NCBI RefSeq assembly: GCF_001570585.1
Contig: NZ_BBXF01000001.1
Span: 62,001-126,000 of the forward strand
Length of the DNA: 64,000 nucleotides
DNA from: Herbidospora daliensis
GTDB lineage: Bacteria > Actinomycetota > Actinomycetes > Streptosporangiales > Streptosporangiaceae
Direction of reading: 5' to 3'
In this document: positions 1 to 64,000 of the stretch, in pieces
Position numbering within the stretch: position 1 is the stretch's first letter
How the letters are laid out: every line of letters begins with the position of its first letter
Notes under the pieces: generated by a model
The model's input: only the letters and a program-made list of their open reading frames with translations
The model's database searches: none
Told to the model about the DNA's origin: nothing
Program-made: the position numbers and the translations under genes

Positions 1-1004
1 GCCCGGCGCTGCGGGTCGTCGAGCAGCGCGGCGGCCTCACGCGCCAGCGCGGCGGCGTCGCCGGTGGCGAACAGGGCCCCGGCCTGGCCGTCGCCCAGCA
101 CCTTGCGGAAGGCCGGGATGTCGCTGGCCAGGATGGTCGCGCCCGCCGACATGGCCTCGGTCAGCACGATGCCGAAGCTCTCGCCGCCCAGGTTGGGGGC
201 GACGAAGACGTCGACGGAGTGGAGGGCGCGGATCTTGTCGGCCTCGCTGACCATGCCGAGCAGCTCGACGCGGTCGTGCAGGTTCTTCGGCAGCTTGGCG
301 TAGACGTCGTCGGCGTCGCCGGGCCCGGCGACCAGCAGGCGCACCCCCGGCCGCTCCCCCGCCAGCTTCGCGAACGCCTCCAGCAGCACGGCCAGGCCCT
401 TGCGGGGTTCGTCCATCCGCCCCAGGAAGCCGAGCACGGTCCCGTCGGGGCCCCAGCCCGGCAGGGGCTCGGCCTCGGCGTAGCGGTCGACGGTGACCCC
501 GTTGGGGATCAGCACGGCGTCGCCGCCCATGTGCTCGACCAGGGTCTTGCGGGCGGCGTCGGAGACGGCGATCCGGCCGGTGATCTTCTCCAGGGCGGTG
601 TGGAGCACGGGCGCGGTCACCGACACGGCCCGCGAACGCTCGTAGGAGGCGTGGAAGGTCGCCACGATCGGCCCGCGCGCCACCCAGCAGGCCAGCAGCC
701 CCACCGACGGCACGGCCGGCTCGTGGACGTGGAGCACGTCGAAGCGGCCCTCGCGGATCCACTTGCGGACCCGGTTGGCCGACAGGAACCCGAAGGTCAG
801 CCGGGCCACCGACCCGTTGTAGGGCACCGGGACGGCCCGCCCGGCCGACACCACGTAGGCCGGGAGCGGCGCGTCGTCGCCGGCGGGCGCCATGACCGAG
901 ACCCGGTGCCCGTCGTCGATCAGCGCCTCGGCCAGGTCGCGCACGTGGGCCTGGACACCGCCCGGGACGTCCCACATGTACGGGCAGACGATCCCGATCC
1001 TCAC
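1..1004 (-). CDS. pimA: PimA-like phosphatidylinositol alpha-mannosyltransferase, C-terminus cut by window edge
   Basis: GT4 (GT-B fold) glycosyltransferase that would transfer the first mannose from GDP-mannose to phosphatidylinositol at the inner membrane face. The translation starts VRIGIVCPYMWDVPGGVQ, with the GGVQ loop, then HVHEP, and a C-terminal GGESFGIVLTEAMSAG block that contains the family's nucleotide-sugar-binding Glu. About 334 codons are visible; the family is usually 370-385 residues, so roughly the last 40 are outside the window. The GTG start overlaps the stop of the upstream acyltransferase as GTGA (4 bases), which fits translational coupling. Order pgsA, acyltransferase, pimA matches the mycobacterial PIM operon. 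Confidence 0.9.
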   Translation of the reverse strand, partial: MRIGIVCPYMWDVPGGVQAHVRDLAEALIDDGHRVSVMAPAGDDAPLPAYVVSAGRAVPVPYNGSVARLTFGFLSANRVRKWIREGRFDVLHVHEPAVPSVGLLACWVARGPIVATFHASYERSRAVSVTAPVLHTALEKITGRIAVSDAARKTLVEHMGGDAVLIPNGVTVDRYAEAEPLPGWGPDGTVLGFLGRMDEPRKGLAVLLEAFAKLAGERPGVRLLVAGPGDADDVYAKLPKNLHDRVELLGMVSEADKIRALHSVDVFVAPNLGGESFGIVLTEAMSAGATILASDIPAFRKVLGDGQAGALFATGDAAALAREAAALLDDPQRR

Positions 1005-1915
1005 GGCCGGGGCTCCCGGGGCTCCAGGTCGTCGAGCCACAACCGCTGGAGCATGTGCCAGTCGTCAGGGTGTTCCGCGATGCCCTTCTCGAAGGCCGCC
1101 GCCATGCCCTGCGTGAGCGCGGCCGCCTTCTCCTGCCGGGTCCCCTCGGCCGGCACGGGCACTTCCGGATGGACGTCTAAACCCCAGTCGGCGCCGTCGA
1201 AGTAGACGATCACCGGCAGCAGCGCCGCCCCGGTCTGGAGCGCCAGCAGGGCGGGCCCGGCGGCCATGCGGGTGCGGGCGCCGAAGAAGTCGACCTCGAC
1301 CCCGCTCTCGGTCAGGTCGCGATCGGCCGGCAGGCAGACCACGCCCCCGGCGCGGGTGCGCTGGGCCAGCGTGCCGAAGGCGTGGGCGGTGCCGCCCCCC
1401 TTGGCGGTCAGCGGCAGCACCTCCATCCCGATGGCGGTCCGGAAGGCGACGAACTTCTCGAAGAGCGACTCGGGCTTGAGGCGCTCCATCACGGTCGTGA
1501 ACGGGTGGCCGCTCTGCACCAGCCAGACCCCGGCGGCGTCCCAGTTGCCCATGTGGGGCAGCGCGATCACGACCCCGCGCCCGGAGGCGACGGTGTCGAA
1601 GATCAGGTGCTCGTCGTGGGAGTGGGTGCGGGCGTGGATCTGCTTCGGATCCATGTCGGGCAGCCGGAAGATCTCCATCCAGTAGCGCATGTAGGACCGC
1701 AGGCCCCTCTTGGACAGCGCGCGGAGCGAGGCCTGGTCGCCGCCGGTCACCCGGGCCAGGTTGGACTCCAGGCGCTTCACCGACTTGCCCTGACGCCACC
1801 ACATGACGTCGGCGATGCGCCGGAACACGAAGGCGGCCGCCTTCTCCGGGACGAACCGGACGATGGCCCAGCCGGCCGTGTAGGCCGACGCGACGATCCG
1901 GTCAGTGAGCGTCAT
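1001..1915 (-). CDS. Phosphatidylinositol mannoside acyltransferase (LpxL/HtrB family)
   Basis: 304-residue member of the lysophospholipid acyltransferase-like LpxL/HtrB family. In the PIM pathway the mycobacterial orthologue (PatA) acylates the mannose added by PimA at the cytoplasmic membrane. The HMGNWD block near residue 120 supplies the catalytic His of the family, followed by a PADRDLTESGVEVDFFG segment in which the Glu/Asp partner lies. The N-terminus has a short hydrophobic stretch but no signal peptide. It overlaps pgsA upstream by 14 bases and pimA downstream by 4, so the three genes form one operon. The ATG is followed by MTLTDRIVASAY. Confidence 0.9.
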   Translation of the reverse strand: MTLTDRIVASAYTAGWAIVRFVPEKAAAFVFRRIADVMWWRQGKSVKRLESNLARVTGGDQASLRALSKRGLRSYMRYWMEIFRLPDMDPKQIHARTHSHDEHLIFDTVASGRGVVIALPHMGNWDAAGVWLVQSGHPFTTVMERLKPESLFEKFVAFRTAIGMEVLPLTAKGGGTAHAFGTLAQRTRAGGVVCLPADRDLTESGVEVDFFGARTRMAAGPALLALQTGAALLPVIVYFDGADWGLDVHPEVPVPAEGTRQEKAAALTQGMAAAFEKGIAEHPDDWHMLQRLWLDDLEPREPRP

Positions 1916-2507
1916 GGTCCACCGCCTGCTTGTAGACGACGTGCATGCGCTGCCCCACAGTGATCACGCTGGCGACGGCCAGCCCCCAAAGACCCACAGC
2001 CAGAACGTACGGCACGCCCAATCCGTCGAGGAAGGCCACCACGAGCACGACGAGCAATCGCTCTCCGCGTTCGGCGATGCCGACGTTGGCGGTCATGCCG
2101 AGACCCTCGGCCCGCGCCTTGGCGTAGGAGACGACCGCGCCGCCGACCAGGCAGAGCAGGCCGCCCAGGGCCAGCACCCGCTGGCCGTCGAGGACCAGGT
2201 AGATGATCAGGCCGGAGAAGACGCCCGCGTCGGCGACCCGGTCGAGGGTCGAGTCGAGGAAGGCGCCCCAGGTCGAGCCCTTGGTCATCCGGGCCAGGAT
2301 GCCGTCGAGCAGGTCGGCGAGCACGAAGAAGGTGATCACGAGGCTGCCCGCGACGAGCTGCCCATGTGGGTAGAACCACAGGGACGAGGCGACCGTGCCG
2401 AGCGTGCCGGCCGCGGTGATCATGTTGGGAGTGACGCCATGGCGCGCGAGGAACCGGCCCAAGGGGCTCATGAGCCTGGTCATGGCGGGACGCAGAACGT
2501 TCAGCAT
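1902..2507 (-). CDS. pgsA: CDP-alcohol phosphatidyltransferase, likely phosphatidylinositol phosphate synthase
   Basis: 201-residue integral membrane enzyme that condenses CDP-diacylglycerol with an alcohol, probably inositol phosphate given that PIM genes follow. The CDP-alcohol motif (D-x2-D-G-x2-A-R-x8-G-x3-D-x3-D) is complete in DLLDGILARMTKGSTWGAFL and the following DSTLDRVAD. Several hydrophobic helices follow. I chose the ATG at 2507 (MLNVLRPAMTRL) because it matches the usual N-terminus; in-frame ATG 2528 is possible and neither has a strong ribosome-binding site. First gene of the PIM operon, divergent from the EF-G-like gene. Confidence 0.88.
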   Translation of the reverse strand: MLNVLRPAMTRLMSPLGRFLARHGVTPNMITAAGTLGTVASSLWFYPHGQLVAGSLVITFFVLADLLDGILARMTKGSTWGAFLDSTLDRVADAGVFSGLIIYLVLDGQRVLALGGLLCLVGGAVVSYAKARAEGLGMTANVGIAERGERLLVVLVVAFLDGLGVPYVLAVGLWGLAVASVITVGQRMHVVYKQAVDHDAH

Positions 2508-2558
2508 GGCGGTCCGATCGTAGGGCATGCACCACCGCGCACATTCCCTGTCCAGGTC

Positions 2559-2576
2559 TTGTGATCTGGACCACAA
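2559..2576. promoter_or_regulatory. 18-bp imperfect palindrome, CRP-like or DasR-like operator candidate
   Basis: TTGTGATCTGGACCACAA lies between pgsA and the EF-G-like gene, 52 bases upstream of pgsA. Seven of nine base pairs are symmetric. The core TGTGA-N6-CCACA differs by one base from the CRP/GlxR form TGTGA-N6-TCACA. The inner TGATCTGGACCA also matches 10 of 12 bases of the DasR dre core TGGTCTAGACCA. The sequence alone cannot decide between these families. Confidence 0.4.
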
Positions 2577-2698
2577 CGGTTAAGGGTGGGTTACACGCGC
2601 CTTTCCGATCGGGGTGCGGGGCGCGTCACAGCAGGCGGCCGGGCGGCCGCCGGTCGTTCACGCGGCCTGCGGCCTCCCCTCCAATCCAGGAGGCGAAA

Positions 2699-4816
2699 GT
2701 GGCGGAGAAGGCTAACGGAGGGACATCGGGAGCCGCGGGCAGGGCACCATCGGCCGACCAGCCGGACATGGTGCGCAACGTCGTGCTCGTCGGCCACTCC
2801 GGATCGGGGAAGACGACCTTGGTGGAGGCGCTGCTCGCGGCGACCGGCACCATCCCGCGCACGGGCCGGGTCGAAGACGGCACCACCATCAGCGACTTCG
2901 ACGAGGTCGAGGTCCGCCAGCAGCGGTCGGTGAACCTGGCCCTCGCGCCGCTGACGTACAACGGGATAAAGATCAACCTGCTCGACACGCCCGGGTACGC
3001 CGACTTCGTCGGGGACCTGCGGGCCGGCCTGCGGGCCGCCGACGCGGCGCTGTTCGTGGTCGCCGCCACCGACGGGGTCGACGGGCTGACCCGGCAGATC
3101 TGGGACGAGTGCGCGAGCGTGGGCATGCCGCGCGCGGTCGTCATCACCAAGATCGACCACCAGCGGGCCGACTTCGACGAGGTCCTCACCGCCTGCCAGG
3201 ACGCCTTCGGCGAGGGGGTCGCGCCGCTCTACCTGCCGGTGGGCGGCGACGCGCTCGTGGGCCTGCTGTCGCAGCGCGTGTTCGACTACTCCGGCGGGTC
3301 GCGTACCGAAAGAGAGCCCGACGCCGACCAGGTCGAGCTGATCGAGATGTACCGCGGGTCGCTCATCGAGGGGATCATCCAGGAGAGCGAGGACGAATCG
3401 CTCATGGACCGCTACCTCGAAGGCGAGGAGATCGACACCAAGGTCCTCATCGACGACCTGGAGAAGGCGGTCGCGCGGGCCAGTTTCCACCCGGTGCTGG
3501 TGAGCGCGCCGGGCGTGGGCATGCCCGAGCTGCTCGAAGTGATCACCCAGGGGTTCCCGTGCCCGCCCGAGCACCGGCTGCCCGACGTCACGACCATAGA
3601 CGGCAAGAGCGTCAGGGTCTGCCGGTGCGACCCCGACGGGCCGCTGGTGGCCGAGGTGGTCAAGACGACCAGCGACCCCTACGTGGGCCGCATCAGCCTG
3701 GTCCGCGTCTTCTCGGGCACCCTGCGGCCCGACATGACCGTGCACGTCTCCGGGCACGTGCCCCAGCACGAGCACGACGTCGACGAGCGCGTCGGCGCGT
3801 TGTCCTCGCCGCTCGGCAAGACCCAGCGCCCGGTGGGCAAATGCGTGGCCGGCGACGTGGTCGCGGTGGCCAAGCTCGGCCACGCCGAGACCGGCGACAC
3901 CCTGTCGGAGAAGGAGAACCCGCTGGTCATGGAGCCGTGGCAGATGCCCGAGCCGCTGCTCCCCGTCGCGATCAGGGCCAAGTCGAAGGCCGACGAGGAC
4001 AAGCTCTCCCAGGCGCTGAACCGCCTGGTGGCCGAAGACCCGACGCTGCGCCTGGAGAACAACGCCGAGACCCGGCAGCTGGTGCTGTGGTGCATGGGCG
4101 AGGCCCACGCCGACGTGCTGCTCGACCGGCTCTCGCGCCGCCACGGCGTCGAGGTGGAGAAGATCGACCTGCGGGTGCCGCTGCGCGAGACCTTCGGCGG
4201 CAAGGCGCAGGGCATGGGCCGCAACGTCAAGCAGACCGGCGGCCACGGCCAGTACGCCATCTGCCACCTGGAGATCGAGCCGCTGCCCTCGGGGTCGGGG
4301 TTCGAGTTCGTCGACAAGATCGTCGGCGGCGTGGTGCCGCGCCAGTTCATCCCGTCGGTCGAGAAGGGCGTGCGCAGCCAGATGGAGCGCGGCGTGGTGG
4401 CCGGCTACCCGATGGTCGACATAAGGGTCACGCTCTACGACGGCAAGGCCCACTCGGTCGACTCCAGCGACATGGCGTTCCAGATCGCGGGCGGGCTGGC
4501 CCTGCGCGAGGCCGCCGCGAAGGTCCCGGCGCTGCTGCTCGAACCGGTCGACGAGGTGTCGGTCCTCGTCGACGACGACTACGTCGGCAACGTCATGAGC
4601 GACCTGTCGTCGCGGCGCGGACGGGTGCTGGGCACCGAGCCCGTGGGGGTCGGCCGGACGCTGGTCCGGGCCGAGGTGCCGGAACTGGAAATCACCCGAT
4701 ACGCAATAGATCTACGGTCGATGTCACACGGAACCGGAACGTTCACCCGCGCTTTCCTGCGTTATGAACCATTGCCGTCGCACCTCGCCGGAAAGGTCGC
4801 GACCCCCGCTGATTAG
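2699..4816 (+). CDS. Elongation factor G-like GTPase (EF-G2 / FusA2 type)
   Basis: 705-residue translational GTPase of the EF-G2 group. G1 is GHSGSGKTTL, G3 is DTPGYADF and G4 is TKID rather than the usual NKxD. The switch-1 region reads EVRQQRSVNLA, diverged from canonical EF-G. Domains II to V follow, including a GHGQYA block in domain IV. Start: GTG 2699 sits six bases after a perfect AGGAGG (2688-2693), whereas the longer open frame from 2561 lacks a site. For mycobacterial EF-G2, GTP binding without ribosome-stimulated hydrolysis has been described, so a canonical translocase role should not be assumed. Monocistronic, ended by a strong hairpin. Confidence 0.9.
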   Translation: MAEKANGGTSGAAGRAPSADQPDMVRNVVLVGHSGSGKTTLVEALLAATGTIPRTGRVEDGTTISDFDEVEVRQQRSVNLALAPLTYNGIKINLLDTPGYADFVGDLRAGLRAADAALFVVAATDGVDGLTRQIWDECASVGMPRAVVITKIDHQRADFDEVLTACQDAFGEGVAPLYLPVGGDALVGLLSQRVFDYSGGSRTEREPDADQVELIEMYRGSLIEGIIQESEDESLMDRYLEGEEIDTKVLIDDLEKAVARASFHPVLVSAPGVGMPELLEVITQGFPCPPEHRLPDVTTIDGKSVRVCRCDPDGPLVAEVVKTTSDPYVGRISLVRVFSGTLRPDMTVHVSGHVPQHEHDVDERVGALSSPLGKTQRPVGKCVAGDVVAVAKLGHAETGDTLSEKENPLVMEPWQMPEPLLPVAIRAKSKADEDKLSQALNRLVAEDPTLRLENNAETRQLVLWCMGEAHADVLLDRLSRRHGVEVEKIDLRVPLRETFGGKAQGMGRNVKQTGGHGQYAICHLEIEPLPSGSGFEFVDKIVGGVVPRQFIPSVEKGVRSQMERGVVAGYPMVDIRVTLYDGKAHSVDSSDMAFQIAGGLALREAAAKVPALLLEPVDEVSVLVDDDYVGNVMSDLSSRRGRVLGTEPVGVGRTLVRAEVPELEITRYAIDLRSMSHGTGTFTRAFLRYEPLPSHLAGKVATPAD

Positions 4817-4822
4817 CGGGTT

Positions 4823-4857
4823 CCCGGCGCCGTTCGTTTCACCTGAACGGCGCCGGG
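4823..4857 (+). terminator. Rho-independent-like terminator after EF-G2
   Basis: A perfect 13-bp stem, CCCGGCGCCGTTC paired with GAACGGCGCCGGG across a 9-base loop, begins seven bases after the stop codon. There is only a short T-rich stretch (GCATTTCC) behind it, as is common in high-GC actinobacteria. Confidence 0.85.
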
Positions 4858-4872
4858 GCATTTCCTCGCGCG

Positions 4873-4936
4873 TTGTGTGGAGTCACATCCGCCTCGTATG
4901 ACGAATTTCGCTATACGGGCGAAGCATTGCCAATGC
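4873..4936 (+). promoter_or_regulatory. Promoter candidate and 13-base palindrome upstream of the GHL10 gene
   Basis: TTGTGT (4873-4878), an 18-base spacer and TATGAC (4897-4902) form a plausible sigma-70-type promoter. Downstream, GCATTGCCAATGC (4924-4936) is a perfect 6+6 palindrome around one central base, placed where a repressor would block elongation. No matching regulator is adjacent. Confidence 0.35.
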
Positions 4937-4976
4937 GATGCCAGACTGTGACAGCCATCGCGTTCGGGGAGGGCAA

Positions 4977-6482
4977 GTGAAACGACAGTTGATCGCCGGC
5001 GTCGCCGTGGCCGCGACCGCTTCCGCGGGGGCCTACCTGCTCGTCCCGGAGGCGTCCAGCCCCGGATTGGAGCGTGCCAGCTACGTGACCACCGCGGCCA
5101 AGAAGGACGTCTGCCCGGCGGCCAAGCGCCAGATGCGCGGCATGTGGATCGCGACGACGCAGAACATCGACTGGCCGTCGAAGGCCGGCCTGTCGCCCGC
5201 CACGCAGCGGGCCGAATACGTCAAGATGCTCGACACCGCCGCCGCGCGCGGCATCAACGCGGTGTTCGTGCAGGTCAGACCGGCTTCCGACGCCATCTAC
5301 AAGTCGTCGCTGGAGCCCTGGTCGCAGTACCTGACCGGCAAGGCGGGCAAGAACCCGGGCTGGGACCCGCTGCCGTTCCTGATCAGCGAGGCCCACAAGC
5401 GGGGCATGGAGTTCCACGCCTGGTTCAACCCCTACCGGGCCGCCTACAGCGACAACGTCGCGGCGCTGCCCGCGAACCACCCGGCCCGGCAGCACCCCGG
5501 CTGGGTGGTCAAGCACGAGGGGCGCCTCTACTACAACCCGGGGCTTCCGTCGGTCCGTGACCACGTCACCAAGGTGATCATGGACGTGGTCAACCGCTAC
5601 GACATCGACGGCGTGCACTTCGACGACTACTTCTACCCCTATCCGGGCCAGGGCACGAAGTTCAACGACACCGCCGCCTACGACAAGTACGGCGCGGGCA
5701 AGTCGCTGGCCAACTGGCGGCGGGCCAACGTCAACCAGCTCGTGGCGCAGGTCGACAAGGCCGTCCACCGGGCCAAGCCCTACCTGAAGTTCGGCATCAG
5801 CCCGTTCGGGATCTGGCGCAACAAGAGCAACGACCCGACCGGCTCCAAGACCACCGGCATGTCGGCGTACGACGCGATCTACGCCGACCCGAAGGCGTGG
5901 ATCAAGGCGGGCACGGTCGACTACCTGACCCCGCAGCTCTACTGGAACCGGGGCTTCGCGGCGGCCGACTACGACGTGCTGGCGCCCTGGTGGGCGAACG
6001 CGGTCAAGGGCAGCGGCGTCGACCTCTACATCGGCCAGGGGCTCTACCAGATCGGCACCGGCGGGGCCTGGAACCGGCCCAACGAGATCCCGTCGCACCT
6101 GGCGGTCAACAAGCGCTATCCCGAGATCGAGGGCGACGTCTACTTCAGCGCCAAGCAGGTCGTGCAGAACCCGCTGAAGGTGATGACCCGGATCAAGGAG
6201 CAGTACTACCAGCGCCCGGCGCTGCTGCCGCTGATCAAGGGCCTGCCCACCAAGCCGCTCGGCCCGGTCAAGAACCTGCGCAACGCGGGCGGCACGCTGA
6301 CCTGGACGGGCGTGCCGGGGGCCCGCGCCTACGCGGTCTACCGGGGCACGGGCAACTCGTGCGAGCTGGTCGCGGTCACGACGCGCTCCTCGTTCCAGAC
6401 CCGGGCCAACGGCGCCTACCAGGTCACCTCGCTCGACCGCCTCTACAACGAGAGCACCCCTGTAGCAGCACGCGTGGGGTGA
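4977..6482 (+). CDS. Secreted glycoside-hydrolase-like protein, GHL10 (DUF187) family
   Basis: 501-residue exported protein. The first ~30 residues (KRQLIAGVAVAATASAGAYL) look like a Sec signal. The DUF187/GHL10 TIM-barrel domain starts at MRGMWIATTQNIDWP and includes FVQVRPASDAIY, FHAWFNPYRA and YDIDGVHFDDYFYPYP, the hallmark strand ends of this family. A short FN3-like domain forms the C-terminus (from about residue 425). The GTG start follows GGGGAGGG at 4966-4973; upstream codons have no site. Family members act on or bind cell-surface glycans, but the substrate is not predictable here. Confidence 0.85.
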   Translation: MKRQLIAGVAVAATASAGAYLLVPEASSPGLERASYVTTAAKKDVCPAAKRQMRGMWIATTQNIDWPSKAGLSPATQRAEYVKMLDTAAARGINAVFVQVRPASDAIYKSSLEPWSQYLTGKAGKNPGWDPLPFLISEAHKRGMEFHAWFNPYRAAYSDNVAALPANHPARQHPGWVVKHEGRLYYNPGLPSVRDHVTKVIMDVVNRYDIDGVHFDDYFYPYPGQGTKFNDTAAYDKYGAGKSLANWRRANVNQLVAQVDKAVHRAKPYLKFGISPFGIWRNKSNDPTGSKTTGMSAYDAIYADPKAWIKAGTVDYLTPQLYWNRGFAAADYDVLAPWWANAVKGSGVDLYIGQGLYQIGTGGAWNRPNEIPSHLAVNKRYPEIEGDVYFSAKQVVQNPLKVMTRIKEQYYQRPALLPLIKGLPTKPLGPVKNLRNAGGTLTWTGVPGARAYAVYRGTGNSCELVAVTTRSSFQTRANGAYQVTSLDRLYNESTPVAARVG

Positions 6483-6485
6483 CAA

Positions 6486-6522
6486 GCGAGTCGCGGACGG
6501 CCGAAGGCCGGCCGTGACTCGC
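6486..6522 (+). terminator. Hairpin terminator candidate after GHL10 gene
   Basis: GCGAGTC (6486-6492) pairs with GACTCGC (6516-6522), with an inner ACGGCC/GGCCGT stem and a four-base bulge. It starts four bases after the stop codon at 6482. No long T-tract follows. Confidence 0.6.
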
Positions 6523-6570
6523 GCCCGGAATCTGCCTCCATAGAAGTTGCAAGTTTTTGCTCAGTTATTG

Positions 6571-6658
6571 CGTCCGATGATCCGATCCTGTCAGGATGAG
6601 GGCACCCCCCTCACCGGGTAGCGTCCGCCCGGTGCCTGCCAGAAAGGATCATCGGACG
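6571..6658 (+). promoter_or_regulatory. Structured 5' leader that can mask the ribosome-binding site and start codon
   Basis: CGTCCGATGATCC (6571-6583) is the exact reverse complement of GGATCATCGGACG (6646-6658). The second arm covers part of the Shine-Dalgarno AGAAAGGA (6641-6648) and the first base of the GTG start (6658). The 62 bases between arms hold a second perfect stem, GGCACC (6601-6606) with GGTGCC (6631-6636), plus a small ATCC/GGAT hairpin (6585-6597). The arrangement is a closing helix with internal hairpins, as in cis-acting translational switches. It matches no riboswitch class I recognise. Confidence 0.6.
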
Positions 6659-9042
6659 TGGCTGTCTCGCGCCGTAGTTTCCTCGCCTCGGCCATCTCGG
6701 CGTCCGCCATCGCGGCGACCTCGACCCATCTGACCAGCGGCCCGGCGTACGCGGCCAGTCCACCCGGCGACGTGGTGGGCAAGATCACCGTCGGCTACCA
6801 GGGCTGGTTCGCCTGCCGGGGCGACGGCTCGCCGATCGACCGGTGGTGGCACTGGAGCGGCCACGACAACACCGTCCCGCCCTCGCCGTCGAACACCACG
6901 ATCGTGTCGTGGCCGGACAACCGCGACTACACGCGCACCTACCCGACGCTCTACCAGAACCTGAACAACGGCCAGACGGCCAACCTGTTCTCCTCCTGGG
7001 ACCAGCAGACGGTCGACACCCACTTCCGCTGGATGCGCGACAACGGCTGCGACACCGCCGCCCTGCAGCGCTTCAACCCCAACGGCGCCGAGGGCCCGAT
7101 CCGCGACGGCATGACCGCCAAGGTGCGCCAGGCCGCCGAGGCCTTCGGCCGCAAGTTCTACATCATGTACGACGTCACCGACTGGCTCGCCTTCCAATCG
7201 GAGATCAAGACCGACTGGACGAGCAAGATGTCGGCGTACACCCAGAGCCCGATGTACGCCCGCCAGAACGGCAAGCCCGTCGTGTGCATCTGGGGTTTCG
7301 GCTTCAGCGAGCCCAGCCGGCCGTTCACCCCGGCGCCCTGCCTCGAAGTGATCAACTGGTTCAAGGCGCAGGGCTGCTACGTCATCGGCGGCGTGCCCAC
7401 CTGGTGGCGGCAGGGCATCAACGACTCGCGTCCCGGCTTCGAGAACGTCTACCGGGCGTTCAACATGATCTCCCCGTGGATGGTCGGCCGGGCCCGGACC
7501 ATCGCGGAGCTCGACAGCTACTACGCCAACGCCACCCTCGGCGACGTCGCCGAGTGCAACGCCCTGGGCATCGACTACCAGCCGTGCGTGATGCCCGGCG
7601 ATCTCCAGTCGCGGGCCCGCGTCCACGGCGACTTCATGTGGCGCATGTTCTACAACACCATCCGCGCGGGCTCCCACGGCATCTACATCTCGATGTTCGA
7701 CGAGTACAACGAGGGCAACCAGATCGCCAAGACCGCCGAGACGCAGGCGTGGGTGCCCGCGGGTTCGGGCATCCTGGCGCTCGACGAGGACGGCACGTTC
7801 TGCTCCTCCGACTACTACCTGCGCATCACCGCCGACGGCGGGCGCATGCTGAAGGGCCAGATCGCGCTGACGGCGACCCGGCCGACCCAGCCGACGACCG
7901 GCGGCCCGCCGCCCGGCGGCGACACGAACCTCGCGCTGAACAAGGCGGCCAGCGCCAGCAGCACCAACAACGGCTTCGTGCCCGCCAACGCCGTCGACGG
8001 GAACGCCGCCACCTACTGGGAGAGCTCCGGCGCGCTGCCGCAGTGGTTCCAGGTCGACCTGGGAGCCGCGTCGGTCCTGGGCCGGGCCGTGCTCAAGCTG
8101 CCGCCGAACGCGGCGTGGGGCTCACGGGTGCAGACGCTCACCCTCGCGGTGAGCGCCAACGGCAGCTCGTGGACGACGGTCACCGGCCCGATCGGCGTCA
8201 CCTTCAACGCCGCGACCGGCAACCAGGCGACCATCACCATCCCGGCGCTGAGCGCCCGCTACGTGCGGGTGACGATCAGCGCCAACACCGGCTGGCCCGC
8301 CGCGCAGTTGTCGGAGCTGGAGGTCTACGCGACCGGCGCGGTGGAGAACACGCCCCCCACCGCCCCGGGCAACCTGACCGTCACCGGCAAGACCACCACC
8401 AGCGTGTCGCTCTCGTGGACGGCCTCGACCGACGACGTCGCGGTCACCGGCTACCAGGTGCTGCAGAACGGCGAGCCCGTGGCCTCGCCTACCGGGCTGA
8501 CCCACACGGTCACCGGCCTGGCCCCGAACACCGCCTACACGTTCACGGTCCGGGCCCGCGACGGGCAGAACTCCCTGTCGCAGCCCTCGAACGCGGTGAC
8601 CGCGACGACCGACCCGGCCGCGAACGTGAACCTGGCGGCCGGGAAGGCGACCGCCGAGAGCGGCCACGTGCAGAACTACGGGTCGGGCAACATCGTCGAC
8701 GGCAACGCGGGCTCCTACTGGGAGTCGCCGAACAACGCGTTCCCGCAGTGGGTCCAGGTCGACCTCGGGGCGGCCACGTCGGTCTCCCGGGTGGTGCTGA
8801 AGCTGCCGCCGGCCTCGGCGTGGCAGACCCGGACCCAGACCATCGAGGTCCAGGGCAGCGTCAACGGCTCGACCTTCTCGACGCTGTCGGCGGCGTCGGG
8901 GCGCACCTTCAACCCCGCCACCGGCAACACCGTGACGGTCTCCTTCACCGCCTCGTCGCAGCGGTACGTGCGGCTGCGGTTCACCGGGAACACCGGCTGG
9001 CCGGCCGGGCAACTCTCGGAACTGGAGGTCTACGCCTCCTGA
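6658..9042 (+). CDS. Tat-exported GH71/GH99-like protein with two CBM32 domains and FN3
   Basis: 794-residue exported protein. The N-terminus has a Tat-type signal ([13 protein letters not shown], cleavage after AYA near 30). Residues ~38-415 form a TIM-barrel domain resembling GH71/GH99-like endo-acting glycosidases ([38 protein letters not shown]). A linker leads to an F5/8 type C (CBM32) domain at ~420-560, an FN3 domain at ~565-655 and a second CBM32 to the end. The two CBM32 copies share [32 protein letters not shown] and the ending [14 protein letters not shown], so they are an internal duplication. The GTG start is read from AGAAAGGA. The protein probably binds and cuts surface glycan; substrate unknown. 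Confidence 0.82.
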
Positions 9043-9045
9043 CGG

Positions 9046-10260
9046 TCAGGCGAAGAGCGTGCGGCCCCAGTAGTCGCCCGCGTCGGCGACGCCGGGCGGG
9101 CAGGCGAACAGGCCGCTCGACACGTGCCTGATGTACTCGTTCAGCGGGTCCGACTTGGCCAGGGTCTCCTGGATCGGCACGAACTGGGTGCGCGGGTCGC
9201 GCTGGTAGGCGATGAAGAACAAGCCGGCGTCGAGGCGGCCCAGGCCGTCGGAGCCGTCGACGAAGTTGTAGCCGCGCCGCAGCAGGTGGGCGTTGCCGTG
9301 GGCGGAGGGGTGGGCCAGGCGGACGTGCGCGTCGGGACGCATGGCCGCCAGGTCGACCGGGTCGAACTCGTGCCGCTTGCCCGCCGGGGCGCCCTCGCCC
9401 TTGTCCCGGCCGAAGATCTCCTCCTGTTCGCGCAGCGAGGTGCGGTCCCAGGTCTCGACGGTCATCCGGATCTTGCGGGTGACCAGGTAGCTGCCGCCGG
9501 CCATCCAGGCCGCGCCGTCGTCGGGGTGGGCCCAGAGCTGGTCGCGCAGCAGGTCGGCGTCCTCCAGCTTGAGGTTGTTGGTGCCGTCCTTGAAGCCCAT
9601 CAGGTTGCGGGCGGTCGCCTGGGTGCGGGAGGTCGAGGAGGTGCGGCCGAAGCCGAGTTGCGAGTAGCGCACCGAGACCCGGCCGAAGCCGATCCGGGCC
9701 AGGTTGCGGATGGCGTGCACGGCCACCTGCGGGTCGTGGGCGCACGCCTGGACGCAGATGTCGCCGCCCGAGATCTCCGGGATCAGCGTCTCGCCGGAGA
9801 ACTTGGGCAGGTCGGCGAGCGGGGCCGGGCGTCTGGCGGCCAGGCCGAAGCGGTCGTCGAACAACGACGGGCCGAAGCCGATCGTCAGGGTCAGGCCCGA
9901 GGGCGGCAGGCCGAGCGCCTCGCCGGTGTCGTCGGGCGCGGCCTCGCGGGAGCCGCCGGTCGCGCCGAACGCGCCCGCCTCCTTGCCCTGGGTGAGGCGG
10001 GCGGCGGCGGCCGTCCACTCCTGGAGCAGTTCGGCCAGTTCGGCGCGGTCGGTCGTGGTGACGTCGAAGGCGACGAAGTGGAGCCGGTCCTGCGCGGGGG
10101 TGACGATGCCCGACTGGTGCTCGCCGTAGAAGGGGAAGACCTCCTCGACGTGCGCCTTGGCCGGGGGCTCCTCGGGGAGGGCGCGGGCGGCGAGGGCCCC
10201 CGCGCCCGCCGCCACGGCCCCGGCCGCGCCCAGTCCGAAGACCTGCCGACGACTGATCAT
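9046..10260 (-). CDS. efeB: EfeB deferrochelatase/DyP-type peroxidase
   Basis: 404-residue haem peroxidase of the DyP family. A Tat-like signal ([17 protein letters not shown]) predicts export. The DyP GxxDG motif is GFKDGTNN near residue 219, and the C-terminal [13 protein letters not shown] block is the typical EfeB haem-side region. In EfeUOB systems EfeB oxidises ferrous iron, or takes iron from haem, to feed EfeO/EfeU. Its ATG abuts the efeO stop with no gap, so it is the last gene of the operon. It converges on the GH99-like gene with three bases between stop codons. Confidence 0.93.
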
Positions 10261-11397
10261 CTAGTGGGCCACCAGGGGCGCGATCTTGCTGATCGGCTCG
10301 GCCAGCGCGTTGATCACGTCGGAGAGCCGCTTGAGCTCGTCCTTGGACAGCTCGTCGTGCAGCCGCCAGCCGTCGCCCTTCTGGTGGGCGCCCAGCTCGG
10401 TCTCGGCGGCGGCGAACTTCTCGTCGAGCGTCGCGACCAGGGCGGCGTCGCGCTCCTCCAGCACCGGGCGCAGCGACTGGACCGCCGCCTTCGACCCGGC
10501 CAGGTTGGCGGCGAAGTCCCACAGGTCGGTGTGGGACCAGATGTCCTCCTCACCGGTGATCTTGCCGGTGGCGACCTCGTCGAGCAGCTCCTTGGCGCCG
10601 TTGGCGAGGTTGAGCGGGGTCAGCTCGGCCGCGTTGGACTTCTCGACGATGGTCTTCACGTCGGTGATCAGCTTGTCGGCGATCGGGCCGTCGGCGCTGA
10701 TGTCCTTGGTGATCCAGAGGTCTTTCTCGATCTTGTGGAAGCCGGTCCACTCCTCGCCCTCGGCGAGGTCGGCCTCGCGGGCGTCGATGGCCGGGTCGAG
10801 GTCGCCGAAGATCTCGGCGACCGGCTCGATGCGCTCCCAGTAGGTGCGCGCGACCGGGAACAGCGCCTTCGCCTCGTCGATCTTTCCCGCCTTGACGGCG
10901 TCGACGAACTCCTGCGTCTTGACCAGCAGGGTGTCGCTCTGGGTCTTCACGTAGCGCTTGTAGCTCGCGGTCGCCTCGGCGAGCGCGGCGTCGGCGGTCA
11001 GCGGCTTGTGCTCGCCGGCGACGGTCAGCGCGTTGCGGATGCCCTTGCCGACCATGCCGGGCTTGCAGGCGGTCTCGTACGTGCCGGCGGGCAGTTCGGC
11101 GATCAGCTCGCGGGTCAGGCCGGGCACGATGTTCTCGACCTCGGCCATGACGCGGTCGCCGGGGGCGTAGACGTAGAACTCGGTGACCTTGCTGCCGGCG
11201 TTGGTGATGGCGAACGTGCTGGTGCCCGCGGCGAGCTCCGTGACGCCGACCTCGCAGGCGGTGTCGCTGGCGGCGACCGTGACCTTGCCCGGCGCGGACG
11301 CCGCGGCGTCGCCGCCCGGCGCTGCGGTCTCGGCCGAGCAGGCGGCCAGGGCCGTGAGGGCGAGCGCGCCGAGGGCGAGACGGGTGATGGCGGACAT
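10261..11397 (-). CDS. efeO: EfeO iron-uptake lipoprotein, cupredoxin-imelysin type
   Basis: 378-residue periplasm-side partner of EfeU. It has a lipoprotein signal with lipobox LAAC ([13 protein letters not shown]). A cupredoxin-like domain spans ~35-125, where C48 and C106 are conserved candidates, followed by the imelysin (M75) domain with its HxxE in [10 protein letters not shown]. It binds iron and delivers it to the permease. I placed the start at ATG 11397 (MSAITRLAL); the frame stays open further upstream, but that would run into efeU and bury the signal peptide. Same operon as efeU (gap 11 bases) and efeB. Confidence 0.92.
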
Positions 11398-11408
11398 GGT
11401 GCTCCTGT

Positions 11409-12233
11409 TCAGGCCACGCGGGCGGGGGCGAGCTGCGGCCGGGACGGCCGGAGGAAGAAGAAGAGGGTCGGCAGCAGGTAGACCAGCCACGCGAGGGTCT
11501 CCAGGACGCTCGGCTGCGGGGTGATGTTGAGCATCCCGGCGAGCAGCGCGCCGTACCAGGAGTCGGGCGGCAGCGCGCTCGTCACGTCGAAGGCGTAGGA
11601 GCTCAGGCCGGGCAGGATGTTCGCCTCCTGCAGGTCGTGGACGCCGTACTTGAAGATCCCCGCGGCGACCAGGATCAGCAGCAGGCCGGTCCAGGTGAAG
11701 AACGTCGTCAGGTTGATCCGCACGGCCGACTTGTAGAGGGCGTAGCCGAGCACGACCGAGGTGAGCAGGCCCAGCGTGATGCCGATCAGCGGCTGCGCCG
11801 AGGCGGTCGCGCCCTGGACGGAGGCGAAGAACAACAACGCCGTCTCCAGCCCCTCACGGGCCACGGCCAGGAACGCCATGACGACGACGGCCAGGGAGCC
11901 CAGCTCCAGCGCCTCCGACAACTTGCCGCGCAGCTCGCCGGAGAGCATGCGGGCGGCCCGGCGCATCCAGAAGATCATCCAGGTGACGAAGACGACGGCC
12001 AGCAGCGAGGTGACCGCGTCGAAGAGCTCCTGGCCGGTGTGGCCGAGGTGGGCGGCGGTGAAGGTCAGCACCGCGCCGAAGCCGACCGACAGGGCCACGG
12101 CCGCGAAGACGCCGGCCCAGACGTGCGGCAACCGGTCGGTGCGGTCGCTCTTGACCAGGAAGGCGACCAGCACGGAGACGACGAGGGTCGCCTCCAGTCC
12201 CTCACGCAGGCCGATCAGATAACTCGCGAACAC
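11409..12233 (-). CDS. efeU: EfeU / FTR1-family high-affinity iron permease
   Basis: 274-residue membrane protein with about seven helices. The two REGLE motifs that define FTR1/EfeU iron permeases are both intact: REGLEATL near residue 10 and REGLETALL near 127. It moves oxidised iron through the membrane in partnership with EfeO and EfeB. The GTG start at 12233 follows GGGAG with six bases spacing; an ATG two bases upstream is out of frame. First gene of the operon; an IdeR/DtxR-like box lies 37-55 bases upstream. Confidence 0.93.
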   Translation of the reverse strand: MFASYLIGLREGLEATLVVSVLVAFLVKSDRTDRLPHVWAGVFAAVALSVGFGAVLTFTAAHLGHTGQELFDAVTSLLAVVFVTWMIFWMRRAARMLSGELRGKLSEALELGSLAVVVMAFLAVAREGLETALLFFASVQGATASAQPLIGITLGLLTSVVLGYALYKSAVRINLTTFFTWTGLLLILVAAGIFKYGVHDLQEANILPGLSSYAFDVTSALPPDSWYGALLAGMLNITPQPSVLETLAWLVYLLPTLFFFLRPSRPQLAPARVA

Positions 12234-12269
12234 ATGCCACTCCCACCGCTCAGCTACACGCGGTAGAAG

Positions 12270-12288
12270 TTAACATAGGCTCACCTAA
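12270..12288 (-). promoter_or_regulatory. IdeR/DtxR-type iron box upstream of efeUOB
   Basis: On the minus strand the site reads TTAGGTGAGCCTATGTTAA, matching 15 of 19 bases of the actinobacterial iron-box form TTAGGTTAGCCTAACCTAA. A -10-like TATGTT (12272-12277) lies inside the box, so a bound repressor would block RNA polymerase. Iron-replete repression is inferred. The box also overlaps the last four bases of the M56 gene. Confidence 0.85.
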
Positions 12289-13199
12289 CCAAGCCAGCCG
12301 GCCGCCTGTTCCAGCAGTTCCCGCAGGTCCTCGACGGCCTCGCCGGTCCACACGACCGTGCCGGCGGCCACCAGAATCGGCAGCAGAGCCGGCAGCGCAG
12401 ACGTCCGCCGCTCCGGCGCCAGCAGCGCCGCGACCCGCCGGGGCACCGCCCCCGCCGCCGCGTGCAGCACGCTCGGCACCCGTCCCAGCCCGGGGCGGCC
12501 CGCCGCCAGCAGCGCCGCCTGGCCGACCGCCCGCGCCACCAGCCGCCGGTCGCCCACCTCGGCCGCCGCGCGCTCGTCGGCCGCCCGTTCCACCAGGAAG
12601 CCGACCTGCGCGCTCACCCAGCGCAGCGCCGGATGGGCGGCCCCGGCCAGCTCCGCGAGCCGCACCAGGCGGTGGTGCGCGCCGTCGAGGTGGGCCCGTT
12701 CGTGCGCGAGCAGGGCGGTGTACTGCCGGTCGGTCAGCGCCGCGCGCATGCCGCTGGTGACCACCACCCAGCCCGGCCGTCCGGGCACCGCGAAGGCCGT
12801 CACGGCGTCGTCGTCGACGAGCAGGACGTCGCCGTCGGGACGTGGGAACAGCCGGCCCGCGCGCAGGTCGCGGCGGTGCCGCCGGTGCGTCCAGGCCATC
12901 GAGGCGGCGGCCGCGGCCAGCAGCGGCACGCAGAGCCACGGCACCCACGGCACCCCGGCGACGTCGGCCGCGACGACGCGGTCGGACCAGCCCATCAGGT
13001 GCGCCACGGCCGGGACCTCGGCGACGGCGTGCAGGACGAACACCAGCAGGTTCGCGATCCCGGCCACCGCGACCACGATCGCCGACCAGGCCAGCACCCG
13101 CGCGGCCAGCGCCGGGGCGAGCCGCCCCGCGACCAGCGCGGCGACGAGCACGGCCAGCGGCGGCACGACCACCACCGAGACCACGAAGTGATCGAACAT
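12285..13199 (-). CDS. M56 family (BlaR1-like) membrane metallopeptidase
   Basis: 304-residue membrane protein. Hydrophobic helices sit at ~5-25, ~38-60 and ~88-103, then a cytosolic zinc-peptidase domain carries HERAH (HExxH) in LLAHERAHLDGAHH, with a downstream ERAADERAA Glu as likely third ligand. No penicillin-binding sensor domain is fused, unlike true BlaR1. It is divergent from a BlaI-type repressor 66 bases away. In such pairs the protease inactivates the repressor when an unknown signal arrives. GGGAGGTG precedes the ATG. The pair is common in actinobacteria and usually not linked to resistance. Confidence 0.88.
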   Translation of the reverse strand: MFDHFVVSVVVVPPLAVLVAALVAGRLAPALAARVLAWSAIVVAVAGIANLLVFVLHAVAEVPAVAHLMGWSDRVVAADVAGVPWVPWLCVPLLAAAAASMAWTHRRHRRDLRAGRLFPRPDGDVLLVDDDAVTAFAVPGRPGWVVVTSGMRAALTDRQYTALLAHERAHLDGAHHRLVRLAELAGAAHPALRWVSAQVGFLVERAADERAAAEVGDRRLVARAVGQAALLAAGRPGLGRVPSVLHAAAGAVPRRVAALLAPERRTSALPALLPILVAAGTVVWTGEAVEDLRELLEQAAGWLG

Positions 13200-13265
13200 T
13201 CCCGCACCTCCCGGCCCTCAGCCTCCCACTTGATCCGGAAAGTCCCGATATAGGGTGGTGCTCCG
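13200..13265. promoter_or_regulatory. Divergent promoter region of the BlaI/M56 pair
   Basis: This 66-base gap must hold both promoters. On the plus strand TTGATC (13230-13235) and TAGGGT (13251-13256) could serve BlaI, though the 15-base spacer is short. I see no clear TACA/TGTA dyad of the classic BlaI operator. Confidence 0.3.
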
Positions 13266-13652
13266 ATGAACACGGACCCGAGTGACGCCCGCCGCCCGCC
13301 CGGCGGCCTCGAAGCGGCGATCCTGACGGCCCTGCGCGAGGCGGGCCGGTCGCTCACCCCGGGCCAGGTCAGGGATCTGGTCGCCCCCGACGGCGATCTG
13401 TCGTACAGCGCCGTGGTCACCACGCTCACCCGGCTGCACAGGAAGCAGGCGGTCACCCGGCGGCGCGAGGGCCGCTCCCACCGCTACGGCGCCCTGGTCG
13501 ACCCGGCCGACCTGGTGGCCCAGCGCATGACCGCCCTGCTCCAGGGCGAATCGGACCGCTCGGGCGTGCTCCGCAGGTTCGTCGGCGACCTGGCCGTCGA
13601 AGACGAGGAACTCCTGCGCCGCCTCCTGGACGAGAACCCGCCGGGCGGCTGA
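13266..13652 (+). CDS. BlaI/MecI/CopY family transcriptional repressor
   Basis: 128-residue winged-helix repressor. The LTPGQVRDLVAPDGDLSYSA and TTLTRLHRKQAVTRRREG segments form the DNA-binding helix and wing, and the C-terminal helices give dimerisation. In this family the linker is cut by a partner membrane protease, here the divergent M56 protein. It probably controls itself and the protease. The nearest downstream gene is convergent, so its wider regulon cannot be seen here. Confidence 0.9.
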   Translation: MNTDPSDARRPPGGLEAAILTALREAGRSLTPGQVRDLVAPDGDLSYSAVVTTLTRLHRKQAVTRRREGRSHRYGALVDPADLVAQRMTALLQGESDRSGVLRRFVGDLAVEDEELLRRLLDENPPGG

Positions 13653-13690
13653 TCCCGGCACGTCATGGTGGACGCCGGCCTCCCGGCTGC

Positions 13691-14599
13691 TCAGCCGCCT
13701 GCGGCCTGCCACAGGTTCGCCGCCCGCTCCATCCGCTCGACGAAGCCCTCCTCCGTGAGGGTGGCGTCGTCCAGGACGAAGTCGAGGAACACCTCGTCGA
13801 TCCCGGCGTCCCGGAACGCCGCCAGGTCACCCTCGATCTGCTCCCACGTGCCCTGGAAGGGCCGCCGCCGGGTCGCGGTGAAACGCACGTTGGCCCGCAC
13901 CACCACCTCCGGCTCCGGCCGCCCCGCCTTCGCGGCCGCCGCGAACAGGGTCTCCCGCAGGGACAGCAGCATCTCCAGCGGCAACCCGCCCGGCAGCCAC
14001 CCGTCGGCCACCCGGCCGGCCCGTTCGACGGCGCGGGGGGCGTACACCCCCAGATAGATGGGTGGGGAGGAGGCCGGCGTCGGCTCGAAGGCCGTCTCGG
14101 GAACCGTGAAGAACTCCCCCGTGTACGCCGTCCTCCCGACGCTCCACAATCCCCGGAGCACCGCGACGAACTCCTCGCCGCGCCGCCCCTGGCCGACCGG
14201 GGTGTTCCCGGCCGCCTCGATCTCGTCGAGCGACCAGCCCTGGCCCAGGCCCGCCCGCATCCGGCCGCCGCTCAGCGCGTCGAGCGTGGCCAGCTGCTTG
14301 GCCAGCACGACGGGGTTGTGCAGCAGCATGCACAGGACGCTCGTGCCGAGCGTGATCCGGGAGGTGACGGCGGCGGCGAACGCCAGCGTCGCGAGCGGGT
14401 CGTAGGCGATCTTCATGCTCTCCGGGAGGCCGCCGTCACGCGTCCCGGGATAGCGGCTGCGCGGCTTGACCGGGTCGAGCAGCCGTTCGCCCACCCACAA
14501 CGAGTGGTAGCCGAGCGCCTCGGCGCTCCGGGCGACCGACGAGATGAAGCCGGGTGAGGCGAGGTGGCCGATGGACGGCAGGCCGAGTCCGAGTCGCAT
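13691..14599 (-). CDS. LLM class F420-dependent oxidoreductase
   Basis: 302-residue luciferase-like (bacterial luciferase/F420 reductase) TIM-barrel protein. Typical features are MRLGLGLPSIG at the start, LGYHSLWVGERL, the IDALSGGRM-like segment LDALSGGRMRAGLGQGW, and AGRVADGWLPGG. Members use reduced F420 or FMN to oxidise or reduce small molecules; the substrate is not predictable. GGAAGG precedes the ATG by eight bases. It is divergent from the membrane protein gene at 14701 and convergent with blaI. Confidence 0.85.
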   Translation of the reverse strand: MRLGLGLPSIGHLASPGFISSVARSAEALGYHSLWVGERLLDPVKPRSRYPGTRDGGLPESMKIAYDPLATLAFAAAVTSRITLGTSVLCMLLHNPVVLAKQLATLDALSGGRMRAGLGQGWSLDEIEAAGNTPVGQGRRGEEFVAVLRGLWSVGRTAYTGEFFTVPETAFEPTPASSPPIYLGVYAPRAVERAGRVADGWLPGGLPLEMLLSLRETLFAAAAKAGRPEPEVVVRANVRFTATRRRPFQGTWEQIEGDLAAFRDAGIDEVFLDFVLDDATLTEEGFVERMERAANLWQAAGG

Positions 14600-14700
14600 A
14601 CCGAGAACCTTCCACGATCACCCGCCGTTGACGCTGGACGCGGCGCACGCCGACCCCCTACGGTGCCGTGTGCCTGGTGGCGTCGACAGAGGGGGACACC

Positions 14701-16806
14701 GTGCGGCGGTGGGCTGCGGGGATGGTCACGGCCATGCTGGTCGCGATCGTGTGGGGGGCGCCGGCGGCGGCCCGCGCCGAGGGCCCCGGGCAGGTGGCGC
14801 TCATCGGGGTGCCCGGCCTGATGTGGACCGACGTCACCGAGAGTGACACCCCCAACCTGTGGCGGCTGGCCGGCGAGAGCGCCGTCGGGTCGTTGTCGGT
14901 CAAGGCGGTCGGCACCATCACCTGCCCCTACGACGGATGGCTGACGGTGTCGGCCGGGGTCCGGTCGGCCGTGGGCCAGCGCTGCGGGCTGCCGCCCGCG
15001 CCGGTCGAGGGCACCACCCGGCTGCACGAGTTCGGCTGGTTCGCCTCGGTCGCCGGCGTGCCCACCGCGGGCTCGGTCGGCCGGTTGACCGGCACGATGG
15101 CGGTCGGCCCCGGCGGGGTGCTGGCGCTGTCGGACGCCCAGGGCGCGGTCGGCCGCTACCACGCCACGGTCGAGGAGGTCGCCGACTGGTCGGCGCCGGT
15201 GATCGCGGTCGACGTCGACACGCTGATCAAGCCCTACATCGCCGCCGACGGCAAGGTCTCGCGGGAGCCCGAGCCGCTCGCCGCGGCCGACCGGGCGGCG
15301 GCGGTCCGGCAGGCCGACGCCCAGGTGGGCGCGGTGCTGGCCCAGCTGCCCGCCACGGCGACCGTGCTGGTCGCGGGGCTGGCCGACCACGGCTCGGTCC
15401 CCCACCTGCGGGTGGCGATGATGCGGGCGCCCGGCACGACCGGCACCAGCCTGCTCGGGTCGGGCTCGACCCACCGCGACGACATGATCATCCTGCCCGA
15501 CCTGACGGCGACGCTGTTCGGCGCGGTCGGCCAGGAGGCCGCCATCCCGCCGACCGTCATCGGCCAGCCGCTGAAGGCGGGCGACCCGATCCCGCTCGAC
15601 GAGGCGGTCGACCGGCTCAGGAACGCCGACACCGCCGGGCAGACCATCCGCAACATGGGCGGGATCTTCTTCACCACGCTGGCCGTGCTCCAGGTGCTCT
15701 TCTACGGCGCGGCGTTCCTGCTGCTGCGCCGGCGCTCGGCGCTGGGCCTGGTCAGGGTGGCCGCCGTGGCGCTGGCGTCGATCCCGGTGTCGACCTACCT
15801 GGTCAACCTCACGCCGTGGGAGACCGGCCCCGCGCCGACGCTGACCCTGGTCGGCGGGCTGCTCGCCTGCGACGTCGTGCTGACCGTGCTCGCCCTGCGG
15901 GCGGCCCGGCTCACCCGGCCGGAGAACATCCTCGCGCCGCTCATCGTCGTCGCGGGCGTCACCGCCGCCGTCCTGCTCGGCGACCTTCTTTCCGGTACGC
16001 ACCTGCAGCTCAACAGCGTCATGGGCTACACCGGCGTGGTCGGGGCCCGCTACTACGGCCTGGGCAACATCCCGTTCGCGCTGCTGGCCACGGCGGTGCT
16101 GCTGGTCGCCACGGCCGTCGCCGACACGCTGGTCCGGCACGGCCGCCGACCCCTCGCGGTCGGCCTGATCGCCGGGCTGGGGGTGTTCGCGATGATCCTC
16201 GGCGGCTGGCCCGGCGTCGGCAGCGACTTCGGCGGCGTCATCGCGTTCGTGCCCGGCATCGCGGTCGCCGCGCTCATCGTCGCCGGGCGCAGGGTGTCGA
16301 TCTGGAAACTCGGCCTGTTCTGCGTCGCCGGCGGCGTGACCGTGCTGGCCATCGCCTACCTCGACTACCGGCGTCCGCCCGGCTCGCGCACCCACCTCGG
16401 GCGGTTCGTCGGGCAGATCTTCGACGGCACGTTCTGGCCGGTCATCGCGCGCAAGCTCGACGCCATGCTGGGCACCCTGCTCAGCCCCAACCTGATGCCC
16501 GTCGTCATCGCCGCCGTGGCGTTCCTGGTGTTCGCCGTGCTGCGGCCGGGCGCGGCGACGGCCGGGGTGCTGCCGGTGGCGTTCGAACGCGCGCCCATGC
16601 TGAAGGCGGGCCTGCTCGGCGCGCTGGTCAGCGGCGGCGTCGGCATGCTGGTGAACGACTCGGGCGCGGCCGTGTTGTCGATGGCGCTGGCGCTGGCGGT
16701 GCCGCTGGTGCTGAGCGCCGGGATCAGGGCCATCCAGCTCGACGGGCCCTCACCCGGCGATGGCGGCCGCACGCAGGGCGCGGTAAAGCAGACGCGCGTC
16801 GCCTAG
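14701..16806 (+). CDS. Large membrane protein with extracytoplasmic alkaline-phosphatase-like domain
   Basis: 701-residue protein. It opens with a signal peptide (RRWAAGMVTAMLVAIVWGAP, Ala-rich cleavage site). Residues ~30-310 lie outside the membrane and resemble the alkaline phosphatase superfamily (VALIGVPGLMWTD, TPNLWRLA, CPYDGWLTVSAG). About eleven hydrophobic helices follow from residue ~315. No enzymatic role is established for this actinobacterial family as far as I know. The GTG start has AGGGGGA just upstream, whereas the open frame from 14668 has none. Its 3' end overlaps the convergent nurA-like gene by 57 bases. Confidence 0.7.
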   Translation: MRRWAAGMVTAMLVAIVWGAPAAARAEGPGQVALIGVPGLMWTDVTESDTPNLWRLAGESAVGSLSVKAVGTITCPYDGWLTVSAGVRSAVGQRCGLPPAPVEGTTRLHEFGWFASVAGVPTAGSVGRLTGTMAVGPGGVLALSDAQGAVGRYHATVEEVADWSAPVIAVDVDTLIKPYIAADGKVSREPEPLAAADRAAAVRQADAQVGAVLAQLPATATVLVAGLADHGSVPHLRVAMMRAPGTTGTSLLGSGSTHRDDMIILPDLTATLFGAVGQEAAIPPTVIGQPLKAGDPIPLDEAVDRLRNADTAGQTIRNMGGIFFTTLAVLQVLFYGAAFLLLRRRSALGLVRVAAVALASIPVSTYLVNLTPWETGPAPTLTLVGGLLACDVVLTVLALRAARLTRPENILAPLIVVAGVTAAVLLGDLLSGTHLQLNSVMGYTGVVGARYYGLGNIPFALLATAVLLVATAVADTLVRHGRRPLAVGLIAGLGVFAMILGGWPGVGSDFGGVIAFVPGIAVAALIVAGRRVSIWKLGLFCVAGGVTVLAIAYLDYRRPPGSRTHLGRFVGQIFDGTFWPVIARKLDAMLGTLLSPNLMPVVIAAVAFLVFAVLRPGAATAGVLPVAFERAPMLKAGLLGALVSGGVGMLVNDSGAAVLSMALALAVPLVLSAGIRAIQLDGPSPGDGGRTQGAVKQTRVA

Positions 16807-17706
16807 CCGGTGGCGCAGCAGCTTCTCCAGCCCGCCGATCGGCACCAGGTTCTGCGGCGCCCTCGGGTCTTTGTAGTCGACCCCCGCCATCGGCGGCAGC
16901 GCCAGCGTGACCCGGTCGGCGAGCTCGGCGGCGTCCTCGGCCGACAGGTCGGCGCCCGCTTCGCAGCGCGCGATCCCGGCCCACGGGGCCGTCGAGATCG
17001 TGGGCAGCCGCAGATACCAGGCGTAGCGGCTCCAGTTCGTGCCCATGAAGAAGACCGGGGTGCGCTGCCCCGGCTTCAGCTCCGACACCACGGCCGACTG
17101 GGCCGGCGGCAGATACGACGTGTGGTGCGTCTTCACGTAGCCGACCGCGTTGGGCAGATGGGTGCGCCCCCGCAGCGGCCCGTCGACGACCAGCAGCTCC
17201 TCGTGCCCCGACTGCGCGCGGTACTTCAGGGCCAGGTCGACTTCGAGCTCGGTCAGTTTCTGCTGGAGCGCCAGTGACCCGTCGTCGTCGCCGGTCACCT
17301 CATAAGAGGTGTACGTCACCGGCCCGGCGACCAGGTCGGCCACCCCCTTGGCCGGGCTGAACACCCCCCTCTTCACCTCGACCGCGACGGGCTCGGCCCC
17401 CTCGCCGCACCGGACGATCCCGGCCGCGTAGGAGGCCGCGATGCCCGGCGCGGGGAAGCCGCCCTCGGGGTCGTCGACCCAGACCCGGGCGTCGATCCGC
17501 CGCACGCCGTCGGCGATCAGCAGCGTCTCGGGCGCCTTCGCCGTCGAGCCGGGCGTGATCGGCCGCCACTGGAGGACGGGGATCTCGACGTCGAGCGTGA
17601 GGGCGGCGCTGCTGCCCTCCATCTCGGCCTCGAAGGCCAGGCTCGCGCCGTAGCCGGGGTCCCAGGGATCGACGCTGAACCCGGGCGCGTGGTACGTGGT
17701 GGTCAC
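16750..17706 (-). CDS. NurA-domain nuclease-like protein
   Basis: 318-residue protein with NurA-type motif order: IADGVRRID (D66), LTELE (E152/E154), LLVVDGPL (D175) and GYVKTHH (K192). A C-terminal NLVPIGGLEKLLRHRLGD block sits where NurA proteins close their active site. NurA is a 5'-3' exo/endonuclease that works with the HerA translocase and Mre11-Rad50. The assignment rests on these motifs plus the operon: its ATG overlaps the sbcC stop (ATGA), and sbcD and herA lie upstream on the same strand. The exact catalytic set should be confirmed by profile search. Confidence 0.75.
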   Translation of the reverse strand: MTTTYHAPGFSVDPWDPGYGASLAFEAEMEGSSAALTLDVEIPVLQWRPITPGSTAKAPETLLIADGVRRIDARVWVDDPEGGFPAPGIAASYAAGIVRCGEGAEPVAVEVKRGVFSPAKGVADLVAGPVTYTSYEVTGDDDGSLALQQKLTELEVDLALKYRAQSGHEELLVVDGPLRGRTHLPNAVGYVKTHHTSYLPPAQSAVVSELKPGQRTPVFFMGTNWSRYAWYLRLPTISTAPWAGIARCEAGADLSAEDAAELADRVTLALPPMAGVDYKDPRAPQNLVPIGGLEKLLRHRLGDARLLYRALRAAAIAG

Positions 17707-20345
17707 CGAACCACCTTTCTGACGTGGGAGCCGGAGGCGTCGCGGGAGACCTCGAACCGGACCGGAACCCGGTCGGCCAGGGCCGGAACGTGGGTGACGA
17801 CGCCGATCATGCGTTCATGGCCGGAGGCCAGCTTCTCGAGGGTCGCGGCCACGGTGTCGAGCGTGGCCGGGTCGAGGGTGCCGAAGCCCTCGTCCAGGAA
17901 GATCGAGTCGAGGCTCCGGGCGGCGGCCGCCGCGAGCCCCGCGACCTGGTCGGACAGCGCCAGCGCCAGCGCCAGGGAGGCCTGGAAGGTCTCCCCGCCC
18001 GACAGGGTCCGGGCGCTGCGCCGCAATCCGGCCTCGGCGTAGTCGACGACCTCGATGTCGCCCCGGGCGCCGAGCACGAGCTCGTATTGACCGTCGGACA
18101 GATCCTTGAGCGTCTCGGACGCCGCCGCGACCAGCAGTTCGAGCGCCTCGGCGCAGAGCCACCGCTCGAACTGGTTGGCCCGCAGCAGCAGCGCCAGCTC
18201 ATGGGCGACCCTGGCCTCCCCCTCATGCGCGGCGACGCGCTTGGCCAGATCGGCGGCGCGCTCCCGCGCCTCCCTGACCCGGGCGAGCCTCTCGTCGGCC
18301 TGCGCAGCGGCACGGGCGACCTGCTCGGCGATCCGATCGCCGGCGTTGACCACGACGCCGTGCTCCTGGACCCGCTCGGCCAGGGCACGACGGGCCTCCT
18401 GGGCGTTGCCTCTGGCCTGGTCGAACCGGGCTTCGGCCGCCTCGGCCTCCTTCTTGCGGAGGGCTGCGGCGTCATCACGCCAGGCCAGCAGGGTGGTCCA
18501 GGCGGCGTGGACGTCACCGGGGTCGAGCGGCGGCGGGCCGAACTGGGCGACGGTGTCACGGGCGGCGTTCAGATCGCGCCACGCCTGCTCGGCCTTGCGC
18601 CGGGCCTCGTCGACCGCGCGCGCTGTCTGAGTGGCGTGACGCCGGGCCTCGCGGGCGTCACGGCGGATGTTCCCGACTTTTCCGGCGGCCTGGTCGATCG
18701 CGGCGAGAAGCTTCTCGATCGCGGCGACCCGGTCGGGGTCGGGCGGGAGGGTCGTGGCCAGCTCTTTCGCGCGAGCGGTGAGGAGCTCGGCCTTGGCCGC
18801 GAGGCCGTCGTGACGGGTGCGGGCCTGCTGCCCCTTCTCCCGGATCGCCGCCAACCGACGCTCGGCCGCGGCAAGCTCCTCAGCCGGGGAGATGCCGTGG
18901 CTGACCCCGGAACGCTGACCAGCAGACGGTGCATGCGCATCGGACCCGCGTGAGCCATCCCCGCCCCGCCGGCCGGCAGACAGAGCCTGCGCGTCGGACA
19001 TGTCAGAGCCGTCGGCCGACCGATCGGCGCGCGGGTTGGAGCTGTGCGGCGCGGGATCGTCGAGACGCGCGCTGACCCCATGAGCGCTCCTCGCACGCGC
19101 GGGCACGTCGTTCGGGCTGCTGGGAAGGGCCGTGATGAGCTGGTGGCAGACGGGGCAAGGTTCGCCTGGTTTGAGGGTGCGGGCCAGGTCGGCGGCCGTG
19201 TGGGCGATCCTGGTCTTCGTGAGGTGGCGGTCGGCCTCCTCGTAGTCGCGGAAGGCCGCTGCCAGGGATTCGGCGGCCTCGGCCAGCTGCCTGGTGACCG
19301 TGTCGGCCTCGGCGCGGGCCGCTTCGGCTTCCGTTGTGCGGCGGGTGCGGTCGGCGAGGTCGGCGAGCTCCTGCCGGAGGGCGGTCTGGTCGCCCAGGGC
19401 CTCCAGGTCGGTTTCGGCCTGTTCTTCCCGTGCGTCGAGGCGGGACTGCTCGCGGGCCGCCGTCTCGGCGCGGTCGGCGGCGTGGCGGGCCGATTCGGCC
19501 AGGCCGGGCACCTCTCCGGGCAGCGTGAGGGCGCCCAGCTGGGCGAGCGCGCGGAGCACCGTCACCCGTTCGGCGTCGGCCGCCTTGGCCGCCTCGTCGA
19601 GGACCCGCAGTTCCTCCAGGTCGGCGCCGACGCGCTCGGACAGCGCCCGGAGAGCGGTCGCGCGGTCGCGGGCCGCTTCCTCTGCCTGCTCGTCGGCGTC
19701 GTGCAGGCGGGCGAGCTCGCCTTTCGCGAACTCGGCGGCCTGGCTCTGTTTGCTCTCCTCGGCGACGGCGGCCTTGCGGACCTGCTCGTAGACGTCGGCG
19801 TCAAGGAGCTGCACGAGCAGGTCTTGACGGTCGCTCGGGGTGGCGTGCAGGAACTCGGCGAAGCGGCCCTGGGGCAGCACCACGCACTGGGTGAAGAACT
19901 TGTATTCGAGGCCGGTGACCTGGGCGACCTCAGCGGCGACCTGTTCGCCTTCGGCCACCGGCCGGGAGGTGGCGGTCAGCTCGATCAGGTCGGCGTCGGC
20001 GGGGATCGACGGGTCGAGCAGGTCGAGCCGGGCCTCCTTGGTGCGGACCGTCCCCTTGGCGTCGCGCAGCAGGGTGCGGACCGCGGCGTAGCGACGGCCG
20101 GAGACCTCGAAGACCAGGGCGACCTTGCCGGCGGCGGCCGAGGGGGCCAGCGCGTAGGCGACGACGTTCTCCTTGCCCCACCGTGGCACGCTGCCGTAGA
20201 GCGCGAAGCAGATGGCGTCGATGACGGTGCTCTTGCCCGCGCCGGTCGCGCCGACCAGCGCGAAGTAGTCGACCTCGGCGAAGTCGACGTCGGTGGCGGC
20301 CCGGAAGCTGCCGAAGTTCTCCATGTGCAGCCGGATGGGACGCAT
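17703..20345 (-). CDS. sbcC: SbcC / Rad50-type exonuclease ATPase subunit
   Basis: 880-residue SMC-like ATPase, shorter than E. coli SbcC (1048). Walker A is GATGAGKST (32-40), the Q-loop is VLPQGRF (~157-162), the signature is LSGGETFQ and Walker B is SIFLDEGFG near the C-terminus. Long coiled-coil arms flank the zinc hook CPVC (397-400). An ~80-residue Ser/Gly/Asp/Arg-rich insertion (about 408-487) follows the hook directly and contains a tandem duplication. Start ATG 20345 shares its A with the sbcD TGA stop. With SbcD it forms the complex that opens hairpins and processes DNA ends. Confidence 0.93.
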   Translation of the reverse strand: MRPIRLHMENFGSFRAATDVDFAEVDYFALVGATGAGKSTVIDAICFALYGSVPRWGKENVVAYALAPSAAAGKVALVFEVSGRRYAAVRTLLRDAKGTVRTKEARLDLLDPSIPADADLIELTATSRPVAEGEQVAAEVAQVTGLEYKFFTQCVVLPQGRFAEFLHATPSDRQDLLVQLLDADVYEQVRKAAVAEESKQSQAAEFAKGELARLHDADEQAEEAARDRATALRALSERVGADLEELRVLDEAAKAADAERVTVLRALAQLGALTLPGEVPGLAESARHAADRAETAAREQSRLDAREEQAETDLEALGDQTALRQELADLADRTRRTTEAEAARAEADTVTRQLAEAAESLAAAFRDYEEADRHLTKTRIAHTAADLARTLKPGEPCPVCHQLITALPSSPNDVPARARSAHGVSARLDDPAPHSSNPRADRSADGSDMSDAQALSAGRRGGDGSRGSDAHAPSAGQRSGVSHGISPAEELAAAERRLAAIREKGQQARTRHDGLAAKAELLTARAKELATTLPPDPDRVAAIEKLLAAIDQAAGKVGNIRRDAREARRHATQTARAVDEARRKAEQAWRDLNAARDTVAQFGPPPLDPGDVHAAWTTLLAWRDDAAALRKKEAEAAEARFDQARGNAQEARRALAERVQEHGVVVNAGDRIAEQVARAAAQADERLARVREARERAADLAKRVAAHEGEARVAHELALLLRANQFERWLCAEALELLVAAASETLKDLSDGQYELVLGARGDIEVVDYAEAGLRRSARTLSGGETFQASLALALALSDQVAGLAAAAARSLDSIFLDEGFGTLDPATLDTVAATLEKLASGHERMIGVVTHVPALADRVPVRFEVSRDASGSHVRKVVR
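18919..18999 (-). repeat. Imperfect 27-base direct repeat (54-base period) inside sbcC
   Basis: Segments 18919-18945 and 18973-18999 match at 22 of 27 positions. They encode two copies of an SDAxAxSAGxRxG peptide in the insertion next to the zinc hook, which points to local tandem duplication in a disordered loop. Confidence 0.7.
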
Positions 20346-21493
20346 CAGCCGGTCACCTCGTCGTGGAGGCGGTCGAAGAGGGCGCCGAGGGCCTCGACGT
20401 CCTTGCCCGACGCCGTCAGGTATTCGCGGACCAGGTCGCGGGGGCCCCTGCCCGCGCCGGTCGCCTGGCGTTTGCGGACGCTCGCCGGGCGGAAGTCGGG
20501 ATGCAGGTCGACCTGGAGGGCGCCCGGGAGGAGTTCTCTGACCGTGTCGGCCAGGCCCGCCCTGGGCTTCTCCGCCACGACCACGCGGAGCCAGGCGTCG
20601 CCGAGGTCGGCGGCCATCGCCTCCAGGCGGTCGAGGCTGCCGGTGACGGTGGTCAGGGTCTTCGGCTTCTCCAGGGCGACCTCGCGCACCTTCGCCGGGA
20701 CGCCTGGTTCGACCTCGACGATCAGGACGCCGGGCTGGTTCTTCTCCTCGCCGAAGTCGACGGCGATGGGTGAGCCGCTGTACCAGATCGGGCACGGCCC
20801 CGGCATCTGCTGACGCCGGTGGAGGTGGCCGAGGGCGGCGTACTGGGCGGTGGGCGGGAACGCGGTCGACTCGAAGTAGTAGGAGAAGATCGTCTGAGCT
20901 TGGCGTTCGCCGCCGCCCATCTTGCCGCCGGGGAGGGTGCCGTGGGTGGTCACCAGGTTGATCGTGTCGCCGGTGAAGCCGGAGGTGAGCGCCTCGGCGA
21001 GGCGGCCGAAGCGGTCGGCGTAGCTGCGGTTGTGCTCGGCGGTGGTCTCGGTGATCAGTTCGGCGGCGCGGACGACGTGGCGGTGGGACAGGAACGGGAG
21101 CACGGCGCACTTCACCGGTTCGCCGGTCCGGGCGGTGAACTCGATCAGGCCGCCCTGGTCGGGGCGGCGGAACAGGCCCGACACGTGGATGCCCAGCGCG
21201 CCCAGGACCGGGCGGTAGACCTCCAGGAGCTGCGCGTTGTCGTGGTTCCCGGCCAGCACGACCACCTCGCGGCCGCCCTCGCGGAGCTGCATCAGCGCGT
21301 TGACGACCAGGCCCTGCGACTCGGGCGTGGGGGCCGAGGTGTCGAACAGGTCGCCGGCGACCAGCACCAGGTCGACGTCTTCGCGGCGGGCCACCCCGAC
21401 CAGTTCCCAGAGCACCGCGCGGTGCTCGTCGTGGCGGCCCCGGCCCTTGAGGACCTTGCCGACGTGCCAGTCGGCCGTGTGCAGGATCTTCAT
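20345..21493 (-). CDS. sbcD: SbcD / Mre11-type exonuclease subunit
   Basis: 382-residue calcineurin-like nuclease. The metal ligands appear in order: TADWHVG (D8, H10), VAGDLFD (D48), AGNHDN (N83, H84), VTTHG and ALGHLHRRQ. A capping domain and a C-terminal SbcC-contact region follow. It supplies the nuclease activity of SbcCD. GAGGAA precedes the ATG, and the gene begins 10 bases after the herA stop and is directly coupled to sbcC, so all four genes form one transcript. Confidence 0.94.
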   Translation of the reverse strand: MKILHTADWHVGKVLKGRGRHDEHRAVLWELVGVARREDVDLVLVAGDLFDTSAPTPESQGLVVNALMQLREGGREVVVLAGNHDNAQLLEVYRPVLGALGIHVSGLFRRPDQGGLIEFTARTGEPVKCAVLPFLSHRHVVRAAELITETTAEHNRSYADRFGRLAEALTSGFTGDTINLVTTHGTLPGGKMGGGERQAQTIFSYYFESTAFPPTAQYAALGHLHRRQQMPGPCPIWYSGSPIAVDFGEEKNQPGVLIVEVEPGVPAKVREVALEKPKTLTTVTGSLDRLEAMAADLGDAWLRVVVAEKPRAGLADTVRELLPGALQVDLHPDFRPASVRKRQATGAGRGPRDLVREYLTASGKDVEALGALFDRLHDEVTG

Positions 21494-21503
21494 CGCGAAT
21501 TCC

Positions 21504-23231
21504 TCAGAACGGGGGGATGTCGTCTTCGGGCGCGGGCAGCCCCGCGAACGGGTCGTGGACGACCGCCGCGGTCGCGGGGGCCGCTCCTGCTTCCGACGGG
21601 CGGGTGGCCCAGGCGGGGAACGGGAAGTTCACGGCCAGCGGTACGGGGATCTCCGGCTGGACGGCGAACATGGTGCCCGGTTTGGCGATGGTGGCGCGGT
21701 CGCGGGCGGTGCCGGTCAGCCAGCCGTACTCCGAGCGGGTGGCCTCGGCCGGGTCGAGCCGCCCGGCGATGCGGACGGCGCAGTTGGCGACGATACGCCG
21801 TTCGACCTCCGAGGCGGTCTGCTGGGCCCCGATGAGGATGACGCCGAGCGAGCGGCCGCGTTCGGCGACGTCGAGCAGGATCTCCTTGATGGGCGAGTCG
21901 CCGTCGCGGGGGGCGTACTTGTTGAGCTCGTCCAAGACCACGAAGAGGAGAGGGCGGGCCGAACCTGACAGCTCCTTGCGGGCGAACTCGCCGCGCAGGA
22001 CCACGCCGACGACGAACCGCTGGGCGCGTTCGGGCAGGTTGTGCAGGTCGACGATGGTGACCTGGGCGTCGGAGACGCCGATCGAGTGGGGACGCCCGGC
22101 CGGGAGGTCGCCGCGCACGATCGGGGTGAGCGACCTGATCGAGCTGCGCAGCCGCCGCAGGAACGCGTTGACGGTGCCGAGCGAGGCCGGGAAGCCGGTC
22201 CAGGCGGCGCGGGTCGACTCGTCGGCCAGCCGTTCGTCGATCAGGTCGACGAGCTGGGGGTAGGTGCGGCACTCGACGTCGTCGACCTTGACCGCGCCCG
22301 AGTCGCCCAGCGGCTCGGCCAGGATCTTCAGGCGGGCCGCGATCTGGCCGATCAGCAGGCTGTACTGGGCCTTCTCGTCGTCGGCGTCGGCGAACACGTA
22401 GCGGAGGAGCTCGGCGTCGCAGAACTCGGCCAGCGTCCAGTAGAAGGAGCTGACGCCCTTGGTGCGGGCGGTGACGTGGGGAACGCCGTGGACGTCGCCG
22501 GGACGCGGCGGCGCGAACACGTGGACGCTCCTGAACGGCTGGGCGGGCAGCCCGAGCGTGGCGTAGGCGGCGCGGGCGCTGTCGTCGATGCGGGTGTTGG
22601 CGTGGTCGAGGAAGAGCAGGTCTTCGCCCTTGACGGAGAAGATCAGCGCCTTGGTGTTGGCCGCCTCGGGGCCGAGCACCCCGGAGTTGAACACCGAGTA
22701 GAGCAGGAACGTCGCGAACGAGGTCTTGGTCGCCACGCCCGACACCCCGGAGATCGACACGTGGGCGCCGCGGGTGCCGTCGAGGAAGTCGAAGTTCAGG
22801 AAGGCCGGTTCGCCGTCGCGGCCGAGGCCCATCGGCACCCGGCGCTCCATCACGTCGAAGTAGAGCGCCTGGTCGCGGTCGGCGCCCTTGGCCCGGTAGG
22901 CCGGGGCGCCCGGCAGCGGCGGCACGAACACCTCGGGCTCGACGCGGGTGACCCGCACCTCGGCGACCTCGACGACGGCCGCCGGCAGCGAGCCCTCGGA
23001 GATCAGGAACACGTCGGAGTCGTAGGCGGCGCCCTCGTGGCGGGCCTCGACGTGGGTGACCACCCCCGCGACCAGCACCGGCCCGTGGCCCGGCACCTCG
23101 CGCCGCGTCACCACCACCTCGTCGAGCTGCACGACCTTCCCCGGCTCCAGGCCGATCCAGAACGACAGGGGCGAGGCAGACTGCGTGCCCAGCACACGGC
23201 CTACGGCGTCACCAGAGAACCCATCCGTCAC
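21504..23231 (-). CDS. HerA-like FtsK/HerA superfamily ATPase
   Basis: 575-residue ATPase. Residues ~8-105 form a beta-rich HAS-barrel-like region. The P-loop is atypical: GVSGVATKTS (162-171) has GxxGxxxKT spacing and no GK pair. Walker B is LLFVVLDELNKYAP (D434, E435), followed by a sensor IGAQQTASEV and an Arg-rich RRIVANCAVRIAGR. HerA hexamers pump DNA to NurA and Mre11-Rad50. The order herA, sbcD, sbcC, nurA on one strand supports that assignment. The GTG start has TACCCT seven bases upstream and no Shine-Dalgarno, so it is probably leaderless. Confidence 0.85.
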   Translation of the reverse strand: MTDGFSGDAVGRVLGTQSASPLSFWIGLEPGKVVQLDEVVVTRREVPGHGPVLVAGVVTHVEARHEGAAYDSDVFLISEGSLPAAVVEVAEVRVTRVEPEVFVPPLPGAPAYRAKGADRDQALYFDVMERRVPMGLGRDGEPAFLNFDFLDGTRGAHVSISGVSGVATKTSFATFLLYSVFNSGVLGPEAANTKALIFSVKGEDLLFLDHANTRIDDSARAAYATLGLPAQPFRSVHVFAPPRPGDVHGVPHVTARTKGVSSFYWTLAEFCDAELLRYVFADADDEKAQYSLLIGQIAARLKILAEPLGDSGAVKVDDVECRTYPQLVDLIDERLADESTRAAWTGFPASLGTVNAFLRRLRSSIRSLTPIVRGDLPAGRPHSIGVSDAQVTIVDLHNLPERAQRFVVGVVLRGEFARKELSGSARPLLFVVLDELNKYAPRDGDSPIKEILLDVAERGRSLGVILIGAQQTASEVERRIVANCAVRIAGRLDPAEATRSEYGWLTGTARDRATIAKPGTMFAVQPEIPVPLAVNFPFPAWATRPSEAGAAPATAAVVHDPFAGLPAPEDDIPPF

Positions 23232-23238
23232 CCGAGGC

Positions 23239-23244
23239 AGGGTA
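23239..23244 (-). promoter_or_regulatory. -10 element of leaderless herA operon promoter
   Basis: On the minus strand TACCCT is followed by exactly seven bases and the GTG start at 23231. No ribosome-binding site fits between. This is the spacing expected when transcription begins at the start codon. Confidence 0.55.
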
Positions 23245-23252
23245 GTGCAGCC

Positions 23253-23780
23253 TTACGACGTTTTCTCGGGCCATGCCCGCGCGAGCAAGTCCCGGGTGTC
23301 CCGGAGCAGCTGTGGTAGAACGCGCGTGTGCCCGACGATCGGCATGAAGTTGGTGTCGCCGCCCCATCGGGGCACGACGTGCTGGTGGAGATGGGCGGCG
23401 ATGCCGGCGCCCGCGACGTGGCCCAGGTTCATGCCGACGTTGAACCCCTGCGCCCCGCTCGCCTCGCGCAGCGCGACGAGCGCCTTCTGGGTGAACTCGG
23501 CCAGCTCGGCCGTCTCGGCGGCGTCGAGGTCGGTGTAGTCGGGCACGTGCCGGTAGGGGCAGACCATCAGGTGGCCGGAGTTGTAGGGGTAGAGGTTCAG
23601 GACGGCGTACACGACCTCGCCCCGGGCCACGATGAGCCCGTCGGCGTCGTCCATCTTCGGGATCTCGCAGAACGGGCACCCGTCACCGGCGCCCGGACCG
23701 GTCGGCTTGTTCTCCCCCTTGATGTACGCCATGCGGTGCGGCGTCCAGAGCCGTCCGAAGGCGTCGGGCACGTCTGTCAT
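23253..23780 (-). CDS. HIT-family nucleotide hydrolase/phosphorylase
   Basis: 175-residue histidine-triad protein. The triad is HLHQHVVPRW near residue 140, with GCPFCEIP (zinc or fold Cys pair) and the family's RLWTPHRMAYI start. The mycobacterial relative next to thrS and pgsA is an AP4A phosphorylase, so dinucleoside polyphosphate turnover is likely. I chose ATG 23780 rather than 23792 because TATGCT lies seven bases upstream, giving a leaderless start. It follows herA's promoter region on the same strand but is probably transcribed separately. Confidence 0.88.
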   Translation of the reverse strand: MTDVPDAFGRLWTPHRMAYIKGENKPTGPGAGDGCPFCEIPKMDDADGLIVARGEVVYAVLNLYPYNSGHLMVCPYRHVPDYTDLDAAETAELAEFTQKALVALREASGAQGFNVGMNLGHVAGAGIAAHLHQHVVPRWGGDTNFMPIVGHTRVLPQLLRDTRDLLARAWPEKTS

Positions 23781-23787
23781 GTCGGCC

Positions 23788-23793
23788 AGCATA
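23788..23793 (-). promoter_or_regulatory. -10 element of leaderless HIT gene
   Basis: Minus-strand TATGCT, seven bases, then ATG 23780. No Shine-Dalgarno is present upstream of either candidate start. Confidence 0.5.
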
Positions 23794-23890
23794 GGGGGAC
23801 CAGGTCATGCGACCCCCGCCGACCGGGTCTAACGCCGGACAAACCCTTCGATCTTCCGGCAGAATCCTGCTGACCTGAGGAGATGATCGT

Positions 23891-24367
23891 GTGACCGACG
23901 TCGCGTACGAGCACCAGAACGAGACCCCCTCCGAGGAAGAAGCCCCCGTCGCCGAGGAGGGCGTTGCCGCCCCCCAGATCTCCGTCGCGGGCCTGAAAGG
24001 CAAGATCACCGTCGCCGACGAGGTCGTCGAGAAGGTGACCGCCCTGGCCGCCATGCAGGTCCCCGGCGTCGCCGACCTGGGCGGCGACCTGGCCCGCGCG
24101 TTCGAGTCGGTCCGCGACCGCATCGGGTTCGGCTCCAAGCGCGCCAACCAGGGCGTGCGGGCCGAGATCCAAGACGGCATGGTCGCCATCGACATCACGA
24201 TCGTCATCCTCTACGGCCACGTCGTGATGGAGGTCGCCGCCGAGGTCCAGTCGAGCGTGGCCACGTCGGTGGCCCAGATGCTCGGCATGGAGGTCGTCGA
24301 GGTCAACGTCACGGTCGACGACGTCCGGCTGCCCGGCGAGGGCAAGGCCGACGAAGCCGCCGCCTGA
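23891..24367 (+). CDS. Asp23/Gls24 family envelope stress protein
   Basis: 158-residue protein. An acidic N-terminal tail (~30 residues) precedes the Asp23 domain: GKITVADEVVEKVTALAAMQVPGVADLGG, then GVRAEIQDGMVAIDITIVILYG and a closing VEVNVTVDDVRLP. Family members sit at the membrane and support envelope homeostasis, often in several paralogues in actinobacteria. GAGGAG (23877-23882) precedes the GTG start by eight bases. It is a single gene with a strong hairpin after it, flanked by genes on the other strand. Confidence 0.88.
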   Translation: MTDVAYEHQNETPSEEEAPVAEEGVAAPQISVAGLKGKITVADEVVEKVTALAAMQVPGVADLGGDLARAFESVRDRIGFGSKRANQGVRAEIQDGMVAIDITIVILYGHVVMEVAAEVQSSVATSVAQMLGMEVVEVNVTVDDVRLPGEGKADEAAA

Positions 24368-24383
24368 GCGGAAGACCCACCTG

Positions 24384-24409
24384 GACCGGGCTCCCCGCGG
24401 GGCCCGGTC
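24384..24409 (+). terminator. Terminator after Asp23 gene
   Basis: GACCGGGC pairs with GCCCGGTC, extended inward by a G-U and two G-C pairs to a short loop. It starts 17 bases after the stop and is followed by TCGCATG. The rest of the gap to 24496 shows nothing further. Confidence 0.75.
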
Positions 24410-24496
24410 TCGCATGTCCGCGGTCACCAGGCGCGGAAGGCCGGCGGACTGGGCGACCCGCCGCCCGGCCTCGCTCCGCCGATCAGTTCCGGAGCT

Positions 24497-24958
24497 TCAG
24501 GCGGGCAGGTCGCCGTCGCCGCCCAGGTTGGCAACCACCCGCCGCAGCACGTTGATGGTCGTCACGTAGTCGTCCGGGTCGATGCCCGCGCGGGTCTTCT
24601 CCAGGACCGGCCCGAGCCGCTCCCAGGCTCGCCGACGCCCGGTCTCTCCCCCGTCGGTCAGGGTCAGGCGGCCGTCGTCCTCGGTGAGCCAGCCCCAGTG
24701 GATCAGCTCGTCGTAGATCTGGTCGAAGTCGAGGCCGAGGTCCTCCCACGCCGACAGCCGTTCGGTCAGTTCGGCGCGGGTCCAGCGGCCGGGTGAGCCG
24801 GCCGCGTGGTTGATCGTCCACCAGTGGGGCTGGGTCAGGCCCTCGGCCGCCAGCTCGGCGCGGATCGCGCCGACCACGCGCCGGTAGGCCTCGCCCGTCC
24901 AGGCCCCGAGGGGCTGGGCGTTCAGGACCTCCGGCGCATACTCCTTGATCGTCGTCAT
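24497..24958 (-). CDS. MarR-like winged-helix transcriptional regulator
   Basis: 153-residue protein with a predicted winged-helix core: TQPHWWTINHAAG, WTRAELTERLSAWEDLG and LIHWGWLTEDDGRLTLTDGG (the wing). This arrangement is typical of small MarR-type regulators of actinobacteria. The ligand is unknown. It has its own promoter with palindromes between the -35 and -10, consistent with autorepression. It follows thrS on the same strand, 38 bases after its stop. Confidence 0.72.
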   Translation of the reverse strand: MTTIKEYAPEVLNAQPLGAWTGEAYRRVVGAIRAELAAEGLTQPHWWTINHAAGSPGRWTRAELTERLSAWEDLGLDFDQIYDELIHWGWLTEDDGRLTLTDGGETGRRRAWERLGPVLEKTRAGIDPDDYVTTINVLRRVVANLGGDGDLPA

Positions 24959-24965
24959 GGCGACG

Positions 24966-24996
24966 ACGCTAGGACCTCAAGCCGACTTGACGTCAA
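24966..24996 (-). promoter_or_regulatory. Leaderless promoter with nested palindromes, MarR-like gene operator
   Basis: On the minus strand TTGACG (24991-24996), a 19-base spacer and TAGCGT (24966-24971) are followed by seven bases and the ATG at 24958. Two symmetric elements overlap the -35 and spacer: TTGACGTCAA (24987-24996, perfect) and TCAAGCCGACTTGA (24977-24990, TCAAG/CTTGA arms). A regulator bound here would occlude the promoter. Confidence 0.6.
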
Positions 24997-26961
<1,965 letters not shown>

Positions 26962-27025
26962 GATGGTTCTCCTAAAACGAACGAGCGCTGGATGACAGGC
27001 CGACTCTACCGGGATTCCCGATTCC

Positions 27026-27619
27026 CTATTTCCCGCGACGGTCCGGTGCGCCCAGGGCGAGCAGCTGGGCCACGGTGCCCGCGAAGACGTCGAGATCGAG
27101 CGGGCTGGCGGCGTACTGCTGGATGGCCCATGCCGACCAGGGGGCGGGCACCCTGGGCTCCCCGATGGGGCGGCCGGGGTCGGCGATCCAGAGCGGGTAG
27201 TCGGCCAGGCCCTCGCAGTTGCCCTCGGCGGCGAAGTGGAGGTGCGTCCAGACGAACGGGAGCAGCCCGCAGCGGCGGGTGACCTCGGCGCACCAGCGGC
27301 GGCCGAACTCGGCGACCTCGGCGGCGGGCAGGCCGTCGGTGGCCTTGAACTCCAGCGCGGCCAGGTCGCCGGGGGCCAGCCGGGCGGTTTCGAGGAAGTG
27401 CTTGGCCTGGGCGCGGGCGTCGCCGAGCGGCCGGGCCACGTGGTAGGCGCCGCGGACGAACCCCGCGCGGCCCATGGCCGTCCAGTTCTCGGCGAAACGG
27501 GTGTCGGTGAGCCGGTCGCTCTCGGTGGCGCGCGCGAAGGCGAACACCGCGTCGGTCTCGGCCTGGGCCGACCAGTCGACGGGGCCCTGCCAGTCGGACA
27601 CGTCGATGCCGTGGATCAC
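27026..27619 (-). CDS. GH25-like (lysozyme fold) protein with altered catalytic residues
   Basis: 197-residue protein that aligns along its length with GH25 muramidases: GIDVSDWQG at the start, [25 protein letters not shown] and WAIQQYAAS. Where active GH25 enzymes have a DxE pair on strand four, this protein reads LEFKATDG, giving E90 and K92. There is no signal peptide. It may therefore be a non-catalytic cytosolic or non-classically exported glycan-binding protein. The GTG start is preceded by TACCCT and six bases, so leaderless translation is likely. Confidence 0.75.
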
Positions 27620-27625
27620 CGCTGA

Positions 27626-27631
27626 AGGGTA
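27626..27631 (-). promoter_or_regulatory. -10 element of the leaderless GH25-like gene
   Basis: Minus-strand TACCCT is followed by six bases and GTG 27619. A perfect 10-base palindrome GGTCGCGACC (27647-27656) lies upstream, between this promoter and the divergent tetR promoter. Confidence 0.45.
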
Positions 27632-27667
27632 ATACCGGCGTCATCGGGTCGCGACCGGTTCACATAT

Positions 27668-27697
27668 TTGACCGCTCGTTCCAGATTGGCGTACCGT
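27668..27697 (+). promoter_or_regulatory. tetR promoter with TetR operator copy 1
   Basis: TTGACC (27668-27673), an 18-base spacer, TACCGT (27692-27697), six bases and ATG 27704 make a complete leaderless promoter. The 17-mer TTGACCGCTCGTTCCAG (27668-27684) recurs inverted at 28292-28308 with 14 of 17 matches, upstream of the next gene. Shared sites imply autoregulation plus control of that gene. Confidence 0.65.
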
Positions 27698-27703
27698 CGG
27701 CGC

Positions 27704-28273
27704 ATGGCACGGATCAGGGAGTTCGACACCGAGGCCGCCGTCGAGGCGGCCATGTGGGCCTTCCGGCGCACCGGTTTCGAGGGCACCTCGATCCAGGACC
27801 TGGTCGAGGCCACCGGCGTCGGCCGGGGTTCGCTGTACGCCGCCTTCGGCAACAAGGAGGGCCTCTACCTGGCGGCCGTCGACCGCTACCGCGACAAGTA
27901 CGCCCTCCCCCTGATCGAGGAGCTGCGCTACGGCCTGCCGGCCCGCGAGCTGATCCACGGGATCCTGCTCGACGTGGTCGACGAGATCGTCGCCGACGGC
28001 AGCCGCCACGCGTGCCTGATGGTCAGCGCGGCGGTCGAGCGCGCCCCCCACGACCCCGAGGTTCGGGTGCGCATCAGGGCCACCACCGCCTCCCTGGAGG
28101 ACGCGTTCGCCGACCTGATCGGCGAGCAGGGCCTCGCGCGCGGCCGCGACCCGCGCGACGTGGCCCGGTTCCTGATGACCACCATCCACGGCATGCGCGT
28201 CACGGCCGCGATCACCCCCGACCGGGCGGCGCTCACGGCGATCGCGGAGGTCGCCCTGGGCTGCCTGGCCTAG
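27704..28273 (+). CDS. TetR/AcrR family transcriptional regulator
   Basis: 189-residue repressor. The helix-turn-helix covers FRRTGFEGTSIQDLVEATGVGRGSLYAAFGNKEGLY, the classic TetR motif. The C-terminal ligand domain has LMVSAAVERAPHDPEV and LMTTIHGMRVTA, as in AcrR/YcdC-type regulators. Start ATG 27704 (MARIREFD) is fixed by the leaderless promoter. The gene downstream, an oxidoreductase 50 bases away, carries a second copy of the operator and is the probable target. Confidence 0.9.
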   Translation: MARIREFDTEAAVEAAMWAFRRTGFEGTSIQDLVEATGVGRGSLYAAFGNKEGLYLAAVDRYRDKYALPLIEELRYGLPARELIHGILLDVVDEIVADGSRHACLMVSAAVERAPHDPEVRVRIRATTASLEDAFADLIGEQGLARGRDPRDVARFLMTTIHGMRVTAAITPDRAALTAIAEVALGCLA

Positions 28274-28291
28274 TTTTTTGCTGCCCTAATT

Positions 28292-28308
28292 CTGTAACGA
28301 ACAGTCAA
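28292..28308 (-). promoter_or_regulatory. TetR operator copy 2 upstream of the oxidoreductase gene
   Basis: CTGTAACGAACAGTCAA holds a perfect CTGT-N5-ACAG dyad and matches the inverted tetR-promoter site at 14 of 17 positions. It ends 15 bases before the oxidoreductase ATG, just ahead of its AAGGAG. Binding would block transcription or initiation. Confidence 0.65.
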
Positions 28309-28323
28309 GAAAAGGAGCCGTCG

Positions 28324-29418
28324 ATGGACACGATCGGCGTAGGCATCATCGGAGCCAGCCCGGACGGCTGGGCCTCCTTCAGCCACGTCCCCGCCCTGAA
28401 GGCGCTGCCCGGCTACGAACTCCGGGCGGTCGGCACGTCCCGGCGGGCCTCCGCCGAGGCGGCGGCGGCGCGGTTCGGGGTCGCGGCGGCCTTCGACCAC
28501 CACGAGGCGCTCATCGCCCACCCGGGCGTCGACCTCGTGGTGGTGGCCTCCACGGTGACCCGCCACCACGAGCACGCGGCCGCCGCGCTGGCGGCGGGCA
28601 AGATGGTCTACTGCGAGTGGCCGCTGGCCCCCTCGCTCGCCGACGCCGAAGACCTGGCCGCGCGGGCGGCCGGCCTGCGTACCGTGATCGGGCTCCAGGC
28701 CCGTTACGCCCCGGCGGTCCGGCACGCCCGCGACCTGGTCGCCGGCGGCTACGTCGGCGAGGTGCTCGGCACCACGCTCGTCGGGTCGAGCATGTCGTGG
28801 GGCGGCCAGACCGACCGCGCCCACGTCCACCTCTTCGACGCGGCCACCGGCCTGTCCCCGCTGACGGTCTCGACGCTGCACGCGCTGGAGGCGGTCGACC
28901 ACGTGCTCGGCGGCTTCGCCACCGTGTCGGGCAACCTGGTCACCGCCCGGACGCGGACGCGGGTCGCCGACGACGGCACGACGATCCCGGTCACCGTCGC
29001 CGACCAGGTGTCGGTCACCGGCCGCCTGGCGGGCGGCGCGGCGGTCTCGGTCTTCTACCGGGGCGGCTTCTCCCGGGGCGAGAACCTGCGCTGGGAGATC
29101 AACGGCACCGAGGGCGACCTGGTGCTGCGCGCGGACGGCCCCAACGGCAACCTCCAGACGCGCGACCTGGTGCTCGAAGGCGGCCGGGGCGACGACGACT
29201 CGGTCCACGAGATCGCCGTGCCCGGCTCCTACTTCGACCCGGTGCCGCGCGCCCTGGAGGGCCCGGCGCAGAACGTCGCCCAGGTCTACGCGGCGCTCGC
29301 CCGCGACCTGCGCGAGGCCACCCGGACCGTGCCCGGCTTCGACCACGCCCTGGAGCGCCACCGCCTGGTGGCCCACCTGGAGCGGCAGCAGGTCAGCGGC
29401 GTTCCAGCAGCTCGGTGA
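28324..29418 (+). CDS. Gfo/Idh/MocA family NAD(P)-dependent oxidoreductase
   Basis: 364-residue dehydrogenase. A Rossmann fold begins with VGIIGAS, then LVVVASTVTRHHEH, and the family's EKP-like dipeptide region appears as YCEWPLAPS, with W replacing the usual K. The C-terminal substrate domain contains LHALEAVDHVLGG. Members oxidise or reduce sugars, inositols or related compounds. The changed catalytic-lysine motif is typical of a subset related to galactose/lactate-type enzymes. AAGGAG precedes the ATG. Its end overlaps the convergent glycosyltransferase by 26 bases. Confidence 0.85.
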   Translation: MDTIGVGIIGASPDGWASFSHVPALKALPGYELRAVGTSRRASAEAAAARFGVAAAFDHHEALIAHPGVDLVVVASTVTRHHEHAAAALAAGKMVYCEWPLAPSLADAEDLAARAAGLRTVIGLQARYAPAVRHARDLVAGGYVGEVLGTTLVGSSMSWGGQTDRAHVHLFDAATGLSPLTVSTLHALEAVDHVLGGFATVSGNLVTARTRTRVADDGTTIPVTVADQVSVTGRLAGGAAVSVFYRGGFSRGENLRWEINGTEGDLVLRADGPNGNLQTRDLVLEGGRGDDDSVHEIAVPGSYFDPVPRALEGPAQNVAQVYAALARDLREATRTVPGFDHALERHRLVAHLERQQVSGVPAAR

Positions 29419-30526
29419 ACAGGGCCTCCCAGCGCGGCATGATCGAGTCGGCCGTGTAGTTGCGGGCCGTCTCCAGCGCCGCCGCGCCGAGCCGCTTGCG
29501 CAGCGTGTCGTCCTCGATGAGCCGGGTGATGCCCTCGGCCAGCGCGGTGACGTCCTTGGGCGGCACCAGCAGGCCGTTGACGTTGTCGACGATCACGTCG
29601 CCGGGGCCCGTCGGGCAGTCGAAGCTGACCACGGCCAGGCCGTGGGCCATGGCCTCCAGCATCACCATGGGCAGCCCCTCGAACCGGGAGCTCAGCACGT
29701 AGATGGAGGAGTCGGCCAGCTCGTCCCAGAGCCTCTCGGTGCGGCCCCGGAACCGGACGCGCTCCGCCTCGGTGATCTTGTTGAGCAGCTTGGGGAGCGA
29801 GGAGCCCTCCCCGTACACGTCGAGGGTCCAGTCTTTGTGCGGGACCTGCTCGAAGGCGGGGATCAGCAGGTCGAAGCCCTTCTGGGTCTTCAACCGGCCG
29901 GCCGCGATGACCCGGCGGTTGGTCAGCTGCGACTGGCGGCGGCCGGCGATGTGCACCGAGTTGGGCATCAGCCGGGTCTTCACGCCGGGGGCGAGGCGTT
30001 CGTACTCGTTCTTGTCGGTCCGGGTCAGCACGGTGACCAGGTCGAGCCTGCTGTAGTGGCGGGCGATGTCCTGGCGCACCGGCTCCTTGTGGGTGCGCAG
30101 GTTCATGTGCTCCTGGCCGACCCGCACCACGCTCTTGCGGCCGTGGCGGGCGGCGATCAGGTTCAGCGCCGGCCGGGTGGTGACCAGGATGCCGTCGTCG
30201 AGCGCCGCGACGTACTCGGTGACGGCCTTCTCGACGTGGGCGGTGAACCAGTGGGCGGCGAACTCGCCCTCGGGCACCGCCTTGCCGCGCAGCCGCCGCA
30301 TCACGCGGTCGGTGAAGGTGACGGGCTCGATGCCGCCGCGCTCGTCGACGATGGAGGTGATCTTGACGCGCGGGTCGACCTCGAACTGGGGGCGGTCGCG
30401 GCGCTGGACGGTGCTGACGATCTCGACCTCGTGGCCGCGCTGGGCCATCGCGTTCGCCTGGGTGATGACGGTCCGAATTGTTCCACCCATGCCGTACGCG
30501 TGGAGGAGCATATAGCGGATCTTCAC
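29393..30526 (-). CDS. Glycosyltransferase family 4 protein
   Basis: 377-residue GT-B glycosyltransferase. The N-terminal GMGGTIRTVITQANAMAQRGHEV acceptor loop is followed by the donor half: VIAAGRLKTQKGFDLLIPAF, then SRFEGLPMVMLEAMAHGLAVVSFDCPTGP with the conserved E-x7-E. Close to enzymes that extend poly-glycan or teichoic-type chains, but the acceptor is unknown. Its ATG overlaps the stop of the sulfotransferase gene (ATGA), so the two products likely build and sulfate one glycan or glycolipid. Confidence 0.87.
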   Translation of the reverse strand: MKIRYMLLHAYGMGGTIRTVITQANAMAQRGHEVEIVSTVQRRDRPQFEVDPRVKITSIVDERGGIEPVTFTDRVMRRLRGKAVPEGEFAAHWFTAHVEKAVTEYVAALDDGILVTTRPALNLIAARHGRKSVVRVGQEHMNLRTHKEPVRQDIARHYSRLDLVTVLTRTDKNEYERLAPGVKTRLMPNSVHIAGRRQSQLTNRRVIAAGRLKTQKGFDLLIPAFEQVPHKDWTLDVYGEGSSLPKLLNKITEAERVRFRGRTERLWDELADSSIYVLSSRFEGLPMVMLEAMAHGLAVVSFDCPTGPGDVIVDNVNGLLVPPKDVTALAEGITRLIEDDTLRKRLGAAALETARNYTADSIMPRWEALFTELLERR

Positions 30527-31419
30527 TTGGACAGGTACCCCCAGCTAACGCTCATCGGGCGGAGCACGTCGGGAATCTCGGACTCGTCGGGCAGGTCGCG
30601 CCCCTTCTGGACCTCGCCGGAGCGGATCTTGTCCTTCCAGTCGCCCAGGCCCTTCTGCACGACCGTCTGCGACGAGCCGTAGCGCAGCATGCCGGGCTCG
30701 AAGGGGATGCCGAGGAAGTCGCAGACCGCGCGGATCTCGCCCTCGGGGTCGGCGGTCAGCTCCTCGTAGTGGATCGTGTGGCCCTTGAGGCCCTTGCGGG
30801 CGCGTTCCACCGCCTTCATGTACCGCAGCGCGTCGGCGGCCGCCTCGGCGAAGTCGCGCTTCTCCGGGTCGGCCTCGTGCCACGACCGCGCGATCGAGAC
30901 GGGGTGGCGCAGCAGGAAGACGAACCGGGCGTCGGGCCAGCAGGCCGCCAGGCGCTCGAAGGCGAAGGCGTTGGCCGGGGTCTTGTCGACGATGTGGCTC
31001 TTGCCGCTGCGCAGCAGCTCGCGGTGCAGGACCCGGTCCCACAGCAGGTGCTCCAAGTCGGCCTGGTTGTGGCCGAGGGCGTGCATCGCCCGTTCGGCCA
31101 GCCCGGTGCCGAAGCCGACGGTGAGCCGCCGGACGTGCAGTTCGTGCGGGGCGTGCAGCAGCGAGTGGGCGTTCAGGATCGAGCGCAGGAGGGTCGATCC
31201 CGACCGGACCGGCGACATCACGAAGATGGGTGCGCGCAGCAGCCGGTCGGTCCGGGCGTCGGCCGGCGGCCGCACCTCCGAGGCGGGCGCGGCGGCGGGC
31301 TTGGCCGCCTTCGGCTTGCCCGCCTTGGGCGAGTTCGCCGGTGCGGACTCGCCCGTCTTCGTCAGATGAAACCCGGTGAACTCGCCCAGCGCAACGTTCA
31401 CTCGTTGTTTCCAGTTCAT
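30523..31419 (-). CDS. PAPS-dependent sulfotransferase family protein
   Basis: 298-residue protein. After a ~60-residue Ala/Lys/Pro-rich segment, the 5'-phosphosulfate loop appears as SPVRSGSTLLRSILN. The 3'-phosphate motif region is FVFLLRHPVSIARSWHE, and KSHIVDKTPANAF lies between. It would transfer sulfate from PAPS to a carbohydrate or lipid in the cytosol. No signal or membrane segment. First gene of the two-gene unit with the glycosyltransferase. Confidence 0.85.
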   Translation of the reverse strand: MNWKQRVNVALGEFTGFHLTKTGESAPANSPKAGKPKAAKPAAAPASEVRPPADARTDRLLRAPIFVMSPVRSGSTLLRSILNAHSLLHAPHELHVRRLTVGFGTGLAERAMHALGHNQADLEHLLWDRVLHRELLRSGKSHIVDKTPANAFAFERLAACWPDARFVFLLRHPVSIARSWHEADPEKRDFAEAAADALRYMKAVERARKGLKGHTIHYEELTADPEGEIRAVCDFLGIPFEPGMLRYGSSQTVVQKGLGDWKDKIRSGEVQKGRDLPDESEIPDVLRPMSVSWGYLSK

Positions 31420-31477
31420 GTGTGGACCTTACGGACTTTCCCTGAGAATTACCTGGAACTGCCCGTAGGTTGGCACA

Positions 31478-32194
31478 TCAATGCCGGTGCGTGTGATCAG
31501 GATGGCTGATGTCACCCGGATGCTCGTAACCGGGCGTTAATACCGCGGCGGCGCAGCGGGCGTCCGCCCAGAGCGCGAACCGCCGCCGCCGGGCGGCGTC
31601 GAGAAGCGTCGCGCGGATACGCGGCGCCGCCTCGGCCAGGCTCAGATCCCTTCTCGTGTACGCCCCCACGACGAACACCTCGTCGCCGTGGGCCACGTGC
31701 TCGCCCTCGGCCGCTTGGAACACCGCCTCGGGCACCAGTTCGGCGCGGGTCACCTCGTATTCGGCCGCCACCCCGTCGCGCCAGTGGGTGACGGCCCGCG
31801 CCGGCCCCGGCCGGTAGCGGTCGGGGTTGGCGGCGTAGTAGCGGCGCACGTCCTCCTCGGCGACCGTGACCCCGGCCGTAAGGTCGCGGTAGACCGCCTG
31901 GGCCAGCCGGTCGCCCGAGAGCACGGCGGCCATGACGCTGCCGAGCTCCAGCCGGGCGGTGGCCGACAGTTCCATCGGCGGGCCGGCCCAGGGCCGCAGC
32001 CCCCGGCGGGCGGCCTCGGCGGCGACGACCCGTTCGGCGACCAGCAGCTGCACCACCCAGCGGCGCAGCTGGCGGCCCTCGGTGGTGCCGTCGGCCGGGA
32101 GCAGGTCGCCGCGGGGACCGCGGCGCAGTGCGGCCATCCGGCCGGCGACCTGCTCCAGCGTGACGGGGGTGCCCTCGACGAGAGCGGCGATCAC
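31478..32194 (-). CDS. SurA/PpiC-like small protein of unknown role
   Basis: 238-residue protein that I do not recognise with certainty. Its N-terminal half resembles the SurA_N / parvulin-chaperone region (LEGTPV-type start VEGTPVTLEQVAGRMAAL, RRWVVQLLVAERVVAAEAARRG, VAEEDVRRYYAANPDRY). The C-terminal ~90 residues could be a reduced rotamase-like domain ending in a His-rich tail (HPDHTHRH). No signal peptide is seen. Its GTG overlaps the alpha-mannosidase stop (GTGA), so it belongs to the sugar operon. The His tail might bind metal. Confidence 0.5.
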   Translation of the reverse strand: MIAALVEGTPVTLEQVAGRMAALRRGPRGDLLPADGTTEGRQLRRWVVQLLVAERVVAAEAARRGLRPWAGPPMELSATARLELGSVMAAVLSGDRLAQAVYRDLTAGVTVAEEDVRRYYAANPDRYRPGPARAVTHWRDGVAAEYEVTRAELVPEAVFQAAEGEHVAHGDEVFVVGAYTRRDLSLAEAAPRIRATLLDAARRRRFALWADARCAAAVLTPGYEHPGDISHPDHTHRH

Positions 32195-35100
32195 CGGTCC
32201 CCCCTCACCCTCAGCGGCACGGCGGGCGAGTAGCTCACCCGGCCGAACCACATGGCCTTGACCAGCACCCACCAGTCGCCCGGCCGCATGCCGAGCGGCA
32301 CGTCGGCGACCACGTCGAGCACGACCTGCCCGCCCGGCGCGATCTCCAGCGGGTGGATGAGCGGCCCGGTGACCCCCCAGGTGCCCCACGGGCCGAGCAC
32401 CTGCGCCTCTCCCCTGATGGCGAAGCCGGCGCGGTTGGTCAACGTGACCGGCAGCCGGGACCGCCCGCCGGGGACGGTCTCGATGCCCTCTTCGGGCACG
32501 TCCACCGCGAGCAGCGACGCCGGGCCGGGGCTGACCGGCCTCCCCGACCCGTCGAGGAACACGACGTCCTCGTGGGTCTGGCCGCCGTGCGCCAGCGTGA
32601 CCGCCACGGGCCAGGGGCCCGGTCCCGTGTCGGGGGGCGGGGTCACCGCGACGTCGAAGGCGGTCCAGCCGCGCGGCGGGAGCCGTACCGGACGATGGGA
32701 CGGCGCGGCGGCCCAGCCGGGCGGCACGACCACGCGGACCTCGCCCTCGGCGGCGGCGTCGACGAGGTCGGAGGCCAGCGAGACCCGGACCCCGCCCGCG
32801 ACGGCCCGCGCGTGCACGCTCAGCGGCTGGTAGCCGAGCGGCGCCGAGCCCCGGTTGTGCAGCCAGTAGCGCGAGAACACCGGCTGGGCCGGTTCGGCGG
32901 CCCGCCCGAGGCGGTCGCCCGGCCCTTCGGGGTCGCGGGCGCCGGTCTTCAGCACGAACGTGGCGATCTCGCTCGGCCCGAGGTCGGCGACCAGCACGCC
33001 GTCGCGCACCTTGGCCTCGCTCGCGGCGGTCTCCAGCAGGTCGGCCACCGCCGCCTCGACCAGCGGGAACGGCGAGCTCACCCGCAGCGGCACGGCCCGG
33101 CCGTGCGGTTCGTAGAACCGGGCGGCCACCCCGGCGCGCGGATCGGCCGGGACCGCCCGGCCGCCCGCCGTCGGGTTCCCGGCGGCCTTGAAGGCGGCCA
33201 GCACGGCCGCACCGGCGGGTTCGACGGTCACCAGCGACGCGGTCGCGGGCAGCGGGCCCGGGTGGGCCGGTTCGACGACCGCGCGCAGCGGGTGGCCGTA
33301 GTCGTGCGCCTTGGCGACGATGCCGGCGTCTCTCCAGTCGCCGCCGCCGGAGGCGAGGGCGTAGTCGAAGGTGTGGCTCCAGTGCTGGAGGCCGAATCCG
33401 GTCCCGTCGGGGGCGGTGCGGCGCGGCGGGTCGATCCACATGCCCGACGGCCAGCCGGTCGACGACCGCATGAGCGACAGGTGCAGCCGCCCCTGGAGGT
33501 CGACGGCGAACCCGGGCACGCCCCGGTTGAGCACCGCGACGGTCCGGCGCTCCTCGGCGTGGTCGGCGTGCTGGCCGACCGCGATCACGTGATCGTCGAT
33601 AACGTTGTCCGGCGACCCGGCGAGCACCACGACCGGGATGTCGAGCACGCCGCGCAGGTCCGACTCCGGATGGAACGCCTGCTCGCGGGTGTAGCGGGCG
33701 GGCAGCCAGACGACCGCCGACCCCTTCTCCGCGAGCTGCCGCTCCAGTTCTTCGGTGTACGCGGGCCCGGCGGCAGCCAGCGCCTCGGCGGTGAACGTGT
33801 TCTCCTCCGGGCCGCCGACCGCGAACCGCACGTCGGGCAGGTTCGAGTCGAACGAGAGCAGGCCGTATCGGGTGCCGCCCGCGTAGGCGGTCGTCGAGGT
33901 GACCCCCGACTGGGCCAGCCTGACCGCCAGGTCGCGCGCGTCGGCGGTGTCCTCCTCGTGCGGCACGACGATCTCGGCGACCGCGATCGGCACGCCGGTC
34001 CCGTTGGCGAAGGAGATCCGCGCCGGGGCGCTCAGCCCGAACCACTGGTAGGCAGGGTTGTCCAGCGTCCACGGGTGGTCGGCCGCGTCGACGTCGGGGT
34101 GCGCGAACGGCCGCCCGACCACGGCGTGGCCGACCTCGGAGACCGGCACCGCGCCCGGCACCGCGCACGGCCAGCGGAGCCGCACCAGCTGGTCGGCGCC
34201 GTCGAAGCCGTCGACGTGGGTGGCGCAGTCCACCCGCGCGAGGCCGTACCACAGAGTGACCGTCTGCGTGTACGTGACGGAACCGAGGACGCCGGTGACG
34301 GTGATCCGCCGGCCGAGCCGCGACCGCTCGGTCGTCACCGAGGTCGCGGGGGATGCGGCGCTCCCCGTGGAGACGCCCGTCGGCAGCAGGTGCCACGGGC
34401 CCTCACGGAAGACCGGGTGTTCGTGGTACTCCTCGTACACCACCAGCTCGTTGCCGACCTCGCCGGGCGTGATCAGCTCGTCTCCCGTGGTCAGGTCGAC
34501 CAGCGAGACCACGCCGCCGCCCCGCGCCGGGTCGACGGTGAGCCGGTGGAACTCGTTCTCGATCGTGTACGCGGCCTCCGGCGCCCATTCCTCGACGGCG
34601 CCCGATGCGGCGAGGCGGTAGGAGCGGTAGCCGACCGACGGCACGTCCTCGGCCAGGAAGACGATCTCGGCGCGGGTGTCGTCGGCGTGCTCGACCAGAC
34701 AGGGGACGCCGGCGATCGTGAGGCCCGCCGGCACGGTGACCCGCACGACGTCGGTGCGCGGCCAGGCGTTGGCGTTGTAGACGATCACGCTGTCGCCGGC
34801 GGTCTCGGTCCGGGCCGCCAGGTGCCCCAGCGCCGCCGCGTGCACCTCGGCCGCCAGGTCGTACGCCTCCCGCCACCCCGCCAGCAGGTCGAGGTAGACC
34901 TGGTCGGACTCGGTGCCGGTGATGGCGTCGTGGTGGGCGCCGAACACCAGCTGCCGCCACGCCTTGTCGAGCGCCGCCTCGGGATACTCCGCTCCCCCGG
35001 CCAGGCAGGCCAGCGCGGCGAACCGTTCGGCGTCGAGCAGTTCGTTCTCGGCCGCCCGCTGGGCCTGCTTGGTGTCGATGTACGACACGTCCTTGCCGGT

Positions 35101-36303
35101 GTAGATCGGGTTCATGTCCCGGGTCTGCGGCGACAGGCGGCGGCCCTCGGCGGCCAGTTCGGCGGTGACCGCGGCGAAGAACTCGCGCGGGATCGCGCAG
35201 TGGAACCTCGGCCAGGCGTAGCGGGCGTTCCAGTCGCGGTGGATGTCGGTCAGCCACTTGTTCGGCGGGCTGTAGTCGGTGCCGACCGGGATCAGCACGT
35301 TCCGGGTCGCGGCGACCTTCTTCAGGTCGAGGAACAGGCCGTACACCGACTCCTCGGCGGCCGCCAGCGTCTGCGCGGAGTCCATCGACCAGCCCGCGCC
35401 GTAGTGGGCCGCCATGTAGTGGGTAAGCAGGCCGCGCCCCGACGGGGAGATCCACTCGAACTCGGTGCGGAACTGCATGTCGGAGGGGTCGCCATGGGGG
35501 GTGTCGTAGGTGCCGACCTCCAGGATCGGCCCCCACTGGTGGAAGGGCCCGCGCGCCCACGCCGAGGAGGTGAGCCCGGCGTCGGCCATCATGCCGGGGA
35601 ACTGCGGGTCGTGCCCGAACGCGTCGAGCTGCCAGGCCGTCGCGGGCTCCCCGCCCAGGACGTCGCGCTGGAAGCCGACCCCGTAGACGGCGTTGCGGAT
35701 CGTCGTCTCGGCGCCGGTGAGGTTGGTGTTGGGCTCGTTGTACGTCCCGCCCATGATCTCCAGACGCCCCTGGTCCACCAGGTCGAGGATGATCGCGCGC
35801 TGCTCCGGGAAGACGTCCCAATAGGGCTTGAGGTAGTCGACCTCGGCCAGCACGAACTTGTAGTCGGGGTCGCGGCGGGCCAGCTCCAGGTGGGCGTCGA
35901 TCAGCTGGAACGCGGTGAACTGGAAGCTCATCCGGATCTCTTGGGCGTCCGGCTGGTCCTCCCACTCGCTGGCGTAGCCGGCCTGGGTGTTCCACCAGAC
36001 GGGGTCGTAGTGGAAGTGGGAGACGAGGTGGACGGTCCAGCCGGGCTCGGCGACCGTGATCTCGGCGCTCCCCGAGGCGTCTCCGGCCCTCACCTCGACC
36101 GTGATCTGCTCCCCCGGGCGGGCGCCGGTCGTGAAGGGGACCTCGTGGGTCCCCGTACCGGCGACACCCCGCAGTTCCCCTTCGGCGCCGCCCGTGACCA
36201 CGATGTCGATTCGGCCGGGCTCCGACGTCGTGACGCGCAGGATCTGGCGTGGTGCGTCGGCCGGGCCGGCGAACAGCTCGGTCGACTCGATCGTCAGATT
36301 CAT
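32191..36303 (-). CDS. GH38 family alpha-mannosidase
   Basis: 1370-residue glycosidase. A ~90-residue beta-rich N-terminal extension precedes the GH38 domain. Zinc ligands H98 and D100 sit in HFHYDPVWW, the nucleophile D227 in QLDAFGHDP, and the late His pair in HHDAITGTE (~residue 480). Large beta-sandwich domains fill the C-terminal half. The protein has no signal peptide, so it should trim imported mannosides in the cytosol. Start ATG 36303 overlaps the permease stop (ATGA); the same frame remains open upstream inside the permease but is not its start. Controlled with the ABC genes by the LacI site. Confidence 0.9.
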   Translation of the reverse strand: MNLTIESTELFAGPADAPRQILRVTTSEPGRIDIVVTGGAEGELRGVAGTGTHEVPFTTGARPGEQITVEVRAGDASGSAEITVAEPGWTVHLVSHFHYDPVWWNTQAGYASEWEDQPDAQEIRMSFQFTAFQLIDAHLELARRDPDYKFVLAEVDYLKPYWDVFPEQRAIILDLVDQGRLEIMGGTYNEPNTNLTGAETTIRNAVYGVGFQRDVLGGEPATAWQLDAFGHDPQFPGMMADAGLTSSAWARGPFHQWGPILEVGTYDTPHGDPSDMQFRTEFEWISPSGRGLLTHYMAAHYGAGWSMDSAQTLAAAEESVYGLFLDLKKVAATRNVLIPVGTDYSPPNKWLTDIHRDWNARYAWPRFHCAIPREFFAAVTAELAAEGRRLSPQTRDMNPIYTGKDVSYIDTKQAQRAAENELLDAERFAALACLAGGAEYPEAALDKAWRQLVFGAHHDAITGTESDQVYLDLLAGWREAYDLAAEVHAAALGHLAARTETAGDSVIVYNANAWPRTDVVRVTVPAGLTIAGVPCLVEHADDTRAEIVFLAEDVPSVGYRSYRLAASGAVEEWAPEAAYTIENEFHRLTVDPARGGGVVSLVDLTTGDELITPGEVGNELVVYEEYHEHPVFREGPWHLLPTGVSTGSAASPATSVTTERSRLGRRITVTGVLGSVTYTQTVTLWYGLARVDCATHVDGFDGADQLVRLRWPCAVPGAVPVSEVGHAVVGRPFAHPDVDAADHPWTLDNPAYQWFGLSAPARISFANGTGVPIAVAEIVVPHEEDTADARDLAVRLAQSGVTSTTAYAGGTRYGLLSFDSNLPDVRFAVGGPEENTFTAEALAAAGPAYTEELERQLAEKGSAVVWLPARYTREQAFHPESDLRGVLDIPVVVLAGSPDNVIDDHVIAVGQHADHAEERRTVAVLNRGVPGFAVDLQGRLHLSLMRSSTGWPSGMWIDPPRRTAPDGTGFGLQHWSHTFDYALASGGGDWRDAGIVAKAHDYGHPLRAVVEPAHPGPLPATASLVTVEPAGAAVLAAFKAAGNPTAGGRAVPADPRAGVAARFYEPHGRAVPLRVSSPFPLVEAAVADLLETAASEAKVRDGVLVADLGPSEIATFVLKTGARDPEGPGDRLGRAAEPAQPVFSRYWLHNRGSAPLGYQPLSVHARAVAGGVRVSLASDLVDAAAEGEVRVVVPPGWAAAPSHRPVRLPPRGWTAFDVAVTPPPDTGPGPWPVAVTLAHGGQTHEDVVFLDGSGRPVSPGPASLLAVDVPEEGIETVPGGRSRLPVTLTNRAGFAIRGEAQVLGPWGTWGVTGPLIHPLEIAPGGQVVLDVVADVPLGMRPGDWWVLVKAMWFGRVSYSPAVPLRVRGDR

Positions 36304-37112
36304 CCTTTGACCGCTCCGCCGGTAAGGCCCTTCACGAAGTTCTTCTGCAGGGCGAGGTAGAAGACGAGGATCGGCAGCGTCGCCAGGAACATGAACGCGA
36401 AGACCGATCCGAAGTCCGACTGGTACTGGCCGATGGCCCGGTAGACGCCGACCGTCACCGTCGTGCCGCTGTCGGGGCCGAGCACGATGAGCGGGGTCAG
36501 GAAGTCGTTCCAGATCCACACGCCCAGGAAGATCATCACGCTGGCCGAGGCGGGCCGCAGCAGCGGGAAGACCACCTGCCAGAACACCCGGAACCGGTTC
36601 GCGCCGTCGAGCGCGGCGGCCTCTTCGAGCTCCAGCGGCACGCCGCGTACGAACCCCATGAAGAGCAGCACCCCGAACGGCACGTAGTAGCCGACGTTCA
36701 CCAGCACGAGCCCCTGCAGGGTCGTCATCAGGTCGAACCACTTCAGCACGGTCGTGATTGGGGCCATGATGACCGGCACCGGGATCATCAGCCCGCACAG
36801 CAGCGTGCCCATGACGACCTTGGCGGCCCAGTGCCGCGACCGGGCCAGGTAGTGGCCGAGCATCGCCGAGAAGACGGTCAGCACGGTCACCGACAGGGCG
36901 GTCACCGCGATCGAGTTGATCAGGCCGAAGGTGAACAGGTGGTCGGGCCGGTTCAGCACCGCCGCCAGGTTGTCGAGGGTGGGCGGGAACGGCAGCCCGG
37001 CCGGGTCGGCCACCACGGCCGCGCTCGGCTTGAAGATGTTCACCAGCACCAGGTAAAGGGGCAGGAAGAACACCACGCCCACGAACGTGGCGACGATCGG
37101 CCGCGCGTTCAC
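36300..37112 (-). CDS. Carbohydrate ABC transporter permease (MalG type)
   Basis: 270-residue CUT1-type membrane permease with about six helices. The EAA loop that contacts the ATPase reads LELEEAAALDGANRFRVFWQVVFPLLRP. It partners with the MalF-type protein encoded upstream (GTGA overlap). No ATPase gene is in the operon, which is normal where a shared MsiK-type ATPase serves several sugar transporters. Confidence 0.93.
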   Translation of the reverse strand: MNARPIVATFVGVVFFLPLYLVLVNIFKPSAAVVADPAGLPFPPTLDNLAAVLNRPDHLFTFGLINSIAVTALSVTVLTVFSAMLGHYLARSRHWAAKVVMGTLLCGLMIPVPVIMAPITTVLKWFDLMTTLQGLVLVNVGYYVPFGVLLFMGFVRGVPLELEEAAALDGANRFRVFWQVVFPLLRPASASVMIFLGVWIWNDFLTPLIVLGPDSGTTVTVGVYRAIGQYQSDFGSVFAFMFLATLPILVFYLALQKNFVKGLTGGAVKG

Positions 37113-38095
37113 TGGGACACCTCTCTCTTCTGCAGGAACCGCAGCACGACCACCGAGATGAACGCGACGATCGCGAGCATCACCGCGGCCAGCGCCGAGG
37201 AGTAGCCGATCCGGTTGCTCACGAAGGCCGTCTGCACGACCTGGAAGGCCATCGTCACCGTGGTCCCGTTGCCGGGCCCGCCGTTGGTGATGACGCGCAC
37301 CTGGTCGTAGGCCTTGAAGCCGGTGATCAGCAGCATGACCACGTTGATGGTCAGCGCCGGGGCGAGCATCGGCCAGGTGACGTTGCGGAAGCGCTGGAGC
37401 GGGCCCGCGCCGTCGATCGAGGCGGCCTCGTTGAGCTCGCGCGGCACGCCCTGCAGCCCGGCCAGGTAGACCACGACGCAGAAGCCGAGCATCTGCCAGG
37501 CCATGATCCAGGCGATCGAGTAGATCGCCAGGTCGGGGTCGGACAACCAGCCGGGCGGCTCGTCCATCCCGAGGCCGCGCAGCGCCGAGTTGAGCAGCCC
37601 GTCGTCGGTGAGGATCGCCTGCCAGATGACGCTGATGACGACCGAGCTGAGCACGACCGGGGTGAAGAACACCCCGCGCAGCAGGACGTACAGCTTGGTC
37701 GGCCGGTCGAGCAGCATCGCGATCAGCAGGCCGCCGACGTTGGCCAGCACCGTGATGATGGCCGTGATGATCACCGTGTTGAGCAGCGCCTGGTGGAACT
37801 CGGCGTCGCTCAGCAGGTTGACGTAGTTGCGCAGGCCCACGAACTGGGTGGGCGGATTGAACGGGTTGAGGTTCGTCAGGCTGTTGTAGCCGGTCATCCC
37901 GATCGGGACGAGCACGAACAGCGTGTACGCCAGCAGTCCGGGCAGGGCGAACAGCGAGAACCGGCCCAGGGCCGGCAGGAACCTGCCGGGTTTCCGGGGA
38001 CGGCGCGCGGTGCGGGCCCTGCCGCGGGCCGGATTGGGGCTCGGGAGGGCGCGGGGCGCGTCTGCACGCGCCCCGCGGGTCCGGTTCTGGGTCAT
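37109..38095 (-). CDS. Carbohydrate ABC transporter permease (MalF type)
   Basis: 328-residue CUT1 permease. A basic, Pro/Arg-rich cytosolic N-terminus (~45 residues) precedes six helices; the EAA loop reads VPRELNEAASIDGAGPLQRFRNVTWPML. ATG 38095 (MTQNRTRG) lies five bases after the stop of the binding-protein gene. Cotranscribed with the other permease and the mannosidase, so the cargo is probably a mannose-containing oligosaccharide; that is inference from context. Confidence 0.93.
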   Translation of the reverse strand: MTQNRTRGARADAPRALPSPNPARGRARTARRPRKPGRFLPALGRFSLFALPGLLAYTLFVLVPIGMTGYNSLTNLNPFNPPTQFVGLRNYVNLLSDAEFHQALLNTVIITAIITVLANVGGLLIAMLLDRPTKLYVLLRGVFFTPVVLSSVVISVIWQAILTDDGLLNSALRGLGMDEPPGWLSDPDLAIYSIAWIMAWQMLGFCVVVYLAGLQGVPRELNEAASIDGAGPLQRFRNVTWPMLAPALTINVVMLLITGFKAYDQVRVITNGGPGNGTTVTMAFQVVQTAFVSNRIGYSSALAAVMLAIVAFISVVVLRFLQKREVSQ

Positions 38096-38100
38096 CGGGG

Positions 38101-39399
38101 TTACTGGGTCGCCTTGGCGTACTCGTCGTCGAGGAACTCGGCGAACTGCTGGGCGTTCTTCTTGCCGGTGATCAGGTCCTGCACGCCGAGGGCGGCCTTG
38201 TCGGCCAGGCCCGGGGGCAGCGCGCCGTCGCCGGCCTCCTGCGAGAAGGCGTCGAAGATCGAGCCGTCCTGCATGCCCTTCTGGTAGATCGCGACGGTCG
38301 CGTTGTAGACCGGGCCCATGTCGGCGGGCGGGGTGTAGCCCTTGATCGCCGGGATCGAGCCGTCGGCCTTCACGAACGCGTCGTTGTTCTCCTTGTCCTC
38401 GTCGAACGCCAGCGCCCACTTCTTGGCCAGTTCGACGTTCTTGGCCGTGGCGCTCACCAGGGTGCCGCCGCCGGTGAAGGTCGGGGTGACCGGGGAGCCG
38501 TCGTCGGTCGGCCACGGGAAGGCGCCGACCTCGAACGACGGCTTGTTGGCGTCGGCCGAGGTGGCGAACCAGGAGCCCATGGGGTACATGGCGCCCTTGC
38601 CGTCGCGGAAGGCCTGCTCGGTGTCGGCGTAGGACCGGCTCAGGCCGGCCGGGTCGATGTACTCGTTCTTCGCCAGGTCCTCGATCTTCTTGGCGGCGGC
38701 CACGAAGTCGGGGTCGGTGAACTTGACCTTGCCCTGGGCGCGCTGGAGCAGCCAGTCGGGCGTCTTCTTGTAGACGTCGGTGGCCACGGTGCCGGTCAGC
38801 GGGTACATGTCCGCCCACGTGTCGGCGCCGCCGCCGCCCACGATGAACGGGGTGGTGCCGCCGTCCTTCAGCTTCTTGGAGATGTCCAGAAGCTCCTGGT
38901 ACGTCGTCGGCGTCGCAGTGATGCCCGCTTTGGCGAACATGTCCTTGTTGTAGTAGACAACCGGGATGACCTGCGTGTTGTACGGGAGCTGGTAGACCTT
39001 GCCCCCGATGGCCCCCGCCTTGGGCGCGATGAAGTTCGCCAGCTCCGCGTCGGTGAACGGCGCCAGCTTGCCCGCCTGGGCGAACCCGGCGGGGTTGACC
39101 GACTGCAGGATGTCGGGCAGGTTGCCCGCCGCGTCGAGCTGCTTGGCGTACGCCGTTCGGTCGATGTTGGGCGTCACCAGCTTCTTGATGGTCACCTCGG
39201 GGACCTTCGCCGAGGCCCGCGCGATGGCGGCGTCCCAGAACGCCGCGTCGAGATTGGGCGTCTCGAAGACCAGGAAGCTCAGCTCCACCTTGCCGCCGGC
39301 CGACGCGCTCGCGCCGCCCTCCGGCTGGGGGGTCTCGCCCACGCCACAACCGGCCGCCGCCAGCACCGCGGCCAGGCCGAATATCAAAGTTCTGCGCAT
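38101..39399 (-). CDS. Sugar ABC transporter substrate-binding lipoprotein
   Basis: 432-residue extracellular solute-binding protein (family 1). The lipobox is AAGC after LAAVLAAA. Typical segments are SFLVFETPNLDAAFWD, YNTQVIPVVYYNKDMFAKAG and the closing helices. AGGAGG sits nine bases before ATG 39399 and only three before GTG 39405, which favours 39399. It is the first gene of the LacI-controlled operon. Ligand likely a mannoside, from the linked GH38 enzyme. Confidence 0.93.
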   Translation of the reverse strand: MRRTLIFGLAAVLAAAGCGVGETPQPEGGASASAGGKVELSFLVFETPNLDAAFWDAAIARASAKVPEVTIKKLVTPNIDRTAYAKQLDAAGNLPDILQSVNPAGFAQAGKLAPFTDAELANFIAPKAGAIGGKVYQLPYNTQVIPVVYYNKDMFAKAGITATPTTYQELLDISKKLKDGGTTPFIVGGGGADTWADMYPLTGTVATDVYKKTPDWLLQRAQGKVKFTDPDFVAAAKKIEDLAKNEYIDPAGLSRSYADTEQAFRDGKGAMYPMGSWFATSADANKPSFEVGAFPWPTDDGSPVTPTFTGGGTLVSATAKNVELAKKWALAFDEDKENNDAFVKADGSIPAIKGYTPPADMGPVYNATVAIYQKGMQDGSIFDAFSQEAGDGALPPGLADKAALGVQDLITGKKNAQQFAEFLDDEYAKATQ

Positions 39400-39446
39400 C
39401 AGCACAGCCCTCCTCGTTGCCGATCCGGCTCCCCGAAGCCGATTGA

Positions 39447-39491
39447 GATAACGTTATCCCGATACCGTAGAGTGTTGCGCGGAGGTTTCAA
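39447..39491 (-). promoter_or_regulatory. Sugar-operon promoter overlapped by a LacI operator
   Basis: GATAACGTTATC (39447-39458) is a perfect 12-base palindrome with the central CG typical of LacI-family operators. On the minus strand TTGAAA (39486-39491), a 16-base spacer and TACGGT (39464-39469) form a promoter whose +1 would fall inside the operator. The same -10 on the plus strand reads TACCGT (39463-39468), part of a symmetric TACCGTA that could also fire toward the lacI-type gene. Confidence 0.75.
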
Positions 39492-39561
39492 GAGCGAGGC
39501 GGGCAACGAATTGGTCACGGGCCGAATGGCGTCAACGGGCGATCATGCGGATGATAGGCGG

Positions 39562-40584
39562 ATGCAGGAGAAGCCGAGGGCGCGGAAGGGCCGCAGGCCG
39601 ACGATGGTCGACGTCGCCCGCGAGGCGGGCGTGGCGCTGCGGACGGTCAGCCGGGTCGTCAACGACGACGCGACCGTCGGGGCCGAACTGGTCGAACGGG
39701 TCAGGAGCGCCATCGCGGCCCTCGACTACCGCCCCGACGAACGCGCCCGCCACCTGCGCCTGGGCGTGACCGGCACCCTCGGGGCCGCGGTGCGGCAGCT
39801 CTCCCACGTCAACCCGGTGCTGCGCGCGGTCGAACGCGCCGCCCGCGCCGCCGGCCTCATGGTGCTCGCCGCCTCCACCGAAGACGACGAGAAGCTCGAA
39901 CGCCACGTGGTCGAGTCGATGTGCCGCCGCCGCTTCGACGGCATCCTGCTCGAACCGATCGGCGCCGACCACGGCTACCTGGTGCCCGAACTGGCGGCCG
40001 GCCTGTCGCTGGTCGCCGTCGACCGCCCGGTGCTGGGCCTGGAGGTCGACTGCGTGTTGTCCGACAACGTCGCCGGCATCGAGACCGCCTTCGCCCACCT
40101 GGTCGCCCACGGCCACCGCCGCATCGCCTACATCGGCGACGACGAGCGCATCTACACCGCCCAGGAACGCGCCACCGCCTTCCGCGCCTGCCTGCGCGCC
40201 CAGGGAGGCCCGGCCGACGCCATGATCCACACCGGCCCGATAGAGCGTGACCGCATCCACCGCGCCCTCGAGAGCGCCCTGTCGGGCCCCTCCCCCGCGA
40301 CCGCCGTCATCACCGGGAACGCGACACTCAGCGTCGAGACGGTCCGCTGGTTCCGCGACCACCACGACGACGTGGCGATCGTCGGCTTCGACGACTCCGA
40401 ACTCGCCACCCTGCTGCGCCCCGACCTGACGGTCGTCGCCCAGGACGACGCGGCCATCGGCGACACCGCCATCACGATGCTCCGCACCCGCATCGCCGAA
40501 CCCGCGACCCCGGTGCGCAAGGTCACCGTCCCGGTGACACTCCAGGCGCGGGGCTCGGGCGAGACCCCGCCGAAGCGGCCCTGA
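39562..40584 (+). CDS. LacI family transcriptional repressor
   Basis: 340-residue repressor. The helix-turn-helix is MVDVAREAGVALRTVSRVVNDDATVG with the hinge helix following at RYLRLG-like ARHLRLG. The periplasmic-binding-like ligand domain covers the rest, ending with VAIVGFDDSELATLLRPDLTVV. It is divergent from the ABC-mannosidase operon and likely binds the palindrome between them, released by an imported sugar. ATG 39562 gives the usual length; longer starts back to 39472 stay open and cannot be excluded. Confidence 0.92.
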   Translation: MQEKPRARKGRRPTMVDVAREAGVALRTVSRVVNDDATVGAELVERVRSAIAALDYRPDERARHLRLGVTGTLGAAVRQLSHVNPVLRAVERAARAAGLMVLAASTEDDEKLERHVVESMCRRRFDGILLEPIGADHGYLVPELAAGLSLVAVDRPVLGLEVDCVLSDNVAGIETAFAHLVAHGHRRIAYIGDDERIYTAQERATAFRACLRAQGGPADAMIHTGPIERDRIHRALESALSGPSPATAVITGNATLSVETVRWFRDHHDDVAIVGFDDSELATLLRPDLTVVAQDDAAIGDTAITMLRTRIAEPATPVRKVTVPVTLQARGSGETPPKRP

Positions 40585-40879
40585 CCCGCAGCGCCGCGAC
40601 CGCGCAGGCGAGCACGACCAGCAGGCAGCCGTCCACGACCAGGTTGACCGGCGCGGGCACCAGCTCCTGGACGGCGCCGTCGGCGTAGTGGCACTCGTGG
40701 CTGAGCGGGAGCCAGGTCCAGCTGGTGGCGGGGAAGCCGAGCGGCCCGCCGGTGCAGTATTCGCCGGTGGGCCGCATCTCCAGGAACGCGCCGGCCCAGA
40801 CCCCGTAGACCCAGGCCGCGAGGGCGACCGCCGAGGCGAACAGCGCGCCGAGACCATACCTGACCATGCGCCCCATCAT
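40523..40879 (-). CDS. Small membrane protein, unknown function
   Basis: 118-residue protein with hydrophobic segments at ~8-30 and ~76-97 and an extracytoplasmic loop holding Cys residues (GEYCTGG, HECHYADG), suggesting a disulfide. ATG 40879 lies seven bases after the DUF1906 gene stop, so the genes may be coupled; an in-frame ATG at 40867 is an alternative. Its last 62 bases overlap the convergent lacI-type gene. No function can be assigned. Confidence 0.6.
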   Translation of the reverse strand: MMGRMVRYGLGALFASAVALAAWVYGVWAGAFLEMRPTGEYCTGGPLGFPATSWTWLPLSHECHYADGAVQELVPAPVNLVVDGCLLVVLACAVAALRVRAASAGSRPSPAPGVSPGR

Positions 40880-40886
40880 GGCCTCG

Positions 40887-43202
40887 TCAGGGGACCTCCC
40901 CTTCCACTTGCGCCAGAAGGGTCGCGGTGAATCCGGCCACGAAGGCGTCGAGCATGGCGGCGGGCAGCGCGAAGGGCGGGATCGTCGGCACCCCTCCGGT
41001 CGTCTCGATCAGGTAGGCGCGCCCGAGCGAGGTCACCAGGTCGACCTCGTTGGTGAGGACGCGGCGGGCCAGGGTCGCCACCGTCTGCGGCTCGCCCCGG
41101 AACCGGTTGGCGTAGAACTGCCCGAACCGGGTCACGTGGCCGCCGTGCAGGTAGTAGGAGTCGGCCGCCTGCGCGATCGTCTCGCCCGACCGCACCCGCA
41201 CCGCCAGGTTGTAGGCGTCGGCGTCCTCGACCAGGTCGCGGAGCTTGAAGGTGCCCTCGCCGTCGAGCTTGGCCAGCCGGTCGGCGCAGTAGGCGTACCC
41301 CGAGGCGTGGCTCGCGCTGTCGCGCCGCCACTCGCCGTAGAAGGTCATCAGGTCGCCGCCCCAGCCCGCCACGTCGGAGGCGTTCTCCCCGACGACGGGC
41401 AGCGGCGGCGGCGCGACGTGCACGGCGTTGCAGGTGGCGGCGAGGTGGGAGACCTTCAGGCCGATGCCGTGGAAGGGATCGGTGAACTCCCTGAGCGGGC
41501 CGAGCCCCGCGTCCTTCACGAAGTGCACGAACCCCGCGTCGACCCCGCCGATGAGCTGCCGCCACATGAGGTCGTCGTAGTCCTCGTGCCGGAGGAACTC
41601 CAGCACCAGCCGGTTCGGGTCGCCGCCGCCGTAGGCGAGCGCCAGGTCGTGGAGCGCGGCGACGTGGGCGACGAAGTCGGCCGCCGGGCGGACGGGGTTC
41701 CCGACGGAGGCGACGCCGGGGTCGGCCGACGCTCTGTGGACGTTCTTGTCGATCTCGATCCGCCCGGCGCCGGCCCCCACCCACCGGGTCTGGATCTGGT
41801 TGAACGCCCAGTTCTCCGGCAGCGCGAACCCCATGTTGCCGGAGAAGCCGCTCGACATGCCCGACACGAACGACCAGCGTGCGAACGTCTCCCGGGTCAC
41901 CCGGGCGCACACGTTCCGCGAACCGTAGACGCCGTGGACGTACCTCTTGCCCTGGCGGGCCAGGCCGCCGACGACGCCCTTGAAGTAGGGGACGACGTTC
42001 GACTCGATCTCGGGCTGGGTGGCGTCGAAGTCGACCGCGAAGTAGATGACGGTCCCGGCGTCGAAGCCGTAGCCCACGGCGGCGGCGTGCGCGCCGAGCG
42101 CGTCGAGGTACCCCTGGGCGTGGGTGAAGTAGGCGGCGGTCCGGCCGGAGTACTGGGAGATCGGGAAGACCCGCAGGCCGCCGGCGAAGATCGCGGCCAG
42201 TTCGCCGGGCTGGATCTGCTTGTGCAGCGGGCTGCTGCTCGGCCGCTCGTCGAGGTAGCGGCCCACGATCCGGTAGCCCGCGTCCCACAACGCCCGCGCC
42301 CGCTCGGCCGTCACGGTCGTGACGCAGTCGGCGGCGGTGCCCGGACGGTCGGGGTCGCCGGTCGAGACGAGCAGCTGGCACCAGGTGGCGTAGTCGGCCG
42401 TCCCGGTCACGGGGAGTGCGGCGAACTCCTGGAACGCCCGGATGTAGCCGGCCAGCCCGGCGTCGAAGGCGTCGGTGAACTCCGCCTCGCCGTGGCCCGG
42501 CGCCCTCCCGTTGAACACGCACGCCGCGCTCAGGAGCCGCACCCAGATCCCGGTGCCGCCGGTCGTGAGCGGGTGGGCGCGCAGCCCGTCGCGGGTGCCG
42601 GGGCCGAAGTTCCCCCCGGCCTGCGCATCGGACATGCCCAGCTCGAATTGCACGGCGAGGTAGAGGGCTCGCTGCACGTCGCGCGAGAATATCCCGTCAC
42701 ACGGGATGACGAAGAAATTCGGCCGTTGCGTGTAGCGCGAATTGAGCCACTGCTGCGCCGCCCGGACTTTTCCCATCCCCCCGGCGACGACGACATAGGC
42801 GTCCATCGTGAGAATGGCCTTGAACACCTTCGGCCCCACGTCGCCGTCGGACGCGTCGAGCCCCGCGTCGGCCTTGAGCTCGCGCACCGAGGTGTCGGTC
42901 GTGGAGTCGAAGACGCCGGGCTGGTCGCCGCCCCAGTAGCCCTTGCAGAACAGGCCGTGCTGGAGGATCTGCACGACGTTCATGCGGGTCGAGCCGGTGC
43001 CGACGACCCCGACCGAGGCCAGCGTGCCGGCCCCGAACACGCCGTCGACCTCGGGCAACCCCAGTTCGATCTGCAGCGCGCGGGTCAGGGAGCCCATCGT
43101 GGCCCACCCGGTGACGCCGTCCTCCCGGCACCGGACGTACCCTTTCGCGTCGGCGTAGGTGGCGTTGACCCAGCGTTGCGCCGCCAGCACTTTGTGATCC
43201 AT
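40887..43202 (-). CDS. Peptidoglycan-binding-repeat protein with DUF1906 (GH25-like) domain
   Basis: 771-residue protein without signal peptide. Residues ~1-260 contain repeated PG_binding_1-like units (AAQRWVNATY, GVTGWATMGSLTRALQIELGL, AQQWLNSRY with FSRDVQRALYLAVQFELG, and a third near GYIRAFQEFAALPVTGTADY). From ~300 follows a DUF1906 TIM-barrel: GYRIVGRYLDERP, IYFAVDFDA and HGVYGSRNVC. The remaining ~330 residues are of unknown fold. The family includes Rv2525c, a Tat-exported, glycoside-hydrolase-like cell-wall protein. GGGGGGA precedes the ATG. How it leaves the cell, if it does, is unclear. Confidence 0.78.
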   Translation of the reverse strand: MDHKVLAAQRWVNATYADAKGYVRCREDGVTGWATMGSLTRALQIELGLPEVDGVFGAGTLASVGVVGTGSTRMNVVQILQHGLFCKGYWGGDQPGVFDSTTDTSVRELKADAGLDASDGDVGPKVFKAILTMDAYVVVAGGMGKVRAAQQWLNSRYTQRPNFFVIPCDGIFSRDVQRALYLAVQFELGMSDAQAGGNFGPGTRDGLRAHPLTTGGTGIWVRLLSAACVFNGRAPGHGEAEFTDAFDAGLAGYIRAFQEFAALPVTGTADYATWCQLLVSTGDPDRPGTAADCVTTVTAERARALWDAGYRIVGRYLDERPSSSPLHKQIQPGELAAIFAGGLRVFPISQYSGRTAAYFTHAQGYLDALGAHAAAVGYGFDAGTVIYFAVDFDATQPEIESNVVPYFKGVVGGLARQGKRYVHGVYGSRNVCARVTRETFARWSFVSGMSSGFSGNMGFALPENWAFNQIQTRWVGAGAGRIEIDKNVHRASADPGVASVGNPVRPAADFVAHVAALHDLALAYGGGDPNRLVLEFLRHEDYDDLMWRQLIGGVDAGFVHFVKDAGLGPLREFTDPFHGIGLKVSHLAATCNAVHVAPPPLPVVGENASDVAGWGGDLMTFYGEWRRDSASHASGYAYCADRLAKLDGEGTFKLRDLVEDADAYNLAVRVRSGETIAQAADSYYLHGGHVTRFGQFYANRFRGEPQTVATLARRVLTNEVDLVTSLGRAYLIETTGGVPTIPPFALPAAMLDAFVAGFTATLLAQVEGEVP

Positions 43203-43388
43203 CGTCCCCCCGTTTCGGCAACAGCCGGCCGGATTGCGATCGTCACCTGTGCATTCGGGCCCCGCAAGGCGATCCCCTGCTTACCCGCGCACGCCGGACC
43301 GGCCATTTCGAGAAGCCCGGTCGGGGAAAAGCCTGCCGGGGCGAATTCCGTCTCCTCCGCCCCGGGCAGATTCGTTTTTCCCCGGCCG

Positions 43389-44642
43389 CTATTCCGCTGG
43401 GAGCGTGTCCCGGAGGGCCGCGACGGCCGCGGTCTCCGCGCGGTGGATCTCGGCGAGCCGCTCGCTCAGCGCCGGGAAGAAGTCCGGCTCCGGCGGCGTC
43501 GCCTCCGCCTTCAGCGCCCACAGTTCCGCGGCCGCCGCCTCCGCGTCAGCCGCGCCGGCCGAGCCCTCGGCCACCGCCGCGCGGACGGCCGCGGTGAGTT
43601 CCCGCACGCGCCGATGCTCCGCCTCCGGCAGGGCCGTCTCGGCGAACGCGTGCCAGAGCCCGTGGATGCGGCGGAACTCGGCCGCCAGGCCGGTCAGGGG
43701 CAGGCCGAGCAGGCCGGCCGCCTCCTCCAGTCCGTCGGCGAACAGGTCGCGGTGGTTGCCGCCGTCGGTGCCGACCGGTTCGACGGCCTCCCAGATCGAC
43801 AACATGGCCCCGGCCAGGCCGCCCCGGCCGTCGGCGAACACCTTCGGCCAGCCCTTCGCCGCCGAGGCGTCGACGACGGTCCGGCTCCACTTGCGCCAGG
43901 CCGGCAGCGAGAACGAGTCGGAGGTCCCGCTCAGGTGGGCGGCGCAGTCGCGCAGGCCGGCCAGCACCGCCTCCTCCAGCCGGGGCTGCGCCGGGGTGAC
44001 GGCGTGCAGCATGTTCTTGTACGACCCCACCCGCGCCCGCGCCGCGTCGAGCCTGGCCCGGTCGACGCGCAGCGGCGCGAGGTTCCGGTCGTCGACCCAG
44101 ACCCCGTCGCCGTCCTCCCGGTAGACCACGACCGGATGCCCGCCACGACCGTCGAGGACGGCCGGGACGTGCCAGTAGCCGACGTGGAAGAGGTCGGGCA
44201 GCACCACGCACGCCCGGCCCGAAGCCAGCTCGGCCGACAACCGGGCCGAGGCGCCCTTGGCCCCGCCGGTCGTGTGCACGTCGAACGGCACCCCGAGGCG
44301 GGTCAGCGTGGTGTCCATCCACCGCTGCGGGTACTGCCAGCGGTTGCGGAAGCCCAGCACGACGGTGCACGACTCGTGGGCCTTGAACTCCCACAGGATG
44401 TAGCCTGCGCCGAGCCCACCCCCGGCGAGGTAGACGAGCGGCTCGCTGACGGGGAACCCGCCGTTGGTCAGGAGGTTGGCCACCGCCGCCGAGGCGGAGT
44501 GGCGGCCGCCGTGGAGAGTCCAGCCGTGGTCGGTCTGCGGCCCGGTCGCGCCCGCGACGTGGAGGCGGGCGGTGGTGTAGCTCTCGCCCGTCTTGGCCAT
44601 GCGCGCCCGGATGCGCGCCTTCAGCTGCTTCTTGCCGGTCAT
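43389..44642 (-). CDS. BtrH N-terminal / DUF4872-like protein
   Basis: 417-residue protein. After a basic start (KKQLKARIRARMAKTGESYT) comes a BtrH_N-like domain: RHSASAAVANLL, SEPLVYLAGGGLGAGYI and GHPVVVYREDGDGVWVDDR. BtrH is a cysteine-dependent acyltransferase in butirosin synthesis; the usual HC at its active site is HS here (HSAS aligned to HCxS). A helical C-terminal part fits DUF4872. GGGA precedes the ATG weakly. The 189 bases upstream to the next gene show nothing recognisable. It precedes the DUF1906 gene on the same strand by 186 bases. Confidence 0.68.
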   Translation of the reverse strand: MTGKKQLKARIRARMAKTGESYTTARLHVAGATGPQTDHGWTLHGGRHSASAAVANLLTNGGFPVSEPLVYLAGGGLGAGYILWEFKAHESCTVVLGFRNRWQYPQRWMDTTLTRLGVPFDVHTTGGAKGASARLSAELASGRACVVLPDLFHVGYWHVPAVLDGRGGHPVVVYREDGDGVWVDDRNLAPLRVDRARLDAARARVGSYKNMLHAVTPAQPRLEEAVLAGLRDCAAHLSGTSDSFSLPAWRKWSRTVVDASAAKGWPKVFADGRGGLAGAMLSIWEAVEPVGTDGGNHRDLFADGLEEAAGLLGLPLTGLAAEFRRIHGLWHAFAETALPEAEHRRVRELTAAVRAAVAEGSAGAADAEAAAAELWALKAEATPPEPDFFPALSERLAEIHRAETAAVAALRDTLPAE

Positions 44643-44831
44643 GACGATCCCAACGCGGCGCGCGCGAACACCCGGTCCACGCCCGCCGTGTTCGCTTCGG
44701 CCGCTCGGTGGTCGCCGTGCACGGATCCGCCGCGCTCCAGAGGCGATGAGGTCCCCTTTGCCTCCGCGTGCGGCGGGCCGCGTGGAGACCCGCTGAAGGA
44801 GGTTGGGCGGTGGAGCCCGCCACGCCCGAAC

Positions 44832-45458
44832 CTACACCTTCGGGATGTCGACCGCGATCTCGTCGCCGAGCCGGTAGCCCGTCGCCAGGTCGAGCCGGTC
44901 GCCGCTCCAGAAGCGGCCCGGGTCGTACCAGTTGGCGGCCTTGCGGTCGGTCAGCAGGCCCATCGCCTCGTAGGTGACCGCCACGACCTCGGCACAGTAG
45001 GCGGACTCCAGGGCCATGTCGCGGGAGCGGCGGGAGGGCAGCCGGCCGCGCAGCCAGCGGCCGGCCAGGTGGGCGGTCGAGGGGAACGGGGTGCCGTCGA
45101 GGCGGGCGATCGTCTTGAGGACGGCGTCCTCCATCTCGCGGGTCACGTCGGGCTGGAGCTGGCGCAGCCAGCCGCGCTGGCCGTAGCGGTTCGACCAGGT
45201 GACCACGGCCTCGCGCAGGTCGTGGAGCTGCACGCCGCGCTGGCGGGTGCCGGTCCACATGTCGGTGAGGGAACGGCCGAGCTCGGCGTGCCACATCAGC
45301 GGCGGCAGGTCTTCGATGACGACCGACATGCCCACGTGGTTCACGGGGCTGTTGGTCGTCATCTGGATCGCCCTGTCGGGGACCGAACGGCCGCGGAACA
45401 CCCAGACGTCACCGGTCCGGGTCTGGGTCAGCGCTTCGTCGAGGGTGATGCCGCTCAT
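44832..45458 (-). CDS. YiiX/YebB-like permuted papain amidase
   Basis: 208-residue protein of the NlpC/P60 superfamily's permuted branch. In this fold the catalytic His comes first (NHVGMSVV, ~residue 41) and the Cys late (SAYCAEVVAVTYEAMGLL, ~170), which is what is seen. Members hydrolyse amide or thioester bonds in lipids or peptides. No signal peptide. The ATG has TAGGTT six bases upstream and no ribosome-binding site. It is divergent from the small membrane gene, sharing one promoter element. Confidence 0.72.
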   Translation of the reverse strand: MSGITLDEALTQTRTGDVWVFRGRSVPDRAIQMTTNSPVNHVGMSVVIEDLPPLMWHAELGRSLTDMWTGTRQRGVQLHDLREAVVTWSNRYGQRGWLRQLQPDVTREMEDAVLKTIARLDGTPFPSTAHLAGRWLRGRLPSRRSRDMALESAYCAEVVAVTYEAMGLLTDRKAANWYDPGRFWSGDRLDLATGYRLGDEIAVDIPKV

Positions 45459-45463
45459 ATCGG

Positions 45464-45470
45464 TAACCTA
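45464..45470. promoter_or_regulatory. Symmetric bidirectional -10 element driving two leaderless genes
   Basis: TAACCTA (a TAnnnTA sequence) reads as TAACCT on the plus strand and TAGGTT on the minus strand. On each strand exactly six bases follow before an ATG (45476 plus, 45458 minus). The start codons are 17 bases apart, so both transcripts must be leaderless or nearly so. Confidence 0.65.
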
Positions 45471-45475
45471 AGCAC

Positions 45476-45649
45476 ATGCGCTGGTGGAAAATCCTGGGCC
45501 TGGCCGCGTTCGCGGGCGTCGCGGCGACCGGAGTGGTCGCGGTCCGCGCCGAACGGCGGCGCCGGGCCTACACCCCCGAGGAGATCCGCGACCGGCTCCG
45601 CGAACGGACGGCCGAGATCTCCTCGCAGGGCTCGGTTCCTAACCCCTGA
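45476..45649 (+). CDS. 57-residue single-pass membrane protein
   Basis: MRWWKILGLAAFAGVAATGV is an N-in membrane segment, followed by a strongly basic RAERRRR stop-transfer cluster and a charged amphipathic tail (AYTPEEIRDRLRERTAEISS). Codon usage is strongly GC3-biased, as expected for a real gene. It overlaps the convergent spermidine synthase gene by 11 bases. It probably starts at a leaderless ATG. Similar short proteins are widespread in actinomycetes; function unknown. Confidence 0.7.
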   Translation: MRWWKILGLAAFAGVAATGVVAVRAERRRRAYTPEEIRDRLRERTAEISSQGSVPNP

Positions 45650-46496
45650 CCGAGCGCGGCGGCACGGTGTTGCCGGTCAGCGCCGCGTCGTCGATCGAGA
45701 CGGGGCGGTAGGGCAGGCGGGCCAGCCGTTCGCGCATGAACCCGACCGGGTCGGCCAGGGTGTCGGCGCGGGCGCTGACGAACGCCCACTCGTGCTCGTC
45801 GGAGCCGTAGTAGACGACGGTCGGGAACGCCGTGGTGAAGCGGTCCCACGAGCGGCGCAGCGTGTCGTTGCGCCACATGGTCATGCAGCCGGCCTGGGTC
45901 GACACGACCCCGCCGGGGGCCAGCGCCTTGCGGCACATCGTCAGGAACTCGGCGCCGTAGAGGCGGTCGTGCTGGGCGTCGCCCTCGGGGCTCTCGTCGG
46001 GCAGGTCGACGACGATGACGTCGTAGCCGGCGGCCGACTCGAGGAAGGCGTAACCGTCTTCGTAGCGGACCCGGATCGGGCCGGTCCCGCGCTCGGCGGC
46101 GGCGAGCTCGGCGACGGTGTAGCCGTAGGGCAGGTGGTCGGCGCAGATCCGGACCGCCCGCCGGTCGATGTCGACGTGGTCGACGACCTGGGCGCCCGCC
46201 TCGGCGAGGATCTGGCAGGCCACCCCCTCGCTCGACCCGATGACCAGGCACCGGTCGAGCCGGTCGGCGAGCAGCGCCGGGGGGACGACCAGGGCCTCGT
46301 GGTAGACGAGCTGGCTGAACTCGGTCGACTGGCGCTCGCCGCCGCAGAACAGGCTCGCGCCCTGCTCTGTGACGGCGACCAGGACGTCTTGGAACGGGGT
46401 CGTCTCCTCGTGGAGCACGGCGTCGACCCGCCACAGGCGGCGCATGCCCCGGGTCGTCGGCTCGTCGATCCACTGGTGCCCGTCGTGTTCGATCAC
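45639..46496 (-). CDS. speE: Spermidine synthase-like aminopropyltransferase
   Basis: 285-residue SpeE-fold enzyme that would transfer an aminopropyl group from decarboxylated SAM to a diamine. Key parts are ERQSTEFSQLVYHEALVVPP, CLVIGSSEGVACQILAEAG (usually GGGDGG; here GSSEGV), VDIDRRAV and VIVVDLPDESPEG with the catalytic Asp. The altered nucleotide loop hints at divergent substrate use. The GTG start overlaps the speD stop (GTGA). Last gene of the polyamine operon. Confidence 0.83.
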   Translation of the reverse strand: MIEHDGHQWIDEPTTRGMRRLWRVDAVLHEETTPFQDVLVAVTEQGASLFCGGERQSTEFSQLVYHEALVVPPALLADRLDRCLVIGSSEGVACQILAEAGAQVVDHVDIDRRAVRICADHLPYGYTVAELAAAERGTGPIRVRYEDGYAFLESAAGYDVIVVDLPDESPEGDAQHDRLYGAEFLTMCRKALAPGGVVSTQAGCMTMWRNDTLRRSWDRFTTAFPTVVYYGSDEHEWAFVSARADTLADPVGFMRERLARLPYRPVSIDDAALTGNTVPPRSVRG

Positions 46497-46873
46497 AGGG
46501 TCGCCTCCACTCGCTGACCGCCTCTGCCGATGATCCTCGTCGTCACGCGGCCCGGTGTCAGCTCGGCGGCGAGCACGCTCACGGCCTTGCGGGGGTCGGC
46601 CCGGTCGCCGCAGGTGAAGACGTCGACGAACGCGGCGCGGTGCTGGGGGTAGGTGTGCAGGGAGGCGTGCGACTCGGCCAGCAGGGTCAGCACGGTGACC
46701 CCCTGGGGGACGAACCGGTGGGAGACGACCTCCATGACGGTCGCCCCCGCTTCCTTCATGGCCCTGGGCAGCAGGGTGCGCAGCAGGGACTCGTCGTCGA
46801 GGAGCGCCGGGTCGGCGTCCTCGAACTCGACGATGACGTGGATGCCGCTGAACCGGCCGATCTGCGCGGTCAT
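46493..46873 (-). CDS. speD: S-adenosylmethionine decarboxylase proenzyme, class 1B
   Basis: 126-residue pyruvoyl enzyme. The self-cleavage site E|S is in AESHASLHTYP, where Ser becomes the pyruvoyl group; the TCGDRADP block with its Cys follows. It makes decarboxylated SAM for the aminopropyltransferase. ATG 46873 shares one base with the decarboxylase stop (TGATG). Length matches bacterial speD. Confidence 0.93.
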   Translation of the reverse strand: MTAQIGRFSGIHVIVEFEDADPALLDDESLLRTLLPRAMKEAGATVMEVVSHRFVPQGVTVLTLLAESHASLHTYPQHRAAFVDVFTCGDRADPRKAVSVLAAELTPGRVTTRIIGRGGQRVEATL

Positions 46874-48060
46874 CAGCCCGGCACGCAGAAGGTCGGCAGC
46901 GCCGGCAGGCCGTTGACCGCCGCGCAGGAGTAGCTGGAGGTGTACGCCCCGGCGTCCATGATCTCGACGGGGTCGCCGGGGGCGAGCGAGAGCGGCATGC
47001 CGTAGTCGGTGTGCTTGTAGAGCACGTCGTCGCCGTCGCTGGTCGGCCCGGCCAGCACGACCGGACCGTCGGGGCCGAACCCGGCGGGGGCGTGGATGCG
47101 GTAGGCGATGGTGTCGTTCTCGGTCTCGACCAGGCCGTTGTAGCGGCCGACGTCGAGGAACACCCAGCGGCGCGGGTCGGCGGGCACGCCGCCGCGCACC
47201 GCCACGACCTCGGCGCGGATCATGCCCGACGGGCCGACGAGGGATCGGCCCGGCTCGATGACCAGTCGCGGACGGTCGCGGGGTTCGAAGTGGCGGGCGA
47301 GCGACAGGTCGACCGCGCGGGCGAACTCCTCGGGGGCGGCCGCCTGCTCGCGGTAGGAGATCGGGAACCCGCCGCCGATGTCGATGACCGGCAGCCGCAC
47401 GCCCTCGGGTTCGAGCATCTGGGCGATCTTCGCGGCGGCGGCGATGCCGGCGTCCCAGGCGGCCAGGTTGCGCTGCTGGGAGCCGACGTGGAACGTGACA
47501 CCCTGGGGCCGCAGGCCGCGGTCGGCGGCCTCGGCGAGCATCTCCGGGGCGGCCTCCTCGGGGCAGCCGAACTTGGCCCCGAACGGCATCGCGGCGGCCG
47601 GCGGCGTCACCTGGATGCGGCAGAAGACCTTCGAGCCGGGCGCCTCCACGATGATGTTGCGCAGGTCGCCCGGGTTGTCGAAGGCGAAGGTGCGCACTCC
47701 GCGCTCGTAGGCGGCGGCCACGTCGGAGCGCTTCTTCACCGGGTTGCTGAACGACAGCCGGGACGCGGGCACCCCGCGCGCCAGGCAGAGCTCGATCTCG
47801 GCGAGGCTGGCGACGTCGAAGCCGGCCCCTAACCGGGCGAGGGTGGTGATGACGCCGGGCGCGGCGTTGGCCTTGACCGCGTAGAGGATCTCGGCGCCGA
47901 TGAACGCGAGGCTCATCGTCCGGTAGGTCGACTCGAGGGTCGGCAGATCGATGAGCAGGCAGGGACTGGGCGTCTCGTGACGGTCGGCGAAGGCGCGCAG
48001 CCGCACTGCGGCCCCCTCCATCGCGCCCTCGACACGTCGCGTGAGAGTCAGGTCTGGCAC
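46873..48060 (-). CDS. Ornithine/lysine/diaminopimelate-type PLP decarboxylase (fold III)
   Basis: 395-residue alanine-racemase-fold decarboxylase. PLP lysine K63 is in YAVKANA, H191 in FHVGSQQ, the phosphate loop in IDIGGGFP (~227-233), then EPGRSLVG and DAGAY. The conserved Cys of GPTCD, which supplies the proton after decarboxylation in ODC, is Ser341 here (GPTSDGDD). With speD and speE in the operon it likely provides the diamine for polyamine synthesis. The GTG start follows GGGGGAG. Substrate (ornithine, lysine or carboxyspermidine-like) cannot be fixed from sequence. Confidence 0.85.
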   Translation of the reverse strand: MPDLTLTRRVEGAMEGAAVRLRAFADRHETPSPCLLIDLPTLESTYRTMSLAFIGAEILYAVKANAAPGVITTLARLGAGFDVASLAEIELCLARGVPASRLSFSNPVKKRSDVAAAYERGVRTFAFDNPGDLRNIIVEAPGSKVFCRIQVTPPAAAMPFGAKFGCPEEAAPEMLAEAADRGLRPQGVTFHVGSQQRNLAAWDAGIAAAAKIAQMLEPEGVRLPVIDIGGGFPISYREQAAAPEEFARAVDLSLARHFEPRDRPRLVIEPGRSLVGPSGMIRAEVVAVRGGVPADPRRWVFLDVGRYNGLVETENDTIAYRIHAPAGFGPDGPVVLAGPTSDGDDVLYKHTDYGMPLSLAPGDPVEIMDAGAYTSSYSCAAVNGLPALPTFCVPG

Positions 48061-48272
48061 GGCTCCCCCTTACTTTCCGTGGTATATCGCCCACCGAAAG
48101 TAGTCACAGAGGAACCCTAATGACCATAACCTGAAGGTGACACGGACCTTACTTAGCGAATTGATAGAGCCCAGCGGTTTTAACTGTGTGACGGGAAGGG
48201 CAGAAGAGAAGATTCCCGTCCACCCAAATGCCGAAATTTCACCAATCGTGGCACGTTGTTCTCGGGGCGTAA
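48061..48272 (-). promoter_or_regulatory. A/T-richer leader and promoter region of the polyamine operon
   Basis: This gap of 212 bases is visibly lower in GC than its surroundings. It holds the ribosome-binding site GGGGGAG next to 48060 and presumably the operon promoter, although I cannot place a confident -35/-10. A long, A/T-rich leader upstream of a polyamine operon is a reasonable place for regulation. No known riboswitch was recognised. Confidence 0.4.
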
Positions 48273-49982
48273 CTACAGGTCCAAAACGACGTCCTCCCGG
48301 ACCGGCACCGAGCAGCAGATGAGCGCGTCGCCGGCGGCGGGCGGCTCCAGCGGCTCGGTCCGGTAGCGGACGTCGCCGGCCAGCAGCCCGGTCACGCACG
48401 TGTGGCACACCCCCGTCCGGCACGACCACCGCACCGGCACGTCGCACGCCTCGGCGAGTTCGAGGAGACTGCCGTACTCCTCGCCCCACCGGACGGTCAG
48501 CCCGCTGCGCGCGAAGGTGACCTCCGGGCCGGTCCCCTGGGAAGCCGGCGGATGCGGCCGGACGTGCCGCGCGTCCACCACACCGGGGTTGACAGCGGCC
48601 AGCGTGCCGAACAGTTCGGTGTGCACCCGCCCGGCCGGGAGCCCCGCGCCGGCCAGCGCGTCGGACATGGCGCTCATGAAGCCGGCGGGCCCGCATATAT
48701 AGGCGTCGGTATCGGGCGGGAGACCGAGTCGGGCCAGGCCGGCGGCGGTCGGGCGGCCGATCTCGGCGTGCGGCGGCAGCGGCTGCCCCGCTTCGTGGGC
48801 GGTCAGGAACACCTTCTCCCGGGCTCCGGGGATGCGGTCGAGCAGCGCGCGGACCTCGTCGGCGAAGACCTGCGTCCTGACAGTACGTGTAACGTGCAGC
48901 CACCAGACGCCCCGCTGCGCGCCCGTCTCGGCCAGCGCGTGGAGCATCGCCAGCACCGGCGTGATGCCGATCCCGGCCGAGATCAACGCGACCGGCGAGG
49001 AGGCGTCGGCCATCGTGAAGTCGCCCCGGGGCGCGGCCGCCTCCAGGGTGTCCCCCTCGGCGACCCGGGCGTGCAGCCATCCGCTGACCTCGCCGCCCGG
49101 TTCGTGCTTGACGGTGATGCGGTAGCCCGACGACCCCAGTGACAACGAGTAGCTGCGCACCGACCCGTCGGGCACCCGTACCGTCAGGTACTGGCCGGGC
49201 AGCGCCACGGGCAGGGCCGAGCCGTCGGCGGGCGCGAGATAGAAGGAGACGGTGTCCTCACTCTCGCGCCGCACCTGCGTCACGGCGAGCGGCCGGAACC
49301 CCGGCCACGCGGGCCGCGCGGGGGGCTCGGCGGCGAGCAGATCGCGGAACGACCCCTGCCAGCCGGGGCTCAGCGCCGGGTTGCCCAGCGCGGCGCGCAG
49401 CCGGGCGGGGTCGCGCGGGCCGGGCAGATAGAGCAGCGCGTCGGCCTCGGTGACCGAGACCTCCCCCGCGCCGATCGACAGCCGCTCGATGTCGTCTCCG
49501 GCCGCCACGACGCCCTCGGTGATCACCCGCAGGTAGAACCCGGGCCGCCGGTGCCCGACGAGGAGTGAGGCCATCTCCGGGACGCCCAGCCGCAGGCCCA
49601 CCCGGAAACAGGTGACGCGGGGCTGGGTGACCTCGAAGACGGCGGTGCCGATCCGGTACCGGTCGCCGATGCAGACCTCGTCGTCGGGCAGCCCGTCGAC
49701 GGTGAAGTTCTCGCCGAACTGCCCGTGGACGAAGTCGTCGCGGCCGAGGTGGCGGCTCCAGTGGGCGTAGGAGTCGATCTGGTAGACGAGCACGGCGCGC
49801 ATCTCGCCGCCGTGCCCGGCCAGGTCGCCCTGCCCGTCGCCGTCGATGTTGAGCCGCCGCACCTGCCGCGGCCCCTCCACACTGCTCTTCCAGATGCCCG
49901 TGTGGACGGTGCGGCCCTCCCAGGGCACGTCCTTGGGCAGGCCCACGTTGACCGACAGCAGCTTTCCGACGATCTCCCCCAT
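48273..49982 (-). CDS. MOSC domain - ferredoxin reductase - 2Fe-2S ferredoxin fusion
   Basis: 569-residue fusion. Residues ~1-220 are a YiiM-like MOSC plus 3-alpha domain (GHGGEMRAVLVYQIDSYAHW, FGENFTVDG, QPRVTCFRVGLRLG, where Cys is the molybdopterin-linked candidate). Residues ~230-460 are an FAD/NAD reductase (RSYSLSLG, LISAGIGITPVLAML, YICGPAGFM). The C-terminus is a plant-type 2Fe-2S domain with CRTGVCHTC and a late CC. YiiM proteins reduce N-hydroxylated compounds, so this may be a self-sufficient version. TAGATG seven bases upstream of ATG suggests a leaderless start. Confidence 0.85.
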   Translation of the reverse strand: MGEIVGKLLSVNVGLPKDVPWEGRTVHTGIWKSSVEGPRQVRRLNIDGDGQGDLAGHGGEMRAVLVYQIDSYAHWSRHLGRDDFVHGQFGENFTVDGLPDDEVCIGDRYRIGTAVFEVTQPRVTCFRVGLRLGVPEMASLLVGHRRPGFYLRVITEGVVAAGDDIERLSIGAGEVSVTEADALLYLPGPRDPARLRAALGNPALSPGWQGSFRDLLAAEPPARPAWPGFRPLAVTQVRRESEDTVSFYLAPADGSALPVALPGQYLTVRVPDGSVRSYSLSLGSSGYRITVKHEPGGEVSGWLHARVAEGDTLEAAAPRGDFTMADASSPVALISAGIGITPVLAMLHALAETGAQRGVWWLHVTRTVRTQVFADEVRALLDRIPGAREKVFLTAHEAGQPLPPHAEIGRPTAAGLARLGLPPDTDAYICGPAGFMSAMSDALAGAGLPAGRVHTELFGTLAAVNPGVVDARHVRPHPPASQGTGPEVTFARSGLTVRWGEEYGSLLELAEACDVPVRWSCRTGVCHTCVTGLLAGDVRYRTEPLEPPAAGDALICCSVPVREDVVLDL

Positions 49983-50001
49983 ACGGGGACATCTACCCAG
50001 C

Positions 50002-50925
50002 TCAGCGCACGCGGCCCCGCGGCTTCAGCCGGAGCGAGGGCAGCTCGGGGGCGCGGAGGGGGTCGCCGTCGTAGCCGGGCACCGGGCCGAGCGCGCCCTC
50101 GCCCCAGGAGCGGCGGAACTCGACGATCTCGTCGTGGGAGCGGCCGACGAAGTTCCACCACATGACGATCCGCTCCTCGAAGGGCTCGCCGCCGAGCAGC
50201 AGCAGCCGGGCGTCGCCGCCCAGCTCCACCGACGAACGCCCCGCGCCCAGGTAGAGCAGCGGTCCGGGCTCCAGCGTGGTCCCGGCGACCTCGGCGGTGC
50301 CCGACAACACCAGAGCGGCGTACTCCCAGGCGGGCTTCAGCGGCAGCCGCGCGGGCGCGGACACCCGGATCTCGGCCCCGGCGATGGGCGTGTGGGCGGT
50401 GGCGGGCGAGGTCAGCCCGGCCACCTCGCCCAGCAGCACGGTCACCGAGCAGCCGGGCTCGGTCAGCTCGGGCAGGTCGGGGTGGTGCTCGAAGGCGGGG
50501 GCGGTGTGCCGGGCGCTCTCGGGCAGCGCGACCCACAGTTGCGCGCCGTGCAGCCGACCGAAGGCCGACTCCTCCGAGTGGGCGATGCCGCGCCCGGCGG
50601 TCATCAGGTTGAGCTGCCCCGGCTTGATCACCTGCTCGCTGCCGAGCGTGTCGCGGTGCAGCACCTCGCCCTCGACGAGCCAACTGACCGTCTGCAGCCC
50701 CGTGTGGGGGTGCGGCGGCACCGTCATCGCGGCCGGTTCGGGCCCGTAGGCGTCGGCGAAGCACCACGCCCCGACCATCCGGCGGCCGGCGGTGGGCAGC
50801 GTGCGGGTCACCGTCATCCCGCGCGTGCCGCCCAGCACGACGTCGCGGCCGGGCAGCAGTTCGGGTTCCCCCGCGCCCTCGCCGCCGCAGACGGCCTCCC
50901 GGGGGTCGCTCTCGAGGTTGCTCAT
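50002..50925 (-). CDS. Pirin family protein
   Basis: 307-residue bicupin. The N-terminal cupin has the metal ligands in PHPHTGLQTVSWLVEGEV and AGRGIAHSEE, and the family's C-terminal pirin domain ends EFRRSWGEGALGP. Bacterial pirins can act as quercetinases or redox regulators; which applies here is unknown. TAGATT lies seven bases before ATG 50925, with no ribosome-binding site. It follows the membrane-protein gene after a strong hairpin. Confidence 0.9.
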   Translation of the reverse strand: MSNLESDPREAVCGGEGAGEPELLPGRDVVLGGTRGMTVTRTLPTAGRRMVGAWCFADAYGPEPAAMTVPPHPHTGLQTVSWLVEGEVLHRDTLGSEQVIKPGQLNLMTAGRGIAHSEESAFGRLHGAQLWVALPESARHTAPAFEHHPDLPELTEPGCSVTVLLGEVAGLTSPATAHTPIAGAEIRVSAPARLPLKPAWEYAALVLSGTAEVAGTTLEPGPLLYLGAGRSSVELGGDARLLLLGGEPFEERIVMWWNFVGRSHDEIVEFRRSWGEGALGPVPGYDGDPLRAPELPSLRLKPRGRVR

Positions 50926-50932
50926 AACCCGG

Positions 50933-50938
50933 AATCTA
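50933..50938 (-). promoter_or_regulatory. -10 element of leaderless pirin gene
   Basis: Minus-strand TAGATT, seven bases (CCGGGTT), then ATG 50925; no ribosome-binding site. Confidence 0.5.
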
Positions 50939-50942
50939 TGCC

Positions 50943-50973
50943 GAAGGCCCCGTTCGCGACGAACGGGGCCTTC
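50943..50973 (-). terminator. Perfect 14-bp hairpin terminator of the DUF2637-like gene
   Basis: GAAGGCCCCGTTCG and CGAACGGGGCCTTC pair fully across a 3-base loop, ten bases beyond the stop of the gene read leftward. It lacks a T-tract and abuts the pirin -10 element. Confidence 0.8.
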
Positions 50974-50983
50974 GAGAGGACGA

Positions 50984-52222
50984 TCAGCCGGCGTGAGCGC
51001 CGTTCACCGACAACACGCGCTCGGCCGGGATGGCCGGGAACTGGCCGGTGTCGACGATGCCGTGCTCCAGGTAGGCCGCCTCGATCAGCGCGTGGGCCTT
51101 GGCCTCGAGCTTCCAGAGGGAGCGGAACTCCTTGGCCATGTCGAGCGGGACGCCGGTCTCGCGGGCGATGTCGGCCGCGCGCGGCACGAAGCGCTCCTCG
51201 ATGGCCTGGTCCCAGTAGGCGCGGGCGGCCTTGATCCACGACGAGCGCTGCATGATGTCGACCGGCGAGGCGGCGGGCTGGCGGCGCAGCTCGTCTTCCT
51301 CGTCGGCGGGGGCCATCAGGGCGCGCATCGCGATGCCGGGCTGCTCGGGCTCGGGCTCCCACGGCACCGGCGGGTGGAGGTCGAGCAGGGCGCTGGTGTT
51401 GAACAGCGCGCCGATCTGCGACAGCAGCGCCTCCTGGCGCTCGGCGTCGTTGGCCAGGCCGGTGTGCTCGACGGCCTGGTCCATGGCGCGGTCGAGGCGG
51501 GCCAGCGCGGCGCGCATGCGGCGGTCGGAGGCGCCGGTCTCGCGCAGGTGGCGGGCGCGCTTGGCGGCCAGGGCGACGCGGGTGAGGCGGCGGTGGGCGT
51601 CGACGTCGCTGGCGGTGCGGTCGCTCGACTCGGCCAGGCCGAGGCGGACCATCGCGCGCTCGGGCGTGAGCCGCCAGTGGATGCGGTGGCGGCCGGTGAG
51701 CTTGACCCGCTCGATGGCCATGCCGCGCTCCCAGAGCCAGGCGGCGACCAGCGGGGCGGCGAGGCGGAAGATCGCCTCGGCGACGCTGGCGGCGTCCATG
51801 GCCGACAACACGGCCGACAGGCCGGTGAGCACCCACACGGCCAGGCCGTCGATGCCGGCGGAGTAGTTCTCGCGCATGTTCCGGCGGGCGCGCACGGCCG
51901 AGGTGATGACCGCGACCTCGATGAACGCGAAGAGCAGCAGCCGCAGCGGGCCGTCGAAGCCGAGGACGTCACCGGCGAACTGCCACATGCCCTGGGCGGA
52001 CACACCGGTCGCGATGCTGGCCGCGACGATGGTCAGGATGTCTTCGGTGGGCCGCGGGGCGATGTACTTGGTGAAGACGCGGCCGGCTCCGCGCCAGACG
52101 GCGCGCAGGACATAGAGCAGGATGACGAGCGCCACCAGGGCGAAGACGGCGATGATCGCCGCGCCGACCGGGTTCGCGGAGACCCAGGCGGAAATCTCTT
52201 CGAATTCAGGCATACGAACCAT
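50984..52222 (-). CDS. DUF2637-like membrane protein with long cytosolic domain
   Basis: 412-residue protein. Four to five hydrophobic helices lie within the first ~165 residues (VGAAIIAVFALVALVILLYV, ILTIVAASIATGVSAQGMWQ, LRLLLFAFIEVAVITSAV and VWVLTGLSAVLSAMD), the pattern of actinobacterial DUF2637/SpdB-like transfer-type proteins. A ~240-residue helical cytosolic part follows. Related proteins occur on conjugative elements and chromosomes. Starts at 52222 or 52213 are both possible (weak GAG upstream of 52222). No adjacent mobile genes support a plasmid origin. Confidence 0.6.
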   Translation of the reverse strand: MVRMPEFEEISAWVSANPVGAAIIAVFALVALVILLYVLRAVWRGAGRVFTKYIAPRPTEDILTIVAASIATGVSAQGMWQFAGDVLGFDGPLRLLLFAFIEVAVITSAVRARRNMRENYSAGIDGLAVWVLTGLSAVLSAMDAASVAEAIFRLAAPLVAAWLWERGMAIERVKLTGRHRIHWRLTPERAMVRLGLAESSDRTASDVDAHRRLTRVALAAKRARHLRETGASDRRMRAALARLDRAMDQAVEHTGLANDAERQEALLSQIGALFNTSALLDLHPPVPWEPEPEQPGIAMRALMAPADEEDELRRQPAASPVDIMQRSSWIKAARAYWDQAIEERFVPRAADIARETGVPLDMAKEFRSLWKLEAKAHALIEAAYLEHGIVDTGQFPAIPAERVLSVNGAHAG

Positions 52223-52400
52223 CAATCTCGACGTCCGACGGTATAACGACGCGATCATTCCAGAATGTCGCGTGCCACGCGCACGAAACCCCTGTGACAG
52301 CGGGGAAATCGGTGATTCCAGCCTCCTGTGGCGGGGAGGCTTATCGGGTACCGAACCGGCCCGAATCGTTGTTAGATGGCCCTCGGCGGAGGAGGACACC

Positions 52401-52961
52401 ATGGACGTCGCCGACCTCGTCAAAGGGGCCGCCGGTGGAGACGAGGCCTCTTGGAACGCTCTCGTGGCCCGGTTCACCGGGCTGCTGTGGGCGGTGACCG
52501 CCGGGTTCGGGCTCGGCGACGACGACCGGCGCGACGTCGTCCAGGAGGCGTGGTTGCGCCTGGCCGAGCGGCTCGACCGCATCGAGCAGCCCGACAAGGT
52601 CGGCGGCTGGCTGGCCACGACCGCGCGGCGCGAGGCGCTGCGGCTGGCGAAGGCGGCCGGCCGGGTGACCCCGGCGGGCGAGGGCTTCCTCGCCGACGTG
52701 CGCTCCCCCGACCGCACCCCCGAGCAGGTGCTCCTCGACGCCGAGCAGGCGGCCATCGACGCCGCGCGGGCGACCCGGCTGCTGGCGGCGTTCGAGCAGC
52801 TCGGGCAGCGCTGCCGCGACCTGCTGCGGATCCTGTCGGCGACGCCGCCGCCCAGCTACCTGGAGATCGCGGCCACCCTCGACATGCCGGTCGGCAGCAT
52901 CGGGCCGACCCGCGCCCGCTGCCTGAAGTCGCTGCGCGCGAAAGTCGGCGGCCCCGACTAG
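52401..52961 (+). CDS. RNA polymerase sigma factor, sigma-70 family (ECF-like)
   Basis: 186-residue sigma factor with region 2 (LWAVTAGFGLGDDDRRDVVQEAWLRLAERL) and region 4 (LRILSATPPPSYLEIAATLDMPVGSIGPTRARCLKSL). The linker between them has no extra domain. GGAGGAGG precedes the ATG. It lies 13 bases before a LAL-type regulator on the same strand, so the two are probably co-expressed. No anti-sigma gene is adjacent. Confidence 0.9.
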   Translation: MDVADLVKGAAGGDEASWNALVARFTGLLWAVTAGFGLGDDDRRDVVQEAWLRLAERLDRIEQPDKVGGWLATTARREALRLAKAAGRVTPAGEGFLADVRSPDRTPEQVLLDAEQAAIDAARATRLLAAFEQLGQRCRDLLRILSATPPPSYLEIAATLDMPVGSIGPTRARCLKSLRAKVGGPD

Positions 52962-52974
52962 GTATCAGGACCGG

Positions 52975-55373
52975 GTGGTCCCCCTCCTACCTTCCGTGAC
53001 AATCGTGTCTGAGCTGAGGGCCGCCTTCGTCGGACGTGACCGCGAACGGGCCGTCCTGGAGGCGTGCGCCGCCCGCGCCCGATCGGGCCGCCCAGCGGTG
53101 GTGCTGGTCGACGGCCCGCCGGGCGTGGGCAAGACCGCGCTGGTCCGGAGCGCGCTGGAGGGCTTCCGGGTGCTCGCCGCGAGCGGCGATCCCCTCGAAA
53201 GCTCCTTCGGTTACGGCTTCGCCCAGCAGTGGCTCCACGACGCCTGCGGCGACCCGGCAGAGGTCGGAGCACGTCTGCTGGGCGTGCTCACGACGGCGGC
53301 GGAGCCGGTGGCCCTGGTGGCCGACGACGCCCAGTGGGCCGACCTCCCCTCGGTGCGGGCGCTGGCGTTCGCGCTGCGCCGCCTGCGCACCGGGAGCGTG
53401 CTGGTCGTCGTGGTCACCCGCGACGAGCCGCCGGGCGAGCTGCGCCGGCCGCTCCAGGACGCGACCCGGATCTCGCTGACCGGCCTGAGCGTGGCCGAGC
53501 TGGGGGAACTCGCGGCGCTGGTGTGCCCCGCCCCTCTCGGGTCCGCGGCGCTGGCCCGGTTGCGGGCGCACACGGGCGGTTCCCCGCTGCACGCCGAGAC
53601 GCTGCTCCGGCAGACGCCGCCCGAGGTGCTGGCCGACCCCATGGGGCGGCTGCCCGCGCCCCGGGGGTACGCGATGGACGTACAGGATCGGCTGGCACGG
53701 CTCGACGAGAAGACCCGCGCGCTGGTGCGGGCGGCGAGCGTGCTCGGCGAGGAGGGCCCGCTCTGGCAGGCCGAGCGGCTCGCGGGCACCCCCGACGCGA
53801 TCCTGCTGCTCGACGAGGCGGTCAGCGCCGGGCTGCTGGTGCACCGGCTCGGCGGGGAGCTGCTGGTGGGCTTCCCCGACCCGCTGACCAGGGCGGCGGT
53901 CTACGAGGGGCTGCGGCCGTGCGAGCGGGCCCGGCTGCACCTGGACGCCGCCGCGATCTGCCCCGACCCGGTCGACCGGCTGCGCCACCGGATCAGCGCG
54001 GTCTCCCGGGCCGACGACGCGTTCGCGCGGGAGGTGGCCGCCTTCGCACGGGAGCAGGGGGCGGCCGGGAACTGGGACGCGGCCGCCGACCACCTGGAGC
54101 GCGCGGCCCGGCTGACGGCCCCGGCCCGCGACCGGGGGGTGCTGCGGGCCGAGGCGGTGCACGCGCTGGTGCTCGACGGCCAGGTGGCGCGGGCCGCCGA
54201 GGCGGCGCGGGAGCCCAACGCCCATCCCGGCGCGCGGGCGTTCGCGGCGGGCGTCGTCGAGGAGGCGTCCGGCGACGGCGCGCGGGCCCGGCTGCTGCTC
54301 GAACTCGCCTGGCGTGACCGGGAACCCGCCTTCGCGGGCGCGGCGGCGACGGCGCTGGCCCGCCTCTGCCTGGCCGACGGCCTGCTCGCCGAGGGAGGCC
54401 GGTGGGCGTCCCGGGCGGCGGGACCGGGGGCGGGTTTCGTCCGGCTGGTGGCCCAGTTCGCCGCCGGGCACCCGGAGGAGGCGCTGGACCTGCGGCTGCC
54501 CGATCCGGCGGTGGCCTCCCCCGAGGAGCTCGACCTGCTGACCGGCCGCGCGGCGGTGCGGCTCTGGACGGGCGACGCGGCCGGGGCCCTGGCCGACCTG
54601 CGGGGCGTGCCCGGGGAGGTGGCCGGGGCGCTGCGGTGTCTCGCCGAGGTGCGCACGGGGGCCTGGGACGACGCCCTCTCCCGTCCGTCGGGCACCTGGA
54701 CGGCGCCCTTCACGGTCGCGGCGCAGGCGACGGTCCACGCGGCCCGGGGTGATCTGCGCACCGCGCGGGCGCTGCTGTCGGGATGGGGCCCGATGAGCGG
54801 CCTGGCGCGGACGTTCCTCGCGGCGGCGGCGGCCTTCGCCGACCAGGTCGAGGGCGGCGTGGAGTGTCCCGGCGCGGCGCCCTGCCCGATTCCGCCGGGA
54901 CTGCTGCCGGTGGAGGGCGTCTGGATCGGCGGGCCCCGGGCCGGGGCCGGGCTGGCGGCCGCGCGCGGGGAGGGCGCGGCGGCGACGGCGCTGTTCGAGG
55001 AGGCGGTGCGGGCGGCCGATCCGTTCGAGCGGGCGCGGGCCGAGTTCGCCTACGGCTCGTTCCTGCGCAGGTCGGGGCGGCGCACGGAGGCGGCGCGGCG
55101 GTTGCGGGCCGCCTGCGACGGGTTCCGGGCCCTCGGCGCTACGCCGTTCCTGGAACGGTCCAATCGGCAGCTGGCCGCGTGCGGGCGGTCGAACGACGCG
55201 CTGACGGCCCAGGAGAGCACGGTCGCCGGGCTGGTGGTGGCGGGGCTGACCAACAAGGAGATCGCCCGGCGGCTGACGCTCAGCGTGAAGACGGTCGAGT
55301 ATCACCTGTCGAACGTGTTCGCGAAGCTGGGGGTGTCCTCCCGGACCGCTCTGGTGGCGCTGCTGGTGCGGGG

Positions 55374-55392
<19 letters not shown>
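52975..55392 (+). CDS. LuxR-type LAL regulator with AAA/NACHT-like ATPase domain
   Basis: 805-residue regulator. Walker A is GPPGVGKTAL (~47-56) and a Walker B-like VALVADDAQWADLPSV sits near 120. A long Ala/Arg-rich helical repeat region follows. The C-terminal LuxR helix-turn-helix is LTAQESTVAGLVVAGLTNKE with the rest near residues 742-800. LAL regulators couple nucleotide binding and ligands to activation of metabolic clusters. The GTG start has AGGA four bases upstream; a GTG at 53005 is possible. Its last 19 bases overlap the convergent ABC gene. Confidence 0.88.
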
Positions 55393-56171
<779 letters not shown>

Positions 56172-56193
56172 CCGCACAGCATGTCAGGGTGTT

Positions 56194-58203
56194 TCAGGAC
56201 ACCCGGAACCGACCTCCCACGCGATCGAGGTCGGCGGGGTGGTCGGCGATGTGGATGCGGTCGCCGTGCTTCACCCCGGCCGGGACGGCCGAGTCGAGGT
56301 AGGTGTTGATCCCCTTGACCAGGAAGTCGTCGAGCTCGCCGTCGACGATCCGCAGCAGCGCCGCGCCGCCCCTGGCGGTGATCAGCTCGATCGGCCGGCC
56401 GTCGAGCTCCAGGCAGACGGCGCCCTCGTGGTCGCTCTGGGTCAGCACGGTCAGGTAGGCGACGTCGCGGTCGGGGTGGACGCGCAGGTAGGCGTCGGCG
56501 TGGCCGTGGGTGATCCTGACGCGGGAGGTCACGTCGGCCGGCTCCGAGGGGAGGGCGTCGGCGAGGACCGTACAGGGACGCAGGTCCTCGTCGAGGGTCG
56601 GCGCCGGGCCGTCGACGGCGACCGAGCCGCCGGCGGCGAGGTGCGCGGCCAGCAGCGCCTGCACGTGGCGGTGCATGAACGGCCCGCCCGGCACGGTCAC
56701 GCTGCCGTGGGCGGCGAGGTCGGCGACGGTGGCGCTCTGCAGCTCGACCAGCGCGTAGTCGACGCCTTCGGCCCGGCAGCGCTCGTGGTAGGCACGCAGC
56801 GACCGGCCCAGCTGCGGCGCGTCGGAGCCCTCGGGCGAGAAGGCGGCGATCCCGGCGTAGGGCAGGTAGAGGCCGTAGGCGCCGGCGCGTTCGGGGCGCG
56901 ACTCCAGGAACTCCGCGCCGTGCAGGGTGAGGAAGTCGGACATCGACTTGAGCGTGTGGGCCTTGGGGGTGGCCGCGCCGTTCTCGTCGATGGGGGCGCA
57001 GTCGGGGTAGGGCGACTCGTGCAGGCTGTCGAGGTCGTGGGTCCAGCCCGAGGTGTTGACGCCGGTGTAGACGTTGAACCCGGTCGCGCCGGCCGCCAGG
57101 GCGAGCAGCGTCTGGTGGTAGGAGGTGGTGCCGTCGGCGTAGGCGGGGTCGTAGAGCTTGGAGAAGCCCCAGTTCTCCTCCAGGTTCGGGCCGGGGGCGC
57201 GCTTGGCGGCGGTCACGTAGCGGGCGTGGGAGTCGCGGTTGGCCGACACGACGCCCATCCAGTTGGTGAAGCCGTAGTTGATGCCGTCCCAGATCTCGGG
57301 GCGGACGCGGGCCAGCCAGTCGTCGAACGAGTGGTGGTGCTCGGCGGGCGGGTTGAGGTTGACCACGACCGGGACGCGCGCGGCGACGGCGGCGCTCCAG
57401 CGGTGGTAGACCTCGGCCATGTACTCGGCGTGGAAGCGTCCCCAGTCGGCGTAGGACTGCAGCTCCTCCGATCGCGCAGGCCCGGTCCACTCCCTCGGGG
57501 GCTCGACGTCCGACCAGTCGTCGATCGCGGTGCCGTGGAGGCGGTCGTACTCCTCGACGGTGCCGTACCAGTCCTTCAGCCGGTCGCGGTAGAAGGCCAG
57601 CGCCGAGGCGCTGTAGTCGTAGGCGCTCAGCGGGAGCGCGCCGCTGGTGTAGATGCCCTCGTTGGCGATCTGCATCAGGATGATCGGCCCGTTCGGCCAG
57701 GTCGCCGGTTCGATGACCTCCTTGCCGGTGGCGTTGAGCCACTGGGTGACCATGCCGTCGAACAGCGGCGCGAGCGGCGCGGGCAGCGGGTCGCCGAGCC
57801 AGTTCGAGGCCGCGCCGGCCGAGTCGAGGACCGCCTCGATCGCCGGGTTGTGCTTCGGGCACACCCAGTCGGGCAGGCCGCCGTAGTTGGTCTCGGCGTG
57901 GATGAACGGCCCGGGTTTGGCCACCACCTGGAGCCCGAGGTCGTGGCAGAGCGCCAGGAATCCCACCACGTCACGGTTGCCCTGGCTGTCGCCGGAGAAG
58001 TCGGGCGGCCCGTCGGGGGTCGGCTGGTGGTGCCGCCACGGGAGATAGCAGGTGATCACGCGGATGCCCAGCTCGTCCCGGATCGCGATGAGCCGGTCGC
58101 GCCACACGGAGGGGTCGTCCCGGTAGTAGGGATAGTCGGCCGTTACGAGCACCTGCGGCTCGCCGTCGATGACGGTAACCCCGTCGCGGACCTCGATGGC
58201 CAC
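56194..58203 (-). CDS. GH35-like beta-galactosidase family protein
   Basis: 669-residue glycosidase with a TIM barrel in the first ~350 residues. VVAKPGPFIHAETNYGGLPDW is the GH35 strand-3 signature and QIANEGIY carries the acid/base Glu; the nucleophile Glu is probably in the NLEENWGFS region. Beta-sandwich domains follow. No signal peptide. AAGGAG overlaps GTG 58209 but lies five bases before GTG 58203, so I use 58203. It is divergent from a ROK regulator, which probably controls it in response to a sugar. Confidence 0.8.
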   Translation of the reverse strand: MAIEVRDGVTVIDGEPQVLVTADYPYYRDDPSVWRDRLIAIRDELGIRVITCYLPWRHHQPTPDGPPDFSGDSQGNRDVVGFLALCHDLGLQVVAKPGPFIHAETNYGGLPDWVCPKHNPAIEAVLDSAGAASNWLGDPLPAPLAPLFDGMVTQWLNATGKEVIEPATWPNGPIILMQIANEGIYTSGALPLSAYDYSASALAFYRDRLKDWYGTVEEYDRLHGTAIDDWSDVEPPREWTGPARSEELQSYADWGRFHAEYMAEVYHRWSAAVAARVPVVVNLNPPAEHHHSFDDWLARVRPEIWDGINYGFTNWMGVVSANRDSHARYVTAAKRAPGPNLEENWGFSKLYDPAYADGTTSYHQTLLALAAGATGFNVYTGVNTSGWTHDLDSLHESPYPDCAPIDENGAATPKAHTLKSMSDFLTLHGAEFLESRPERAGAYGLYLPYAGIAAFSPEGSDAPQLGRSLRAYHERCRAEGVDYALVELQSATVADLAAHGSVTVPGGPFMHRHVQALLAAHLAAGGSVAVDGPAPTLDEDLRPCTVLADALPSEPADVTSRVRITHGHADAYLRVHPDRDVAYLTVLTQSDHEGAVCLELDGRPIELITARGGAALLRIVDGELDDFLVKGINTYLDSAVPAGVKHGDRIHIADHPADLDRVGGRFRVS

Positions 58204-58357
58204 GCTCACTCCTTCACTGATGCACCCAATTGCTCTAATACATAGTCTATATCTTGAAAAAAGTCACCCACGGATCATTGGTAACGCTCCGACCACGTCG
58301 GATGACTTATTTTTGGCTGTGATCTAACATGGGCCCAGACCTGGGGGAAGGAAGATC
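58204..58357. promoter_or_regulatory. A/T-rich divergent promoter region of the GH35-like and ROK genes
   Basis: This 154-base gap holds AAGGAG for the glycosidase and GGGGGAAGGAAG for the ROK gene. A CCCAGACCTGGG palindrome (58334-58345) just before the ROK ribosome-binding site is a possible operator. Tracts such as CTTGAAAAAAG and TTATTTTTGG make the gap strikingly A/T-rich. Confidence 0.45.
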
Positions 58358-59554
58358 ATGGTGAGGCCCGAGCGACGTACCGTCCGCGATCTCCGAAGGG
58401 GGAACCGGGCGGTCCTGTTGCGCGCCCTCTACTTCGCGGGCCCGACGAGCCGCCACGAGCTGACCGCCCTGACCGGGCTCAGCGCGGCGACCGTCAGCAA
58501 CGTGACCGGCGACCTGCTCGCCGACAACGTCATCGCCGAGGCCGGGCTGGTCGACAGCGACGGCGGACGCCCCCGCGTGCTGCTGCGCGTCAACCCGACC
58601 TACGGCTTCGCGATCGGCGTCGACGTGGGCGAGACCCACGTCCGGGTCGAGCTGTTCGACCTCGACATGAACGAACTGGCCAAGAGCGAGTTCGCGCTGC
58701 GCCCCGGCGGCCACGAGGTCGACGTCGTGGTGCGCCACATCCTGTCGGGCATCGACGCCGTCGTGGCCGACAGCGGCGTGCCGCCGTCGAAGGTCCTGGG
58801 CGTGGGCGTCGGCGTGCCCGGCATCGTCGAACGCGGCCCCGAGGCCATGATCCACGCGCAGACGTTCGGGTGGGACTCGGTGCCCCTCGGCGCCCTGCTG
58901 CGGGCCGGCACCCCCTTCCCGCTCCACGTCGACAACGGCGCCAAGACGATGGGCCAGGCCGAGATGTGGTTCGGCGCCGGACGCGGCTCCCGCCACGCGG
59001 TGATCGCGCTGATCGGGTCGGGCGTGGGCGCCAGCATCATCGCCGACGGCGTGACCTACCGGGGCGCCAACAGCTCGGCCGGCGAGTGGGGGCACACGAA
59101 GATCGCCATCGGCGGGCGCGACTGCCGGTGCGGCGGGCGCGGGTGCCTGGAGGCCTACATCGGCGCCGAGGCGGTCCTGGAACGTGCCGGAATCGACGTC
59201 GACACCTCGACCGAACAGGCGGCCTTCGCCGAACTGGTGACCTCGGGCTCCCCCGTGGTCGACGAGACGGTCGAGTTCCTCGGGGCGGGCCTGGCGAACC
59301 TGATCAACCTGTTCAACCCCGAGCGGATCGTCGTCGGCGGCTGGGCCGGCCTGCTGCTCGGCCAGCACCAGCTGACCACGATCAAGCAGAAGGCCGCCGA
59401 GAACTGCCTCACGCAGCCCTACTCGACCGCCTCGATCGTGCTCGGCCGCCTCGGCCCCGACGCCGTCGCCCTGGGCGCGGCCACCCTGGTGGTCGACGAA
59501 TTCCTGCTCAGCACCACCTCGTCGTCGGCCTCGCGGGAACCCGCCGTAAGCTAG
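58358..59554 (+). CDS. ROK family transcriptional regulator
   Basis: 398-residue protein. The N-terminal winged helix covers GPTSRHELTALTGLSAATVSNVTGDLLADNVI. The sugar-kinase-like ROK domain has GIDV-type IGVDVGETHVRVE, GVGVGVPGIV, and the zinc motif H-x-C-x-C-GG-x-GC-LE (DCRCGGRGCLE). It senses a sugar and represses or activates the divergent GH35-like gene. ATG 58358 follows GGGGGAAGGAAG. Confidence 0.92.
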   Translation: MVRPERRTVRDLRRGNRAVLLRALYFAGPTSRHELTALTGLSAATVSNVTGDLLADNVIAEAGLVDSDGGRPRVLLRVNPTYGFAIGVDVGETHVRVELFDLDMNELAKSEFALRPGGHEVDVVVRHILSGIDAVVADSGVPPSKVLGVGVGVPGIVERGPEAMIHAQTFGWDSVPLGALLRAGTPFPLHVDNGAKTMGQAEMWFGAGRGSRHAVIALIGSGVGASIIADGVTYRGANSSAGEWGHTKIAIGGRDCRCGGRGCLEAYIGAEAVLERAGIDVDTSTEQAAFAELVTSGSPVVDETVEFLGAGLANLINLFNPERIVVGGWAGLLLGQHQLTTIKQKAAENCLTQPYSTASIVLGRLGPDAVALGAATLVVDEFLLSTTSSSASREPAVS

Positions 59555-59608
59555 TCCGGCGTGCTGACCTTACGGATTTCCGTCGCGTCAGGGAGCGCAT
59601 ACCGCAGA

Positions 59609-59866
59609 ATGGCGTCAAACCCCCCACTGGCCGAGGAGATCACTTTGGGCACTTCACGCGACATCCTGGACCTCGCCCTCAGCGCCCGCGAACTGGCCGA
59701 CACCCAGCCCGCCGGCACGTTGGAACACGCGGCCGCCACCTCCGTGGCGATCACCTGCGCGACCACGCGAGACGAGGACCAGGCCCGATCGGTGCTGGAG
59801 GGGGTGTCGCCCGAGGAAGTCAGGGCCGCGGCCCTGGAGCTCTTCGAACGGCTCGCCCAGCAGTAG
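59609..59866 (+). CDS. Small hypothetical protein
   Basis: 85-residue acidic, helical protein (LGTSRDILDLALSARELADT, EEVRAAALELFERLAQQ). The first ATG 59609 gives this length, but GAGGAG (59633-59638) sits six bases before TTG 59645, which would give a 73-residue product and may be the real start. No recognisable family; codon bias supports coding. A hairpin follows. Confidence 0.55.
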   Translation: MASNPPLAEEITLGTSRDILDLALSARELADTQPAGTLEHAAATSVAITCATTRDEDQARSVLEGVSPEEVRAAALELFERLAQQ

Positions 59867-59875
59867 AGAGGCACG

Positions 59876-59901
59876 GCTCCGGCCTGTGGGGGCGCCGGAG
59901 C
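59876..59901 (+). terminator. Terminator after the small hypothetical gene
   Basis: GCTCCGGC and GCCGGAGC form a perfect 8-bp stem with a 10-base loop, nine bases after the stop. It lies between convergent genes and may serve recQ too. The rest of the gap to 59982 shows nothing more. Confidence 0.65.
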
Positions 59902-59982
59902 GATGGGATCCGTCGGGTGTTCACCGTCTTGGGAACCCGACGCTGCCCGGCCGCGCGCCGGGCAGCATGATCCGCCACCGTC

Positions 59983-61917
59983 TCACTCACCGGCGTCGGC
60001 GGGCTCGCCCGCGACGACCTCCAAGACCGACTCGCCGTATTTGGCCAGCTTGTTCTCGCCGATGCCGCTGATCGTGGCGAGGTCGGCGAGGGTCGCGGGC
60101 AGCCGGGTGGCGATCTCCTTCAGCGTCGCGTCGTGGAAGACGACGTAGGCCGGCACACCCTGTTCCTTCGCGGTGGCGCCGCGCCAGGCGCGGAGGCGTT
60201 CGAACAGCGGCTTGGCCTCGGAGGAGAGGTCGGCCGCCTGCGGCGCGGACTTGGCCACCGAGACCCGCGACGCCTTGCGCTCGGGGTCTTTGCGCATGCT
60301 GATCGGGCGCTGCCCGCGCAGCACGTCGGCGCTGGCGTCGGTGAGGATCAGGGTCGGGTAGTCGCCGCCCTCGACGTCGAGGATGCCCAGCGCCAGCAGC
60401 TGGCGGATGACCGCGCGCCACTCGGGCTCGCGCAGGTCGGCGCCGACGCCGTAGACGCTCAGCGTGTTGTGGCCGTATTGGCGGATCTTGTCGTTGTCGC
60501 GGCCGAGCAGGATGTCGGTGATGTGGGCGGCGCCGAACTTCTGGCGGCGCTCGCGGTGCAGCCGAAGGATCGTCGACAGCACCTTCTGCGCGGCGACCGT
60601 GCCGTCCCACGACTCGGGCGGGGTCAGGCAGGTGTCGCAGTTGCCGCACGGCCCCGACTTCTGGCCGAAGTAGTCGAGCAGGCCGACGCGGCGGCAGCCG
60701 ACCGACTCGCACAACGCCAGCATCGCGTCGAGGTGGCGCGACAACCGCCGCCGGTGGGCGTCGTCGCCCTCGGAGGTGTCGATCATGCGGCGCTGCTGCA
60801 CGACGTCCTGCAGCCCGTAGGCCATCCAGGCCGTCGACGGCAGGCCGTCGCGCCCGGCGCGGCCGGTCTCCTGGTAGTAGCCCTCGATCGACTTCGGCAG
60901 GTCGAGGTGGGCCACGAACCGGACGTCGGGCTTGTCGATGCCCATCCCGAACGCGATCGTCGCCACCATCACCAGCCCCTCCTCGCGGAGGAAGCGCGAC
61001 TGGTGGGCGGCGCGGGTGCGGGCGTCGAGACCGGCGTGGTAGGGCAGCGCCGGGACCCCGTTCTGGGCGAGGAAGGCGGCGATCTGCTCGACCGAGTTGC
61101 GCGACAGGCAGTAGACGATGCCGGCGTCGCCCTTGTGCTCGTTGCGCAGCAGGTCGAGCAGCTGCTTCTTCGGCTCGTTCTTGGGCACGACCCGGTATTG
61201 GATGTTGGGCCGGTCGAAGCTGGCGACGAAGTGGCGGGCGTCGTCGAGCTTGAGCCGGGTGGCGATCTCGGCGTGGGTGGCCGGGGTCGCGGTGGCGGTG
61301 AGGGCCACCCTCGGCACGTCGGGCCAGCGCTCGTGGAGGGCCGACAGGGCCAGGTAGTCGGGCCGGAAGTCGTGGCCCCACTGGGAGACGCAGTGGGCCT
61401 CGTCGATGGCGAACAACGAGATCTTCGCGCGGTCGAGCAGGTTCATCGTCTGCTCCGAGCGCAGCCGCTCGGGCGCGAGGTAGAGCAGGTCGAGCTCCCC
61501 GGCGACGAACAGCGCCTCGATGGCCTGCCGCTCCCCCAGGTCCTGCGTCGAGTTGAGGAACCCGGCCCGCACGCCGAGCGCGGTCAGCGCGTCGACCTGG
61601 TCCTGCATGAGCGCGATCAGCGGCGAGACGACCACGCCGACGCCGGGCCGCACGAGGGCGGGGATCTGGTAACAGAGTGACTTCCCGCCCCCGGTCGGCA
61701 TCAGGACCAGCGCGTCACCACCCGCGACGACGTGGTCGATGATCTCCTGCTGGCCCTCGCGGAAGGTGTCGTAGCCGAAGACGCGGCTCAGCACGTCGCG
61801 GGGGTCGGTGAACCGGGTCTCATCGGCCCAGGGGGCCATCTCGAGCCGCGGTTCGTCGTCGTCCCAGTCGGGGGCCTCGGCATCGGGCCAGGGGACGAGC
61901 TCGTCGGGGGAAGCCAC
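59983..61917 (-). CDS. recQ: RecQ family ATP-dependent DNA helicase
   Basis: 644-residue superfamily-2 helicase. Motif I is [16 protein letters not shown], motif II is [18 protein letters not shown], and ATATP (motif III), [10 protein letters not shown] (motif VI) follow. The RecQ-Ct zinc knuckle has CESVGC and CGNCDTC, and an HRDC domain ends the protein ([12 protein letters not shown]). It unwinds DNA during recombination and replication-fork repair. TAGGGT lies six bases before GTG 61917, so I prefer this leaderless start to GTG 61923. Confidence 0.95.
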
Positions 61918-61923
61918 CCGCAC

Positions 61924-61929
61924 ACCCTA
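61924..61929 (-). promoter_or_regulatory. -10 element of leaderless recQ
   Basis: Minus-strand TAGGGT followed by six bases and GTG 61917. This start would skip the two codons that precede it in frame. Confidence 0.5.
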
Positions 61930-62301
61930 ACGAGCCCGGGCGACATTCCCGCCACTCCCCGAGGAGCCGTTCGCGCCCGAAACGACAGATCATGTCGCCG
62001 ATCACCGATGAGGGTGATTGTCGCCCACTGTCGCAATAAGACAACCAAAATCCTAAGAGTCGCATATTTCACGAGTAGACGCATGATTACTTGAAAAAAA
62101 CGGCCATAACGTTCCCGGAAACCCCCCACAGCGACCACTAGAGGGACGAGCACGATCTGGGCCGTGAGCGCTCGACCGACCTCGCTCCGATCGAATGACC
62201 GCCTCTATCGGCCATGACCTGCTAGGACGCACCCGAACGCCACCTCGGATCACCGCCCAAGATGATCTTTTCCCTCGAATCAGAATGACGTTCACAGACC
62301 T
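61924..62301. other. 378-base intergenic region, A/T-rich centre
   Basis: Divergent gap between recQ and the sigma-factor gene. Apart from the recQ -10 at its left edge, I see no gene, repeat or hairpin. The stretch 62035-62110 is strongly A/T-rich for this genome. No ribosome-binding site precedes the sigma ATG at 62302. This gap probably carries the promoter of the sigma operon and an accessory-gene boundary. Confidence 0.5.
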
Positions 62302-62817
62302 ATGGAAAATGAATTCGCAGACCAGCTGGAGCATGTGATGAACATGCATTTCCGCGCCGTCGGGAGGTACCTCGCCGCGAAGGGATACGACTCGGCGATC
62401 GTCGAAGACGCACGCCAGCACGCCTTCGTCCAGGCGTGGGGGAAAATGAAGGCCGGGGACTGGCACACCATCGAGAATCCGGAAGCCTGGCTGAAGAAGG
62501 TGGCGTTGCGACAGGCCCCCCGGTCGCTCTCCCCTACCCGGCGTCGCGAGATTCCCCTCGCCCTGCACGAGAACGCGCTCGTGATGGACGATCCCAGCGA
62601 GGAGGTGATCGCCGCTCTCATCACCGAGGAGGCGATTCGATCCCTCGACCCGATCAGCAGGATCGTGGCCACCATGGACAGGGACGGATTCACGTCTCAC
62701 GAGATGGCGGAGCGTCTCAGCATCTCCGAGCAGAGGGTGCGCGACCTGCGCAAGAGGTATCTCAGGCAGCTCAGGCGCTTCTTTCTCAAGCAGTCGGCCG
62801 GCGAGGTGGGCGGGTGA
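62302..62817 (+). CDS. ECF-like RNA polymerase sigma factor
   Basis: 171-residue sigma factor of the sigma-70 type. Region 2 spans AAKGYDSAIVEDARQHAFVQAWGKM with the IENPEAWLKKVALRQAPRS extension; region 4 spans DRDGFTSHEMAERLSISEQRVRDLRKRYLRQL. The DNA looks less GC-rich in third positions than its neighbours, hinting at recent acquisition. Its stop overlaps the start of the next gene (GTGA), so the two proteins are translationally coupled. No membrane anti-sigma is present. Confidence 0.82.
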   Translation: MENEFADQLEHVMNMHFRAVGRYLAAKGYDSAIVEDARQHAFVQAWGKMKAGDWHTIENPEAWLKKVALRQAPRSLSPTRRREIPLALHENALVMDDPSEEVIAALITEEAIRSLDPISRIVATMDRDGFTSHEMAERLSISEQRVRDLRKRYLRQLRRFFLKQSAGEVGG

Positions 62818-63950
62818 ATGAGCAGGAGAACGACGACGGCTTCGAGGATCGCGACACCGGCGATCTGGAAGCCCAGTTGGCCGAGCAGCCCGGATACGCG
62901 TCGGTCTATCTCGGAATCATGGAAGCGGAGGACCAGGGTCTCATCGGCCCTCCGCTGTCCGATCGCCCGGCGGTCGCCGCCGACCTGCGCGCCCGATGGC
63001 TGCTCCACCTGATCGAACTGCGGAGGTTGAGAACCCCCGTCCCCGACAGGGTGGCGGAATCGGTCATGGGGTTCACTCAGCGGCTCTTACGCGCCCTCAA
63101 GCCCGACCTGTTCCATCTCCGCGCCTCCTCCGAAACCTTCGACGTCGGAAGTCACCTGGCCAACTCCCTGGCCAGCAACCTGTCAGTCAACTTCGTCTCG
63201 GATCTCGACCTCGCCTACGAGCTGGGATGCCGGGAACCCGAAACGATGGACTCGGTGCGGGCCAGGCACTTGGTCGCCGCGCTCAGCAGGGCCAGATACG
63301 TCACGCTCGACCGGGCCGGCGCGACCCGGCGGAGAGGTCTGACATGGCCCATGGAGAAGCCGCCTCCTGCACACCGTGTCCTGGAAGCGGTGCGCATGGT
63401 GGAGGCCGGTGGCGGTCCGTGGTTCTCGGGATCTCCGGACGCCCAGGAACTGGCGGCGACCTGGAGCAGGGCCGCAAGTCACCTCTCCGGCTTCGACGGT
63501 GCCGCCAGGCACGAAACCGAGGATGACCCAGACCGCGTCAGGGCGTTCGACCTCGGACAGCACATGACGCGCGCGCTCACGCTCGCCCACGAGGTGGCGA
63601 TCGCACTGGAGATCGTCGAAGACTGCCACCGTGAGAACGCGGACATCGGCCTCCCGGTGTGGCTGCGCAAGCGGCACATGGACGCTCGCGATCTCGACCT
63701 CTCCCAGAGCGCCGTCGAGGAGCCCGAACCCCTCGACGGCCTCATCTGGTCCCCGGGTACCCGACTGCCTCCGGGCGTCGCCGACAACCTCGAAACGGAC
63801 TCGATCCACGTCGTGGAGGAGACCTGGGTTCGCCACTACCACTCGGACACGAATCCGGACTGCTCGGCGTCGCAGTGGAGCATGCTCGGAGCGCCGAGAG
63901 TCGAGAACATGGTGCTTCTCTTCGCTCTCGCTCCCAGATCCGTCGGCTGA
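62814..63950 (+). CDS. Protein of unknown function coupled to the sigma factor
   Basis: 378-residue soluble protein without membrane segments or signal peptide. It is acidic at the N-terminus (NEQENDDGFEDRDTGDLEAQ), mostly helical in the middle (RVAESVMGFTQRLLRALKPD, FDLGQHMTRALTLAHEVAIA), and ends with a hydrophobic stretch MVLLFALAP. Cys and His residues are few (GCREP, EDCHREN, NPDCSAS), with no metal motif. I recognise no family. The GTG overlaps the sigma stop, so it could be a partner, inhibitor or target of that factor. The remaining 50 bases to 64000 show nothing. Confidence 0.75.
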   Translation: MNEQENDDGFEDRDTGDLEAQLAEQPGYASVYLGIMEAEDQGLIGPPLSDRPAVAADLRARWLLHLIELRRLRTPVPDRVAESVMGFTQRLLRALKPDLFHLRASSETFDVGSHLANSLASNLSVNFVSDLDLAYELGCREPETMDSVRARHLVAALSRARYVTLDRAGATRRRGLTWPMEKPPPAHRVLEAVRMVEAGGGPWFSGSPDAQELAATWSRAASHLSGFDGAARHETEDDPDRVRAFDLGQHMTRALTLAHEVAIALEIVEDCHRENADIGLPVWLRKRHMDARDLDLSQSAVEEPEPLDGLIWSPGTRLPPGVADNLETDSIHVVEETWVRHYHSDTNPDCSASQWSMLGAPRVENMVLLFALAPRSVG

Positions 63951-64000
63951 CCGGCGCTCGACCTCTCGGTCGGCTCCGGCGACGGGATTCCGCCCCGAGC

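Follow-up and report, generated by a model that had tools for sequence, protein, structure and literature searches.

Two co-directional genes on the forward strand of the window (the whole 64-kb stretch of DNA analysed) frame the element described here, and all window features given below are on that strand. The upstream gene (4938–6482) encodes a protein with a GHL10 domain and is a possible source of read-through transcription. The downstream gene (6658–9042) begins with GTG and, on the evidence of Pfam and a structure model, encodes a GH99-like glycosidase that looks secreted and carries F5/8-type C domains and an fn3 domain. The N terminus of this protein is Tat-like. Pfam gave no match for a catalytic domain, and phmmer against PDB sequences gave only matches with E values of 0.32–0.34. 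By contrast, the 32 best PDB matches of the structure model (mean pLDDT 65) are GH99 entries or human endo-alpha-mannosidase MANEA, which we take to be GH99; the best of these has an E value of 6.6e-12. By the fold of the model, the enzyme is GH99-like, in line with its description as 'GH71/GH99-like' when the sequence was read without database searches. GH71 as the enzyme family gave way to GH99-like on these matches, among which a GH71 enzyme stands at rank 33. The nearest named relatives are Herbidospora species, a genus that the abstract of PMC4599437 places in the family Streptosporangiaceae.

Ahead of the glycosidase gene lies a perfect inverted repeat of 13 bases. Its left arm, CGTCCGATGATCC (6571–6583; the anti-RBS arm), is the exact reverse complement of its right arm, GGATCATCGGACG (6646–6658). 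The right arm covers the translation start site, running from the GGA of the Shine-Dalgarno sequence AAAGGA (6643–6648) to the G of the GTG at 6658. Both the repeat and its position over the start site had been pointed out in an earlier, sequence-only reading of this DNA, and both are real. That reading also held that such pairing was unlikely to arise by chance. Taken alone, a 13-bp repeat is only mildly unusual: the window contains two perfect inverted repeats of at least 13 bases with a loop of 30–100, whereas 20 order-2 Markov sequences average 0.45, and eight repeats of at least 13 bases occur in 864 kb of the same genome (the window together with 40 stretches of 20 kb), or about one per 108 kb. 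What counts is the position of the repeat together with its conservation.

Conservation and folding of the repeat

The repeat is kept at the GH99-like gene in all seven Herbidospora genomes examined. The arms are letter-identical in the window and in five other Herbidospora species (L069, L073, L074, L075 and L077). The seventh genome (G006) was found by its promoter, and its gene is split by contig ends; it carries the only arm change among the seven species, a C-to-T substitution in the last base of the left arm (ATCT for ATCC). The right arm of G006 is unchanged, so the pair becomes a U–G wobble and pairing is retained. The right arm is therefore identical in seven of seven species and the left arm in six of seven, and the Shine-Dalgarno sequence is invariant in all seven. 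The exact core repeat (11-bp arms, 45–75 bases apart) was found in 6 of 341 family genomes, all of them Herbidospora, with one copy per genome that is always located at the GH99-like gene.

Conservation extends over the whole leader: 92% of the 90 columns between 6568 and 6657 are invariant in the window and the five orthologues. In the same six species, invariance is 65% over 400 third codon positions and 14% over 6500–6559 (gaps counted), and it is also high in the first 30 third codon positions (25 of 30, 83%). The covariation that was sought did not appear: none of the 33 predicted pairs shows a two-sided change in six species, among which divergence is low. With no compensatory change, the conservation fits RNA pairing and DNA function alike.

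RNA spanning 6560–6680 folds at −57.8 kcal/mol (z −4.40), a value equalled by none of 200 shuffles. The two inner stems that had been included in the fold proposed earlier are not supported as parts of the element, as GGCACC/GGTGCC is present in the window only (one of seven species) and ATCC/GGAT is intact in four of seven. The inner pairings favoured by the energy model are GAGGG/CCCUC and ACCGGGU/GCCCGGU. The second of these forms a hairpin (6613–6633) that lies in the predicted primary leader and is invariant in all seven Herbidospora species. Its loop holds GCGTCCG (6621–6627), which is able to pair with CGGACGU over the start, as it does in the structure predicted for the primary transcript of G006. 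The primary RNA may therefore be under some control by folding through GCGTCCG. The statement that no known riboswitch class has this layout agrees with Rfam, which gave no match at the gathering threshold for the window or for L251, and none up to an E value of 10 for 6480–6760.

A promoter block around the left arm

A promoter-like block, TTGC[G/A] – 18 bp – TGn-CANNAT, is located upstream of 45 of 80 homologues (the best 80 of 450 relatives found in named genomes). The search pattern, TTGC[GA]-N17..20-C[AT]NNAT[GA], was devised after reading the upstream regions; in mononucleotide shuffles it is found at a mean of 0.24 per 80. The spacer between TTGCNN and CANNAT is 18 bp in all 45 matches, although four lengths were allowed, and TG stands one base before the hexamer in all 45 (28 of 28 after dereplication), although the pattern did not require it. 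TG at this distance from a −10 hexamer is the mark of an extended −10. The block is common to two families, Streptosporangiaceae and Micromonosporaceae, to which we assign the 45 block-bearing homologues from their genus names. It is absent in the other 35 homologues, 14 of which are from Streptomyces and others from the same two families. The block-less genera within these families include Asanoa, Dactylosporangium, Catellatospora and Nonomuraea; the block is common, not universal. The start codon follows 36–77 bases past the block in 41 of the 45 cases and 103–161 bases past it in four; in 11 of the 80 homologues the match begins after residue 1, and the start, placed by back-counting, is approximate.

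A stricter form of the block, TTGCR-N16-TGNCANGATG, occurs at three places in the genome of the window species and at none in the backward control. The three places are the GH99-like gene, its paralogue and the region upstream of one unrelated gene. The unrelated gene, seen in four Herbidospora genomes (L181, L237, L245 and L246), has its ATG 7 nt after CAAGAT and is apparently leaderless. GTAACC/GGTTAC palindromes, which we take to be TetR-operator-like, flank the same extended −10 promoter at this gene. In Herbidospora, Acrocarpospora and Sphaerisporangium homologues (L070–L072, L076, L078–L080, L094 and L119), GTCCGATGTTACGCGGCGATAACA or a near variant forms a TGTTA-N8-TAACA palindrome just past the −10 block; it presumably resembles a LacI-type operator.

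In the window, the predicted −35 element TTGCGT occupies 6568–6573, its last three bases being the first three of the left arm, and the predicted extended −10 (6589–6597) consists of TGn (6589–6591) and CAGGAT (6592–6597). Because of the position of the block and the location of the ATG 7 nt after CAAGAT in the unrelated gene, transcription is predicted to start 7 nt after CAGGAT, near 6604 (±2). A C at the first −10 position is atypical, and a scan of 6300–6760 for consensus promoters and terminators found none; the scanner did not report the proposed promoter either. The left arm sits in the spacer between the predicted −35 and −10 elements and ends 20 nt ahead of the predicted start, so the assumption that both arms are present in the normal mRNA is probably wrong. 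A start downstream of 6583, which the sequence-only reading had named as counting against it, is thus what the promoter block predicts.

Further conserved sequence lies upstream of the −35. TTGC is directly repeated at 6547, 6557 and 6568 (6547–6572), upstream of and into the −35 element, and 21 bp upstream of TTGC three places are nearly invariant among the 28 dereplicated promoters (T in every one, then T and C in 27 each). A likely explanation is an activator site overlapping the −35. The fuller shared block reads TT(T/G)C at −21, TTGC[G/A], 18 bp and CTGnCAnnATG (6547–6598 in the window). Direct repeats of TTGC about 11 bp apart are seen in some species; in L075 there are four copies with 11-bp spacing.

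Primary and read-through RNA

The same upstream C terminus precedes the repeat in the other six Herbidospora genomes, and the neighbour is co-directional in all seven. The distance from the upstream stop codon to the left arm is 24 bases in solisilvae, 26 in G006, 38 in cretacea, 41 in galbida and 45 in mongoliensis, and these five gaps fold at only −2.2 to −9.5 kcal/mol. When the final 30 bases of the upstream gene are included, the values are −26.5 kcal/mol in mongoliensis and −24.8 kcal/mol in cretacea, and termination between the genes could occur in these two species. In the window species and sakaeratensis, the gaps are 88 and 85 bases long and contain hairpins of −32.4 and −27.3 kcal/mol, respectively. 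The strong hairpin of the window (6486–6522; −32.4 kcal/mol over a 48-base stretch, z −4.79) is a copy of a dispersed repeat and is confined to the window species and H. sakaeratensis, being absent in the other five. The repeat in question is a palindromic sequence of about 55 bp (6483–6538, core AAGCGAGACGCGGACGGCCGAAGGCCGGCCGTGGCTCGCGCC..GAATCTGCCTC) that is dispersed in this genome and looks REP-like from its sequence. Scoring of 40 out of 202 candidates gave 43 matches, in which one place or more appears on both strands; 41 of them cover the palindromic part of the query, and the best seven copies (L002–L008) are 89–94% identical. A co-directional neighbour was considered as a distinguishing mark of the Herbidospora genes and rejected, as 53 of the 80 homologues, Herbidospora included, have one by a crude ORF call.

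RNA beginning at 6604 has no unusual fold (z 0.13), and RNA beginning at 6560, with both arms, has a z of −4.08. In the seven species, the computed cost of opening the RBS is 25.9–34.1 kcal/mol in read-through RNA, modelled from 175 bases upstream, versus 10.7–15.7 kcal/mol in the predicted primary transcript. For RNA from −175 in 75 other homologues, the cost is 15.9 ± 4.0 kcal/mol (maximum 24.5), and in the 40 of these that have the block the cost in primary RNA is 13.9 ± 2.6 kcal/mol. Set against the other homologues, it is thus only the read-through form that the stem makes stand out. The predicted primary transcript also has pairing at the start site, where the probability that the start codon is open is 0.01–0.08.

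An RBS duplex test over the 80 homologues gave z < −3 in seven, namely five Herbidospora orthologues, L098 and L106. When the 45 block-bearing homologues were scanned for their longest inverted repeat, those standing out in addition to the five Herbidospora orthologues were L106 and L110, each with 9 bp and 0 of 40 shuffles, L098 with 8 bp (0 of 40) and L103 with 8 bp (1 of 40). In L106 and L110 (Actinoplanes/Paractinoplanes), the 9-bp repeat GTCGATCCG/CGGATCGAC begins near the predicted start site and ends shortly before the Shine-Dalgarno sequence. Complementarity between the promoter spacer and the RBS in 25 other dereplicated homologues has a mean p of 0.30, and 14 pairs of control segments gave 0.36–0.62. 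This complementarity is at most slightly high, and we do not count it as support in the form of weaker arms in other homologues.

We tentatively propose, with a probability of roughly 0.4, that the repeat is an anti-RBS arm embedded in the promoter that silences read-through mRNA. The gene's own promoter (TTGCGT, 18 bp, TGT and CAGGAT) would start RNA near 6604, yielding an mRNA that lacks the left arm and can be translated. RNA entering from the co-directional upstream gene would carry both arms, and a stem of 14 pairs over the Shine-Dalgarno sequence and start codon would leave it untranslated. The enzyme would in this way be kept under its own specific promoter, although its neighbour ends 24–88 bases upstream of the arm. 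We infer the start site, the occurrence of read-through and the block to translation by the stem in the cell. The same 13 bases would act as promoter DNA for local initiation and as a translational silencer for polymerase arriving from the neighbour, and the cell would tell how a message was started from the sequence of the message alone. That an ordinary chromosomal gene should use its promoter spacer as an anti-RBS arm seems to us possible, at somewhat less than even odds. Silencing of read-through is weakened as an explanation because two species already have a strong hairpin between the genes, because co-directional neighbours are common and yet the stem is found only in Herbidospora orthologues, and because the evidence comes from one genus with no compensatory changes.

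Low divergence offers another account, in which the pair as such is functionless and derives from an old inverted duplication whose halves have been kept by promoter and RBS constraints. We judge this unlikely but well worth considering: all sequences come from one genus, the whole leader (92% of 90 columns) is conserved and not the arms alone, invariance among the first 30 third codon positions is 83%, and perfect repeats of at least 13 bases arise about once per 108 kb in this genome. Yet arm positions outside the promoter and RBS elements are invariant in six of the six species first studied, against only 14% for 6500–6559, and the arm spans the distance from the Shine-Dalgarno sequence to the start. 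The arms might also be two inverted DNA sites for a repressor, one in the promoter spacer and one at the start codon, with centres 75 bp (about seven turns) apart, perhaps looping the DNA, and the RNA stem would be a by-product. The left arm is placed where a repressor would block RNA polymerase, and the conservation of the arms suits DNA and RNA readings equally. Operator control of this type of gene is plausible because Herbidospora paralogues carry TGTTACGCGGCGATAACA, an operator-like palindrome overlapping a GTCCGATG, just past the same −10 block. However, neither arm is more than a weak palindrome, and the 11 additional genomic sites that differ by one mismatch are found in crudely called ORFs (eight) or between apparently convergent ORFs (three), with none at a promoter as a regulon site would be. 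A repressor is accordingly an improbable explanation for the pair. With up to two mismatches, the arm has 286 genome sites versus 54 in the backward control, an excess that is unexplained.

The sequence-only reading had favoured a translational switch or thermosensor in the leader, for which the main transcript would have to begin upstream of 6571; the fold is the one observation here that favours such a start. The start-hiding pairing that it described stands, being strong and kept in seven species; the interpretation as an ordinary leader switch or thermosensor does not fit a promoter block lying within the element, with its 18-bp spacing and extended −10 conserved over two families. The fold is very stable and conserved in the species folded, and the loop GCGTCCG provides a second start-pairing sequence, so that two-state folding is possible. 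Even so, 14 pairs make a very stable stem for a thermosensor, the inner stems lack conservation, Rfam gives no match and no consensus promoter is found in 6300–6760 (by a scan that also misses the proposed one), and we consider a switch of this kind very improbable.

If silencing of read-through is the function of the repeat, the insulation known from transposable elements would also serve closely packed chromosomal genes, and further cases could be sought in any compact genome by screening for RBS-matching arms upstream of the transcription start site. Leader hairpins predicted from sequence may be partly outside the mRNA, and the conserved promoter block of this GH99-like family is a testable regulatory target.

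Comparison with known systems

Like RNA thermometers and translational riboswitches, the element has a stem over the Shine-Dalgarno sequence and start; unlike them, it has no Rfam match, and its left arm is probably absent from transcripts of the gene's own promoter. In E. coli, when gal or lac is read from upstream promoters, the RBS is hidden by sequence located upstream of the normal start. A literature search gave no case of the gal/lac type evident by title among the matches listed. In type I toxin mRNAs, according to PMC7858274, the message is kept translationally inert by an anti-SD sequence lying upstream. There the anti-SD sequence lies within the primary transcript, whereas the primary transcript of the GH99-like gene should, by prediction, be without the arm.

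The closest parallels come from insertion sequences, for which the principle of protection from read-through by RBS occlusion is already known. In IS10/Tn10, transcripts contain the upstream arm only when they come from external promoters. IS200, as described in PMC3196728, has two stem-loops, one that ends impinging transcripts and one that occludes the RBS. No mobile-element end was encountered at the repeat described here, which sits between the GHL10-domain gene and the GH99-like gene. It differs from both elements in serving a chromosomal secreted glycosidase, with no transposase, in having its arm between the predicted −35 and −10, and in being known here from sequence. It shares with them an inverted repeat in which the distal arm covers the ribosome-binding site and, by computation, an RBS that costs far more energy to open in read-through RNA than in the gene's own RNA.
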